Below, in pieces: positions 1-64,000 of a stretch of 64,000 bases of DNA; positions within the stretch are counted from its first letter, which is position 1; the number at the start of each line of letters is the position of its first letter. The stretch is from the NCBI RefSeq assembly GCF_000417875.1, contig NW_006920886.1:131364-195363 (forward strand), given 5' to 3'. The notes under the pieces were generated by a model, which was given only the letters and a program-made list of their open reading frames with translations, made no database searches and had not been told where the DNA came from. The stretch is from Pseudozyma flocculosa PF-1 (taxonomy: Eukaryota > Basidiomycota > Ustilaginomycetes > Ustilaginales > Ustilaginaceae). The translations under genes and the position numbers were made by a program.

Positions 1-16
1 CCCCCCCCCCCCCCCC
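1..16. repeat. Poly-C run at window edge
   Basis: The window opens with 16 consecutive C. It continues into C-rich DNA just before the first start codon. It may be a real C-rich 5' leader or an artefact of an assembly gap; nothing else can be said. Confidence 0.6.
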
Positions 17-69
17 AAACCCTTGCACCCCGGCCGCGGCGGTCCCAACCCCCCGCTGCCGCTGCCACC

Positions 70-2255
70 ATGACAAACGGTGCGGCGTACGTCGATGCTC
101 AGCCCAGCCTCATCCCTGCGCGCATCAGCATCCATCACCTCCAGCTGCGCGACCTGCTCCAGCCCGCAGCGCAGCCCGACCGCGTCCTCTTTGTCAACCG
201 CCTCAAGATCGAACAGGCCGACTTCAACAGCCTCAAACCCCCCACCACCTACTGCACCCTCGACTTTCTCCCAAACTGCCTCACCACCTCGTGCGGACTC
301 CTCGCCGCCGGCGGACAGCACAGCGAGCTAGCACTCCGCCCCCTTCACTCGCCCAGCTACACGCCTCATCACCAGGTCGATCCGGACGCCGACCGTTACC
401 CGGCACCCTGGCTGCTCAGGACCCCCACCGGCGGATCCATCAACAACGCCATCAGCATCCAGCCCGACTCGTACGGACAGCCCTCGTCGTCTGCATATTC
501 GGCTCCGCACTCGTCTTCCCGGCGGAGGAGGGAAAGGATCCGCGTCACCCCGCATGATCCGTCTACCTCGTCGTCGTCCTCAAGCGCCACTATCTGGGCG
601 CGCGACGAACCGCGCTCCTCATCGTCTTCCTACCCGTCCCCCTCGTCGTCCTCCCTCTCCCAGCGATATCCCTTGACCCACTCGGCAGGCCCTCCATCCT
701 GGCAGATTCCCGAATGCAGCGACCACGACGACGACACCGCCGCCGCCTACGGCTTCGACCCGTCGACGACCGCTTCCTACTCGTCCGGCGCGTTATCGTC
801 GTCGCCGTGGCGCAGCAGCACCTGGCGTCGTCCACACAACTCGACCCTGCGCGCCAACCTCGAGGCCGAGCGTCGACATGCGGCGTCCGAGGTGGCAGCG
901 CACGCCGGGCCCGTGAGGATCATGGTAAGCAACAATGACCAAAGCATCAAGTCGTACAAGCTGCGCCCGCCCTCGGGCTCGCCCGGGGCGGGAGGGCGCA
1001 TCGAGTCGGGCCTGCCGGGGCTGTCCAAGACCAGCACGCTCCACTTCCCCACGGCCATCAACCACTCGTCGCTCTCTCCGGACCGTCGCACGCTGGTGGC
1101 CGTCGGCGACACGCCCGAGGTCTTTATCTACCACGTGCGGCCCAACGGAGAGTACGACAAGGTGGCGACCTACAGCGCCTCGACGGATGCGTCGTTTTCG
1201 ACGACGTGGTCCCCCGACGGGTCCAAGTTCGCCGTGGCCAGCCAGGACGGCATCGTGAGCGTATGGGACGTGCGCAGCTCCTATCCGCTCGCCTCGCTCA
1301 CGACGTCGCAGGCGGGCATGCCCGGCGGCAACGGCGCGGCGCGCGTCGTCAAGTTTTCGCCCGGCGGCGACCTGCTGGCGTTTACCGAGCACCGCAACTA
1401 CTTCCACATCGCCGACACCGTCACGTTTGCCAACGTGCAGCGCCTGCCTGCGCCCCACGCGACGCCCGGGGCCGCATCCCTATCGCCGCTGGTGCCGACG
1501 TCGATATCGGCGCTGGATTCGGCCCACCACGATGACGGGGGATACTCGGATATGCCCTCTCCGCCGCGGAGGGGAGCGATGGCAGCGCCCAACATGGGTC
1601 TGCTGACGAACCCGATGAGCGTCTCGGCGTCGGGGTCGTCGTCGTCGTCGTCGGCCTCGCCCTCGACGTCCGGTCCGAATCGGATGCAGATCCTGCTCAA
1701 TGCCGCACAGGCGCACCGCGAGGCGACGACGGTGCTGGACCGCTTCCGGATCACATCTTCGATCCGACCGGGTGCGTCCCTGTCGTCGTCGGCGGGGGCG
1801 GGGACGGGGGCGTACGAGTCGTTGCTGCACCAACGCATCGGTCCGGACGCCGACGAGGTGGCGGGCTCGTCGCTGTCGTCGTCGTCGTCTTCTTCTTCGC
1901 CCATCATCGAGGGGTATCCGAACGAGGCCATCATCAGGAACCGAGGTGTGAGGAATCACGAGGGGGCAGGATCGGGGGCATTCGGAATGACGAACATCAG
2001 CGGTCTCTGTTGGGATCCTACCGGTACGTACCTCGACTTGTCTTTTTTTCTTTTCTTTCTTCTTTTCCCTCTCCCTGTCGCGATCTGACGCCCTCCTCCT
2101 TCTCCCTTCTTTCCCCTTCTTGCCGACGACGACGATGATGACGACGACGATGCGGGGGGACAGGTGAACAAATCTATGTATCCACTGAAAGACTCGTGGC
2201 GAGGTATACCGTCCTCGATGCGCGACAACCTTCGTTTGGGCCACAACTCCTCTGA
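70..2255 (+). CDS. WD40-repeat protein (DUF2415-like type)
   Basis: Two exons, 70-2023 and 2164-2255 (681 aa). The intron starts GTACGT, is pyrimidine-rich and ends CAG; splicing turns WDPTG into WDPTGEQIYVSTE, the expected end of a WD repeat. The ATG lies in a good GCCACC context. Residues 1-95 hold a conserved-looking start that includes an AAGG motif. Residues 120-260 are Ser-rich and disordered. WD/YVTN-like blades follow at about 280-475 (for example SFSTTWSPDGSKFAVASQDG and VSVWD), then a Ser/Gly-rich loop, then the last blade. Fungal proteins of this shape, such as an uncharacterised S. pombe WD protein with a C-terminal DUF2415 motif, have no settled function. The WD fold is a firm call; the subfamily is a recollection, not a search result. 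A further exon left of the window cannot be excluded. Confidence 0.8.
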
Positions 2256-2381
2256 ACTTCACCCCGTCCCCCACCCTCGCCCTCACGACGTCGCATCCCA
2301 TCCCATCCCCATCCCATCATATCGCATCTCATATTGCTTTCCTCCCCCCTCGCCCCACGCGAGGCGTGCCCGAACCAAGAT

Positions 2382-2407
2382 GCACGCACGCACGCACGCA
2401 CGCACGC
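2382..2407. repeat. (GCAC)n microsatellite
   Basis: About six and a half perfect copies of a GCAC tetranucleotide lie in the 3' flank of the WD40 gene. Confidence 0.9.
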
Positions 2408-2682
2408 TGCCTGATGGGCCACGATGGTTTGGTCTGGATCGGATCAGATTGGATCTGAGTTCGATCTGTCAAGCTCCTCCTGGATGAGGTGGCAGGACGG
2501 CGATGCGTGCGTCTCGATGATTGGATGGATGATCGGGTGCCTGTGCCCGATGCGCGTATGCTGGAAAGAGGAGCTGGATGTACAATGACGTTGGAGAGTG
2601 ACAAGAGACGCAGTGAGAGGGGAGGAGAGGAAGAAAGAGACGATGACTGCCCGCCGCGTTGATGATGACGATGAAGGGGACC

Positions 2683-2720
2683 TTGTTGTTGTTGTTGATG
2701 ATGATGATGATGATGATGAT
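2683..2720. repeat. Compound trinucleotide microsatellite (TTG)n(ATG)n
   Basis: Five TTG units run straight into about seven ATG units. In minus-strand frames this reads as His or Asn/Gln runs, which explains the spurious low-complexity open frames here. Confidence 0.9.
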
Positions 2721-3011
2721 TGTTGAGGTTCGCGATGCTGCCGATGCATATGCTGGTGGATGAATTTGGGTGCCGGAAGATGAGATGCCAGGATCGATGG
2801 AAGAGGCTCGAGTGCGAAGATGCTGGAAAAAGAGAGGCAGGGAAGGACCAGCCTCCACGTGCTATTGTGATGGGGGGTTCCGCATGTTGGGCGGGGATGC
2901 TGGACGTGGGAGAGCTGGGTGAAGGCCGAGATCGAGGCGAGCCTCCTGGTGGGCCCTCCTGACCCACCGTCGCAGCGTCCAAGGGCACACAATCATCCCG
3001 GGAGCGCCGCT

Positions 3012-5642
3012 TCAGAGGAAGCGAGCAAACGGGTCGACGTAGCTGCCCTCGGCGTTGTTGAACGGCACATGCGGAGCGGCGTAGAGCTGCTGTGCAGGCT
3101 GAATCGCGTGCAGGTGAGGGTCCTGGAGATGGTGGTGCGGAACGGTGCCGCCGCTCATTCCGGCCGAGCTGGCCAGTGGCGGCAGCGTAGTCGGGCCATT
3201 CCCACGACGTGCCTGGTCAGCATCGACCGCATCGAGTACCAGATGCTTCGACGGCACAACACTAGCGTAGCCGGCCGATGCGATTGGCTGTGCCGGGTCC
3301 GACGAGGGATAGTAAGCGGTTGCGGTGTTTGCACCGTGCCTAGCCAGGCGGTTGTGAGGCGGCGTGCCAACGGCGAACCCGATGCTGCCGCGTCGGCCAC
3401 TGTCGGCGAGAGCAGGGCCGTAGTACTCGCCGCTCGACGACGGACGCGGCGCGGGAAGGTGGACGCCGAGGATGCCACGGTCGTGTCCCGCCGCGAGCTG
3501 CCAGTAGGCGAGAGGGTGCTGGCGATGCTGCTGGGCCTGGGCAGCTGTCTGGTGCGAGATGTAGGGCGCAAGCAGGGTGTTGGGCGTGGTGACGAGCGGC
3601 TCGAACACCGACCTCGGAAAGGGTTGGTTCGAGATGGGGCTGACGCCGCAAGCTGCAGCCTGGGCCGACGGGTCCCCCTCGGGATAGCAGGGAGCCACCG
3701 GCTGTCCGCACGGCGATAGGGAGGTGCGCTGCGATCGCTCCATCGAGTAGGCGGGCTCAAGCGCGGCCATGCGCTTTCGGGGCCTCTCGGGCGAGGGGCT
3801 GGAATAGGCGCACGCTGGCTCGCTACCGTGCACGGCTGCGAGCGAGCGCTTCGTGGCGCCGGACGGCCTCCTGCCGGTGAGGTAGTCATCCCTGTCCGGC
3901 GATAGAAGTCGATAGTCGTACTGCGTGTGACCGGAGAGTGCACCGAGGCCATCCACTGCCGGCAATGCTGGGTAGACGGGACAGGCGGCGTCTGTCGGCG
4001 TCCTTCGCGGGTCCACGGGGTCCACCGGCTGCGACGACGGGCTGAACAGCAAGGGAGCAAAGGTCGGCATGGGACCGCTCCTGTTTGGCGATGCGCCGCC
4101 GTCCGAGTGGTAGGCCGCGTGCGGGCTCCATGGCAGGCTCGGGCTTGCCCGGGAGCATTGCAGCTGGCGAGAGAAGCTCTGCTGCCTTTGGAGCTGTTGC
4201 TGCTGCTGCTGTAGCTGCTGCTGCTGCCTGCGCTGGAGCCTCTGCTGCTGCCGAATGGCGGATCGTCGCGCAGCCTCCATCTCGCGGCGGATGAGCGCCT
4301 GCTGGCGGCGCTGGGCGAGCTGCTCGAGAGTCTTGATCCAGTGCCGGAAGTCGACGTCGGACACGTAGATGCTCATCGACAGGCCGAGCCAAAACTCGAC
4401 CTCCATCCGCGTGATGTCCTTGAGCTCGATGCCGGACAGCTCGGCCCAAGTCTTGTTCGTGTAGGTGTGGTCGTCGAGGAACTTGTTGCCTAGCATGAGC
4501 GCGGTGATGAACAGTCGGAACTCGCTGCCCTCTTCGCCGCGGAGGCCGGGGTGGCGAGACTTGAGGCGATGGATGTAGAGCCTGCACGGCGAAGCGGAGG
4601 AGAGGAAGGGCAGCGGCGGTCGGTCAGTCTTGATTCCCGAGCCCGTGCACACGTCGCCCGAGGTTCCCGGCTGTCCCCTGACTCACAGTGCGAGCAGGAT
4701 GACCGATTTCGAGACCTGCGTCGTGCTGAGCAGATCCTTGACAAACAGCTTGAAGCGGTGGCGCGCCGAGAGGCGAAGGCTCAGGGGGTCGCGGCGGCTG
4801 TCCGCGGCAACCGAGCTGGGCGAGCGCACAGGGTCAGCGCTGGCGCGGAGGTGCGCCTCGACGGCCTGGCTGAGGTCGTGGGCGGAAAACTTTGAACACT
4901 CCGACAGGCTGCCAAGGCTATCGCTCTTGCGATGGCGGCGGTTGGCGAGCGGCGACGACTGCAGGGGTGCATTGAAGGCCGTCGGGCTGCGGCAGGGGGT
5001 GGCAGTGGTCGCTGACGGTGGCGCGGGCGAGGCTTCCGGGGTAGCGACGCCGGCGAACCAGATGTAGCAGACCATGTTGGCACACCACTCCCAGATCGGA
5101 ACGGGGCGCTTCGGGGTCAGGTCAGTCGCCGCCGCGGTCGTCGCAGGAACATCGAGGCCGAACGAGGCCAACGTGTTTGAGCCGGCGTCGTGGCGAGCCG
5201 AGCTGGGGGCGGCGGGCATCGGAGGTGCCGGCGGCGGACTCGGGGGCTTTGGGGGAGCATGCGAGTCGGCGTATCCGGAGTCGGCCTGTGACCCGATGCT
5301 CCTGCCCTCAACAGCCGGGCGGGTTTGGTTGGCGGTGCGATGCGCCAGCACTGCGCCCGAGCCCGGGTACGCCGCGCCATGGTCGTAGTGCGCCTGCGGG
5401 CCAGTCTGCATCTTGCTTGTGCCGGTGTATGCGGGCCAGCCAGTCCAGGCGTCTGCTCGCGGGTCGATGCTAGCTTCAGCCTGCCTACGGGGCGATGAGA
5501 GGCTGCGGCTGGCGTTGCGGTTCGACGACGACGAAGGCCGCGAGTAGTGCTTGCGGCACGGCTCGTAGGCGTAGTCGGCCGGATCCGATGAGAGCAGATC
5601 GCCTTCCGTGCCGATGCTGAAGGGGCGATGGAGGGCGGCCAT
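3012..5642 (-). CDS. Cyclin of the Clg1/PCL (Pho85-partner-like) type
   Basis: Two exons on the minus strand, 5642-4687 and 4581-3012 (841 aa). The donor GTGAGT and acceptor GTGCAG join ILLAL to LYIHRLKSRH, giving an unbroken cyclin box. The box starts near residue 182 (PIWEWCANMVCY) and resumes near residue 294 (HRFKLFVKDLL). It runs through GNKFLDDHTYTNKTWAE and EVEFWLG to about residue 390. About 100 Ser/Pro-rich residues are inserted between the first helix and the rest. The C-terminal half is disordered, with a Gln-rich run near residue 450. The NKTWAE...MEVEF pattern is typical of fungal cyclins that bind Pho85/Cdk5-like kinases; this assignment is family knowledge, and the partner is inferred. 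I chose the ATG at 5642 because the frame stays open upstream only through non-ATG codons to a stop near 5763. Confidence 0.8.
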
Positions 5643-6000
5643 GGCTTCGCGGTCTGAGGATGGCCTGGTGTCGCTCGAGGTTGGCGTCGCCGGTGGCACG
5701 CCAAGTGAGAAGTGGGGGCGAGCCGGTGTGGGACGTGCTCGCTGCAGCGAGAGCGACGGACAAGTCTAGCGCGACGCTGTCAGCTTGTCGTCTGGCTGTG
5801 CCGCTGCTGGCTCCGTCGAGCTTCGCTGGTTGGTGACGAAACGGTCTTTGTGCGCCAGGGCCAGCGGCGCGGAGCAGGGCAGGCCGTCCGGAGAGCGACC
5901 AAGGAGGCGGACCAAATGGCAAGGGCGGTGTTGCGGTTCGGTGAGAAGGTTGAAGATCAAGGTCAAGGCAGGATCAGGCGGACGAGGAGGTAAATAGGAA

Positions 6001-6040
6001 GCGAGAGAGGGGGAGAAAGAAAGAGAGAGGGAGAGAGGGT
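6001..6040 (-). promoter_or_regulatory. Pyrimidine-rich (CT) tract upstream of cyclin gene
   Basis: The plus strand is almost pure GA here, so the cyclin gene's sense strand is CT-rich about 360 bases before its ATG. CT blocks near transcription starts are common in fungal promoters. The role is inferred from position and composition only. Confidence 0.3.
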
Positions 6041-6711
6041 GGGCGAGTGAGGTCGAAGAGAGGAGGAAGCGAGTGTGTCCGTTAGGTTACGTTGCGAGGC
6101 CATGGGCTGAGCCGTCGAGCGGTGTTCGGTGGGGGTGTCGTCAACGAGAACAGATGTGGTGGTGATGGTCGAGGTGTGCGAGCCGGTGACCAGAAGAGAC
6201 GACGCAGGGTGAAGACGAGCAGAGGAGATGGTGGGCCAAGTGCGGTCTAACGGAAGAACGGTGGTGAAGGTCTGGCGTACGGTTGAATCCCAGGGGTCGG
6301 CGGCCGTGGTTAGAGTGTGGGCCCGTAAGGCCGCCTGTCAGAAGAGTCCGAGGTTGGTGTGGTGGTGGGTGGCCGCTAGGATGCCCAACGGGGCAGCAGC
6401 GGCAGCTTGCTGCGAGGGTGGCCACGGTAGGGTACCGGTGGCCAAGAGGCTCGCAGAAGGGAGGTCATGTTCATACGCCCGTTGGGCATCACCTTCCGCT
6501 CTCGCCGCCCGCCTGTCCGCCCTTGCTTGCTTGTCGCGAGACCATTCAAACGCAGCGTGCCTGCCGTTTTGCATACGGACGGGCAGCAAGCTAAGGCGAG
6601 GTGAGGTGGTGGGCGGACCCGGGTTGCAGCGCTCTTCGACGTTACGGTCCGCGCATGAGGGCATGGGTGGGGGTGGTTGTGATTGAGCCGACACGCGCAG
6701 GCAGACCGGCC

Positions 6712-6740
6712 GGCAGGCAGGCAGGCAGGCAGGCAGGCAG
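6712..6740. repeat. (GGCA)7 microsatellite
   Basis: Seven perfect GGCA units lie within a zone enriched in AGGC words. Confidence 0.9.
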
Positions 6741-6889
6741 AGGGGCGGCCTGGCCTAGACGGCTAAAGAGGCCTGGGCAAGCAAACATGGATATCGGCAG
6801 AATCGATGGTGGTACAGAGACGGCTCAGGCCCCAAAAATGCAAAGAGCGGCAGAGGCGAGGGACCGCGACAAAGGAACGGCAGACGGCC

Positions 6890-6908
6890 AGAGAGAGAGA
6901 GAGAGAGA
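6890..6908. repeat. (GA)n microsatellite
   Basis: A perfect GA dinucleotide run of about nine units. Confidence 0.9.
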
Positions 6909-7091
6909 CGCGGGCAGGCAGGCCGGCAGGAGCAAGGTGCAAGCGGAGCGAGTGCAGTGCCTCATGAAGGGCCAGCAGGCAGCCTAGCCTGGCCCAGCCT
7001 AGCCAAGCCTATGCAGCCTTTGAACCATCGTGGCCAAAGCCGGGGCGGGCGTCCGATTGCGGCCTCTCCGGCAACGACACTTGCTCACACA

Positions 7092-7119
7092 CAGGCAGGC
7101 AAGCAAGCAAGCAAGCAAG
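7092..7119. repeat. (CAGG)n(CAAG)n tetranucleotide repeat
   Basis: Two CAGG units pass into about five CAAG units. It resembles the other tetranucleotide tracts of the intergenic DNA. Confidence 0.85.
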
Positions 7120-10100
7120 GCCAACGAGCGTCATGGTCCGGCGCCGGCCAACGCGGGCGGGCACCTTTTCCGCACACCCCTGCCTGGCCCCTAACTTGCT
7201 CTACTCTGCTGCTTCGTCGTCAGCCCGGTGCGGGTTGTCACGATCCCTCCTTGCTCGTCCAGCCTGCGCCTACGCCGCCGAGGCTGAAGAAGGAGAGAGG
7301 TGAAGGCGATGCAAGCCTGCGGAAACGAGCAACTGGAGGTGGGCAAGGTGGCGTCAGAAGGTCGACGAGGAGCACAGCATGGCAGGCCAGGTAGTCCTGG
7401 CGCGGCACGGCTTGGCGTGGCAGGCAGGACAAAGCGCACCGCGAAACGGCACAGCACGGCACCTGACGGCGAGCCTGCAGGCGAGTCGGGCCCGTTGCGT
7501 CGCCACCAAACCGGCCACAAGGGAGGCCTGCCAGGCTAGGGGTCAGGAGGAGCGCCCATACCTACATATGCAAATCAACCGACCGATCTGGCCTTCCGAG
7601 ACGCGCGCCAAGCGGCGGTCAGCCCGGCGCCGAGCGGAGGCGGTGCGAGCAGCGGGCTTTCCGGGTACGCCGACTCCCCGCGGATGACGGTCGACCTAGG
7701 ACTTCCTTGCACTCGAACGTGCATGCACTTAGATGAGATGGAGGGAGAGTGTGTCGGGCCAGGTCCGACGAGGTGGGCAGCAGCGGCTTCTCTGCCACAT
7801 CGCTTCGGTATCACTCAACTACTCTCGCTGTTTGGTGCTGGTGATGCTGCCGCTGCTGCTGCTCATGCTTACGCGCGCGCGCGGCGGAGCGAACAATCGC
7901 CTTGAAAGGGCGCCCAGGGACTGGCCAGACCACACAGCGCTGCATACGAAGTGAGAGAGAGGGAGAGGCCGTTGTGCTCGGTGCCTGCCTTTGCCAGCTC
8001 CGGTGGAACGGCGACATGGGAAGCGTCGTCGGACCTCTGTGCGAGAATAGAGTGCCCACACCTCAAAGGGTTTGATGGAGGGCCCACAGAAGGCGGAAGC
8101 GGACGCCGGCCCACGACGCGAGCTGTTGGGTCATCACTTGAGGGTACACTACGCACTCTCTGGTTCGGGGGGCGTCGAGCGAGGCAAGACGCCAAGGTGG
8201 GGGCCGAGGCCTGGTCGGAGCATGCCGTCGTACGGGCGGGCTCGGTGCCTCCGCCCAGCAGGTAGGCGAGCAGTTTCGCAGCATGCATCGGTCGGCCGGC
8301 CGGTCGGTTGTTCGGGCCTCTAAGCCGCGACCTCATAACACAAGACAGGTCTGCCTCGCGGGTCGTCCGTCGAGCATCGTCGTCTCTTCTTGACTTCGAA
8401 AATCACGAGGCAAAGGGGCCAAGCCGTCTTCGTGTGTGGCTGAGCTGGGCCGCGCTGGCTGGCTTTCGCTACGCTGTCGTTTCGTCGGTCGCCGTTGCAG
8501 CGCGGCCAGGCACGCCGCACGCAGCCTCCCATCTCTTGACGCCGCCCAGCACCCCTGCTGGCCATGCTCTGCTGCGATTCGGTATTTCAATTTTCGTTTC
8601 GATTCGTTGCGCCTTGCCATGCCCGCGCCCGCCGCACCGCCCGCTCGCCCGCTCGCAACCACTCTGGCTGGCTGACGACAGATGGTGGGGCGCCCTCTTC
8701 GGGCCGCGCCGCGCCACGCGAGGCGCCTGCAGAAGCGGTTCGTCGTCGTCGGAGCGCGTCCGCCCATGCGGCCAGACCAGACCTAGCGCCGCTCGCCATG
8801 CGACGAGGCGGGCCGTCCGTACAGTACGTACACGCCTACCCTAGCACCGTGCCGTTGGTCGCCTTCTCAGGTCGGGGGGAGCGATGCAATCAGCAGCCGT
8901 TGTCGCCGAGGCGGCGCCGCATCGTATCGTTACGCAAGGTGCGGCATACCATCATAGGCTTCCCGCGATCAAGAACCGGCGAACCGAGATGGACCGGCGC
9001 CGTGCCCGAAATGAAAACATACCTAGATGCCTTCGCCCCTACTCCTTGCGCACAGCGACAAGCAAAGCTCGGGCTGCCAGCAAAGCGAGCGAGAGAGTGT
9101 GTCGTTGAAGCTGCTGTGCCGTTCCTCGACACTCGGGTGGCGAAGTGAGTGGAGAGGAGTACATAAGTTCTCTGTCGCTGGCAAAGGGGGTGTTGCAGCC
9201 ACACAGCTCGATGTGCCGCAAGGTGCTCTTACTTCACGTACGGCCTTTGCCAAGTCATCGCGGCCGATGCTCAGAAACAGAAAAGGGACAGCGTGTGCGT
9301 GCTGCAGCCCGCACCGCCTGTTGAAGTGCCGAGGCACACGAACAATAAGAATGGGCCTCGCCTCCAAGTCAGTCATGGTCACAAAGGAGCGAGAAAGGTA
9401 GCAGGGGTCGGGCGGGCGTCCTTGCTTCAGCCATAACGCTTGTAGACCCCGACAAAGGTGGGTTTGGCCAACTCAGAGAGGCCGGGGCCCAGGGGCGCCA
9501 TGACCCGTCGTTCGCACCGAACGATCTACCTACTCTACGAGAAGAGCTTCACCCGCAAGGTAAGGCTACAGCAGGCGACGACGGCGAATGGTCGCCGTTC
9601 AAAGTGGGCATCTGCGCCCCGTCACCCTGAGACTACAGTAGGCCGGGCGACAGGCTAGGTTTCCGAGCAGGCTGCGCACAGCCCGCTCGTCGTGAGGACG
9701 CCTGCGTGCATCTGGAGGAGCGCAGCAAGAAGGGGACAGAGCAGGTGGGTGCGGTAAGTAGCGAATGTCCGAGCTGGCTGCCCAGAGGCGAACGCCACCG
9801 ATGCGAGTCTGGCGGCATTCCGACCATCGGCCGTCGAGTTCTCACATCACACCGCGGTGCCTGCCCGAAGCCAGCTCAGCGAGAGACACGGGAGCCCGCC
9901 TCTCTGCAGCCCGGCACAATAATGTCCATCCGTGATCTTCGCTCTGCCTTCGCCGCCCGCCCGCACATTGCCTTGCTGCTGTGGGTGAGGGAAGGCAGGA
10001 ACTCGCTCAAAAGACAACGCCGAGATCGATGAACCACGGCCGATGTGGGTCAAAACGTTAGGACACCTAACACACTAGTCTTACACCCTTTCGCGAGTGC

Positions 10101-10943
10101 GTACAGTGCGTATGTAGGTGAATCTACATGGCTACCTTTGTACATAACACTTACCGCAGCTAGTGCCGGGCCAGGGCCGCTGCTTCGCCTTTGCCGACGG
10201 CGCCAGGGGCCGGTCGAAAGAAATCCAGGGCATGTCGGTCCGCCATACGAACCAGCCAACGCAGCGCCGAGGACACGGCTGCGGCGCGGCTCCAACGGAT
10301 GTCGGGGTCGAGCCGCCAGTCTCGAGCGAGGTCCAAGTTCGACGGCTTTTCTTTCTCTCTGCTTGCTGCACATGCGGCTGCTCCTCGTGTGCCGCGCCCG
10401 AGTCATCTGCGATCAGACACGACCGACGCGGCCGGCACACCCTTCCCTTTTGCCACGCATCGAGGAGGCGGTGAGGGGTCAGCCCACGACCGGCGGTGTG
10501 CAGGTTGCAGTGTAGTACCATAAGGACAGGACGGCGCCAGCGACATGCTCGGAGGCGGACGGCCCACCCCTCGCCACATGAAGACAGCATCAAAGGCATG
10601 CGGTGCGGGGCGGGCTGGTCTGCCCAGCTGCGTTCGGTTGCACCGCCCGCCTGCCTCTGACCCCTTTGCAGCCCAGTCCGAACGGATGACACCGACCCCC
10701 GGCCCGCCGAGAGCCTTTTTTGGCTTGGCCGTCGTCGAGATGACCGTCTCGCGATCTTGACAACTCGCGAGGCAAATGAAAGCAGCAGGCTAGGTGGCGA
10801 AAGCAACCCTAGGGGGCTCAAGGGCGACGGGCGCATGACGGCCGTTGGACGACGACGGGAGCAGCGGGCCACTTCGCTGCAGCCGTCGAGGCAAGGTCGC
10901 CTCGGTCCCAACGCGCGAGGACGTTAAGCGTCGACAGAGTAGT

Positions 10944-10968
10944 TACACACTGTGCTAAGCAGTGTGTA
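10944..10968. repeat. Short perfect inverted repeat (9-bp stem, 7-nt loop)
   Basis: TACACACTG and CAGTGTGTA flank a 7-base loop, giving a perfect 9-bp stem. There is no U-run after it and no adjacent gene, so terminator or ncRNA status cannot be claimed. Confidence 0.6.
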
Positions 10969-12153
10969 GGTGCAGGCCGCCCTTTGTCGCCGCTGCGCTC
11001 CTCGCTTCGCCCTTGAACCTGGCCTACCGCAGGCGCTCGATTGTCCAATAGGTTCTCCCGCGAGTCTCACCGTCAGCAAGAGCAGAGCAGAGCAAGTGCA
11101 AGACGCCACTTCTGCTGGACTGTACGCTTACACGCCATCGAAAGGCGTTGAGCGGCCTGGGCGGGAGCCCAAACGGGCGAAGTTAAACGAAATCGACGAA
11201 GATGGCCGGGCCGGGCAGGGCGACAACGTCGACTCCTTGCTTTGCCGTACCACCGTTCAAAGTCAGAGCGGGCAGAGAACTTCACAGAACATGGGTGCAA
11301 CCTCGGCGCGAGGCGGGGCCAAGACAGAGTCAGGCACGGCCCGCAGGAGATCCAGAGTCGCCGGGTCCGAAAGCTTGGCCCGACCTTTGCTGCCGCAGTG
11401 ACGGGTCAGGCCTTGCTCGTCCCTCGGCGCACCTTTCTCGTCCTCGGGACCGTGGCTCTCGCGCCGACGACACGGACGGCTGGCAGCAATGAGCAGGGAA
11501 GTCTTGCTCGATCTCCATGCTGACAGGTTCGCCTCTGCTGTGGCGGCAAGGGCTGGCATGAAAAGGGGCTGGCGCAAGGTCAGCGCTTGAAGAGCGAGCA
11601 GGGGCCGACGCCGGATCGACCACGGCTTCGTGCTACTGTCTGACCAGGTGGTCGACGGCCATCGACTCCTCTCTGGCTGTCTGTCGAGCGGCTGTGACCG
11701 ACGGCAGACATACACGCCTCGATGTTGGCCCCAGAGAGGCCAGACCGTCACGGTTGGGCCGACGGCGAGCGATGTCGTGAAAGACGAGGCGCCAGGGCGG
11801 GCCGCAGCTCTTCGGAAGTCGGCCGGTGTGCTTCGGATGTCGGCCGGCCTGGCTGCCTCCACAACTTTTTTCCAAGGGCGGGGAACCCGGATGTCGGGCT
11901 GTGGGCAACCGCTCCTTCACGCGCAAACCTGCTTTGGTCCGGGCGTGCCGTGCTGCCTCCGCGGACCGACGAGTCCATCAGCCGCAAAGGGTCCAAGCCC
12001 CGCCGTCCTCGCTCGACCGCTTCCCATCCCCATCCTCCACGAGCGACGCCCATCGTCCCTTCTGCCACCATCACCCGCCGACCCGGACGCAACGTATAGA
12101 CGCTTGTGACTCCCGCCCCTGCAACTCGCAATACCCAGGCACTACCACGCACG

Positions 12154-13457
12154 ATGGCGACCGCACTCCTTCCCTACGGCGCGGCCTACGCTGGCGCCAC
12201 TCAGGAGCTTCTCGATGAGGCCAAGAAGGCAGAGGGCGACGCGTACCTGCCCACCGTTTTCAACCCGGCCACTGTCACGCAGCGCGGCGTGCGCACCCTC
12301 GCAAAGGGAAGGGTGCCCGCGTCAAAGGACGGCAAGGAGGGATTCGGATGCTATCACGAGGTCCACGGCAGCGGGCCCATCAAGGTCGTCTTTGTCATGG
12401 GCCTCAACAACAGCTGCTTCGGATGGCTGCCCCAGGTCGAGCACCTCAGCAAGGACCCGCGGTACTCTTGCCTCGTCATTGACAACCGCGGCGTCGGCAA
12501 CAGCGACACGCCTGCTGGCCTGTACAAGTGAGTGGCGGCGTTTCCGATCGCGCGAGACGGCCCTATCGGTTCGCTCCGTCCGGTTCTGACGCTGCGGCCC
12601 CGTCTGCCCATTCTAACCTCGTCGCCGACAAAAGAACATCCGAAATGGCGCTCGACGTGATCGAGCTGCTGGAACAGCTCGGCTGGGCCAAACCGCGCTC
12701 CATCCACCTCGTCGGCGTCTCGATGGGCGGCATGATCAGCCTCGAGTTCGCACGGACCCGTCCGGACCTCCTCGCCAGCGTCTCGCTGATCAGCACCACG
12801 CCCGGAAAGCGGTACGGCACGCCGTCGTACGGCCTCCGCTCGCTCGTCCGCGTCCTGGGCGGCAGGGTGGTGGGCTTCGACAGCGAGTCGTACCGCCTCA
12901 ACCGTCTCATCGAGACCCTCTTCCCCATCCCCTGGCTCGAGGAAAAGTCCAAGTACGACCAGAACAAGACCAACAGGCAGATCCTCTTCAAGGTAAGTCT
13001 GCGGCGCCGCGCCGTCTGATCAATGGGCCTCGGGGACAAGCATTGATCCTCGCCCTCTCGCCCCACCGCCCTGGCGTGCTCCCCCGCTGGCGCCTTCGCT
13101 CCGCTCCGGCAGATGTTCGCATGGCGCTTCCAGTTCACGCGACGGCAGACACTGCACGGCGCCGTGGCACAGATGAAGGCGGCCGTGACGCACAACGTGC
13201 CCGACTCGGCGCTGCAGCGCATCAACACGGCGGTGCCCAAGATCGTCATCCTCACCGGCGACACCGACTACCTGGTCGACCCGCGCAACTCGCAGTACCT
13301 CGCCGACAAGATGCCCAACGCCGAGCTCATCAAGTTCCAGGTGGCCGGCCACGCCCTCGGCAACCAGTTCGACGAGCGCGTCAACACCATCCTCGAGCGC
13401 GTCATTGGCGAGGGCAGGGAGGCCGTCGAGCGCGAGGGCGTCAAGAGCAACCTCTAG
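12154..13457 (+). CDS. Alpha/beta-hydrolase fold protein
   Basis: Three exons, 12154-12527, 12635-12992 and 13113-13457 (358 aa). Both introns start GTGAGT or GTAAGT; intron 1 carries a CTAAC branch site. Splicing joins GLYK to TSEMALDVIELLEQLGW and LFK to MFAWRFQ, keeping the fold intact. The nucleophile elbow is GVSMGG (Ser near residue 192). The acid is in GDTDYLVDP and the His in VAGHALGNQ near the C terminus, so the Ser-Asp-His triad is complete. An oxyanion-loop-like VMGLNNS precedes the elbow. No signal peptide is seen, so the enzyme is probably cytosolic. Substrate unknown; fungal relatives are annotated only as hydrolases. The next gene ends 231 bp away on the other strand. Confidence 0.88.
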
Positions 13458-13688
13458 AGGGAAGTTGGCAGCTGCGGTCGTCCGTCTTGTTCACGTATTT
13501 ATATAGACTGGAGCCCTTTTGGGCAGGATAAGCAAGCAGAGATTCGAAGCAGGGTGCAGGGCAGGGCAGGTGGAGCAGGGCAGCGCAGAGCGGAGCAGGA
13601 AGAGCAGGACGGGACATCTAGAGCAATCGACCCTCTACCGATCCCTCGGTCGGTCGAAAGGTTATCGTCGATGTGGCACGACGCCTGA

Positions 13689-14786
13689 TCAGGCCTCGAC
13701 CTTGTTGGCGGCCTTCCTGCTCCTGGTGGAAGGCGTGGACGGGGTGCTGGCCCTGCTGCCGCTCGACCTGGCAGGGGCGGCGATCTTCTTGACGCTGGTC
13801 GATGCGGAAGCGGGCGGGGTGACGGGGGCCAAGAGGTGGGTGACCATGGCCTTTGCCCAGAAGCAGGTGGCGATGATGAGGGTGACGAGCGCCCTGGCGC
13901 GGTCGGGCGAGAAGGCGGGGGCCGACATCTTTGCGCCGTGCACGCCGAGGAGCGAGGTGAGGCTCGAAGACTGGACGAGGTTGGTATAGGCCGGGTGGGA
14001 CTGTGTGACGACGCCAAAGGCGAGGGCGGCGATCATGGGCGCCAGGATGTCGGTAAACTCGACCAGGCGCGAAAACGTGAGGAAGGGGGGCGTAGAGAAG
14101 CTCCATCCGACGGGGTCAAAGACGTTGAGGGTAAAGGCCGAGATTCCGCCTCCGGACGCCGAGATGGTGGCGATGAGCACCTGGAGGAGCCACGAGGAAC
14201 GGACGGCCGGGTTGACGTGGTTGAGGACCAGATTGATGCCGCCCAGCGTTGCGGCGGTCCGCGTGGCTCCGTCCAGGACGGGCAGGCACAGGTCGAGGAG
14301 GCGGGCAGAGGGGGCGGGGAAGAGGGTGAGGAGGAACCCGACGGCATAGTGCACCGAGAGGTAGTTGAGCCACGGCTGCACGCTAATCAGCTGGCCGGGG
14401 ATCTGTGTGAGGATGTAGTTGGAGAGGAAGCTACCGCCCCAGGCCTGTATGCGAGAGCAAACAAACGAGGAAAGGGCGGGGGGGATCAAGGAAAAGGACC
14501 TCGTCAGGCGTCGTCAAGAGCGAGCCGGGTCGAGGGAGGCCACTCAAGGACTGACCATGACCAGGAATCCGGCGGCCTCGCGAAGCATGCCGACTTGAAG
14601 CTCGTCGTCCTTCTTGCCCTGTGCCCTGCGACGGGCCTTGAAGCCCTTGCAGATTCCACGGTAGGCGAGAGAGACGCGGAGGGCGTGGAGCGTCGTGGCC
14701 CACGGGAACGGGTAGGCTGTCGGGTGCACGGGCGTCATCATGTGGGCGTTGAGCGCCGCTAGCGGCGTGAGGGCGTTGGACAGCAT
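13689..14786 (-). CDS. Multi-pass membrane protein, function unknown
   Basis: Two exons, 14786-14556 and 14444-13689 (328 aa). The donor is GTCAGT, slightly unusual; the acceptor is ATACAG. The splice joins AAGFLVM to AWGGSFLSNY, inside one hydrophobic helix. I see five or six membrane-spanning segments at about residues 70-92, 103-122, 155-180, 200-225 and 255-278, with a weaker one near 28-45. A basic loop lies around residue 55 and the tail is Ser/Lys-rich. The GGSFL helix and the later GGG-containing helix faintly recall TRIC-type intracellular cation channels, but this is only a resemblance seen by eye. It may equally be an uncharacterised fungal membrane family. It shares a 455-bp divergent promoter region with the Atl1-like gene. 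Confidence 0.7.
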
Positions 14787-14995
14787 CGTCGGTTCGGTGG
14801 CCCGTAGTAGGCGGGAGATGTGAGGTAAGTGGATGGAGGATGGGAGGGAAAGAGAAGAAGTGAACCAAGGAGGAGAAGGAGGACGGATGGGTAGCCAAAG
14901 CGACGATGGAAGGAGGTCCGGGCACGGCGTCGTCTGGCCATGCCAGGCAGGCCCTGCAGGCTGGCAGGCGGGCTGGGCTGCGAGGCTAGACGAGG

Positions 14996-15016
14996 CCAGC
15001 CAGCCAGCCAGCCAGC
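14996..15016. repeat. (CCAG)5 tetranucleotide repeat
   Basis: Five CCAG units in the divergent promoter region. Similar CCAG tracts recur upstream of ATG8 (20137-20153). Confidence 0.85.
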
Positions 15017-15211
15017 GACGACCCCGAATGCGGAATTGGCGGGGGGATAAACCTTCTACCGTCGGGCGGGCACCGTTCAAGCGGCCCTGCCGACGGAACT
15101 CGGGCCGACCCGACTGGGCGTCGGGCAGGTTCCGCTCTCCACAATTCAGTCTTCCATCTCGCCCATCTGCGACCTCGCCCTACCTGACTCCCCTCACCGC
15201 GAGGGCAGCCA

Positions 15212-15241
<30 letters not shown>
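15212..15241 (+). repeat. (ACG)10 tract abutting a start codon
   Basis: Ten perfect ACG triplets run directly and in frame into the ATG at 15242. An in-frame TGA lies at 15185. The repeat must be in the 5' leader or, if ACG codons serve as near-cognate starts, encode a short Thr run. Confidence 0.9.
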
Positions 15242-15242
<1 letters not shown>

Positions 15243-16204
15243 TGGCAAACGGAAGCATCAACCCTGAGATCTTCCACGGTACGTCCACCTTCTCCACACT
15301 CGTCCTCACTCCTCTTATCATTGGCTGAAGATGTGGTATCTTGCGCTGGCTGTCGGCGGCGGTAGCAAAGGTGTATGAGATCTGTAGGCTGATCCCCTAT
15401 GGCCGAGTGACGACGTACGGTGAGTCCCCGGCTCCGGCGAAGGGGCGACCCGGGAGTGCTGCTTGCGTGTGAGCTGGTGCTGATATCGACGGCGGGCTCG
15501 AGCACGACAGGCCATATTGCAAGGGTGAGTGCCCCAACGTCGCATCACCTCGAGCCGCTCCGTAAGCGTCTCTGAACGACCATCCTCCTCCCGATACAAC
15601 AGCTGGCAGGTCATCCAAACCGTACGTACCCTTCGGCTCCCTGTCCCTTCTCCTCCTTGGCACCCCCACTCAAAACCGCCCTCGCTCCGACGTTGGCAGA
15701 CTCGCGGCTGGTCGGGAGCGCGCTCAAGTTTCTCGGCGATCCATCGGTGCCATGGCAGAGGGTAATCGCATCGTCCGGTGCGATCTCCGATCGCGGTGAT
15801 GGCGGAGAGGCCGCGGCGAGACAGGCCCAGCGACTGCGTCAGGAGGGCGTCGCGGTATCAGAGGGACGCGGAGGCGGCGTATCCACCCACCTCGCCGGCC
15901 ACGCCAACCCCAATGCCAAGTGGCGAGTCAGTCTCGCCGAATTCGGATGGTGTACGTTTGCCCCTCCAACCCTCCTCACAGCCGTAATGCTCTTACGTCC
16001 GTTCCGAAAAGGTCGGACCAAGCTCTGACTTGCTCGATCATTTTCCTCCTCGACGGTCTGCGATCGATGACGTCGAGATCAGTCCCGGATCAGGTCCACC
16101 TCGAAGGCTTCGACGACGACGACGACGACGACGAGGCGTCACGGGCCCGCAACGGCGACGACGATGAGTCGGATCTATCGTCCCTCTCTGAGCTCGAAGA
16201 CTAG
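15242..16204 (+). CDS. atl1: Alkyltransferase-like protein (Atl1 type)
   Basis: Six exons: 15242-15278, 15366-15419, 15511-15524, 15603-15621, 15700-15951 and 16083-16204 (165 aa). All introns are GT-AG (78-131 nt). The protein reads in order VYEICRLIPYGRVTTYG, HIARLAGHP, SRLVGSALKFLG, then PWQRVIASSGAIS and EFGWFPDQVHLEG, ending in an acidic tail. This is the DNA-binding fold of O6-alkylguanine methyltransferases, but the PCHR active site reads PWQR: Trp replaces the acceptor Cys. That defines Atl proteins, which bind O6-alkylguanine, flip the base and hand the lesion to nucleotide excision repair. The acceptor at 16082 was chosen because it restores GWFP. Exons 3 and 4 are only 14 and 19 nt. 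The Asp-rich tail is an addition to the usual fold. Confidence 0.9.
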
Positions 16205-16419
16205 GCGCTCGCTCGTCAGACTCGGCGTCGTCGCACTAGGCCTGACAAGCAGCCAAGGATGATCATGATACCCTCCGCCTCGAAAGGCGTGCAGTAATGG
16301 CAATAATGGTGAAATGCGTTTCGTGCTCGCGTGCGGTGGCGGGCGATAGCGTGGCAGGTCCTAGCGATGTGTGGGATGACGGGTGCCTGGGCGGCTCGGC
16401 TGGGGTTGTCACGACCCGC

Positions 16420-19400
16420 TCACCGCCTCTTGCCCTTCGACTTCCGTCCGCTGTCCTCGTCGTCACTGCCGCCCTGGTCCCTGCGCTTCTTTTCGTCGGC
16501 GCGCGCCGCCTTGCGCTCGAGCTCGTCCCAGTCCTCGCCCTCGCTCTCGTCGTCAAAGTCGTCGGAGCCGCTCTCCTCCTCCGAGTCGCCAAAGTCGGAG
16601 CCCGAGCCGCTGTCCTCGTCCGTCTCTTCCTCGCCGTCGTCCATGTCCGAGCCAAACTCGGAGCCGGACTCGGTCTCGCTGTCGTCCTCGTTGTCGCTGT
16701 CGGCCTGGAGGAAGCCCCAGCCACCCTCGGCGAAAAAGTCGTACGGGTCCTCGTTAACCGTCTTCATGATGGCCCCCCAGTTCAGGTTGACCGCGCCCTC
16801 GGTGACGCAGATGTCGACCGAGTCGAGCCACTGCTTGACGTCGTCGAGCGAGCTCGTGGGGATGCTGCTGACGTGCATCGGGGCGCGCGAAAAGTCGCTC
16901 ATGACAAACACCATGTCGAAGCTCTGCAGGCCAAACTGGACGCGCTCCAGGTGGACAATCTCGACGTCGGCCAGCGTGATGACCAGGAACGGCGGGTCGG
17001 TCAGGTGCACGAGGCAGTCGGTCGTGGGCTGCAGCAGCACATTGGTGCGGAAGGGCACGCCGTTGAAGCCCAGGTCGCGGTAGGGGACGTCGACCGAGAC
17101 GCGGTTGTCCGAGGCCTCGGCGATGCGCTCGGCAAAGTTCTTGAACTCCTTGTTGAGCTGCGACCGCCTGCGCCGCTCCTCCTGCTCGAGCTCGATCTCG
17201 TCCTCGTCACCGCCGCGGTACTTGCGCTTGCGGTTGCCCGTCTCGTCGAACTGGACGTCGGACGCCTCGCGGTAGAACTGGACGTCCTTTGCCTTTTTCT
17301 TGCCAATCATGATGGGCGACTTGAGATGGACGTGGATGATGACGATGAGCTCGTTGTCGCACGGCTGGTAGAAGAGGTGCTTCATGTTGGAGAAGAGCAG
17401 GTCGATCTTCTGGTCGGGCCGCAGCGGCGACGCGAAGCGCAGGCCGTTCTGGTGGATGGTGAGGTCGCCGGGCACGCGCTTGCCGTCGAGGGCCGGGCGC
17501 GGGAAGACCTCGGGCAGCGTGTAGGTGCGGCCCTTTGCGAGGATCAGCTTGTCCTGCTCGACGACGTCGGCCAGCTCCTTTTTCTCGGCCTCGAGCTTGG
17601 TCGCCGACTTGCGCAGCTCGCTGATCTCCTTGTACAGCTCGCTGAAGTGGAACGAGTCGGTGGAGCGGTAGCTCATGCTGCGGATGAAGGTGGCCTCGGG
17701 GTCGTCGAAAGGCACGTCTTCTTTCTTGCCCGCAATCTGGCCCGGCGTGACAAAGTTGAGCCGCAGATAGGTGAACTCGCCCTCGTCGCTCTTGCTGACG
17801 TTTTTGAGCGTGTTGATGTGAAACGGCACCGCGTAGCCGTAGATGGGCAGGATGATGGACTGAGCGCGGTGGTCGACCATGATCTTGAGGTCGGCCACCT
17901 TGGCCGGCAGCTGGTTCTCGCGCCTGTAGCTCTCGAACTTCTTAAAGACCTTTTCGTTGGACGCGTTGCCCTCGCCGTCCTCGCCGGCGAAGCGCGCCAG
18001 CCCCTCTTCCTGCTTCTGCCGTGCCAGCTCCTTTTGGTGCAGCTTCATCTTCTGCGCGGCGCCCTCGTCGAGCGCGTCGCCGCGCGTCTTGTTGCGCAGC
18101 ACCTTGCCCGTCGCCGTCACCTTGCCCGTCGCCTTGACGGGGCTCTCGCGCGACACGTCGCCGCGCTCCTCGTCCTCGTCGTCCTTGAAGAAGAAGGCCA
18201 TGTCGTTGGTGCCGCGGACGCGGTCGGTGAGGAACGTCGTGGGGCCGTCGTTGACGCGCACCGTGTCGGTGAGGAGCAGCGAGTAGGTCTTGCCCGGGTG
18301 GTTGGGGTCGGGCAGGTCGGCGAACCCGACCGACAGGTTGAAGACCATGTCCTGCTTGATCTTGCGCGTGCTCTTGGGCGAGAGGACGTAGGAGCTGTCG
18401 CGGAACTCGATGCCCGTGGCGAAGCCGACGTTCTTGACAAAGGCGTCGGCGAGCTTGCTGTCCTTTGCCCGCACGTATTCGAGCGCCTTGGCATAGACGT
18501 CGCGGCAGGTGGCGCCGGCGCGCAGGAACTTTTCGGCAATCTCCATCTGAAGCTCGTGGAGGAAGGCGTACGTCTTCTGCTGCGTCTTGTGCGGGTCGAT
18601 GAGGTAGGTGCGGCCGATGTTGCTGCAGTAGCTCTGGTACTTGATGCCAAGGCTGGCCACGACGACGCCGCCGTTTCCGTCGGCCTCGAGCCGCTTGACC
18701 GTCGACACGGCCGAGGTGCGCAGGTCGTACTCGCCGCCCGACTGGATGATGGGCGTGTAGCACCAGTCGGCGAGGGTGATGTCGGCGCCCTCGAGGCCCT
18801 TGACCTTTTTCCACGTCTTGGAGTCCTCGAGCTGGTCCTCGACCCTGGCGGCGAGCTTCTCGTGCGTCACCTTGCGGCCCTCGTCGAGGATCGTCGACAT
18901 CTCGTCGACAAAGTAGCCCGACATGACGGTCGAGCTCATCTTGGCGGCCACCTTGAGCGTCTTGAGCTCGTCGTCGTCCTTGGCCGCCCACACGGCGCTG
19001 AGCGACGGGCCGACGTCGACGAGCTCGTAGCCGTGCTTGGCTTTGACCTCGTTGAAGGCGCCCTCCCACTCGACGGCAAACTTGCCGATGGCCTTGTCCT
19101 TTGGCAGGTGACCCAGCCTCTTGCCCGCCGTGTCGATGCGGGAGAAGAGGTCGTCCCAGATGGCCTTGTTGTCGTCGTCGCTCTTGGTGCGCTTGAGAAT
19201 TTCGAGGCGGAAGGCGTTCTTGTCCGACCTCAGCGGTTCGAGCAGCTTCGCCTTTGATGCGCTCGTGATGAACGTGAGGCCGTCGCGGGTGAGGTGGATG
19301 AGGGTCGAGGGGAACTCGTAGCCGAGCAGCCAGGTGTGGATGGTCGAGGTCTTGGAGTAGGGCTGCTCCTCATTCTGCCCACCCGAGACGACGATCACCG

Positions 19401-19515
19401 AGTCGCACTGCCTGAGCGCATCGAGGTCCTCGGACGATTCGGCCGCCTTCCACGCCTTGAAGAGGGCGTTTGCCCTGCGGGAAAAGGCCTTGGCGTCAAT
19501 GACAATGTCGGACAT
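16420..19515 (-). CDS. SPT16: FACT complex subunit Spt16
   Basis: A single exon of 1031 aa, close to yeast Spt16 (1035 aa). FACT loosens and reassembles nucleosomes during transcription and replication; Spt16 pairs with Pob3 in the nucleus. Residues 1-450 form the catalytically dead aminopeptidase-like domain (MSDIVIDAKAF, HTWLLGYEFPSTL). The dimerisation region and the Pleckstrin/Rtt106-like middle domain follow (VDVPYRDLGFNGVPFRTNV, FDMVFVMSDF). The tail from about residue 938 is strongly acidic and ends in a basic KSKGKRR. The frame stays open 111 codons upstream, but only the ATG at 19515 gives the conserved N terminus. The stop codon faces that of the Atl1-like gene at 216 bp. Confidence 0.97.
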   Translation of the reverse strand: MSDIVIDAKAFSRRANALFKAWKAAESSEDLDALRQCDSVIVVSGGQNEEQPYSKTSTIHTWLLGYEFPSTLIHLTRDGLTFITSASKAKLLEPLRSDKNAFRLEILKRTKSDDDNKAIWDDLFSRIDTAGKRLGHLPKDKAIGKFAVEWEGAFNEVKAKHGYELVDVGPSLSAVWAAKDDDELKTLKVAAKMSSTVMSGYFVDEMSTILDEGRKVTHEKLAARVEDQLEDSKTWKKVKGLEGADITLADWCYTPIIQSGGEYDLRTSAVSTVKRLEADGNGGVVVASLGIKYQSYCSNIGRTYLIDPHKTQQKTYAFLHELQMEIAEKFLRAGATCRDVYAKALEYVRAKDSKLADAFVKNVGFATGIEFRDSSYVLSPKSTRKIKQDMVFNLSVGFADLPDPNHPGKTYSLLLTDTVRVNDGPTTFLTDRVRGTNDMAFFFKDDEDEERGDVSRESPVKATGKVTATGKVLRNKTRGDALDEGAAQKMKLHQKELARQKQEEGLARFAGEDGEGNASNEKVFKKFESYRRENQLPAKVADLKIMVDHRAQSIILPIYGYAVPFHINTLKNVSKSDEGEFTYLRLNFVTPGQIAGKKEDVPFDDPEATFIRSMSYRSTDSFHFSELYKEISELRKSATKLEAEKKELADVVEQDKLILAKGRTYTLPEVFPRPALDGKRVPGDLTIHQNGLRFASPLRPDQKIDLLFSNMKHLFYQPCDNELIVIIHVHLKSPIMIGKKKAKDVQFYREASDVQFDETGNRKRKYRGGDEDEIELEQEERRRRSQLNKEFKNFAERIAEASDNRVSVDVPYRDLGFNGVPFRTNVLLQPTTDCLVHLTDPPFLVITLADVEIVHLERVQFGLQSFDMVFVMSDFSRAPMHVSSIPTSSLDDVKQWLDSVDICVTEGAVNLNWGAIMKTVNEDPYDFFAEGGWGFLQADSDNEDDSETESGSEFGSDMDDGEEETDEDSGSGSDFGDSEEESGSDDFDDESEGEDWDELERKAARADEKKRRDQGGSDDEDSGRKSKGKRR

Positions 19516-20666
19516 GGTGGGCGGGCCAGGGGCGTGGTGAGCGAAAGGTTCGTGAGCCGTATGGCCAGCCAGGCGCGCAGTTCTTCGATCGTTGCGTGAG
19601 GCTTTGTGAAGTGGCGTGCGCCGTGGCTGAGCTCGACAGAGGCAGGGGTACCGGTCGGGTCGGAACCTCGACTTGGCTGCTGGATGGCCGATCGACCAGA
19701 GAGTCGTCTGCGTAGGATGGCTCGAGGCCGTGTGTGGCGGGATGCAGGATGCGGCGAGGAGGAGCAGCAGATGATACGGCCCGACGGTGCTGACGAGCGT
19801 CGATGGCGACGAGGGTGGCGCAGAGGTTGATGGTGGTGGTCGTTGCAAGCGCAGCGAAGCGGGGCGATGGCGCTGACCTGGCGGCGGGCATGCCGATTTT
19901 TACCCAGGCGGACAAGCCAGGCCAGGCCGAGAGAGGCCTCTGCGCGCCTCTTTGTTGGAAGGAAAGCTTAGCGTGTCGCGCGCCCGGAGGCCCGCTCGCC
20001 CGCCCGTTGACGGTGACGATGCGGAACCGAAGCGGAGCGGGGGGCGGGGAGCGGAGCGCAGGTGGAGGCAACAGGCAGGCAGGTGCACCTTTCGGCCCGT
20101 GCGTCCAGGCCAACACCGCCGGCCTCTTTGCGCGCAAGCCAGCCAGCCAGCCAACCGGCAGCCCAGGGTTCAGCTGCCAAAAAATCAAGAGCAACCAGCC
20201 GCTGTCCGGCTCAGCCTGTGTAGCTGGCCTGGCCTGGCCTGCTGGGCAGCCCAGCACGCGCGGCGGCCAGAGGCAGGGGGGCTTTCAGCCAAGCAGCAGC
20301 CAGGCAGGCTGGGCCAACAGCCAGCCAGCCAGGGCCCCCCTCGCCTTTGACCCTCTCCCCGCATCCGCCACCTGCTGTCATCCGCACCACGCACACCTCC
20401 CGTCACCTGGACCACCCGAAACAACTCCCGCCGCCGCCCTAATACCCATCCACCCTCGAAACCCTTCGCCACAGCTCTCCGCCACCCCATATCACAGCCT
20501 CACTCGCCTCGCCTCGAACGTCGACAGCACTACGGCCTTTTCGCCCGCCTCCCACCACCGCCAGCCGCTGTCCATCTCGGCGCCGCTACTCTCGCCGCAG
20601 CGCCGTTCTCCTGGCACCTCCCGTTGCTTTCCTACACCTGCCCGACAGAGGCCGTTATCTGCCGAA
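19516..20666. other. Divergent SPT16/ATG8 intergenic region
   Basis: This 1.15-kb stretch holds both promoters. It contains a (CCAG)n tract near 20137-20153 and dense GGCCTG/CAGGCC words at 20220-20330. C- and CT-rich leader DNA lies at 20340-20650, just before the ATG8 start. An open plus-strand frame through this region into ATG8 lacks conserved sequence. Confidence 0.55.
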
Positions 20667-21462
20667 ATGAGGTCCACTTTCAAGAACGAGCACACGTTTG
20701 GTGAGCACGAGCACGAATCGCATCAGCGCTCTCACAGGCTGGCTGGACGGCATCTGATTCCCTCTGCATCCTCCCTCTGGCCCTCCTTTGCCCGTCCGCG
20801 ACCCATAGAGAAACGCAAGGCCGAGGCCGAGCGCATCCGCCAGAAGTACCCCGACAGGATCCCTGTGAGTGGGACCTCGCCTCTCGATCTGCCTAGGCGA
20901 ATGCAGGCGACATGGCGGACTCACACCCGCCGCATCCTGCTCCACCGATCTGCCCGTCTCTGCCAGGTCATCTGCGAAAAGGCCGACCGAACCGACATCC
21001 CTACAATTGACAAGAAGAAGTACCTCGTGCCATCAGTGAGTCTTGGCCGCCCGGCCGGCCCGGGACAGATCGACAGCTGGCCGCACGATGAGAGGCCAGG
21101 GCGCTCATCGCACCGTCCGGCCTATCTGCTCTTGCACCTCTTGCCCGTCCGCCCGTACACCGCCGCAGGATCTCACAGTGGGCCAGTTTGTCTATGTCAT
21201 CCGCAAGAGGATCAAGCTGGCGCCCGAGAAGGCCATCTTCATCTTTGTCGACGAGGTACTGCCCGCCACCGCCGCGCTGATGAGCGCAATCTACGAGGAG
21301 CACAAGGACGAGGACGGTTTCCTCTACGTCAGCTACTCGGGAGAGAACACCTTGTGAGTCTTTGACCGCCACAGCAGCATGGATGCCCCTCGACTCGACT
21401 GACCGCCAGCCCTTCATGTGTTTCCCTGAACGTCGTCTCGTCCAACCAGTGGCCACCAATGA
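20667..21462 (+). CDS. ATG8: Autophagy ubiquitin-like protein Atg8
   Basis: Five exons: 20667-20700, 20809-20864, 20967-21035, 21169-21353 and 21450-21462 (118 aa). The product is conjugated to phosphatidylethanolamine on autophagic membranes. It starts [20 protein letters not shown], the N-terminal helices. It continues through [18 protein letters not shown] and [15 protein letters not shown] to [14 protein letters not shown]. The final 13-nt exon supplies the last Phe codon base, Gly116, His, Gln and stop. Gly116 is the residue exposed when Atg4 trims the tail. That exon was chosen because CAACCAG is followed by the only sequence giving F-G and a stop. The length fits the family (116-118 aa). 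Confidence 0.96.
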
Positions 21463-22605
21463 ATACCCGCCTCTCCCGCGCACGCACGCGCGCGCGCACG
21501 TCTCGTTTCTGTATCACCCATCCCCACGCACAGCACTCCAGGTCCTGAGACGAGTTCGGCCCATGCCGAGGGCAGGAGGGGCTTCGCAGGCGCGGTCGCA
21601 GACGAGGACGCAAGGGATCCGGAGCAGGGGTTGCTCGGCCTGTTGCGGAGATGTTGAGATGGTGGCGCAGACGGGCGGCAACGTGGCCTCGCATCACGGT
21701 CACGGCGGGAACGATGCGCACGCGGCACTTGGCAGCACACCCTGGCGTTCGGGCTTGGACTCGGCCCCACGGCAGCCACCAATTGCTGTTTCGACGAATG
21801 GCCCTGGCTCCCCCCTCCGACGACAGCTCTGGCGGCTTAGGCACCGCTCCGATGCCTGCCCAGCGGCAACCCCCGGCCAGGCACACGGACTGCCACTGTG
21901 GCCGAAGGCATCCCATGTCGTCGGTCCGTCCCCTCGCTTTCCTCTCAGCCTTTCGAGCGGCAGTTCTTCGATCCATAAATCCACCCATCGATGCAGCGGC
22001 TTCTCGTTCGTTACGCCGCGCAACCCAACCTGGCCAGGTTCTCGTCATCCTCGCTTCCGACCCTCCTTCCTCCCGTTTCACTTCTTGTATCTTACCTCTG
22101 ACGGCTTCCACTGTCTCCTTTTCGACGAATCGCCCCGTCTCGAATCGATCCATCGCTCCGGTATCTTCGAACTGCAGTGCGTCGACATACATAGATGCTG
22201 TGTTGATCACACACAGGTGCTGGCGCGTGGAGCTTTCGGGTACAGACACACAGAGAGAGGGAGACGGAGAGCGGGACAGCGGGAACATAGTGCAACAGCG
22301 CAACAGAAGTGCAACAGGTGCAACAGTACACAGCGTGCATCAGTGCCTCAGAGTGCGACAGAGGCGCAGAGGACAGAGGACAGAGGACAGAGGGAGAGGA
22401 GCTCAGATTGCTGAAGGAACTTTGTTGTTCATATTGCTGCACGCAGTTCTTTGGTTTTGAAGGGCTGATGCTGATGCTGCCGTGGCAGCCTGCTGAATGT
22501 CGCCATAGGGCAGGCTGTGCGGTGTCGGTCACTCCGCGGGGCAACCTGCGAACTGGCTCTCGACAAGCGCAGCTCCAAATCCGGTACTGAGCCCGCACGA
22601 CGCCT
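21463..22605. other. Convergent intergenic region ATG8 / NTPase-nuclease copy 1
   Basis: This 1.14-kb stretch lies between two stop codons. I see no gene in it. AG- and CA-rich short repeats occur around 22250-22400 (GAGGACAGAGGACAGAGG-like). Medium-length open frames on both strands have no recognisable domains. Confidence 0.55.
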
Positions 22606-25600
22606 TTACCCGTCTCGAGTTTTGAGACGTCGTGTAAAGAAAAACCCGGGAGCTGCCAGGTAGGATCCGTATCGCGCCTCGCTCTTGCCCTCCTCTTTGA
22701 CCGGGTCGGACTCAAGGAGGATGAGAATGCGGAGCAGATCGAGCAAGCCCTTGCCCAACGGCTCCAGCAACGTGCCGAACGCATTCTTCAGCCCCACGGC
22801 GTCGAGGTGGTGGGCCAGCGCCCCTCGAGCCTCGCCGTCGTCGTCGCACCTGTAGCGCAGCGCCGGCGCTTCGTCGCCGACTTCTGGATGCAGGTCGATG
22901 CTCAACGCAAGATACTCGAAGCGAGCCGACGACGCTGCAGCCTCATCTGTCACCGGAGCGGCTTCGGCGGCCATCGCCGAGGACGGCACCGACTCGGATG
23001 ACGGGGTCCCGGTGCTGCTCTCCTGAGCTTCGGGGCGGGAAATCGGTCCTCGTGCCTTGCCAGAGATGGCCGGCGGTGCGATACCGATCTTGCCTCGAGG
23101 TAGCGCGCTGCGTCGAACCTTGGCCTGAACGACGACGTGCGAGAACCTGTTGACGTCGATCTGCGTCTGCTCACCGTTCCAGTCCGGGTCGACGTAGACC
23201 GGGATGAGCATGTCCCATCCCTCCTGCGACGGGTCTGCGCACAGCGCAACGTGGCAGGTGAACCACAGCGCCAGCATGTCCTTGGTGACGCTGTCGAGTC
23301 TTTCCGGCAGCAACGCAAAATGAGTGAAGTTGAGTCGCGCCGACCGCGCAAACTGCTCGAGAGGTCCAAGCGCTCGTTGTCCCTCGACGGCCGAGGCGTC
23401 GTCTGGCTGCCGATCGATTCGGGTCTCGACGTTGATCGCAGCCTCCAAGTTGGCGTCGCCGAAGAGTTGCATCAGCCATTCCCACAGATTTACGGGGTCG
23501 AGCGATAGGCCTTGTTGCCACATTTCCTGTCGCTTCTTGATGATGTCGCATTCGCTGTCGGCCACATTGAGCCGCTGAGCCGCGGCCGTGTCTGTCGCGA
23601 TCGTCAAGAGGAACCGCACGGCCGACCCCCAGTCGTCGCCGAGCGTCATGTAGTAGGCGCGGCTCGCGTACATGAGCGCCGATGCCACCTCTCTCCAGCG
23701 CCTATGGACGACTGCCGCAGCGTCATCGTCCGGCTCGCTCCGTGGGCTGCTGCTTTGCGGCTGCCGAAAGAGGTCAGCCGCGGCGATGCTGACGAGGGGC
23801 TCCGACGGCGTGCACATCGTCAACAACGACGTGCGCGGGCCGTGGTCGGCGGTGGTGCGCATGTGATCGCGCATCTGTTTGTCCACGAAGCGGTCGAGGC
23901 CCGCTCCAATGAATTTGAGCGGCAGTCGCTGGTACACAGCTGCCAGGTAGCGGTGCACGTCGTCGAAGAGTTGCGAGCCTTGGCACATTCGGCTGGAACG
24001 GTAACCGTCGTCCTTGCACGCGCTGGCCCAGGGAGGGAGCCCGAGCATCGGCTCCCTTGTCATGAGCATCTTGCCTTGCACCTTCCATAGCGAAACGTCG
24101 CCGACGAAGGGCCGCAGCGACGAGTAGGTAGAATAGAGTCCGAATTGGTGGTATCCGAGGTGGCTATCGCCCAGCAGAGGCCGACCCATCAGGGCCAGTT
24201 GCCGCAGGAGGGCGCGCCACAACTTTCCGTGCGGGTCCTGCTCTTTGGCGCTGAGGGCGTTGTAGGCGACATCGTGCGGCAGCTGTGTAAATGTTGGAGG
24301 AGGGAACACCGCTCGACGCCCAGGCTGCAGAAACGCGGCGAACATGTTGGGTACAGCGATTGTCCGTTCCGTGCTGAGCAGGACGAGGACCAGCCGGTCG
24401 GCGTTGGCCTTGGATCTTTGGCCGATCCCGTACCATACTTTCCACACCTCGTCCAGCAGACATCCGAGCTGGGCTGCCGAGTCGAGGGCCAGGATAAAGA
24501 CGCCGTCGTCGTGCATCTGCCCTTTCCGGACCGCGGCCTCGACGGCGCCCTGCAGGGACTTGAAAGCAAGTGCGCACGTCGTGCTCTCGAAACGATCGAG
24601 GCCGTCATCGGTGCTTTGGGCGAGACGGTCGCAGTTCTGCTGGCATCGCACGGCGATGGCCTCGAGCAAATCTTCACGACGGCTGGTCTCGAATGGCCTG
24701 TCGTGTCTAGGATCCCAGATCGCATCGCCGTGCAAGTGTTCGTAGAAGTGCCCCGCGAGCGAAATTGCCGAGGTCGTTGGCTCGTAGCTCTCCGTCACGA
24801 GGGCGACTTCGGTGGCAAGGCAGTAGGCAACGGCCTCGAGCCAAGCCACGACGCGGAGCCGATTGCCCAGCTCGCCGTCTTTGTGGTCGGTGCGATGGGG
24901 GACTGCAGGACGGAAGAGTGCATCGGCCACCGCGCTGTCTCGCGGTGGGAAGGAATTACCAGACTCTTTCGAGCGCAAGCAAATTTGGAGGCCGAGGTGA
25001 GTCTTCTTGAGCGTCTGGTCAACGAGACGAGACTTGCCCGAACCCGAGGACTGGACTATCGGAACGACGCGACCGTAACAGAAATCTTCATCGTACGTCT
25101 CCAACAAGAGTTTGATGTGGTGGCAGAGCAGGGCGTTGCCTTCGCCGAGGAATTCGACAGAGTAGTCGCGCTCGAGGATGCCCTTCCACGGCGTGGTACG
25201 CTGCGGACGCGGAGTGGCTGACGAGACGGAGCCGCGTGTGGACAACAGGGGATCAGCGGTTGGTCGACCCAGAGGCGAGACGGAGTAGGCGGACCGACAC
25301 TCACCGAGCATGCCCTCGGTCAGCATGCGATGCAGGAGTCGAACCACGACGGGAGGGGACTCGTCGAAGCCGCCTCGCAGCTCCGGCGCCACTATCTCGA
25401 AGAGGGCATCGGCGTCTTTGAGACTGAGCTGCACGCCTTCGGGCTGGAGTCGAATGGCCAGCCACGCGGGTCGCTCGTCAGACGACCTCGTGTGTAGAGA
25501 GTCGCGGAGCCAGTCGCCGAAGGCATCGCGGAGGTTGGCTTTGCTGCTTAGGAAGCCAGGGCTTGCGCCGATGCGACCGTGACGCAGATGCTTGGCGCAC

Positions 25601-25791
25601 GTCGCCAATACGCTGACCAGCACGTCGACGGTGGCCGAGGTGTGGGTGTAGGCAAAGTGCTCGAGATCTTCGAGCTCAGTTTGCTGGCCTCTACTCGTGC
25701 GGACTGCGGCAGAAGCGTCTTCGGATGACGAAGTCTTGGTGGCGTTGCGATCGGCGGCCGAGACGACCTCATCGGACGCTGAGCCGGGCAT
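22606..25791 (-). CDS. P-loop NTPase with C-terminal nuclease-like domain, copy 1
   Basis: Two exons, 25791-25305 and 25217-22606 (1032 aa). The 87-nt intron (GTGAGT...CAG) is in phase and stop-free; I call it an intron because copy 2 has one at the same place and phase. Residues 45-160 form an N-terminal domain shared with copy 2. A P-loop NTPase follows: QSSGSGKSR at about 218-226 (Walker A) and FILALDSA (Walker B-like). A conserved middle contains LPHDVAYNALS and LRPFVGDVSLWKVQ. At about 830-865, WDMLIPVYVDPDWNG then VVVQAKVR matches the D...QxK pattern of restriction-endonuclease-fold nucleases. NTPase plus such a nuclease is the layout of Crinkler/RHS-type eukaryotic proteins, many of them effectors or transposon-linked. 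Role here unknown; no signal peptide or transposon end is seen. The fold assignments are by eye. Confidence 0.75.
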   Translation of the reverse strand: MPGSASDEVVSAADRNATKTSSSEDASAAVRTSRGQQTELEDLEHFAYTHTSATVDVLVSVLATCAKHLRHGRIGASPGFLSSKANLRDAFGDWLRDSLHTRSSDERPAWLAIRLQPEGVQLSLKDADALFEIVAPELRGGFDESPPVVVRLLHRMLTEGMLGECRSAYSVSPLGRPTADPLLSTRGSVSSATPRPQRTTPWKGILERDYSVEFLGEGNALLCHHIKLLLETYDEDFCYGRVVPIVQSSGSGKSRLVDQTLKKTHLGLQICLRSKESGNSFPPRDSAVADALFRPAVPHRTDHKDGELGNRLRVVAWLEAVAYCLATEVALVTESYEPTTSAISLAGHFYEHLHGDAIWDPRHDRPFETSRREDLLEAIAVRCQQNCDRLAQSTDDGLDRFESTTCALAFKSLQGAVEAAVRKGQMHDDGVFILALDSAAQLGCLLDEVWKVWYGIGQRSKANADRLVLVLLSTERTIAVPNMFAAFLQPGRRAVFPPPTFTQLPHDVAYNALSAKEQDPHGKLWRALLRQLALMGRPLLGDSHLGYHQFGLYSTYSSLRPFVGDVSLWKVQGKMLMTREPMLGLPPWASACKDDGYRSSRMCQGSQLFDDVHRYLAAVYQRLPLKFIGAGLDRFVDKQMRDHMRTTADHGPRTSLLTMCTPSEPLVSIAAADLFRQPQSSSPRSEPDDDAAAVVHRRWREVASALMYASRAYYMTLGDDWGSAVRFLLTIATDTAAAQRLNVADSECDIIKKRQEMWQQGLSLDPVNLWEWLMQLFGDANLEAAINVETRIDRQPDDASAVEGQRALGPLEQFARSARLNFTHFALLPERLDSVTKDMLALWFTCHVALCADPSQEGWDMLIPVYVDPDWNGEQTQIDVNRFSHVVVQAKVRRSALPRGKIGIAPPAISGKARGPISRPEAQESSTGTPSSESVPSSAMAAEAAPVTDEAAASSARFEYLALSIDLHPEVGDEAPALRYRCDDDGEARGALAHHLDAVGLKNAFGTLLEPLGKGLLDLLRILILLESDPVKEEGKSEARYGSYLAAPGFFFTRRLKTRDG

Positions 25792-27120
25792 GTCTTCGTG
25801 ATCCTGAACAGGCTGGAATTGGGCGGCGATCCGGAGGTTGGAGGAAGCGATGATTGTCTGGTTAAGGAAGGCTTCGATCGTATCAGAGCTGCTAGCGGGT
25901 GGGTGATTGCATCAAGGAGAGAGAATGAGGGCTGGCGAGACAGCACGATAAGTCTGGTTGTCAGTGTGGTCTGGGCGGCCCCAGACCGGACTTATATGAA
26001 AAGGGCTGGAAGCCAGACGATAAGCGATGAGGTGAGGAGGGACGGATGAGTGCTCAGGGGGCCACTGCATCACCATGCACGCTGCCGTCGAGATCTGGGG
26101 AAGAGTGCCGGGGCGGTGGTCTGCCAAACACGATGTGGTCAACGAAAGGGGCAGCATTCACTGCATGTCTGTGCGCCAAGGGCACACAGGCTGGCGAGTC
26201 CATTCGAGGCCAATCGAGAGGCCCGTGATATGGCGGTGAGCGCGGTGATGGATTGATATGAACTGCGCGAGCAGGCGATGGAGGGGGATGAGCGAGCCTG
26301 GAAGAAGAGGGCAAGGAGCGAGCCAGCAAGCAAGGTGCCTCTGCATTCGCCGGCCGTGCGCGCTGTCCATCGGGGGTCGAGCGGCGGGGATGCGGATGGC
26401 CAACGAGCAGTCTGGATTTCTCGATCGGATCGGGGCTGCCGACCTGGCCTGGCTGCGCAGATGAGACAACGGAAGGTTGTCGCAGGCAGGCCCAGGGGCA
26501 GGCACGGGGAGGAAAAAAAAGTTGTGCTCGCTTGGCGACCAACCGACTGACGGACCCCATGAGATCACACCCCCCTGCACCACCACCACCATCACCACCA
26601 CCGGCACCCGCACCATCAACACCGCCTCTACCACCATCGCCGCCACCGCCGCCGCCGCCAACATCGCCGCCAATACCCGCCACCAACAAATCATCCCACC
26701 GACGAAGCCGACATCGGCTTCGACATATATTCAGAAGAAAGAAGAGGCGGAGGACTACCACTGACCGGACAAGCAGCGCCCCCACCGACACCGCCCGCGC
26801 CTTCTTCCTCGGTACACCACCCGCTCGCAGCCTCTTTCGTAGATTCTGGAAGAGGAAGTGTCGTCTGTCCATTTCCCTTTCACCACTCGCCCGTCCGACC
26901 TTTGGCCGTGCGTTGCCGACCCGCATTCAGCTCGCCCGCCCCTTTCACCACCGCCGTCGCTGCCTCCGGCTCCACTTGTATGCGCGGCCTCGCTGCACTC
27001 TAGCTGCTGATTTGATCGCGGAAAGCTCCACTGTCGATCCTTGAACGCCTCTCGCCTCTCGCCTCTCGCTCCGCGGTTCAGCATCATTGACCGGCCGGGC
27101 TCCCTCATCTCGACATCAGG
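25792..27120. other. Divergent intergenic region NTPase-nuclease copy 1 / nucleoporin
   Basis: This 1.33-kb stretch holds both promoters. Near the left gene there is a TATA-like box with an adjacent palindrome. CAC/CCACCAT triplet-rich DNA lies at 26570-26680 and CT-rich leader DNA before the nucleoporin ATG. I see no coding sequence. Confidence 0.55.
25969..26000 (-). promoter_or_regulatory. TATA-like box and palindrome upstream of NTPase-nuclease copy 1
   Basis: On the minus strand TTCATATAAG (26000-25991) lies about 200 bases before the ATG. It is followed at once by a perfect inverted repeat GTCTGGG-4 nt-CCCAGAC (25969-25986). This is a plausible core promoter with a hairpin near the cap site. 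Function is inferred from position. Confidence 0.35.
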
Positions 27121-30100
27121 ATGGACTTCCCTGCCCAGTACCCCGACTCGCCCGCCAAGCCGCTGTCGGGACCGGCCCGCGCCCGACTCGCGGCTCGGCA
27201 GAACCGCACCTCGTCGCTGAAACCCTACTCGAGGCGCACTTCCGCCGCTGCTCCAACGCAGAATGGCCTCGCACCCTCGTCGTCGGCTTCGGATCTGGCC
27301 GTAGTCCAGCCCCAGACTCCCGGCCGCGCATTGGCAGTCCCGGCTGCGCACGAGGCCAAGTCGCCCTTCTCGTCGCTGCGAGCCGCCTCGCCGCTCGCTC
27401 TGCTCGGAAGCGTCGGCAAGGGCATCCTCTCGCGACCCCTCAGCTGGCTAGCCAGCTCGTCCACTGCTGCAAAGTCGGACACCGAAGGCACCCCACTGCC
27501 CAAGTCTGCGTCGTCCCACAGCCTCGGCGCAGCGGCCCGGACGCGTGCCGCCCTTGATGCCGGCGCCCGAACGCAGAGGGATGACCCGGAGCGTGAGGCG
27601 CCGTCGCTCGCTGCCCGCGCCATCGGTGCACGCCTGGCCGCAGGTGTCTTGGGATCGCCGCAGCAGCACGCGCAGCCGCACGACGACGACCTCGAGAGCC
27701 AGAGCGTCGCTCGGTACGCTCCGACGCAGCCCGAGCAGCCTGCCCTGAGGCGCAGCACCAGGACTGCGGCCAGGTCCGCCGCCCTATCCCCACCTCCGCA
27801 GGCGGCATCATCCCAATCGTCCCGGATCGGCCACAGCGAAGGACGCGATGCGGTGGCATCTCCTATGACCAGGTCTCGCACTTCAAAGAGGGTGCTCGAC
27901 CTCGGCCGCACCGACGGCGACGACGGTCGGATGGAGCTGCTCAAGAGCCGATCGCCCTCCCCGGCAGCTTCGACGATGTCCGCCAGGGCGAAGCAGAGGT
28001 TGTCGGCCGGGCCCAGCCCGCTGGTCGCCTCCGGCTCGCATGCCGGCCCGTATGCCACCGTGGGCTACCGACGAGGGTCGTCGCTGCGGCCCGACGATAG
28101 CCTGGATGCGCGGATGACGCCGAGCCAGAGCAGCCCTTCCTTTGCGTTCGGCTACGGCAACGAGCGGAGGCTGGCGCGCAGCAGCTTTGGCCTGCCCCCG
28201 ACGGCATCACCGTTCCAGCTGGCGACGCGCAGCCCCCTGGCACCTCGCGAGGGTCGCTCGTCCCTCGGACCTCTGCTCGGATCCGAGCTGGGCACGAGCC
28301 CGCACCACCTCCGCGGAGGCAGCATCGGCCCGGGAAGCGTCGCCACGACCGGCTATCGCGCCTCGTCGCCGGCTATGAGGGGTACTACGCCGAAGCGAAG
28401 GGACTGGGCCTCGCTCGGTCTGGCGGCGTCTCGCTCGCCTGGACCGGGAGACGACATGATGCGCGAGTACATCGCCACCCGCACGCTGCCGGGCACCGCC
28501 CCCAGGTCGCTCGGCATGAACGTGTTCAGCGACCCGCGATCTTCGAGGGCGAGCAGCGTCGCACGCGAGGATGACAGCATGTCGCTGACGCCGAGCCGCC
28601 TGGGCAAGCGCGACATCGACATGAGCGTCGATGGCGACGAGACTGGATCGACGATGGCGGTGAGTACAGCGCCGAGCACGGCGCATGCTTCGTGCTGCGC
28701 ATATGCGTATCTCGTCGGACGTTGAGCCCTGAAACCGATGCTCCCTCCTTCTCGCCTCTTCCGCCTCGCTGCAGACTGCACGGAAGCGCCAGATGGTCTG
28801 GCACCCGCAGCTCGGCTTCATCAGCCAGGAAGAGCTCCGAGCGCGGGAGCCGAAGCCGCCCTCGCCAAAGAACGAAGCCGAGAGGCTCCTCAGCGTCCTC
28901 GAGAGCATGAAGGGTGCCGCTCGCAGCGATCGTGGCGCGGGGGCCCCGACGGCGTTGTCGCGCATGCTGCAGCCGATATCCGTGCCGGCTCCCGTATCGG
29001 ACAGGTCGCTGGCGAGCACCAGCGGCAAGGCAAGCGATCGGTCCCGGCCGATTGGCGTGGCCCCCTACTCGAGGGCCCTGCGAAGGAGCAAGCTGGCACA
29101 GAGCCAGCAGACGACCGATGAACGCCTCAGCCTTCGCGCCAAGCTGCGCCGCTCTCGGCCTGCGCTAGAGGACTCCCGCGCCGACAGCGATCTCGAAGAC
29201 GATCGAGCAGAGGACCACGACATGGACGAGACCGAGACCGAGACTGAGGTCGAGACGGAAGAGGAGCCCGTCCCGCCGAAGCGGCAGGCCAAGCAGCCGG
29301 TCAGGCGCTCGCGCAGACTTCGCGCTCGGGACGTGGAGACGAGCAGCGAGGACGAGGAGATGGCGGCCGAGGAGGTCGAGGTGGTCAAGCCGAAGAGCAA
29401 GGCCAAGGTCCAGCCGAAGTCCACTCAGGCCGCTGCTGCTGCCGCCCCTGTCTCCGCCGCCCGCGCCACTAACGCTAGCAAGCAGCAGGAGGAGAACAAG
29501 GCCCGCTCCGATGTGGCTGTCTCCGCAGCGCCCGCCGCTCCGAAGCCAGCATCGCACCGAATCAGCCTCGCCGCTGCCAAGTCGTCGACATCGGCGCCGC
29601 CGCCAAAGAAGGACAACTTCACGGTGCGCAGCCAGGCCGACTCCGACGGCACCCGCGAAAAGTCGTCGCTGAGGCAGGGTGCGGCCAAGAAGTTCCGTAC
29701 GCACCAGTCGTCGGGTCGCATCTCGGCTTGGGAGGAGGATCTCGACGAGGACGACGGCCTGCCGGGCGCCGAAGATCTCTCCAAGATCAAGATGCCCACC
29801 AACCTGTTCCCTACGAACTTCTCGTTTGGCAACGGCAGCTCGACCCAGCCGCCCTCTGCCGCCGCGAGCACTGGGAAGAAGGAGGTGGATGCCGCGAAAC
29901 CCCAACCCGCGACATCGGCCGCTCCCAGCTTCTCGTTCGGGGCGCCCGCCTCGAAGGAAGCTCCGAGCGTAGTTGCGAAGCCGAAGCCGGCGGCGGCGGA
30001 GCCGTCTTTACTCGGAAGGCTCGGAAGCTTTGCAAGTCCTGGCTCGGAGGACGCCAAGCAGGCATCGACGACGCCGGCAGCCCAGCCTCCCGCCTCAAGC

Positions 30101-32188
30101 TTCTCCTTCGCTGCTTCCGCGCCCGCCCAGGAGAGACCCAAGCCTGCGTTCTCCTTCCAGCCGCCCAAGCCCGACGAGGCCAAGGCCACTGCTGCCGCAG
30201 CTGCCAGCAAGCCTGCCCCTGCCGCACCCGACTTCTTCTCGACCCCGGTCGCACCTGCCCAGCCGGCCGAAAAGACAGACGAGTCCAAAAAGTCCGGGCC
30301 CGTGCCCAACTTCTTCGGCAATGCCCTGGCAAAGGTCGAAGCCAAGCCCGCAGCGGCTGAGCCGGCAAAGAGTGCGTCGTCCGGCTTCAGCTTCGGCAAG
30401 CCAGCAAGTACGCCCACCTTTTCGGGCTTCGGTCAGCCTGCACCGGCTCCGACTGATGACGGCAAGAAGGACGCGACGGCCGACAAGCCTGCGACCACGG
30501 CCTTCTCGTTCGGAGCGGCGCCCGCGACCAAGACTGAGGAGAGCAAGCCCCCTCCCGCCGCGTCGACATTCGCATTTGGCCAGTCTCAGCCCTCGTCTTC
30601 GCCGGCTGCCGGCCCTTTCTCGTTTGGCGCACCCGCAGCCTCGGCTCCCGAAAAGCGAGCTGCCGAAGGTGAGCAGGGGGGACAAGGCGACGCCAAGCCT
30701 TCTGCAAAGACGGCGCCCACGCCCGGCTTCTCGTTCGGCGGTGCGGCTGGCTTTGGCAAGCCCGCAGCGTCTCCCGCTCCGGCTCCGGCCGAGGACAAGA
30801 AGGCCGAAGAGCCGGCCAAGAAGTCCTTCTTTTTCGGCTCCACGGACACCTCGGCGACCCCTGCGGAACCCACCAAGCCCAGCGAAGCCAAGGCAGGATC
30901 GTCCTTCTCGTTCTCGCCTGCCGCGTCGTCGCCGAGCACGCCAGCCTTCGGCTTTGGCAGCGCCGCTGCGGCGGCAAGCGATGGCAAGCCGGCTTCGTCG
31001 CCGACCACCGAGACGCCCAAGCCTGCGTTCACCTTTGGCGCGCCTGCTACGAGCACGCCCGCGGCCAGTACCGCGCCGGCCGCACCCTCAACGCCGGGCG
31101 GTTTCACCTTCGGCGCGTCGGCACCAACGTCGACCGCGGCCACCACTCCCAAGCCGTCCACGCCTGCCGCATCGACCTTTGGGGGCGGGTTCGGTACACC
31201 AGCCCAGGCGCAGTTCGGAAACAGCGAGATGATGGAGGACTCGCCCACGACTGGTGCGGCCGCCGCGACCTCTGCTGCGCCAGCCACCCAATCGAACCGG
31301 TTCACGTTTGGCGCACCAAGCCCCGCCGCGACAGGCGCAGCCAACGGGAGCGCATCCCCCTTTGGCATCTCGGCTGCTGGTGGGTCCAGCGTAACCAGCC
31401 CGAACCTGGCGACGTCGAAGCCGCCGTCATTCAGCTTCGGAGCTTCAGCTGCTGTGCCGTCGGCGCCTCTGACGACGCCTTCGACCCCTACCTTTGGTGC
31501 GGCACCACTCGCTGCCGGCACGACGGGCATGTTCGGCTCGTCGGCGCCCGCGCCCTCTGCCGTGCCCGCCTCGGCGGCTCCCTCGCCGGGATTCACCTTC
31601 ACTGCAGCCCCACCGACGAGCGCAGCCGCTCCGTCTGTTAACGTCTTTGGCAGCGCGTCTGCTGCACCGACGCCGTTTGGCTCGGCGCCCTCGTCACCAG
31701 CCCCCTTCATTTTCGGAGCCTCGCAGCCGCAGCAGCCGCAGCAGCCGCAGCAGGTGCAGCCACCGTCCACGGCGTTCACATTTGGCAGCACCAATGCCGC
31801 CTCGCCAGCTCCGAGCTTTTCGTTCGGGTCCAACATGAACACGCCATCGCAGCAGCAGCAGCCTGGCGGCGGTGGCGGCGGAGGTGGAGGCGCCTTCACC
31901 TTTGGCGGCCAGCCGGGTGGCGCCGCGACGCCCGCACCGGCCCCCTTCACGTTCGGTGCTCCGCAGTCGCAGCCGCCGACGCCCGGAGCCGGCGGTCCCT
32001 TTGCGTTTAATGCCGCACCCAGCCCTGGTCCGCCGTCGTTTGGAGCGCCGCAGCAGCAACAGCAGCAGCAGGGCGCCACGGCGACGCCGCCGGGATCCGC
32101 TGGCGGGCTGTTCAATATTGGCGCCGCTTCAGCCAGCCAGGGTCCCGGCGGAAGGCCCATCAAGCCGCGCCCGCGCAGGCGACCGTGA
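27121..32188 (+). CDS. FG-repeat nucleoporin (Nup1/Nup124/Nup153-like)
   Basis: Two exons, 27121-28659 and 28775-32188 (1650 aa). The intron is GTGAGT...GCTGCAG; it joins GDETGSTMA to TARKRQMVWHP, the conserved pre-FG segment of this nucleoporin group (about residues 514-540). The N-terminal 510 residues are Ser/Ala/Arg-rich and disordered. A charged Glu/Lys stretch occupies about 640-700. From about 860 to 1625 there are dozens of FSFG, FTFG and FGxP motifs spaced by Ser/Ala/Pro/Lys. The extreme C terminus has FNIG, then GGRPIKPRPRRRP, matching the basic end of nuclear-basket nucleoporins. It should act at the nuclear face of the pore, binding importins and exportins. Placement in the Nup1/124/153 group is family knowledge plus inference. 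Short CAG runs encode Gln stretches. Confidence 0.88.
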
Positions 32189-34028
32189 GCTTGCCCTCCG
32201 TCTCGATGGCAGCGACTCTCTTCTTGATTTTATCGACGGCAGTACACTCGTCCCTCTTCTTGTTGTCAAGATCACCCGATCCCGTCCCCAAACCACCCAT
32301 GCATGCTACCCTCTGCTATCACATACGTTCCCATTTACAGCCCAGGCTTGTGGCACTGTCGGCGAGTCTACAGATTCGGCCACGACTCGGTTCCGCGTAG
32401 GTCACCGAGCCTCGGCGGCGGCCATGTCCTGGCGGTCCGCAGGACGCGCATTTCGAGCCATCCGCTAACGACGTCTATCCCCTCAGCCTCCCCCTCTTCC
32501 TCTTCCAGCGCCGTCTTTTCAGTGCCGGCTCGATCATCAGCACCCCTAGCGTCGCACCGCGCGCCACCTAGAGCAGCGTTGGCGCCTAGAGTGAGGGCCC
32601 ATCCATTCGCCTTTGCGATTTCACTCTACGGAGGGACGCTTGGCATGCCGCGACCACTTACAGGCGTCGTGCCTCGTACAGACGCTAAGGAGCCCGACGC
32701 CCTTCGAGCACGACGAATTCAGCCCTCCTGTGGAGCCGTCAGTCCCGGGCCCCAGATCCATGCCGTTGACCAAGGCATTGGCCCGTACCTGACCGAGACC
32801 ACGACCTCGACTGGAGCCATCCGCTTGAAAATGACCCTCCCCGGAGCCTTGGGCAGATACAGACTGTAGCCGCCAATCTGAACCCGAGATGACCGTCATA
32901 CGCTGTCAAGCATTCAGTAGTACCACATTTCGACCGCAGGTGGACGGACGGGCCGGCCGCGCCTCTTCGGCGACCCCACCTTGCGCGCCCCCCATGGCAA
33001 CGTCTGGTCCTGGCCTGCCGGGCGTGCCCGGTTGACCGCTTCTTTGCGTCCCCTTTGTATGCTCGCGCACCATTCAGGACAGGACCGGGCAGCTCATGAG
33101 TCTGGCGTGACCGAACGCGGCAGATGCACAGGACAACGCAACGCGCAGCGACGTCGGCCGACCTGCCGCCTGACGGGCTAGGCCTCTAGCGCGCTGGCGA
33201 GCACGTTCGTCGCGGTCTCGATGCTGGGCTGAATCGAGGGACCGACCCCGACAGCGCCGATAGGCTCAATCAATCGATACCGGGGCGTGACGCCGCTGCC
33301 GAGCCCGTCATCACACCAAGCAGGCACGAACGTCGGTCGTCATGAAATAAAGGGAATTTGGGGACGGCTCCCACCTCTCCTTTCGGCCCCGCCAACCACT
33401 ACTCTAGCTCTGCAGTCGTTGGCTATTGAGGCGCTCAACTGTCGGCAAGGTGGGGCGTTCCGTCGGCGCCCCTCCGGACCCCCCACGTCTGATTTGCTGC
33501 AACGCCCCTCGCCGCAGTCACCCAGCACCGCCCGGCTTACGCTGGCATCAAGGGGCGGTGGGGGAAGAGTCGCAAGCACGTACTGCACTCTTGCGCTGCT
33601 CGGCCCATCTCCTCGCGCTCGTGACGCCATGCCAACGCTTCTACCTCTTAGCCTCCTTCTTTTGCCCTAGTTCTCACCTTTCCCTCCCTCCGTTATCCTC
33701 TTCCTCATCTTCACCCTTCCCTCTCACCATCACAACCCCCTTCCTCCGCCTCCGCCCCTCGTATACAGCCACTCCTCATCCTTCACTGTATACCCTCCCT
33801 TCGAACTATCTCCCCCACGCCCTTCTCTCCACCGCCACACCCACGAGGACCAGGAGGAAGCCCCTCGTTTTCACCGGTGAGTCGAGTCCCGAGACTTGGT
33901 CCGCATCGTTGTCTCTGCGCGCCATCCAGCCTATCTAAACGGCCATTGTCTGCTCGTCAAACCAGCCAGCACACACCTTCCGATCTCCCAAGCCCTTCTC
34001 ACTTCGCCCAGGTCCAGCGATCGCCAGG
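32189..34028. other. 1.8-kb intergenic region
   Basis: No gene recognised. The right end (about 33640-33870) is strongly CT-rich and is likely the promoter/leader of the secreted protein gene. A GGTGAGT at 33870-33876 followed by CCAG near 34012-34015 may mark an intron in that 5' leader. The open frames in this stretch have no domain. Confidence 0.5.
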
Positions 34029-35363
34029 ATGAAGCTACTTCTCGTTGGCCTGCTTGGCCTTGCACTGTCCAGTTCCAGTCTGGTGGCGGCCAGCTCCGGC
34101 ATCGGTCACGGACGCCTGGCTCGTCGCGGCGGATCTCCTCTTTCGACCAAGCACTCGGCCCTCCTCCACAAGCGAGCGTTGCAGCGCCAGCGTCGCGACG
34201 GCGACGCGGACCCTCAGCAGCAGCTGGCGGAGATGCAGAAGCAGCTGCAGGCACAGATTGACACGCAGTCGAACAGCATCAACGACCAGCAGAAGCTCAA
34301 CGATTACCAGCACTACGTCGAGTCGCTGGTCGGCACCGGCGGTCCTTGGCTTGCTGCTCAGAATCCGACTTCGCAGGGCGGCAACAAAGTTGGCGGCAGC
34401 GGCCTGACGGACAAAGCGACGGCTGCGGGCACGACCTCGACCACTGACGGTGGCGATGCTGCCTCCAAGGAGGACTGTGAGGATGCCAAGGATGCCGGAC
34501 AGACTGCTCCCGCCGCCCAGAGCGAGCCCGACCTGACCGGAGGCAAGGAGCCCATCGACAAGAGGAACAGGCCCAAACACCGCCACCATCGCGAGAAGAA
34601 GGTGGCAGAGGCCACCCGGGCCCGCACTGCTCAAGCGGCCGCCCACAAGCACAAGGATCACCAGGGCAAGCCTGCAGGTGGATCTTCGCAGGGCAAGGAT
34701 GCACAGGGCGGCACCGGCAACGATGGCAACGGCAAGAACGGCAACGGCAGCAACCATGATGGCTCCGGAGATGATGGCAGCAACGGGGTGCGCAGCACGA
34801 CCACTTGGAGCTCGGACAGCGAGTCTGCCTCGTCATGGTCCAGCTCGTCGCACCACGAGACCGTCTCGTCGTCGTCGTCGAGCACTAGTGGCAAGGGAAA
34901 TGGCTCTGGATCGTCGGGTGGCTCTGGCACGCAGGGATCTGGATCGGGTGGCTCCGGTGCTAGCAGTGGCGATGGCGGAGATGCCGGTGCTCACTCTGAC
35001 AACCCCAACATCCCGAGCGACGTCAGGCCTCTGGTCGGACAGACCATGACGGGACGCGGCACCTTCTACAGCGCGGGCCTCGGTGCCTGCGGCAAGACCA
35101 ACAGCGATCAGGACATGATTGTCGCCGTGTCCAAGGACGTCTTCGAGCGCTTCAACCCGAGCGACGGCAACCCGAACCACAACCACCTGTGCGGCCTCAG
35201 AATCAAGATCACGTACAAGGGCAAGTCGGCCTTTGCCACGATAGAGGACGAGTGCCCGACGTGCCCGACGACCAGCCTCGACATGACCAAGACCCTGTTC
35301 GAGCACTTTGCCGACCCGGACCAGGGCGTCCTCAACGGGATGCAGTGGACCATCCTGGGTTAG
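34029..35363 (+). CDS. Secreted double-psi beta-barrel (RlpA/barwin-like) protein
   Basis: A single exon of 444 aa. Residues 1-21 are a clear signal peptide (MKLLLVGLLGLALSSSSLVAA). Dibasic sites follow at about residues 35-56 (LLHKRALQRQRR), possible Kex2 cuts. Residues 60-330 are a Gln-, then Lys/His-, then Ser/Gly-rich linker with low-complexity SGSGG repeats. The C-terminal 110 residues are a double-psi beta-barrel: GRGTFYSAGLGACG, the conserved-type IVAVS, HLCGLRIKITYKGK, DECPTCPTTSLDMT and the end MQWTILG. Four Cys are positioned as in fungal expansin-like/RlpA-like proteins. Such proteins bind or remodel cell-wall polysaccharide or act in host contact. The secreted location is well supported; the exact role is unknown. 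The long linker before the barrel is unusual. Confidence 0.88.
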   Translation: MKLLLVGLLGLALSSSSLVAASSGIGHGRLARRGGSPLSTKHSALLHKRALQRQRRDGDADPQQQLAEMQKQLQAQIDTQSNSINDQQKLNDYQHYVESLVGTGGPWLAAQNPTSQGGNKVGGSGLTDKATAAGTTSTTDGGDAASKEDCEDAKDAGQTAPAAQSEPDLTGGKEPIDKRNRPKHRHHREKKVAEATRARTAQAAAHKHKDHQGKPAGGSSQGKDAQGGTGNDGNGKNGNGSNHDGSGDDGSNGVRSTTTWSSDSESASSWSSSSHHETVSSSSSSTSGKGNGSGSSGGSGTQGSGSGGSGASSGDGGDAGAHSDNPNIPSDVRPLVGQTMTGRGTFYSAGLGACGKTNSDQDMIVAVSKDVFERFNPSDGNPNHNHLCGLRIKITYKGKSAFATIEDECPTCPTTSLDMTKTLFEHFADPDQGVLNGMQWTILG

Positions 35364-36011
35364 TCGGCCGGCACCTGCTCCGACTCGTCGCCCTCGCACC
35401 AAGCTGCCGCCATCAGACCGCCGTGATCGCACGCAAGCCCGCCTCGCTCGCCTGACAAGATTCAAGCCGCTTCAAGAGCATGGCCGTCGGCTGACCATTC
35501 TTCAAGGTGTCCTCAACCCCGTCTGCGTTCCTTCTCTTCCTTTTCCTCCCCCTTTGACGCCCCGCTTCGTCTTCCACATTATCCCCCTTCCTCCCTTGCT
35601 CGTGCACAGCAAGGCTCACGGTACTCCTGCAGGTCAGGTACGATGTTTTCTAGCGCCGCACCCTCGGGTACGAGGTTTCCTCGGCATCCACGCCACGTGC
35701 CGGTCTCTGTGGCGGATTGGGCTCGGCCGCGCGACGATAGTCAATAGCAGAAGAGGCAGGTCCCTCGAGCCGCCCACGTCGCCCTCGCATCCGAGATGCT
35801 CTCGCCGGCGTGTCTCACGAATTTCAAACGTTTCGCGATCCATCCACGCCTCACGTCGGATCGAGTCCCGGTGGAAGTGCGGAGGGGCCCTGTGCCCGGA
35901 CAGTGGTTGAATGTCTCGATAGCAGCGGATAGCAACGGCACCATGCCGATGCCATCCCCGCCATGCGCCCATCGAGCCTTGACTGCGACTATACGACGAT
36001 GCAGAATCGCC
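35364..36011. other. Convergent intergenic region
   Basis: This 648-bp stretch lies between the stop codons of the secreted protein gene and SEC15. It is CT-rich in its first half. Nothing else is recognised. Confidence 0.55.
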
Positions 36012-38918
36012 TCAGCGACGGATGAGCCTCGCTACTGCGTCCCTCTCCCTGCTCCGCCTGGCCGCGAGTTCGGCCTCTGCCGGTCCCCTGGAAGAATGGT
36101 AGCGCGCTATCCTCTCGAGAATGCCAGCCACTTTGAGCGGCTGCGCTTTCGAGTATCTAGCAATGGAGCGCGCGAGCAGGCGGGAGGACGAGGTTAGGCG
36201 GCATCAGCATGTCGTCGCGCCCGAGGAGAGAGGACGAAAGCTTGGGGCGGCAACTCACTTTGTCTGTCGCATCGTCGTGTTGTGCGCGTACTCGTTGACG
36301 GAGTCGGTCAGCAGGACGCCGAGAGTCTGGAGAGGTGGAAGGGATACGCGTTCGCCCTCGTCAGTCCCGCCGCCAGCACGGGTGGTCAACACGGCCCGGC
36401 GGACTCACCTGTCGAACCTCTTCAAAGACCTCTGCGAAGCCTTCGCCGAGCCCCTGCGCGTTTCTGCGCAAAAAGACAATGTCGATGTCGAGGTTGACGA
36501 GCCCCTTGAGGTTGCACATCGGTTCGTCGCGACCGAGCAGCTGGTCGTTGAGCAGCTGGTCGGCCATGTACCGGAACGCCGCGCGGTAGGCGTTCATCTT
36601 GACGTCGCGCGGGAGGAGGATGAGGACGCTGTCCATCATCGTCGTGAGCCAGTCGAGCACGTCCTGGAGGTAGGCCGCATGCTGGCCCGGCTCGCGCGAG
36701 CGGGCGGGCGTCCAGTCGTACTCTGCCAGCCCGATGAACTGGTCCAGCTTGGATGCGAGCGCCGAGTCGATGCGCTGCTGCGCCAGGCTCAGCGTCGTGG
36801 CAAAGTGCACCGACGCGTCGAGCCGCAGCTTGCCGCCGCGGTGGGGCGCCCGCAGCGCCGCCAGCAAACCCTCGAGCTCGGTGCAGGCCAGCTTGAAATG
36901 CTCGGCGTTGACGACAATCTGCGCAATCTGCGACAGGTTGGGCGTCTTTTCAAGGCTCGACCGGATGCCGTTGCTGACCTGCTGGATGAGGAGCTCGTCG
37001 AGCGACTTTTTGAGGATGTCGTCGATGTCGCGGTGGTGCTGCGAGAAACCGTCCGAGAAGGTGTAGTACTGGTCGACCAGGTTGCGGATGTCCATGCAGC
37101 AGAGCGGGTAGGTCTGCGAGAAGGGGAGCGAGAGCGGGAAGCCCTGCGAGCGGAGGCTGTCGGCGTCGCCGGGTTTGAGCCAGCACACGTTGAGCACCTT
37201 GGTCAGCTCGTCGGCGTTGTTGACCACCATGGGCTGGTGCTCGGTCTCGCGCATTGCCTGCTGGAAGTCGGCCGAGAAGCGATCGCGCAGCAGCTGGGCA
37301 TACCGCTCGAAGAGCGTCAGCAGCAGGGCGTTGAGCTTGGCCACGGTGAACGAGTAGCCCTCGAGCGTCTGGATGAACGTCTGCACCGCCGCTTTGGTGC
37401 TGACGTAGACCTTGGTGTCCTTGCAGTCGCGCAGGCCGACGCTGACAATGTCGACGACGCGCTCGCACATGTTGTCCCACAGGTCGTCGACCTCCTGGTC
37501 GGCGCGGAAGCCCGGCGGCGACGTCTGCAGCACGTGGTGCTCGACGATGAAGAAGCCCACCACCTCTTCGAGCAGCGCCGGGAACGTCGGGTTCGACGGG
37601 TGGAACGAGAGGCCCTGCGAGAGCAGCAGGTTGGCCTGCGCCCGGCGGTCCTCCTGGTAGTTTGCCTGCAGCTGCTCGCGCATGTCCATGATGTCGTAGA
37701 TATGGATGCACTGGTACAGCGGCTTGAAGTCGATCTTGACGTGCTCGTTTTCGACGAAGTTGTCTGCAGGTCGGTGATGGCGCGAGGGCCGGGCTGTGTC
37801 AACATGGTACCAACGGCCCGTCGGTCCGCGCTGGTCACTCACATTCGACCCTCTCGTTGACCACCAGCTCGATGGCCGAGTTGACCTTGGCCAGGCTGAG
37901 CATGGCGTCTCGCTGGCTCTTGATCCTCCAGCGCTTCTGCCGCGCCTCCATGGCGTCGAGGGCGAGCCGGCCGACGGTGCGGCTCTTTTCCCGGACCTCG
38001 TAAAGCCACTCCTTCATCTCTCTCGTCACCGCCTGCCGCACCTGCTCGCGCATCTGCGGTATGCTCTCCATCATGTGCTTGGCAAACTCGTGGTGCAGGA
38101 CCGCCTTGAGGTGGATCGTCTCGAGCTCCTCGAGCGACTGCGGGCATCATCGAGGCCAACGACGGTGTCAGCATCACCAGCATCCAGCAGATCGTCGAAG
38201 CATCGTAAGGCGGCAGCGCTTACCCTCAGTGCAGAGTAGTACTTTCTCGCCTGGATCAGGCTATCGATGCGGTTGGCCAGGTCGAGCACGCGCAGGCAGG
38301 CCTGGATCGTCTCGATGGCCTCGTCGACATTCTGGCCGACGCGCCTGGTCTCGAGAAGTTGCTTTTTCTGCGGCGTCGACCGGGGTCAGTTGGAGAGGAT
38401 GTTGTGTACCGCCCACCGTTCAGCGTATGTGCTCATGATGACAGAGGGCGGCGGTCCAGGCGGCATGTCGACACTAACCTTGTTGCCGAGTGACTGGCCG
38501 CCAGCCTGCACGTCCTCGTTGAGCTCTCCGATGCGGTGCTTAAGGCTGACGGTGCCCGAGCGGACACGGAGGAGCTTGTCTACAGCAGAGACAAAGTCCT
38601 GTTCGGAGTCGGGGTGCGAGGCGGAGCAAAGGGGACTGGGTGAGACGACCAGGGGCGTTGCTGCTGCCGCAATGCTGCGGACGGCCTACTCACCTGGTGG
38701 TTGGCGTTGCAGACGGTCTCGATCTCGTCGTCCTTCTGCCGGACAAAGGCCTTCAGGTGGCGCAGGAAGGCGTCCTGCTGCCTGGCCTCGTCGAGGCTCT
38801 TGATGATGGGGCCGAGCTGCTCGAGGTTCTCGCCCTCTGCGTCGAGGTCGCTAAAGAGGGTGAGCTGCTGAAGCTGCGCCTCAAGCGATACCAGCGGCCT
38901 GCGTGGCCTCGGTGCCAT
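36012..38918 (-). CDS. SEC15: Exocyst complex subunit Sec15
   Basis: Seven exons on the minus strand: 38918-38694, 38598-38479, 38367-38224, 38137-37843, 37763-36409, 36326-36259 and 36156-36012 (783 aa). All introns are GT-AG, 79-111 nt, and all junctions keep frame. Sec15 is the exocyst subunit that receives the Rab GTPase Sec4 on secretory vesicles and links to Sec10 at sites of growth. The N terminus is helical (LGPIIKSLDEARQQDAF). Next comes the coiled segment DFVSAVDKLLRVRSGTV, then YYSALR and SIPQMREQVRQAVTREMKEWL. The core contains VDFKPLYQCIHIYDI-type sequence (here KIDFKPLYQCIHIYDIMDM) and the long helical CorEx body. The last exon (KPLKVAGILERI-like) ends in a basic tail. Length and motifs fit the family. 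Confidence 0.93.
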
Positions 38919-41272
38919 GGTGGGCGACGTCCGTCCTCGAGGCGGTGCTGAATCAAGCGAACCGGGGCGCGGATGCCCGCCGAGGAGCGGTGCGGCGGCT
39001 GTTCCGAAGACGCTGCCCTAGCCTGCTCTGCTGGCCTCTTCGGAACAGCCTAGCCTGGGAGTGTGATGCCAGAGCTTCGCAGCAGATCGAGAGTCGAGAC
39101 AAGGAGGATGTGAGGCCGCGACCGGCGCGGACCGAAAGGGTCCTTCGACTATCGCCGCCGCCGTCGCCGAACGCGAGCGTGCGTCCGGATCAGCCGCTGC
39201 GTGTACCGCGGTGTCTCGGCCCGGAGCCGTCGGGGGGCCGTACTTGTTGTGGCAGAGAGTCGAGCCGGAGGGTGCGTCTGCGGAGGATCTCGACCGCGCT
39301 GACTCCGGCAGGTATATGATGGCAGCGGGGCAGGTGCGGGTGGCGATGGTGGCATGGGCGGTAGCGTCCAGGTAGGGTCCTGACCGTCGAGTGCTGCTGG
39401 CGGAGGAGTGGTCCGCGCGCAACCGGAAGTCGGCGAGCGGGCGGTCAAGACCCGATCCTCCTGGGTCACCGCCATCGGGCTCTGCCTTTGGCCACCTCTT
39501 GAACCCGGTCGGGCCTCCGCCTGGCCCTCGTCACCACCACCACTTCATCCTCCATGGGCTCGACCGCCCGTGGCGCCACGGTGGCGGCGGCGGTCGATCA
39601 TCGTAGGCGACCGGCTTTCAGCATGGCTGCGGGTCAGCACCGGTGCGCTGGATTCGGTGGGCCGGTCCCGACCCCTGCCTCGCCTCGCCTCGACCCCTGG
39701 CATGGATCGACGTCGCCTTTCCTAGGCCTTCCTTGTCTTCCCCTTGGTCCGGGGTTCGCAAGCCTCTGCACGCCCAACGCAGCTAAGCAGCTTGCTTCTT
39801 TACCCTCTGATGGCCGGTCATGCCGTCGTATTGCCACCAGCTCGCCGCCCGACAAGGTGAATGACGGCGGTTCGGGATCAGCGACCATTGTCGGCGCCGC
39901 CTTCGAGATCTGTCTCCGCCCTCGCGGTGCCGTGAGCTCCACATGAGCCCACCTTCGCGGCGGCCAAAAGGACATATGCATGTACGTATGTACGTACGTC
40001 CGTCCTTGCCTGGCCGCATCTCAGGTTAGCTGCTGTGCGGCTTGCTCCCCCTCGGTGGCACTCGCGGTCAAACCCCTTGCTTGTTGATGCGTGGTTGTTG
40101 TGGCGACCCAACGGCAAACCCTGCAGATCCCGTCGGTCGCTTCGCAACGGACGCCTTCGGCCGTGACCTAGCCTGTCCCACTGTCCAACCCGAAGCCAAG
40201 GCCTGGCCCAACGAGCCCACGCCGCACAGTCAGGTTGTCTTCGATTGTGGCCAACTGACCATGCCCGGCCGCTACCGCGGTCACCCTTGCGCAAGGGCTT
40301 TCGCCACACCACGTCGCCTAAGAACCCTTAGCGTCCTCTGTCGAAGGCAGGACGGAGACGGGCTGTCATCACATGCGGGCGGCTCCTTAGTCTTCGCGGT
40401 CGCCAATTTCCCTAGATTAAAGCTCTCTGACCGCCCTGCACCATCACGAAGGGACTGCAACGAGGTAGCACTGTCCCGTCGGTGTGGTCTTCTGAAGGCT
40501 TCCCAGCTCAACCTCTTCTCAGCCTCTGAACGGGGCCTAGGCGCGCTCTGGTACCTGCCATCGGCAGGACATGCGACTTCCGAACCGTATCGCGGCATTC
40601 GTCATGCTAGGAGGTGGCGCTGTTACCCTTTGGCAGCGGGCTTTGTGCTCCATGGCCGCAGCCCACGCACCGGACAGGACATGTACGGATGCGCACTCCC
40701 CCTGGCCACATGTAGAATGGTGCACCGGTCGCCGGCGTTGGGCTCAACCCACGTCGCCTTCCATGCAACACCGGCCTCGAAACCCGCAACCATCGACGCT
40801 TCCCCCCGGCAACGCATACGCTGCGGCGCACGGCGGGATGACACGGGACCACGCGAACCCCTACCTACCTGTGGGCCGAACAGACTCACCTCGAAGGCGC
40901 TTTCGGCGGAGGGTCACGCTCCTCCTGCTTCTGAACAACTCAGAGCCGGAAAGTCGTCTCGCCTTCCTCGCAATAAGTACCACGGCACCAAACGCCAGCG
41001 CAGGCCCTTCTAGCCGCCGGAAGTCTTGACCAGAGACTCGCTTTCCCTGGCCCACGGACCTCTGGAGGTCACCAGCCACGGTCCTTACACCACTCGCATC
41101 CTCGACAGCAAGGCAGAGACGATCGACATCCAAGTTGCAAGCTTCTTCAACCTCAGCGGAGGCCGCGGCAGCTCGACGGGACCAGGACAACTAAGCAGGA
41201 GTCTCCTCGTCGTTTGCTCGAGCAAGTGCCTACGGCAGTCACGCCGGCGCGCAACGGCGCACACAAGTACCC
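38919..41272. other. 2.35-kb divergent intergenic region
   Basis: This stretch lies between the start codons of SEC15 and the Ser-rich protein gene. No gene recognised. A TACG/GTAC-rich patch lies at 39980-40005. The region is less repeat-rich than the 6-kb and 50-kb gaps, and its open frames lack domains. Confidence 0.5.
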
Positions 41273-43675
41273 ATGTCGTACGAGCCGCTGACAGCGCGGC
41301 CGACGTCGCCGCGCAACCGCCCCGAGGGCCTGCGACTGCCCTACCGCGCTTCCGCCATGGATCGTCCAGCCTCGGCGCTGGCCGAATACCCGCACCGTCC
41401 GGACGGCTTCACCCCCTTTGTCAAGGCCGACGTCTTCGCCCATCAGACCGCGTTACAGGAGCCATCCGACGGACCAGGGTCGCACCTCGCCGGCTCGGGA
41501 GAAGGCAGCTGGCTGCTTCTCGCGAGTGGCCGCTACCAAGCCCGAGGATCGGCGATGAACGCTGGAGGAGGCCAGAGCGAGGGACAGCCAGAGGACCGGC
41601 TCGTGGTCCTCCAGCCAACGCTCCAGGGCCAGACTCGCCAGCTGGCCCGGCAGATTGGACTGTCGTACCTGGATGCTGGCGCCATCCAGCTGTACCTCGA
41701 GTGAGTCGTGGCATGCCGGCACCAACCTGGCAAACTGGCTTCCCGACCGCTGATATCTGGGCGGCCACTCTCTCTGCAATCTTCGCACACCAGGATCGAG
41801 GGTGATAGGGTCGCGACCCCGCTCCGCGTCGGCATGACGGAAGCATCCTGGAAGCTGGCCTTTGCACGCTTCTTTCCGGCGCCTCGACGCGGCACTCACG
41901 ACCCGTATGCGAGGCGGGAGAGTGGCAAGTGCGGCGGCGGCACCTGGCGGCACCACGGCGAGGTCTTTGATCTTGTCAACGGTCAGCAACGACGCGAGAG
42001 CCTCGCTGCCACCACTGCTCGCAGCTTCTCGGAGCCGGCGACCCCTGACGCGGGCGGAGTGTCAGGCGCGGCGTCCCCTAGTGCAAGGCCGGTGCATACC
42101 GACACGAGCCTCGAGAGGCTTCCTCTGCCGCCCTTGGCTGTCAGGACCGGTCTCCCGATCGCTGCGCGAGTCGCTTTTGTCGTCGCCGAGGTACCACTCC
42201 CGGAGCGGCTAGGCGCGTCACCGCGGCCAGGCTCCGGTCAGCAGCCTTCCTTCGCCGTGCATGGGCTGCCCACGCTGGATCGTCCCATTTCTAGATCCGG
42301 ACCGCGACAGCTGGCGCTAGCGCAGTCGTTTCCCCTGACGCACCGCTCGACATCGCTACCCGGCGCCACACCGCGGCAGGCCTCGTTTGCGCGCATGGTC
42401 ACCTCGAGCATCCCCAACTTTCGCGAAGACGATGCCTTGAAGGACGTGGGCAGCTCCCGCATCGGCATCGCAAACCATCATTCGCTCTCGACCACACCGA
42501 TCAGCAACAATCTCGAGTCGAGCGACGACGAAGGTGCTCTCACGGGCAAGGCGGAGCGCTTCGATTTCGGGGGCCGCGCGCTTGGCAATCTGCCGACGCT
42601 TTCGAGCTCGGGCAGAGACCACATCGGCGGAAGCGGCGACTACGGTCTCGTCAAGCCGGCATCGTCGCCGTCGCTGTCGGAGTCGAGTTCCGATGTCTCG
42701 CCGGCTTTGCTCGGCGTCGATGGCCAGTTTGAGACGCGCGACCTCCGACTGCGCGAGACGCCGCTCTCCATCAGCCCGCTCGGCATCACGGTCCCGGACG
42801 ACGGACAGGGCGGCTCGCTGCGTTCCGGAGCCATGCGCCGCAGGGCTGCCACAGGTCTGCCGCCTCTGAGGCAGAGCCTCATCGCGCCGACGGCCATTTT
42901 TGCGGCGAGAGAGGATCCAGGACCTGCCGAGGGATGCAAGTACTTCCTGGCCGATGCGGAGCGCCAGAGCGCAAGCGACCGGCTGCGTAGCTTCCTCTTT
43001 GGCGCGGGCAGCTCTGCGTCCGCGGTCCGCAACGGACAGGGACGGGGTAACGGCTATGGCGAGGATGAGCGCGACCGAAGCACCAGCCTCAACACGGACG
43101 CCGAGAGCTTTGAGCACCGCTCGAGCTACTCGGCGCGCACTTCGATGTCGTCGCTGTTTTCGGTGCCGCACGAGACAGAGTGGCCGATGGCGCACGGCAG
43201 CCACGTCGACCTAGCACTGGCGCGGTACGGTCAGCTGCCCGCGTCGAGCGGCCACAGCGCCAAGGGGAGCGGCTCTCCCGAGTCTCTGGACGTCCCGTCG
43301 CCGCACAACTGGAGGAGGGACAGCAGCGATCAGGTGCGGGCGCGCTCCCACGATACGGCGCTGGATCTGCCGAGCTACCAGCCCATGAGCCCGAGCAGCG
43401 CGTGGGCGGGCCTCGAGGGGCGGGCGCAGTCGCCGGACGCGCTGCGGAAGCTCTGCCTCGCTGCATCCGACTGGCAGGGCGGCGTCTTTGCGACCGATGG
43501 CCAGCACCTCGCCCAGCCGGCTGGCGAAGGCAATGGCGACTGCGACGGCGACGGCGAAGGCGAAGGCGCAAGCGACGCCTGGCTGTCGCAGCGAGCCTCG
43601 TTGCCGCCCCTGGTATCGACTGCCGTCACGCCGACGCCGCGCCACACGTCGTTGACCGACACCGCCGACTGCTGA
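41273..43675 (+). CDS. Unrecognised Ser-rich protein
   Basis: Two exons, 41273-41700 and 41794-43675 (769 aa). The intron is GTGAGT...CACCAG and joins IQLYLE to IEGDRVATPLRVGMTEASW; this most ordered-looking stretch (about residues 100-210) spans the junction. I do not recognise the family. Residues 100-150 (LQGQTRQLARQIGLSYLDAGAI) look helical. The segment with WKLAFARFF and GGGTWRHHGEVFDLVNGQ could be a small DNA- or protein-binding domain. The rest is Ser/Pro/Arg-rich and probably disordered, with a Gly/Asp/Glu-rich run near residue 730. There is no signal peptide or membrane segment. The ATG follows a short A/C-rich leader. It lies 370 bp upstream of the DUF866 gene on the same strand. 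A further intron inside exon 2 cannot be excluded. Confidence 0.7.
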
Positions 43676-44044
43676 GCGACCGGCTCCCTGAGCACCGAAA
43701 AGCATACCCAACCCTGCCTGATCTACGCAGAGCTCCCCTATACCCCTCGACGTATCATGTCGCATCTCCACCACCTTTGGGCTCTCCCACGTCTCACCAC
43801 TGTTCCCGGTTCCGGGGCTTCCAGCCCAGCATGTCATGCCCTTCGCTCTCTCTTCTCACTTCGCAATCCAGCTGAATGCAGTCCCTCGTCCCGCTCTGCT
43901 GTCGCGTGTCGTGCGACAAATGTGCACCTCCACTTTTTTCGCGCCCTCGCTGCCGCTGCAGCGAGCGCAGATCATCGTCGCGGCGCTGTGTGCTCTGCTG
44001 GCTTGCTTCTTGTCGCCCCCTCACCACCGCCTCACCTTGCAACG
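43676..44044. other. Short intergenic region
   Basis: This 369-bp stretch between two genes on the same strand is CT-rich near 43840-43990 and probably holds the promoter of the DUF866 gene. Confidence 0.5.
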
Positions 44045-45015
44045 ATGCCGGTACGTTCTCCCTCCGCCCGACCCGACGCATCGTCGCCCGTATCCTGCGC
44101 TGATACACCCTCATCATCGCTCATCATCCTCCTCCGGCTCTGGTACCGCAGAAATTCGCGCTTCAGCTGCAGGCGCAGTTCACCAACGTCACCTCGCTCC
44201 TCCCCGGCGATGGCGACTACACGCTGATGGTCAAGACCAAGTGCACCTCGTGCCACGAGGTGCACCCCAAGCTCATCGGAATCACGCCGTCGGACGAAAA
44301 GGAGCTCCAGAAGGGAAGGGACACCGCCAACCTGGTGATGAAGTGCAACGTGAGTACCGCGCTGCGCACCTGGCGATCGACCTTGTTGCTGATTGCCCCT
44401 CTCAACCGTGTGCCGCTCGCCAGTTCTGCAAGAAGGAGGCGTCAGCCAGTACGTACCGGACGCGATGCCTGTGCGATGCGACTGGACGACCAGCTGACTC
44501 TGCCCCTGTCTCCTCTCAATGACCGCCGTTGCAGAGTTCGACGAGCCGACTTCCAAGGCGCCGCTGTACCGTCCCATCGAGGCCAACGAGGACTCGGGCG
44601 CCGAGTTTCAGACGCTGTGCGTGCTCGAGTTCCGCGGCCTGGAGCCCGTCGAGTTTGTCCCTCAGGTGCGTGACGTCCCGCCATGTTCCGACGCATCGCT
44701 CGCCGCTCGCCGCTCGCCGCATAAGCTGATGATGTCCGTTTTGACGACATTGTGCGCCTCTGCAGGGAACATGGACGTGCAAGGGCCTCTCGTCCGGTAC
44801 CGTTTTTGACGCCGTCGAATTCGACGACGGAAAGGAATGGATGGACTACGACGAAAAGGTGTGTACTCGCTGCGGGCATCCGTGGCGGCCGGGACCGCCT
44901 CGCTGACCCTACCCGCCCACCTCTTCCTTCCGTGCCGTGCTGCTGGGACAACCCACGCTAGGCAGGAGACGAAGTGAGCATCATGGAGCTCGAATCGAGG
45001 TGGCAACGCGCCTGA
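44045..45015 (+). CDS. CXXC zinc-binding protein (DUF866, CZIB/C1orf123-like)
   Basis: Six exons: 44045-44050, 44152-44349, 44424-44448, 44535-44665, 44766-44858 and 44962-45015 (168 aa). The first exon is only ATGCCG; its donor GTACGT joins it to KFALQLQAQFTNVTSL, the conserved family start. Zinc ligands are two CXXC pairs, CTSC (exon 2) and CNFC (across the exon 2/3 junction). Downstream are FRGLEPVEFVPQ, GTWTCKG, FDDGKEWMDYDEKAGDEVSI and a short C-terminal helix. Human CZIB is about 160 aa with the same fold; its role is poorly defined, with zinc binding established. The family call is confident because every exon carries conserved sequence and every junction is in phase. Confidence 0.92.
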
Positions 45016-45675
45016 GCGGTTGTTGTCCGGGCTGCGACGGCCTGCAATGACAATCGGTTCTACGCCCAGCTACGCCCGCATCGTCCTGCGAAGATGGCGA
45101 GGAAGCCATGCCGTCCTGAGAGCGTCGGGACGCCAGGTGTTCGAGCGCCGACCGCGCCCGCCTAGAGCGGCGGCACGCTCATCGAAGCGGTCCAGGAGGC
45201 GCCTAAGTTAGGCTCCTTGCAGTATCTGTTCTTCTTGTTGCCCGTAGCCTGGCCAGTAGGTCAGGGTACAGTGCAACGGCGCGAGGCTACTCTGCCACGC
45301 TCTGTGGGTTCTGCAGACGTACTCCTATGTCCGCAAGTGTGCTGTTTCCCGCTCTGGAGGAGCGCTGAAACCATTCATTGCACCTACATAGTTGAAGTAA
45401 GCTTCGGAAAGAGTCTGGCGACCGAGAGCGGATCGGGCTCCTCACGTCTGCCACGAGGGGGCCGAAAAGCGCTGCCTCATCCGCTGGATCTTGCACGCCC
45501 GATAGAGTGCGCTCGCACGGCCCATGCAAGGTGCCTCTCGCTCTCCTGCCGCTGGCAACGCGAGCATGCATATGGGCTCCAATCTCAGACTCAAACCACA
45601 AATACCATCTCGGTCGAAGTTCACTCCCTCCTCCACCATCGCCCTCGTCACCTGGTCAGTGATACAGCCTGCACC
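45016..45675. other. Intergenic region before NTPase-nuclease copy 2
   Basis: This 660-bp stretch has no recognised gene. A frame in phase with the body of the downstream gene opens from an ATG at 45524, but its residues before 45780 look non-coding. No direct or inverted repeat shared with the flank of copy 1 was seen. Confidence 0.5.
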
Positions 45676-48600
45676 ATGTCTGCGCGTGGCAGCTCAGACT
45701 CGTCCTCGGAGCAGTCTGATATCACAGACGCTCTGGCCGGCCTGCCTGGGACTGGCCGCAAGCTCAGAGAGCCCGGGGGATCTCGACGATCAGCAGAAGC
45801 TCAAGGAGCTCGAGCATTTTGCGAGGGTCTCCATCAAGTCAGAAGTCGAACAGCTTCGCGTCTTTCTTGCTGGTTGCCACCAACTGCTGTCACACCACGG
45901 ATTGGACCTTACTCCATCCAAGTCAATCATCCACGATGCCTTTGCGGCGTGCGCACGAGCCTGCCTTGATCCGCAGCGGCCTGGACAGCCGCCCGCCTGG
46001 ACTAGAAGGCTGCTCGAAGCCAACGGCATGCAACGCTCCCACCGGGACGCCGAGGGGCTCTTCCAGATCGTCAAGCCCGAGCTGCAAGCAGGGTTCGCCG
46101 ACACTGTCCCCGCGACAGTCGCTCTCCTCTTTCGGCTGATGACCGACGGCATGCTCCGTGAGTCCCACACCGCGCGCCTCTCTGTCCCGAGAGCTCTAGA
46201 CTTCACCAGCGACTGATGGACTCCGTTCGCTCTCGTTGTGTGCTCACAGCCGTGCCGTTCGCTCTCGTTGTGTGCTCACAGCCGTGCCATCTCCCAGACG
46301 CTGGGTCCCGCCAAATCACCGCGTCGAGGACGACTATCGGGCAGATTTCCTCGGCCACGGAGACTTGCTCCTGTGCCATCACATCAAAACAATCCTCAGA
46401 ATCTACAATCCACAGAAGCACTACGGGCGCATCGTACCCATCGTGCAGTCTTCGGGCTCCGGGAAATCACGCACAGTCGACCAAACACTCAAAAAGACGC
46501 ATCTCGGCGTTCAGCTCTGCTTCCGAAAGGAAAGCCAGACTGCCGTTCCGCCGCGAGACGCAGTGCTAGCCGACATACTCTGTCGACCTGAACATATCCC
46601 AAACGGCCACCCCACCGACAGCAGACTGCGCGATCGCCTCTGTGTTCTTGCGTGCTTCGAGGCTCTGGCACGCTGCCTTGCCAAGGAGATCAGCTTCCTT
46701 TGTGAAAGCTTTACAGCGACGGCGGCCGGCCCCTCGCTTGCCGGGCGCTTCTATGAACACTTGCACGCAGAGCTGGTCTCGAGTCCCAGCGTCGACGCGG
46801 GGCGCACAAGGCCGGCTGGACGCTGCCGACGACAAGAGCTGCTTGAGACCATTGCCGCTCAATGCAAGGAGACCTGCGACAGCTTCGCTCGCAGCACATC
46901 GGACGAGCTCAAGCACTTCGAGAACACCGCCTGCGCCCAGGCTTTTCTATCGCTGCAGGCGTCTGTCAGCCGAGCCGTCGAGTCAGGGCAGATGCACAAA
47001 GACGGCGCCTTCGTCCTAGCTCTCGATGAGGCGACCGGCCTCGGATACCTGCTGGGGGACATTCGACGACTCTGGCAGGCAATGGGCGAAAAGATAGTCG
47101 GCGAGGCCAACAGACTGGTCATGCTCCTGCTCGACACCAACTCGAACGTCAGCCACCTCGCCGGTCAAGAGGCGCTGGTGAAGTCCGACCGCTTGGAGAA
47201 CAAGGAGTTGAAGCTGCTTCCGGTTTTCACAAAGCTCCCCTACGACGTCGCCTACAACGCACTCAGTCGCGAGGAGCAGAATCCAGACGGCAAGACATGG
47301 GGCACCCTTCTCAAGCAGCTGCCGCGGATGGGCCGGCCGCTCCTGAACAACCAGCACCTGAAGTACGTCACCGACGAAGAATCTGGCTACGAGGCTCTGC
47401 GGCCGTTCGTTGGCGAAGTCTCGCTCTTCAAGGTCCAAGCCAAGCTGCTCACCGACAAGGAGCCGGCGCTCAAGCTTCCTTCCGTCATTGCTGAGCCCGA
47501 GACATCCGCAAAGCTCCAAGATCCTGCCGAAGTCTACCAGGTTGCTCTCGACAGGTATCTGGCTGCCCTGTGCTCACGGCTTCCCCTCCGCTTCATCGGC
47601 CTTCAAGGCACAGTGGACCTCGACCAGTTCCTGCAGCGCCAGGTGAGCTCGCACTTGCGCACCATCTCCGACGTCAATACCACCACGAACTTCATCAGTA
47701 CCGGCACCCCGTCGGAGCCTCTGCTGAGCATAGCTGCGGCCGATCTTTTCCGGAAGCCCCGCAAGAATCAATCGGACACGACCTCGAAGCGGTGGGAAGA
47801 GGCCATCTTCGCAATCCGCTTCGCGAGAAAGTTCTATGGCCTCACGGCAGGCGAGGATGGCGAGGAAGTCATGCGTCTTCTGCTGATGATGGCCACCGAC
47901 CTGGCCGCCTACCAGAGCCTTGTCGATGCTGCCAGCGAAGGCCAGGGATCAACAGACAGAGAGGTGATGGACCACTGGGAGAGGGGCGCGACGCTCGAGC
48001 CCATCTCTTTGTGGGACTGGCTCGGCGAGCTGTTCGGTGCGACCAACATGGCGGCCGCTACTACCAAACCAGACGTAAAACGCCGCCGCTCCCCAGGCAC
48101 TTCTGCCGGGTCGGGTATAGAGCCCAAGGATCGCCTCGAAGCCTTTGCGAGGTCGGCGCGCATCAACTTCACGCACTTTGCGCCGCTGCCAGAGAGCATC
48201 GCGGCCGTGACCAAGGAGGAGGTGGCATCATGGTTCGTCAGCCACGTCGCTCTCTGTGGGGTTCCAATGCAGGCAAGCTGGGATATGTTGATCCCCGTCT
48301 ACGTGGATCCAGACTGGAACGGCGAACAGACACTGATCGACGTCAGCAAGTTTTCCTACGTCGTCATCCAGGTCAAGAACCGACTGGCCTCGGTGCCGCG
48401 TGGCAAGACCGAGATCGTCCCGCCAGTCATGCTCGCTCATCCTCGCGTGCCGGCGAGAGCCGGAAGCACCCGGCGAGGTGAGACCGCCGCCGCTTCTTCC
48501 TCGCGCTCAGCCGCCCGCCCATTCGCATCGGCGCCTCGAGGGAAGGCGTGTGCGCCACCGGCGCAATTCGAGTACCTCTCTCTGTTTGTGGAGCTCCAAC

Positions 48601-48899
48601 CTGCGTTCGAGACCGAAGCCCAGGGGCTGCGCTACACCTACGACGAGGGTTCGGCTCGAGGGTCCGTGGCCCACAAGCTTCACGCTATCGGGCTGGAAAA
48701 TGCGTTCGGCGCACTGCTGAAGAAGATGCAAGAAGGCCTCGTCGACCTCATCTGCACACTAATTGGCGCGGACCGCAACGAGGTAAAGGAGGAACTGAAT
48801 TGGGAGACGGAGTGCAAAACGATCTGCGACTACCAGAAGAGTCTCTACACGCGAAAGGTCAAGCCGGTCACCGCGACGACGAGCACGGCGAACCACTAG
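45676..48899 (+). CDS. P-loop NTPase with C-terminal nuclease-like domain, copy 2 (N-terminal break)
   Basis: Exon 1 runs from about 45676 to 46157, exon 2 from 46282 to 48899 (over 1000 aa). Order as in copy 1: N-terminal domain (from LEHFA, 45809), an intron after MLR, then QSSGSGKSR (Walker A), FVLALDEA (Walker B), LPYDVAYNALS, LRPFVGEVSLFKVQ, NFTHFAPLPE and the nuclease-like WDMLIPVYVDPDWNG with VVIQVKNR (D...QxK). By eye roughly four in ten residues match copy 1. The ATG at 45676 (caccATG) begins a Ser/Asp/Glu-rich start like that of copy 1. It is one base out of frame with the body; a five-G run at 45775-45779 is the likely site. Alternatives: a real N-terminal disabling mutation, an assembly error, or a start at 45524 in frame. 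Everything after 45780 is intact. The intron holds a duplicated acceptor. Confidence 0.7.
46224..46287 (+). repeat. 32-bp tandem duplication containing a 3' splice site
   Basis: Two perfect 32-bp copies (46224-46255 and 46256-46287) each carry the GTGTGCTCACAG acceptor of the copy 2 intron. Use of the second acceptor keeps frame. Use of the first adds 32 nt and shifts frame to a stop near 46569. Confidence 0.95.
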
Positions 48900-49538
48900 G
48901 CCTAGGCGGGTCCCGAAGGATGACAGGCATCGAGCCGCCATGCGAGACTGCCGTTCCACGATGTCGCGCACCCCTTGCACTCTCTGACGGCCCGACTCGG
49001 CGAGCCTCTCCCCCAATCCAGCCGACCATCCCGTCTCTATCCCTCGTCCCTCTCCGTGGACGCTACTCTGTCGATGTAGGAGGCATCCCCTCGCCTCGTG
49101 CCCCCTCCTTCCCGTTCCCTCGCCTTCTTCGCCCCCTTCGTCTCCCTTCCTGGCTTCGTGGGCTCGCACCGCAAGAGCAGCAGCACCTCAGATCATCCAA
49201 CGGCAAATAGCATAACAAGGCCACACTCAGCCAGACCGCGATACCACCGGCCCACGACAAGCTCATCACATACCCTCGGCCTCAGCAACACGAACACCAT
49301 GATCGATCCGTTCCAGTCTCTGTCGTCCCCTCCCATGTCGCTGTCCGCTACCGATACCGATAAAGAATGTAAAAATGTCTTGATCGGTCTGCGCGGCGAC
49401 GAGCAGCGGCTGATGAAGCGTGGACATGTCTCTCTCTGACGCTCGAGGTCGGGGGGAAAGATAGGCCAACAACAAGGATTGATTGCGTTTGACCGCAACG
49501 AAGAGCTCACTGAGCCGAGCGGCCGTCTTGGTCCCGGT

Positions 49539-49576
49539 CGCTGCGAGAAGGGACATGCTGCCCCTGACGGTACCTT
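49539..49576. repeat. 38-bp imperfect repeat, copy A
   Basis: Matches 50620-50657 at 34 of 38 positions on the same strand. In the minus-strand frame both copies read RGSM(S/A)LLAA.G. Confidence 0.8.
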
Positions 49577-50450
49577 CCTCCTCACCTAACGACTCATCTG
49601 TGTCGTTATCGCGGCTCGTCGACGTCGATGGAGGACCTTCTACGGTCCACGCCGTCGCTCGACGATGCTCTGACTGACTTGAAGATGGCGGGCAAGCAGC
49701 CGAAGCGGTAATGTCGACATCGAACGAGCATGTTGCTGCCACTTGGCAACTGACCCCGAATCTATCCCCAAAGAGCTGCTCGACAATCGCCGCCGTGGCG
49801 CCCGTATCATGCCACACGAGCTTGGCGACTCTCGATGCGCTCGACGCCGCGCCGCTTCCGTCAACGAGGCGCGGTTGCGACTTCGTCGGTCTCGAGCAGC
49901 CTCTTCCTACTGCAGCTGGGCTGAGCTCTGTTCATGTGCGGCCTTGGCCACGTTCCACCTCGAGCGCGACGGCCACGACGACCTCGCCGTCGGATCTTGG
50001 TCCAACGGAGGCACAGAGTGAGCAGCACGCACGAAGAGAACGAAGCTGGGGGGGGACCCTGGAATCCCTGTCGGTCTGTTTCTTCTGACGATCGAAGGGT
50101 CCGTGGACGGATGCTTGGTCCCTTCGGGAATATCGTCGTAATTCCGTGTGCTTTTCCGCATGGCGACCGACGCTAGCGAAGACAGGGCGGGATGGTAGTG
50201 CGAGGACGCCCGCTGTGATGCCATGTCGGTGGACGAGGAGCAACGAAGACGGGGGAGCGACGTAGAAGTGTCTGACGTCGATGGTCGTGGCACGGCAACC
50301 GCGCATCGTCCACGGCGGCATCAAACGAACGCGACCATCGCGGGCGGGCACGGCAGCTCGCCAAGCCCGACATGCGTGTGTCGGATACCGATAGGCCGTT
50401 ATATCGACCTGCCTGCCTGATCGATTCTCTTGATCAGGCCTGGCACCCCA

Positions 50451-50470
50451 TCGCTCGCTCGCTCGCTCGC
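50451..50470. repeat. (TCGC)5 microsatellite
   Basis: Five perfect TCGC units. Confidence 0.9.
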
Positions 50471-50619
50471 CTGCGGTCAATCGCTGCAAACGTGCGTGGG
50501 ACCTCCGTTCGAACATTCGCCGGCCGGACCCCCGATTTAGAGCTCGTGCCAAACTCAGGGCACACAACGACAAGCTAACCAAGCCTAGCCCTTCTGTAGC
50601 GCCCGTCGTGTATCCCTGC

Positions 50620-50657
50620 CGCTGCGAGAAGGGCCATGCTGCCCCTGATGGATCCTT
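50620..50657. repeat. 38-bp imperfect repeat, copy B
   Basis: Second copy of the 49539-49576 element, about 1.1 kb away in direct orientation, with four mismatches. Confidence 0.8.
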
Positions 50658-50733
50658 GGCTTCTTCCTTCCGGTTCCTGGTTGCTTCTGATGGTCGATGA
50701 GCAGGACGAGGCCGGTCCGCCTATGTACAAGCG

Positions 50734-50753
50734 GCTCGCTCGATCGAGCGAGC
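50734..50753. repeat. 20-bp perfect palindrome
   Basis: GCTCGCTCGA followed directly by its reverse complement. It could be a dimeric protein-binding site or a chance product of the nearby TCGC repeat family. Confidence 0.85.
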
Positions 50754-53323
50754 AATGCGCTGAGCGAGGAACAGGCAGGCTGCGTTACAGCATGTGCTGC
50801 GGACAGAGGGGCTTCGTGCACACCATCATGAACCGTCCCTGGCTTTCGTGATCACCTGAGGGCCAGACAGCGTGCGTACTGTACCTTGTATGTCCTCCGA
50901 CTCCGCCCGGCAGGGAGCAGGTTGGTGATCTTCCGTGACAAAGTACACTCAGGGACTCGGGCACACGACGGGTCGGGAGAGCGCTTTCACCCCCCAGGTG
51001 CGCCGCTGGAGCCCCAGCTTTCTTCCAAGGCAGTCGGAATGCTGAAGATTCACCGCTCGGCTTCTCCGCTTTGGCCTGGAGCAGCAGGTGGTAGAGAAGT
51101 GTCGCAAGGCAGGGGCTCGGTCCGCTGCCCTGCTTGCCTGCTTTGCTGCTTGATGCCCTTGCCGGCCTGCTTGCGCGCTGGCTTGCATGGGAAGATTTCG
51201 GCCTTCCCGACGTTGCCTGAACTGGCCGCTCGAAGGACCTCCAGGGAGGGGCGACGCATTTGCCGCTCCCACGAGCCTCCTTTCATGCTGGCAAGAGCCA
51301 CCCCTGTCGAGCTCGTGCGTGTATGGTCGCTGGCCGTTTCGAGCCAAGCCAGCAAGCGGCGCCGCGCTGTGCCGCCTCCGTCCACCGTACCTCTCGCTTG
51401 CTTGGGCGAAGGAACGGACGGTGGCTTGCCGCAGCGATGGTGCTGTGAGCTCATTTCGGTAGGCAGCGGTAGACTGGGCGGAGCTGAAAGACAACGACGC
51501 AAGGCTCTTCTTCCCGAGGCTAAGCCATTTAGGCTTTGGACATACCCTGCGTGCGGGACCATCAGCGTGCTTCCTGAAACACGACAATCGTCGTCGTCCG
51601 AACAACACCGGCCTTCACAAGGGGGGGCAGGGCGAGCATGCGTAGGGCCTCCCATCACGTACGGCCAATACCGTACCGCTGGTCGGCCGGACGGCAAGCG
51701 GCGAAAACAGGCGGGATCCGGCTCAGCAAGCGCGGGACGGGTGCAGCGGATGAGCCGGCGCGCTGGCCGACCTGTCGAGCGTCTGACAGCCGCAGCCGGC
51801 TGGAGCAGCGAGCAAGGTCGGTGGTCCCGACCCCGTCCGGCAGGCATGCAGCAGCGTGGGAGGAGCCAGGCGTGGCTGAGGGCAACAGGTCGGGGCGGTG
51901 CCCAAGGAGCGCAACGTTGTCGACGCGGGCGGCCTACTCTATCTCTCTCTCTCTTAGCTTGGCTTCCATCTTGCCGCCTGCAGAGTTGCATGCCCGCCCG
52001 CAACGTGCGTGCAGGCGAAGCGATTTCACGTTCAAGAGAGACAAGCGCCGTCAGGTCCAGTTCCTGTCTGGGCGAGCTTCCACGCCACGCCTGGCCAGTC
52101 TAGCCCTGCCTTCGTGCTCGCTGGCTTGCCACGCCGTTGCCTTTTGGCGTGCTAGATTTGGCTGGCCATTTTCCTGCCCGTCCCGGCCTGCCCTTTCACA
52201 ACCCCCACCCTTGCAAACTTTCGGGAGGGCCGACGTGATTTCATCGCCAGCCTGCCAGCAGGTAGGCTAGGATACGCCGTTGCCGCCCTCGAGCCCCCCC
52301 TGCTTGCCTCACCTTAGCCTGTTCGCAGACTTGCCGGGCCTTCCGCTCAGTCTCGGCCCCCTTCGGCGAGGCCGACGTCCAACACCCAAACACACACCGC
52401 CGGGCAGGCTGAAGCAAGCAAGCAAGGCGCGAAAGGCTACGGTACGCAGCCTACCTGCTGCTTATCTTTCTTCTGGCGCACCGCCTTTCCGCTTCTGAGC
52501 TCCCGGTACGGTAGCAAACACAACGACCTGGCCGGCAGGTTCGCAGCCGCTCTCAACCGACTCAGGCCCAACCGACGAGGCGACCCGAACAACTACACTA
52601 CGTCCCCGCCGCCGCCGACTACATACCTCTTCTTGCCGCCACATGCTACCCTATCGTGCCCCCTCGAGACACCTTGACTCCTTCGCAGCCCCCACTTGGT
52701 ATCGTCTGCACATGACGCCATTCGCCCTGCACCCCCAAAAGTGAGCTCTAAGCTAAGCTCGGCCTCGGTCGCGCCACCTCATTCAACGCCGGGCGCCCTC
52801 GGGACATTTCGGAGCTTCCGTCTCTCGCTCTGCCGTCCTCTCGGTCCGCCCTGGCTTTCACCCAACAGAGGCCCGGCCCTTCGAACCGCTGGCGCCTCGA
52901 TCTTGCGCCACACTGCATCACCCATCACGACGTCCGTATCTTTGGCGACAGACAGGCTTCCCTGCGGCCGCCGGCTCAATCTTTGTGCCATTCGACCCCG
53001 ACTTCGACCTCGGCGTTCTGGGTGTCGTGTCGATACCTAGCAGCCTGCCTCGTCTGGCTCAGCAGCTGGCATCTTCGCAACCACCAAAGCCACAACCATC
53101 AGCTCTGTTGCCCATCCCTCGACGACACCGGCTGCGATCTTGACGCTGCCTAGAGCCATCGCAGATCGCCGAAGGAATCCGTCCTGCCACATCGACACGT
53201 CTAGCGGTACCACCATCACCACCCTCCCCATCTGGTCAACATCCGCAAGGGCCAGTCGAGCCGCCACGTCGCACTCGCCTTCCTGTCTGCCTGCCGACTT
53301 CAAATCTTGACCTCGTCGCATCG

Positions 53324-55720
53324 ATGTCGGCCTCTAGCTCCCGGTCGGGCTCTGCCCAGCACACAGCAGCGACGACGCCCCGCTCCTCACCTTCTTCGTA
53401 TCAGGGTCCTTGGACTAACGACGTGCCGAGACCCAAGGGCAACCGGTCGCCCGAAGTCGACCTAACGACCGCAGTTCCTGCCATCGCCCACAGCTTCCCC
53501 TCTTCGGGAAGCGCCAGCGGGAGCCAGACGGCCGCCGGCTCGACTGACCAGTGGTGGGAGCATGTCCTGCCGCCGGGTCAGTTGGCCGAACGCCTGAGGC
53601 GCGCACAGATGTCTTCCGACGCGCGATCGAGCACGGCCGCGAGACGGTTCAAGACACCGCTCGCTGGCGCCACGCCCTCGGAGCGCAAGGTCTGGAAGGG
53701 CTTCTCGGAGCTCGACCAGGGCGACACTGTCCGCCGTCGCGGCGCATCCCACCGCGTCGACAGGTCTGCCCGCAGCAGCGCCCAGACCAGCGCCGAGGCG
53801 TCGAGCGACGAGAGTGCCAGCCACTCGGAGCAGCACAGCCCGGACAGCAAAGTCTCGAGCCTGGGTCACTACGACGACCTGGTCGGCACCTTTGACGCCG
53901 AGCGCTACTGGTCCGGCCTTCGGGGCGATCCGGCCCCACGTTCGTTTTCGCGTTCAGGCTCTGCAAGGCGGGCGCGCGTGCACAGCGAGGACGGCCTTGG
54001 GCTCGGCATCGCCTCGACCTCGACAGCGGCCAATACGCACAAGGGCTCGCAGCACGCGCATCTGCGGCACTTTGGCTACAGCGGCTTCGTCTCGCCGACC
54101 CTCTCCGACACGCCCGAGGTCAGCTCCAACGACGAGTCCGAGGATCGGCACAGCACCGCCACCACCACGGCGGCAGCGACCCCGACGACGACGACAACGT
54201 TCACGACCACCTCGCGCCACAGCCGCACCGTCAGCATGACTTCTACGGTCAGATCGGGCCATACCTACGCCCAGCCTCCGGCCATACTGCGGTCGCACTT
54301 TGATCGCTCCGAGGACGGCGTCGAGTCCATCTACGACCCCGGCAGCGGGCGTGATCGCTTCGCCACCTCCGAGCGCATCAGGCACGTCAGCTTCGATGGC
54401 GACCTGCGCGACGTCGCCAAAGCCACAGCCGCGGCTGCGGCCATGTACCGCTTCCCGACTGCCGCTTCGCAGCCCATCCACTCTGCCCACGAGCGGCCCA
54501 GCCACTTCCGAGATGGCTGCGATGCCTTCGAAGGATTCGCTTCGCGCTCCAACAGCACGAGGCGGTCGAGGCACGGCTTCCGGTCCGGCGGCCACCACCA
54601 CCGCGCTTCGAGCTACTCGGCCCCGGTCAGCCCGCGCGGCTCGATGCAATTCCACGGCTCCGCCACCGTATTCGGCGGACCGCCGGCTTCTCGATCGTCG
54701 GCGGGCCACCGCCGCGCGAGCTCGATCCCGGACGTCGCGCTGCTCGACAGCCTCAACGTGGCGCAGAACCAGCTGGCGACCGCCGGCAACCTAGCTGCCA
54801 CTCTGACGAGGCAGTTGTCGGCACCGCTGCGGCCCGTCTTCCACCTCACCCTCTTTCTCAGCATTTCGAGCATCACGCTCGTCTCGCTCGCCTGCTTCCT
54901 GGCCGCCGGCTACTTTTTGACGGCCTGGGACGACCTGGCTACCAAGCGACAGCGGGTGGGCGCGGCCGCCGGCAGCGCGCGCAAGAACCTCGGCGCCACG
55001 GTGGCGTGGGGCATGCACATGCTGTCTGACTCGCCATCCCCCGCTTCCAGGAATCGCAGGCCGCAGAAGCCAGCCTCCGAAACCGACGACGCAAACGCCG
55101 ACGGCTACGACATCCCAGGGTCGTCCGAGCAGGCCCGCAGTCGAACTCATCGGGCATGGCCCGTCAGCTTCGCCCTTGCCAGCGCGTCGGCGGTCGCATG
55201 CAGGGTCCTCCCCAAGCCCCTGTACGAGGCCATGGGCTTGTCCTCCACGGGCTTCGCCGGTGGCGACCGCCCGACGATGCCACGGGGCACCCGTCCTCGC
55301 GAAGCCGGTACCAGGCCCTCGCCTGCGTCGACGTCGCGCCTGCCTCCCCGACCGCCGCTGTCGCTCTTGCTGCCCTCGATCTTCTTCACGCTGCTGATCG
55401 CCGTCGGCGCCGGTCTGGCCAGCTTCTTTGCATCTCGACGCGCCGCGGCCGCCTCTGCCGGCGCTGGCGAGGCGAGCTTCCCGAGGTCTGGCTTCGCATC
55501 GCCGCGCGACACGGGCGACCGCACGCCTCCGGACCTGGCCTCGACGGCCTTTTTCCAGCCGCAGCCCAGCGCAGCCATCGGCCGCAGCAACAGCGGCGGC
55601 GGTGCTGCCATGCACGACCGGAGGCGCAGTCGGACAGCCTTCAGCCCGTCGCTGGACAGCGGCTTCGAGCGCTTCGCCGCCGCCACGTCCGCCTCGCCCA
55701 TCTTGGCTCCCCACGCTTGA
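53324..55720 (+). CDS. Unrecognised protein with two membrane segments
   Basis: A single exon of 798 aa starting at ATG 53324 after a C-rich leader. I do not recognise the family. Residues 1-500 are Ser/Arg/His-rich with Thr runs and probably disordered. A short patch before the first helix (LNVAQNQLATAGNLAATLTRQ) looks structured. Hydrophobic helices lie at about 505-532 and 678-705, the second followed by a basic ASRRAAA. The segment between them contains WGMHMLSD and the ordered-looking PLYEAMG. The layout suggests a hairpin membrane protein with a long cytosolic N-terminal tail, but the compartment is unknown. The stop codon faces that of RRP1 at 492 bp. The reading frame is long and free of stops, and both helices fall in it, which supports it as real. 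Confidence 0.7.
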   Translation: MSASSSRSGSAQHTAATTPRSSPSSYQGPWTNDVPRPKGNRSPEVDLTTAVPAIAHSFPSSGSASGSQTAAGSTDQWWEHVLPPGQLAERLRRAQMSSDARSSTAARRFKTPLAGATPSERKVWKGFSELDQGDTVRRRGASHRVDRSARSSAQTSAEASSDESASHSEQHSPDSKVSSLGHYDDLVGTFDAERYWSGLRGDPAPRSFSRSGSARRARVHSEDGLGLGIASTSTAANTHKGSQHAHLRHFGYSGFVSPTLSDTPEVSSNDESEDRHSTATTTAAATPTTTTTFTTTSRHSRTVSMTSTVRSGHTYAQPPAILRSHFDRSEDGVESIYDPGSGRDRFATSERIRHVSFDGDLRDVAKATAAAAAMYRFPTAASQPIHSAHERPSHFRDGCDAFEGFASRSNSTRRSRHGFRSGGHHHRASSYSAPVSPRGSMQFHGSATVFGGPPASRSSAGHRRASSIPDVALLDSLNVAQNQLATAGNLAATLTRQLSAPLRPVFHLTLFLSISSITLVSLACFLAAGYFLTAWDDLATKRQRVGAAAGSARKNLGATVAWGMHMLSDSPSPASRNRRPQKPASETDDANADGYDIPGSSEQARSRTHRAWPVSFALASASAVACRVLPKPLYEAMGLSSTGFAGGDRPTMPRGTRPREAGTRPSPASTSRLPPRPPLSLLLPSIFFTLLIAVGAGLASFFASRRAAAASAGAGEASFPRSGFASPRDTGDRTPPDLASTAFFQPQPSAAIGRSNSGGGAAMHDRRRSRTAFSPSLDSGFERFAAATSASPILAPHA

Positions 55721-56212
55721 AGAATTCGCCGCAGCGACCATCCGACTATACCCGTCTTGGTTTCCACGCATTCCCGACTTTCCCCTGTCTTTCCCTCTCT
55801 CCCTCACACACACAAACACACGAAAAGCGCTCGTCGTTGTTCTGAGAGCGTGTCTTTCCCGGTCTCGCCGTGGCTCTCCCGCACATCTCGTCTCTCTAGC
55901 ATCCACACGGGCCGCACACACGAACCCCGACCCCTTCTGGGCATGACCACATCAGCATAAAAGGGGCGCTCCATCCTCAACGGTGGCCTGGCCCGGCATA
56001 AGCAGCAGCACCTGCGCGTCAATGGCAATTCACCTCTCGCAGCATTTGGCATCCCTCTGGCGGCGGCAGCGACGACGACGACGATCCCTTCTAGACGCCG
56101 CCTTGCGTTGCCTGTGTCAAAAGGCCGATTGATTAATCAAGTGGCACTGATCGCCCAGGTGCGATTGCTGGCAAAAGGTCGCGCGTTCTACGTCACTGAG
56201 GCGGGGGGCAGG
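55721..56212. other. Convergent intergenic region
   Basis: This 492-bp stretch lies between two stop codons. It contains an ACACACAC-like run at 55805-55822 and no gene. Confidence 0.55.
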
Positions 56213-57882
56213 CTACTCGTCGTCCTGCTCCTCCTCATCGTCGTCACCTTCTTCGAGTGCTTCCGTCTCTTGAGCGGCAGAAGCGGGGAGGACGGCATCG
56301 ACGCCCGATCCGTCGAGGGCATTGAGGCGATCCTGCTCCTCCCTCCAGAGCTCATAGATCTTCCTCCTGCGCGAGTGGTGCGCCGAGGGGCTGGAGGCCG
56401 CCTCGAACAGAAGGCGGAAGACGGCCCGGCGCAGCGCCAGCGGCCCCTCGTCGTCCTCGTCGTCTTCTGCCTCGTCCTCGTCGGCATCTGCGTTGGGAGA
56501 GGCGACGGGCTCGGCAAGGGCGAGGAGCATCGGGTACTGCACCGCATCCTCGTCGTCGCCCGCGGCGTCAGAGTCAAAGTCTGGGTAGTCGTCCGAGTCT
56601 GCGTCCGATGCGGCCTCGTCGTTCTCGTCGTCCTCTTCTTCCTCCTCCTCCTCCTCCTTCTCTCCCTCCTCTTCGGCCGCTGCACCTTCTCCGTCAGCAG
56701 CGGCTTTCGCCTTGCCGTTGGCCGCGGCCTTTCCGTCCCTCGATGCCACCGCCTCCTCAACCTCCTCGTCGTCCTCGTCATCGTCCGCATCGGCATCGAC
56801 GAGGTGCTGAGCCGCCCGCAGCGTGTCGTCGAGGAACGGCTGGATGACGCTCTCCATGATGTTGGCGTACGTCACCTTGTTGAGCGCCACTGTCGCACTC
56901 TGGATAAAGGGCGAGAGGAGCTTGGTGACGGGCACCAGCGTGACGTTCTCGTCGTCGCCGTTGCCGTCATCGCCTCCCTCTTCGTTCTCCTCATCCTCCT
57001 CCTCCGTCGAGGAGAGTTCCTGGCTCCACGTGACGGCATTTTCGAGCTCCTCGAGGTAGATGTCGGCGACGTGGTAGGTTATCGAGACGGGCACCTTTGT
57101 GTCGTTGACGCTGCGTGTGCGGGACAGGAATCAGGAGGGGGGTAGATGGCAGAGCAAGGTTCAGCTAGGGTACTGATCGGCCTGTTCGCGCCGCTTGGCC
57201 CGTCGGGGGAGGAGGATGACGGCGGGTGACACGTACGCGAGGGGTGCGCCGGGTGCGCAGAGCATGCTGGCAAAGAGGTCGGTGGCCTCTGCGTTCCACT
57301 GCTCGGTGGCCAGCAGGCGGAATCCGGCATTGATGAACCTGCGCATGAGCAGGAGGAACTTGTTGATCCTGTGCTTGTCGACGCCGTGCCACTCGCGCAC
57401 AATGGTGCGCCAAAAGGCGTTCCAGAACTCCAACCCTTCCCTCGCCCGCCGGCTCATCGCACCCTCGTGATCCTGCTTCCGCCCCCCTTCCCCTTGCCCT
57501 CGGCCTCTCCCTCGCTTTCCTTGGGGAAGACGAGGCAGAGCTCTGCAAGCTTGTTGGCGAGGTCCTGCTGCACCAGCGGCTTGTCCGACATCCAGAAGCA
57601 GTAAAAGATTCCCTTCCACAGCTTCTCGAGCTCGAGGGGCGAGAGCGGGGCGGGGCGCGGAGACGAGAGGAACGACGAGAGCGATCGGATGGCGAGGTCG
57701 CGTGTCTTTTTCGAGGTCGATGCGAGCGCCTTGCCCAGCGGTAGCTCGGCTGGTGGTGGGGCGGCTGCCTTCTTTGATGGTCGGGAGGACGAGGACGAGG
57801 ACGAGGCCGTCTTGCCCTTCTTGCTGGACGGCGCCTCGATTGCCGCGGCAGCCGAGGGCGTCTTGCGTTTTGTCGATGGCAT
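56213..57882 (-). CDS. RRP1: Ribosomal RNA processing protein Rrp1 (Nop52 family), frame broken
   Basis: Minus strand, exons 57882-57174 and 57110-56213. The 63-nt intron has donor GTACCC and acceptor CACGCAG and joins REQAD to VNDTKVPVSITYHVADIYL. Rrp1 is a nucleolar factor needed for large-subunit rRNA maturation. After a Lys/Ser-rich start come LGKALASTSKKTRDLAIRSL, KLWKGIFYCFWMSDKPLVQQ and LANKLAEL, then LEFWNAFWRTIVREWHGVDK and FLLLMRRFINAGFRLL. All are core family motifs. The acidic tail (Asp/Glu runs) is typical. However, the LANKLAEL part and the LEFWNAF part lie in different frames, with no convincing intron between them. The shift falls at a six-C run (plus strand 57483-57488); one missing base there would explain it. 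With that allowance the protein is about 535 aa. Assembly error seems likelier than a true null in this essential gene. Confidence 0.85.
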
Positions 57883-58413
57883 CGTGGCGGCGACTGGCGG
57901 CGAGTGGGCGAGACCGGGCGTGCGAGTCTGCGCGATAGAGGGTGAGGATGGCAAGGCGACGATGCTGTGGTGGTCGTTGGTTGTTGGACGGCAGCGGCCA
58001 GATTCAGCTGAAAAGAAAGCGGTCGGGCAGCCCAGCCGCCAGCCAGCCAGCCTTGGGAAAAAGTTCAACGGCTTCAAAAAATCTCGGCGGGCGTCGCGGG
58101 CGTGTCTTACGTAAGCGAGAATATCCATGCGTGCCCCTTTCGCCCGCTAGCCATCGCTACTGCGACGACCAGCACGAGCACCACGGCCAGCAGTGATGCG
58201 AGCAGTGGCGAGGTGAGGCTCTACAGCTTGCAATGAGGACGACCAGAGTACAGGGTTGCAAGGGGCGAGCGGGTCGCGCTACTGATACAGGCGGGTTAGG
58301 TGCGGGTGCGGGGGACAGGCTACAACATCGCGGCGAGGGCGGAGCGGCAACGGCAACAGCGACGGGATGCGATGTAGGACAAGCAGGAGACTCATTGAGG
58401 GCCGGCGCCCGCT
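57883..58413. other. Intergenic region RRP1 / GTPBP1-like
   Basis: This 531-bp stretch holds the RRP1 promoter and the 3' end of the GTPase gene, both on the minus strand. A CAGC/CCAG run lies near 58028-58050. No gene seen. Confidence 0.55.
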
Positions 58414-60600
58414 TCAGACGCCCACGGCGGTCGCTGCAGGTGCCGGCGGGACGGCAGACGCGGGCGCCGACGACGACGACGATGACGATTGGGCGCCGCC
58501 AGCCGCTTGCGATCCGCCCGTAACCAGCGGTCCCGACTGACCGACGGAGCGGACCACGCCGATCAGTTTCGTCTTGCCCTCGCGCGTAATCAGCTTCATC
58601 CCGGGCTTGACAAACTCGGGGTAGCGCAGGAACTGGAGCCGCAGCTTGGCGCGGTCACCCGTCCTCACTACGGGCTTGTCGCCTCCCGGGTTGGCAGCAG
58701 AGGCCGGCGTGTCGCCCGACTTGCCGTCGAGCTTGGCGATGCCAATGATGCGCACCGTCTGCCGGATGCTGGCGGCGTGCAGCACCATGCACGAGCCGAG
58801 CGACAGCGTGGTGCTGTGGTAGAGGCAGAGGATCTCTGCGTCAAACTCCATAAAAGCCCGCGGCGCCGGGTCGGTGCGGCTGAGCATCACCATGCCCTTG
58901 CGCACCTGATTGCGCCGGATCTTTTTCAGCGCAAACGACACCGACTGCCCGGCGCTGGCGCCGTCGACGTTGACGCGCTTACGCTGGATCGAGCGGATCG
59001 ACGTGACGCTAAACTGGCCCAGCGTGTCCGGGCCGATCAGCAGGTTGTCGCCCACCCTGCAGCTGCCCGAGAGGACCACGCCCGACACGACGGTGCCAAC
59101 GAAGGGTACCGAAAAGATGTCCGAGATTTGGAACTCGAACGGCTGGTCGACGCGGAACTTGGCGGCGCTGGCCTGCGGCAGGATGTTGAGGAAGCTGCGC
59201 AGCAGGTCGAGGTTCTCGCCGGTCACGTTGCTGATCTGGAAGACGGGGCAGATGCGCTCCGTCTCTAGGCGCAGCGCCGTGTCGACGACCTGTCCCATGT
59301 CGCCGATAAAGACGGGCGCCTTGCGGCAGCCGGGCGACTTGAGGATCTTGCACAGCTGCTTGATGGTCGCCTCGAGGATGTGGGCGGGCGTCATGTCGAC
59401 CTTGGTGATGCACACGATGACGGGCACCGACAAGGCCAGCGCAATGCCCAGGTGCTCCTTGGACATGCCGATCAGGCCGGCATTGGCGCCGACCATAAGC
59501 ATGACAAAGTCCGGCAGGCAACCCGTCATGCCAAACACGGTCGTCTTGAGGTATCGCTCGTGACCAGCGAGGTCCTGCAGAGGGTAGGCAGGGAAACCCG
59601 GCGAGGGACGACGCACCATCAGCAACCCTGTTCCCGCGACCCGAGTCGAGGCGACGATCGGCGCCCAGGCACTCACGATAAACGAAATCACCTTGGAGGC
59701 CTTTGCACAGACCTCTTCCCACGACATCTTCCTGCCGGGCTCGCTGCCGTTGCCGTTGGTGACGGGGCTGCCCTTGGAGTCGAAGCCCATGATCTCCATG
59801 CCGACGCTGCTGGTGCGGCCCGATTCGATCTCGTGCTTGTGGCGGAAGAGGTTGACGCGCGCCTTGCCCCTGCCGTCGTCGAGGCCGCCCTTTGTCAGCA
59901 CGCCGAGCATGGTGCTCTTGCCGGCATCGACGTTGCCAATGACGGCGATGCGAAGCTCCACGAGCTCCTCGGCGCTGGCAGGGATGCGGCGGATCATCAG
60001 GTGGGCTATCCTCTCGCCATCCTGGGTGGTCTCGACATGGAGGAGCTTTGAGTCGCAGTCGGCAATCTTGCTGGCGGCTTCGACATTGGCGATGGCCTGT
60101 TCGAGCTCGCTCTGCGACAGCGACATGGGCTGGCCGCCGTTCTGCTGGGCCGAGCCGACGTGGAGCACGAATTCGCCGCCCTCACGCGTGATGCGGTCGG
60201 CGATGTAGTCGGCCAGCCCGACCTCTTTTGGAGCCTCTGGTGCTAATGCGGCGTCGGTAACCGCCGCTCCGTCGTGCCCTGTCGCAGACTGAGCCTCGGC
60301 GACTTTCGTTGGGGCCTCGCGCTCGCGGACAGGCTCGAGGAGTAATGCCTTGAGCGTCTTTCCGCGGAGGTCGAGAGGCGCGTTGCCGAGCGAGGTGCTC
60401 TGGAGAGAGGACGTCAATGTGTCGACGGTGTGGCTCTTCTTGTCCTTGGCGGCAGCAGCGACAGCGCTGTTGGCCGACGATTTCGGCTTGGAGGCCTGCT
60501 CAGCGGTCGCGGTGATTTTGGGTGTTGGCTGGGTGCGGGGATAGGAGGCAGCTACGGCGGCTGCCCCAGTTGTCGGCGCCGTTTTGCTGCCGGTCGACAT
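58414..60600 (-). CDS. GTPBP1/GTPBP2-like translational GTPase
   Basis: Two exons, 60600-59677 and 59574-58414 (694 aa). The 102-nt intron (GTGAGT...CTGCAG) is a multiple of three and lacks stops. It must be removed because it splits the G3 region: KVISFI joins DLAGHERYLKTT. G1 is GNVDAGKST at about 220-228, G3 DLAGHE at 309-314 and G4 TKVD at about 365. EF-Tu-like beta-barrel domains follow (FVGTVVSGVVLSG; the EFDAEILCLYHSTTL region; KLRLQFLRYPEFVKPG). The N-terminal 200 residues are low in complexity until LADYIADRITREGGEFVL, which is diagnostic of the family. The C terminus is a Ser/Ala/Pro tail. Animal GTPBP1/2 act in ribosome rescue and mRNA surveillance; the fungal role is inferred. Confidence 0.92.
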   Translation of the reverse strand: MSTGSKTAPTTGAAAVAASYPRTQPTPKITATAEQASKPKSSANSAVAAAAKDKKSHTVDTLTSSLQSTSLGNAPLDLRGKTLKALLLEPVREREAPTKVAEAQSATGHDGAAVTDAALAPEAPKEVGLADYIADRITREGGEFVLHVGSAQQNGGQPMSLSQSELEQAIANVEAASKIADCDSKLLHVETTQDGERIAHLMIRRIPASAEELVELRIAVIGNVDAGKSTMLGVLTKGGLDDGRGKARVNLFRHKHEIESGRTSSVGMEIMGFDSKGSPVTNGNGSEPGRKMSWEEVCAKASKVISFIVSAWAPIVASTRVAGTGLLMVRRPSPGFPAYPLQDLAGHERYLKTTVFGMTGCLPDFVMLMVGANAGLIGMSKEHLGIALALSVPVIVCITKVDMTPAHILEATIKQLCKILKSPGCRKAPVFIGDMGQVVDTALRLETERICPVFQISNVTGENLDLLRSFLNILPQASAAKFRVDQPFEFQISDIFSVPFVGTVVSGVVLSGSCRVGDNLLIGPDTLGQFSVTSIRSIQRKRVNVDGASAGQSVSFALKKIRRNQVRKGMVMLSRTDPAPRAFMEFDAEILCLYHSTTLSLGSCMVLHAASIRQTVRIIGIAKLDGKSGDTPASAANPGGDKPVVRTGDRAKLRLQFLRYPEFVKPGMKLITREGKTKLIGVVRSVGQSGPLVTGGSQAAGGAQSSSSSSSAPASAVPPAPAATAVGV

Positions 60601-61719
60601 GGCGAGCAAAGAAAGGGCCAAGAGGCTGGCAGGCGATGCAGGATGGTCGTGCCGTGTGGCAAAATGAGGCGTGGGGTGGCGCTGATGGATGAGGCTAGCG
60701 GTGTGGCGTTGGTGTTGCCGAGAGGGGCGAATGTGCTGTAGCTCTTGGCAGCCCGCGCTCGACAGGGTGCGCCGGGGGAAAGAGGAGGTTGAGGATGGTG
60801 GTGGCAAAAAGGGACGGCGATGGAAAGGCCGCCAGCAGCGTGCGCGTAAGCCCAGGCCAAAGGGAGGAGGTGTGGGCGGGCCGGAGGGGCCGCTCAGCTT
60901 GGCTCGCCCTGACAACGTGGGGAAGCGCTGCAGCGCTGCCGGGCGTGCGCAGGCCGGCGTGTGGAGGAAGTCCAGCAGGCCAGGCCAGGCCAGCCAGGCT
61001 AGGCTGGGCTCAGCCGCCACGCCACGTCTCGACTCGACCAGCATCGCCCTCAAGTGACTCGGTCGGATGGTCGCTGCGAGCCTGACGTACTCTGACTCGG
61101 TCGTCGCTGTCTCGAGAGCCACCGGTCATGGATGCCCATCACCACTTTGTTGCCGGCAGTGGGTGGCGAATCAGCCGTCCGCCTCTCCCGCGGGTGTGGG
61201 GCTGTATCGGGGACTTGCGATGAACGGCAAAATCGTAGTCCCGATTGCATCGGGATGGCCGGCAGGCCAATGACGCCTCTGCTGGCTTGTTGGCCTGTGC
61301 TGGCCCTTCGCAGCGGCCCGGCCCTTTGCCTAGCCTGCCTGCCTGCACGTAGGGTCCACGGCCAGCTGTCACATCAGTCATCCGCTTGGCTTCATGCCCG
61401 CGCCAAGTTTGGCCACCGGCCTCCCTCGACCATCGCGACCTGGCCTGGCATGAGCTGACGAACGCTTCAGGCCCCTCTCGATCGATGCCTAGCCTGCCTG
61501 CTCGACGATGACGAGCCAAGAACAGCGCGAGCTTCCCCCACGACGAGGCGACGGCCTTCCTACAAATACGACGCTGGCAAAGGGCAGGCCTGCCGTTCCC
61601 ACCACCTCCCCGCCATCCCCACAACCGCCCGACTCCTTGAATCCCGGCCTCGATACGGCCACCTAGCATCGCGGCACCCCTTCCTCGCAGAGCATCCCTT
61701 CCAGCCACCCGCCACCACC
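60601..61719. other. Divergent intergenic region GTPase / short-chain dehydrogenase
   Basis: This 1.1-kb stretch holds two promoters. It is dense in GGCCAGGC/GCCTGGCC and TAGCCTGCCTGCC words at 60950-61010 and 61270-61510. It has CT-rich leader DNA before the dehydrogenase ATG. No gene seen. Confidence 0.5.
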
Positions 61720-63056
61720 ATGTCGTCGTCGAAGCGCGAGTCGACCAAGGACGATGACGGCGTCATTACGGCGTACCGCAACTACTACCCGGGCCGTCAG
61801 GAGCAGGAGTCGCTGCCCGGCCTCGACAGGGATATGGGCCCGCTTGCCGAGCACATCAAGGTCGAAAAGTGGGACAACGAGGGCAACCCGTACCTCGAGG
61901 AGTACAAGGGCACCGGCCGGCTCCAGGGCAAGGGATGCATCGTCACCGGAGGCGACAGCGGCATCGGCCGGTCGGTCGCCCTCTTCTTCGCCCGCGAGGG
62001 CGCCAACGTCACCATCGCCTACCTGCCCGAGGAGCAGCCCGACGCCGACGACGTCAAGAAGCTGTGCGCCGAGGCGCCCATGGGCAACAAGGAAATCAAC
62101 CTCGTCCCGCTCGACCTGATGAAGGAAGAGGACTGCAAGATGCTCATCGACAAGCACCTCGAAAAGTGGGGCAGCATCGACGTCGTCGGTGAGCACAGCT
62201 CCCTGCGAACGGTGCCGTCGCGCTGAACCACACCTTGCTGACCTTTCGGCACCTTGATGCTTTCTCCGCCCTGCACCTGACCACAGTCAACAACGCCAGC
62301 AAGCAGATCTCGTGCAAGAACTTTGAGGACACTGACCTCAACAACGTCGAGAGCACCTTCCGCAGCAACATTCTCGGCACTGTACGCATCGTCGCCCGCG
62401 CCTCTGCTGACGGCTGTGCCTCAAAGTTCCAGTGCTGACGTAGCGAAAATTTTCTGTCTGCCGCAGTTCGCCGTGACCAAGTTCGCGCTGCCCCACATGA
62501 AGCGCGGTTCGACCATCATCCAGTCGACGTCGGTGACGGCCTACAAGGGCTCGGCGGCCATGGTCGACTACAGCGCCACCAAGGGCGCCCTGTGCACCTT
62601 GACGCGATCCCTCGCCCTCCAGCTCGCCCCGCGCGGCATCCGCGTCAACGCCGTCGCTCCCGGCCCTGTGTACACGCCGCTTCAGCCGGCCTCGAGGAGC
62701 GCCGACAACATGGAGGGCTGGGGCATCGGCCAGATCCCGCTCCACGGCCGCCCGGCGCAGCCCGCCGAGCTGGGCGCCTCTTACGTCTACCTGGCGTGAG
62801 TTGCGCTTCCGTCGGCAACGAGCTCGTGAGGGGATAATCTCCGGGCTGACATACCTCGTCCTCGCTCTCGGCCCTCTTGCCTTTGTCCGAACAGTGACTC
62901 TGGCGCCACCAACACCATGACCGGCGCCGTGCTGCACCTCAACTCTGGAGGGTGAGTCGCTCCTTGCTGTCGTTGTTGCCGATGCCCGATGTCGGTCGTC
63001 TGACACCCTCTCAATCAACCTCTCGGTGCGGTTCCCGCAGCTGGTTCGGCTCCTAA
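61720..63056 (+). CDS. Short-chain dehydrogenase/reductase (YghA-like)
   Basis: Five exons: 61720-62188, 62287-62381, 62467-62795, 62895-62951 and 63041-63056 (321 aa). The introns are GT-AG; the last exon of 16 nt supplies GWFGS and stop. The N-terminal extension (YYPGRQEQESLPGLDRDM...EEYKGTGRLQGK) is typical of the bacterial YghA/general-stress-protein 39 group and its fungal relatives. The Rossmann motif TGGDSGIGR is near residue 76 and VNNAS follows at the first intron. The catalytic YSATK lies after STSVTAYKGSAAM, with the expected Ser, Tyr and Lys. APGPVYTPLQP and GAVLHLNSGG close the fold. An NAD(P)-dependent oxidoreductase; substrate unknown. A second dehydrogenase of a different subgroup starts 635 bp downstream. 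Confidence 0.93.
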
Positions 63057-63691
63057 ATGTGTCGGGCGCTCTCTCACGCTGCTCAGCAGTCAGGCGGAGT
63101 CCAGGTTGTACGGCGACTCCGGCTGTCCATCCCTCTGTCCACCAGCAAACGAAATGGAGCCATTCAGCGCATTGCTGATGATCGAAGGAGCGACACTCTA
63201 CTGCCCGATGCGATCGTCGGTGGCCGTCGCAGAGGATGGAAGGGGAAGCGGCGTGGCCCGGGGATAGTAGTACGTGCGGGTCGAGTCCGAGGAAGAAATC
63301 GGAAGTCGGGCAAGATCCAGGGAAAACGTGTGGAGGAAGGATGACCTGGCCGCCGGAAGTTGGCTTGCCGCTCACCGCTCACCGCTCGCCGCTGCTCGAC
63401 TGCGTGAAAGATCGCTGGGCGAGATTTCGCAAATCGTCACCGCCGCTGCCGACCGACCAACAGCCGAGTGGCCGCGGCTGCGCTAACGGCGCACGGCGGT
63501 GCTCCATATATCCTTGCTTGCCCCTTCCCTCCGCTGCCGTCAGACCCCAAGTAGCACCCACCCCACCCTCCATCTCTACTTCTCTACCGGCACTGCTTCG
63601 TCCATCCCGCCACCACCCCCTCCATAATCGCAAACTCGCACCTGCCCTCACCAGCCTATCCATCCCTGCACGCACACAGTCCGTTTCCGCA
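63057..63691. other. Intergenic region with TATA-like element
   Basis: This 635-bp stretch contains CCATATATCC at 63504-63513, about 180 bases before the next ATG. C-rich leader DNA follows. This is a plausible core promoter for the downstream dehydrogenase. No gene seen. Confidence 0.45.
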
Positions 63692-64000
63692 ATGACCTTC
63701 AAGGCCTCGGACATCCCCAACCTCTCTGGCAAGGTGGCCCTCGTCACCGGCGGCAATGGCGGTCTCGGAGAGTGAGTGCGCTGGCGATGGGCAAGGAGCG
63801 GGCGTTTACAGTCTGACGGCGAAGGACGCCACACCATGACGAAACTTGCAGCTCGCCACTCGAGACCACCCCATCCTGACCCCTTCGCTTCCCGGCCCCC
63901 TCGCGCCACTTGCAGGATCTCGTGCCGCGAGCTGTCGGCCCACGGCGCCAAGGTCTTTATGGCCTCGCGCAGCGAGTCCAAGGCGCGCGACGCCATCGAG
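63692..64000 (+). CDS. Short-chain dehydrogenase/reductase, 5' part only
   Basis: Exon 1 is 63692-63771; exon 2 starts at 63916 and runs off the window. The intron is GTGAGT...TTGCAG. The product starts MTFKASDIPNLSGKVALVTG and continues GNGGLGE, then ISCRELSAHGAKVFMASRSE, the first beta-alpha-beta unit of a Rossmann fold with a TGGNGGLG nucleotide loop. The ASRS motif after the second strand favours NADP(H). The style resembles fungal retinol-dehydrogenase-like/light-induced-type reductases. The catalytic Tyr-Lys lies outside the window, so activity cannot be judged. An earlier CAG at about 63850 was rejected as acceptor because only 63915 keeps the family sequence. Confidence 0.85.

What the first reader, a model, noticed from the sequence alone, without database searches (positions are those of the whole stretch)
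22606..25791. Large P-loop NTPase fused to a probable D...QxK nuclease in a basidiomycete
The protein joins an N-terminal helical domain, a Walker A/B NTPase and a C-terminal block in which IPVYVDPDWNG is followed by VVVQAKVR. The spacing fits restriction-endonuclease-fold enzymes that use Gln-x-Lys in place of Glu-x-Lys. This is the layout described for Crinkler/RHS-type eukaryotic proteins, known as secreted effectors or transposon-linked nucleases. Here it has no signal peptide and sits between housekeeping genes. Its role (genome defence, anti-transposon, selfish element, effector) is open.
Basis: partly seen in the sequence, partly recalled or inferred. Interest (0 to 1): 0.8.

Follow-up and report, generated by a model that had tools for sequence, protein, structure and literature searches.

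The report
Expanding NTPase-nuclease gene family in smuts
The gene is one of about 17 related copies in a smut-like yeast, each apparently an ATP-driven switch joined to a probable DNA-cutting domain; families of this kind are known elsewhere, but this one is unnamed and its job is untested.

Summary
Confirmed and reframed. The 1061-codon ORF at 22606..25791 (-) is real (1032 aa after a conserved 87-nt intron). Of 47 relatives in one capped search, 33 are Ustilaginaceae (14 Ustilago trichophora) and 2 Agaricomycetes. No Pfam, NCBIfam or PADLOC model matches the ORF. The middle domain is a STAND/AAA+-class P-loop NTPase. The conserved one is D860 (WDMLIPV); DPDW lies in a variable-length loop. 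The nuclease fold was not confirmed. This copy is the fastest-evolving of four intact group members and lacks the Walker B glutamate (D437-S438). Between-copy dN/dS is 0.27-0.46. Copies are enriched near contig ends. Most likely: an intracellular Crinkler/RHS-like conflict family (NTPase-gated nuclease), not a secreted effector; this copy may be regulatory or decaying.

The parts
22606..25791 (-). Gene 1 of the family (the finding): ORF of 1061 codons, 1032 aa when spliced; matches PSFLO_05056
25218..25304 (-). In-frame 87-nt intron of gene 1, between the N-terminal helical domain and the NTPase domain
   Evidence: GTGAGT donor and CAG acceptor; same place as the preferred intron of gene 2 and as the first block removed in P0002
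25312..25716 (-). N-terminal helical domain, residues 26-160 (predicted all-helix); similarity found only in the nearest paralogs
   Evidence: AF2 model; blastp of frames
23827..25191 (-). STAND/AAA+-class NTPase module, residues about 201-655; Walker A 247-255, Walker B D437 (S438 in place of Glu), invariant T474
22723..23364 (-). C-terminal nuclease-like block, residues about 810-1023; H824, D860, Q889-x-K891
45506..48896 (+). Gene 2 of the family in the same window (45-47% identical over the shared part): first frame 45506..46213 (exon up to 46157), preferred intron 46158..46281, second frame 46200..48896; Walker B D-E and QVKNR kept; P0003 is a shorter public model of it

Best explanation
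The gene is one member of a lineage-expanded family of intracellular proteins in smut fungi. A variable helical N-terminal domain is followed by a STAND/AAA+-class P-loop NTPase and a C-terminal metal-dependent PD-(D/E)xK-type nuclease block with D860, Q889 (Glu in most relatives) and K891 as the presumed catalytic residues. Proposed mechanism: NTP binding and oligomerisation of the NTPase gate cleavage of nucleic acid (most likely DNA) inside the fungal cell. The family multiplies and decays like a conflict family of the Crinkler/RHS kind (selfish, or turned against invading DNA). Shown: family, motifs, copy number, intron, copy decay, dN/dS below 1 between intact copies. Inferred: nuclease fold, oligomerisation, DNA as target, conflict role. 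Gene 1 itself lacks the Walker B Glu and is fast-evolving, so it is probably a slow or non-hydrolysing, regulatory or decaying copy; gene 2 in the window is the better representative.
For: Family: 28 matches in the own genome with gene 1 as query, grouped by me into 17 copies at 15 loci, 10 with an open frame of 770 codons or more. K253 49 of 49, D437 52 of 52, position 438 Glu 49 of 52, D860 43 of 46, position 889 E 34/Q 10 of 47, K891 44 of 47, H824 48 of 48 (rows with gaps left out of each n). Spacing D to [E/Q/K/D]xK 29-83 in the 41 of 53 proteins my pattern caught, through a variable loop. AF2 model: D860 just before strand 861-867 and Q889/K891 at the end of strand 883-890, blocks 861-870 and 881-890 at pLDDT 93 and 92, the order expected of the PD-(D/E)xK core. 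NTPase fold matches. dN/dS 0.27-0.46 in 7 pairs of intact copies. 9 of 15 loci within 100 kb of a contig end against 3.9 expected, simulated p 0.006. Recent duplicates in U. trichophora.
Against: No library or PDB sequence match to any nuclease. The C-terminal domain modelled alone is poor and finds nothing useful; in the full model the block 891-900, which holds K891, averages pLDDT 51. Foldseek finds no match at E<=0.001 for the whole model. 4 of 13 P. flocculosa rows lack intact nuclease residues (C4a, C25, C1, C30), so the activity is dispensable in some copies. No convincing terminal repeats or shared flanks, so mobility is not shown. dS is near saturation in several pairs (0.74-1.71).
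Confidence: 0.6

Rival explanations
1. Intracellular NLR/Avs-like defence: the STAND NTPase senses invading nucleic acid or protein (mycovirus, plasmid, transposon) and the nuclease is the effector.
For: NTPase module aligns with Avs3, NRC resistosomes, CED-4, RdrA, BrxC; multicopy, divergent, dN/dS below 1 between intact copies; no strongly hydrophobic N terminus.
Confidence: 0.2
2. Transposon-encoded protein: the copies are remains of a mobile element whose NTPase and nuclease act like TnsC and TnsA.
For: Dispersed copies with decay; TnsC among the fold matches; 14 of 47 hits in one species, some nearly identical.
Against: DNA similarity between copies nearly stops at the coding region and no convincing terminal repeats were found; copies in this genome are old (long matches 70-74% at DNA level).
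Confidence: 0.2
3. The C-terminal block is not a nuclease; the conserved D and [E/Q]xK are structural or bind something else.
For: No fold or sequence match to any nuclease; H824 is more conserved than the presumed catalytic residues.
Against: D, [E/Q], K conservation with E/Q exchange inside hydrophobic strands and strand order as in the PD-(D/E)xK core.
Confidence: 0.2
4. Secreted or translocated effector acting on a plant or on the powdery mildew host of this biocontrol yeast (true Crinkler use).
For: Shared layout with Crinkler C-termini (NTPase plus REase) as reviewed in PMC5289972.
Against: No signal-like N terminus in 51 proteins scanned (maximum 19-residue hydropathy 1.21 in the first 70 residues; crude, and a few are fragments); no Crinkler header model in gene 1; P. 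flocculosa is described as having lost key pathogenicity effectors and plant pathogenicity (PMC6079639, passages) yet keeps about 17 copies.
Confidence: 0.1

Closest known systems
CR (Crinkler-RHS-type) proteins, NTPase + REase class (Zhang et al. 2016, not held, recalled; reviewed in PMC5289972, one section read)
   Same: Diverse N-terminal header, P-loop NTPase, then a restriction-endonuclease-like block; multicopy, expanded by lineage, with decaying copies
   Different: No Crinkler (Ubl) or RHSP Pfam match; no secretion signal; relationship to the catalogued CR classes could not be tested because their alignments were not available
STAND NTPases with nuclease effectors (Avs-type, fungal NLRs; the nuclease part recalled)
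   Different: Nuclease-like block at the C terminus, no sensor repeats recognised, no PADLOC match
TnsC/TnsA of Tn7-like transposons (pairing recalled)
   Different: Single polypeptide in a fungus; no transposon ends found

Membership tests
PD-(D/E)xK nucleases | Conserved D ... (D/E/Q)xK on consecutive strands | tested here: met
   D860 43 of 46; position 889 E 34, Q 10, D 1, K 2 of 47; K891 44 of 47; strands 861-867 and 883-890
PD-(D/E)xK nucleases | Restriction-endonuclease-like fold | tested here: inconclusive
   Domain model pLDDT 50.5, no useful PDB match; the full model's list was filled by the NTPase
PD-(D/E)xK nucleases | Metal-dependent nuclease activity | not testable with these tools
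   needs an assay
STAND/AAA+ P-loop NTPases | Walker A, Walker B with catalytic Glu, polar residue after the next strand (sensor 1) | tested here: met
   Met for the family: K253 49 of 49, D437 52 of 52, Glu 49 of 52, T474 invariant. Gene 1 itself has Ser in place of the Glu
STAND/AAA+ P-loop NTPases | Fold | tested here: met
Crinkler-RHS (CR) proteins | NTPase plus REase C-terminal layout | tested here: inconclusive
   NTPase and motif met; REase fold not confirmed
Crinkler-RHS (CR) proteins | Ubl-type Crinkler header (Pfam PF20147) | tested here: not met
   0 Pfam families at E<=10 for gene 1; 0 matches in the own genome, but all 14 controls were silent too, so that search shows nothing. Other helical headers are allowed in CR proteins
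Crinkler-RHS (CR) proteins | RHSP Pfam model PF07999 | tested here: not met
   hmmscan of gene 1; own-genome search 0 with silent controls
Crinkler-RHS (CR) proteins | Insertion hot spot for retrotransposons (RHS) | not tested
   The genome search with PF07727 was unanswered each time, and with PF00078 once
Secreted effectors | N-terminal signal peptide | tested here: not met
   Crude hydropathy scan only, 51 proteins, maximum 1.21 over 19 residues; no signal-peptide predictor was available

The most novel reading that the evidence does not exclude
A basidiomycete-wide, previously unnamed class of intracellular STAND-NTPase/PD-(D/E)xK proteins that works as an NLR/Avs-like genome-defence arsenal in smut fungi, some of which lack RNA silencing (that last point is recalled, not tested).
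Probability: 0.15. Interest if true: 0.8.

Novelty: new member of a known kind. Interest (0 to 1): 0.45.

Why it matters
A large family that public records name only 'uncharacterized', 'hypothetical' or 'conserved hypothetical Ustilaginaceae-specific protein' (the last is a generic label, used for other genes too) gets a testable identity: an NTPase-gated nuclease of the conflict type. The E/Q exchange and the corrected Asp give exact residues to test, and two copies about 20 kb apart in one genome, one with and one without the Walker B Glu, make a natural comparison. That a non-pathogen keeps many copies bears on whether Crinkler-like proteins began as effectors or as intracellular weapons.

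Tried and rejected
Lone-gene reading: rejected, about 17 copies. D868/D870 as catalytic Asp: rejected. Second intron of PSFLO_05056 (net 42 codons right after Walker A): judged a gene-model error, because the removed block is conserved in paralogs. Terminal repeats: inverted pairs in the two window regions were 70-94% over 14-28 nt, none outstanding by eye and none tested against shuffles; one pair (21404-21429 with 25912-25937, 73%) does flank gene 1. Shared flanks: blastn between 14 regions gave matches almost only inside coding frames; exceptions are a 90-nt match upstream of L030 and L032, one of 168 nt between L034 and L035, and one in a simple repeat. Viral relatives: 89 stretches matched a pattern, none confirmed; BFVD fold search, none at E<=0.001, best an AAA-ATPase at 0.01. 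C-terminal model: no REase-like chain listed, model too poor to count either way. PDB profile searches: one chance-like match each. Weak Pfam matches in other members (AAA_16 in 2 of 12, E 0.029; Choline_sulf_C in 1, E 0.0012; others weaker) I take as a hint of AAA and as chance. Protein searches scored only about 8000 candidates each, so family size is a lower bound. Papers: no description of this family was seen in the listings (12 of 18 listed; 6 of 31 listed); open-licence papers only, and Zhang et al. 2016 is not held.

Full report
What is there. The ORF at 22606..25791 (-) is open for 1061 codons from the first in-frame ATG. No Pfam, NCBIfam or PADLOC model and no PDB sequence matches it at E up to 10. 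The first protein search returned two proteins among 7994 scored candidates: PSFLO_05056 of Pseudozyma flocculosa (the same protein with two blocks removed) and an unnamed 635-aa protein, which proved to be a shorter model of the second copy in this window. A relative named PFL1_01542 of P. flocculosa PF-1 lies on a contig whose length equals that of contig C4 here, so I take the genome to be PF-1.

Gene structure. Codons 163-191 form an 87-nt in-frame intron (donor GTGAGT, acceptor CAG, 25304..25218). Gene 2 has the same donor at the same place; one search allowed introns of 52 or 124 nt, and I prefer 124 nt (46158..46281), which leaves a sequence like that of gene 1. The annotated relatives P0004 and P0005 also skip this stretch. 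The mature protein is therefore 1032 aa. The second intron of PSFLO_05056 removes a conserved block right after Walker A and is probably a gene-model error.

A family, not a lone gene. Gene 1 gives 28 matches in its own genome. With three further queries I group them into 17 copies at 15 loci: 10 with an open frame of 770 codons or more (one, at C18:24-26k, lacks Walker A in that frame), 7 split, stop-bearing or fragmentary. Gene 2 lies in the same window (45506..48896 +). A profile search with 13 members gives 47 proteins at E<=10 (weakest 4e-32): 33 carry an Ustilaginaceae name (14 of them U. trichophora), 2 are Agaricomycetes (Pleurotus eryngii, Athelia sp.), 12 have no name. A tree of 56 rows, near-duplicates and short pieces left out (P0001-P0005, P0049, P0051-P0053), shows two P. 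flocculosa groups and recent duplicates in U. trichophora (quick method, long branches warned of). 9 of 15 loci lie within 100 kb of a contig end against 3.9 expected (simulated p 0.006); the median distance gives p 0.011 and the 50-kb cut 5 against 2.1, p 0.045. The cut-offs were chosen after seeing the positions, and contig ends need not be telomeres.

Nuclease-like block. In the 52-row alignment the Asp of WDMLIPV (D860) is D in 43 of 46, position 889 is E in 34 and Q in 10 of 47, K891 is K in 44 of 47, and H824 is H in 48 of 48 (gapped rows left out of each n). The distance from the conserved Asp to the [E/Q]xK position runs from 29 to 83 residues in the 41 of 53 proteins my pattern caught, and the DPDW stretch sits in that variable loop. 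Against this, the fold is unconfirmed: the block 891-900 that holds K891 averages pLDDT 51, the domain modelled alone is poor (pLDDT 50.5) and finds nothing useful, and profile searches find no nuclease. Of 13 P. flocculosa rows, nine keep D and QxK; four do not (C4a QVR, C25 RIV, C1 Val for the Asp and QVT, C30 RAK).

State of gene 1. Among four intact members of its group it agrees with the other three at 225 of 324 sites where those agree (0.69), against 0.84, 0.91 and 0.90 for the others. It lacks the Walker B Glu and the Asn after QxK. At columns conserved outside P. flocculosa it is not unusual: 61 of 121 kept, against 64 of 121 for gene 2. Between-copy dN/dS (NG86, all aligned codons, 7 pairs) is 0.27-0.46, the three pairs with gene 1 at 0.36-0.46; dS is 0.74-1.71, so the ratios are rough. 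A filtered run gave 0.22-0.32 and is biased low. So the family seems to be under purifying selection, gene 1 perhaps less strictly.

Mobility. DNA similarity between copies is nearly confined to coding frames, with three short exceptions, and no terminal repeats stand out. Mobility is not shown; the neighbourhood of retrotransposons could not be tested because the genome search stayed unanswered.

Role. The layout (variable helical header, P-loop NTPase, restriction-endonuclease-like block) is that of the CR class as reviewed in PMC5289972 (one section read), where the NTPase is thought to regulate the nuclease and non-Ubl helical headers exist. P. flocculosa is described as having lost key pathogenicity effectors and plant pathogenicity (PMC6079639, passages); none of 51 proteins scanned has a signal-like hydrophobic N terminus (crude scan); and copies remain numerous. 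I therefore favour an intracellular conflict role over a secreted effector, at moderate confidence; between selfish element, genome defence and mixed histories the evidence does not decide.

Noticed in passing
window 45506..48896 (+): Second family member in the same window, with Walker B Glu and QVKNR kept; the public record P0003 is a shorter model of it.
   Followed up: yes
window 46223..46286: Perfect 32-nt tandem duplication across the preferred intron acceptor of gene 2.
   Followed up: no
window 21043..21357 (+): ATG8 C-terminal part (PF02991, E 4e-28) as left neighbour of gene 1.
   Followed up: partly
window 28793..32188 (+): Right neighbour is a long low-complexity ORF with many FG-type repeats, nucleoporin-like by eye; no Pfam match at E<=0.01.
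   Followed up: no
G000 contig 1, 1901103-1903316 (L031) and contig 25, 85892-88114 (L040): Open copies that have lost nuclease residues (Val for the Asp and QVT; RIV for QxK) while keeping the P-loop.
   Followed up: partly
C-terminal block of family members (H824 in gene 1): A histidine in the NFTHF motif is invariant (48 of 48), more so than the presumed catalytic residues; its role is unexplained.
   Followed up: no
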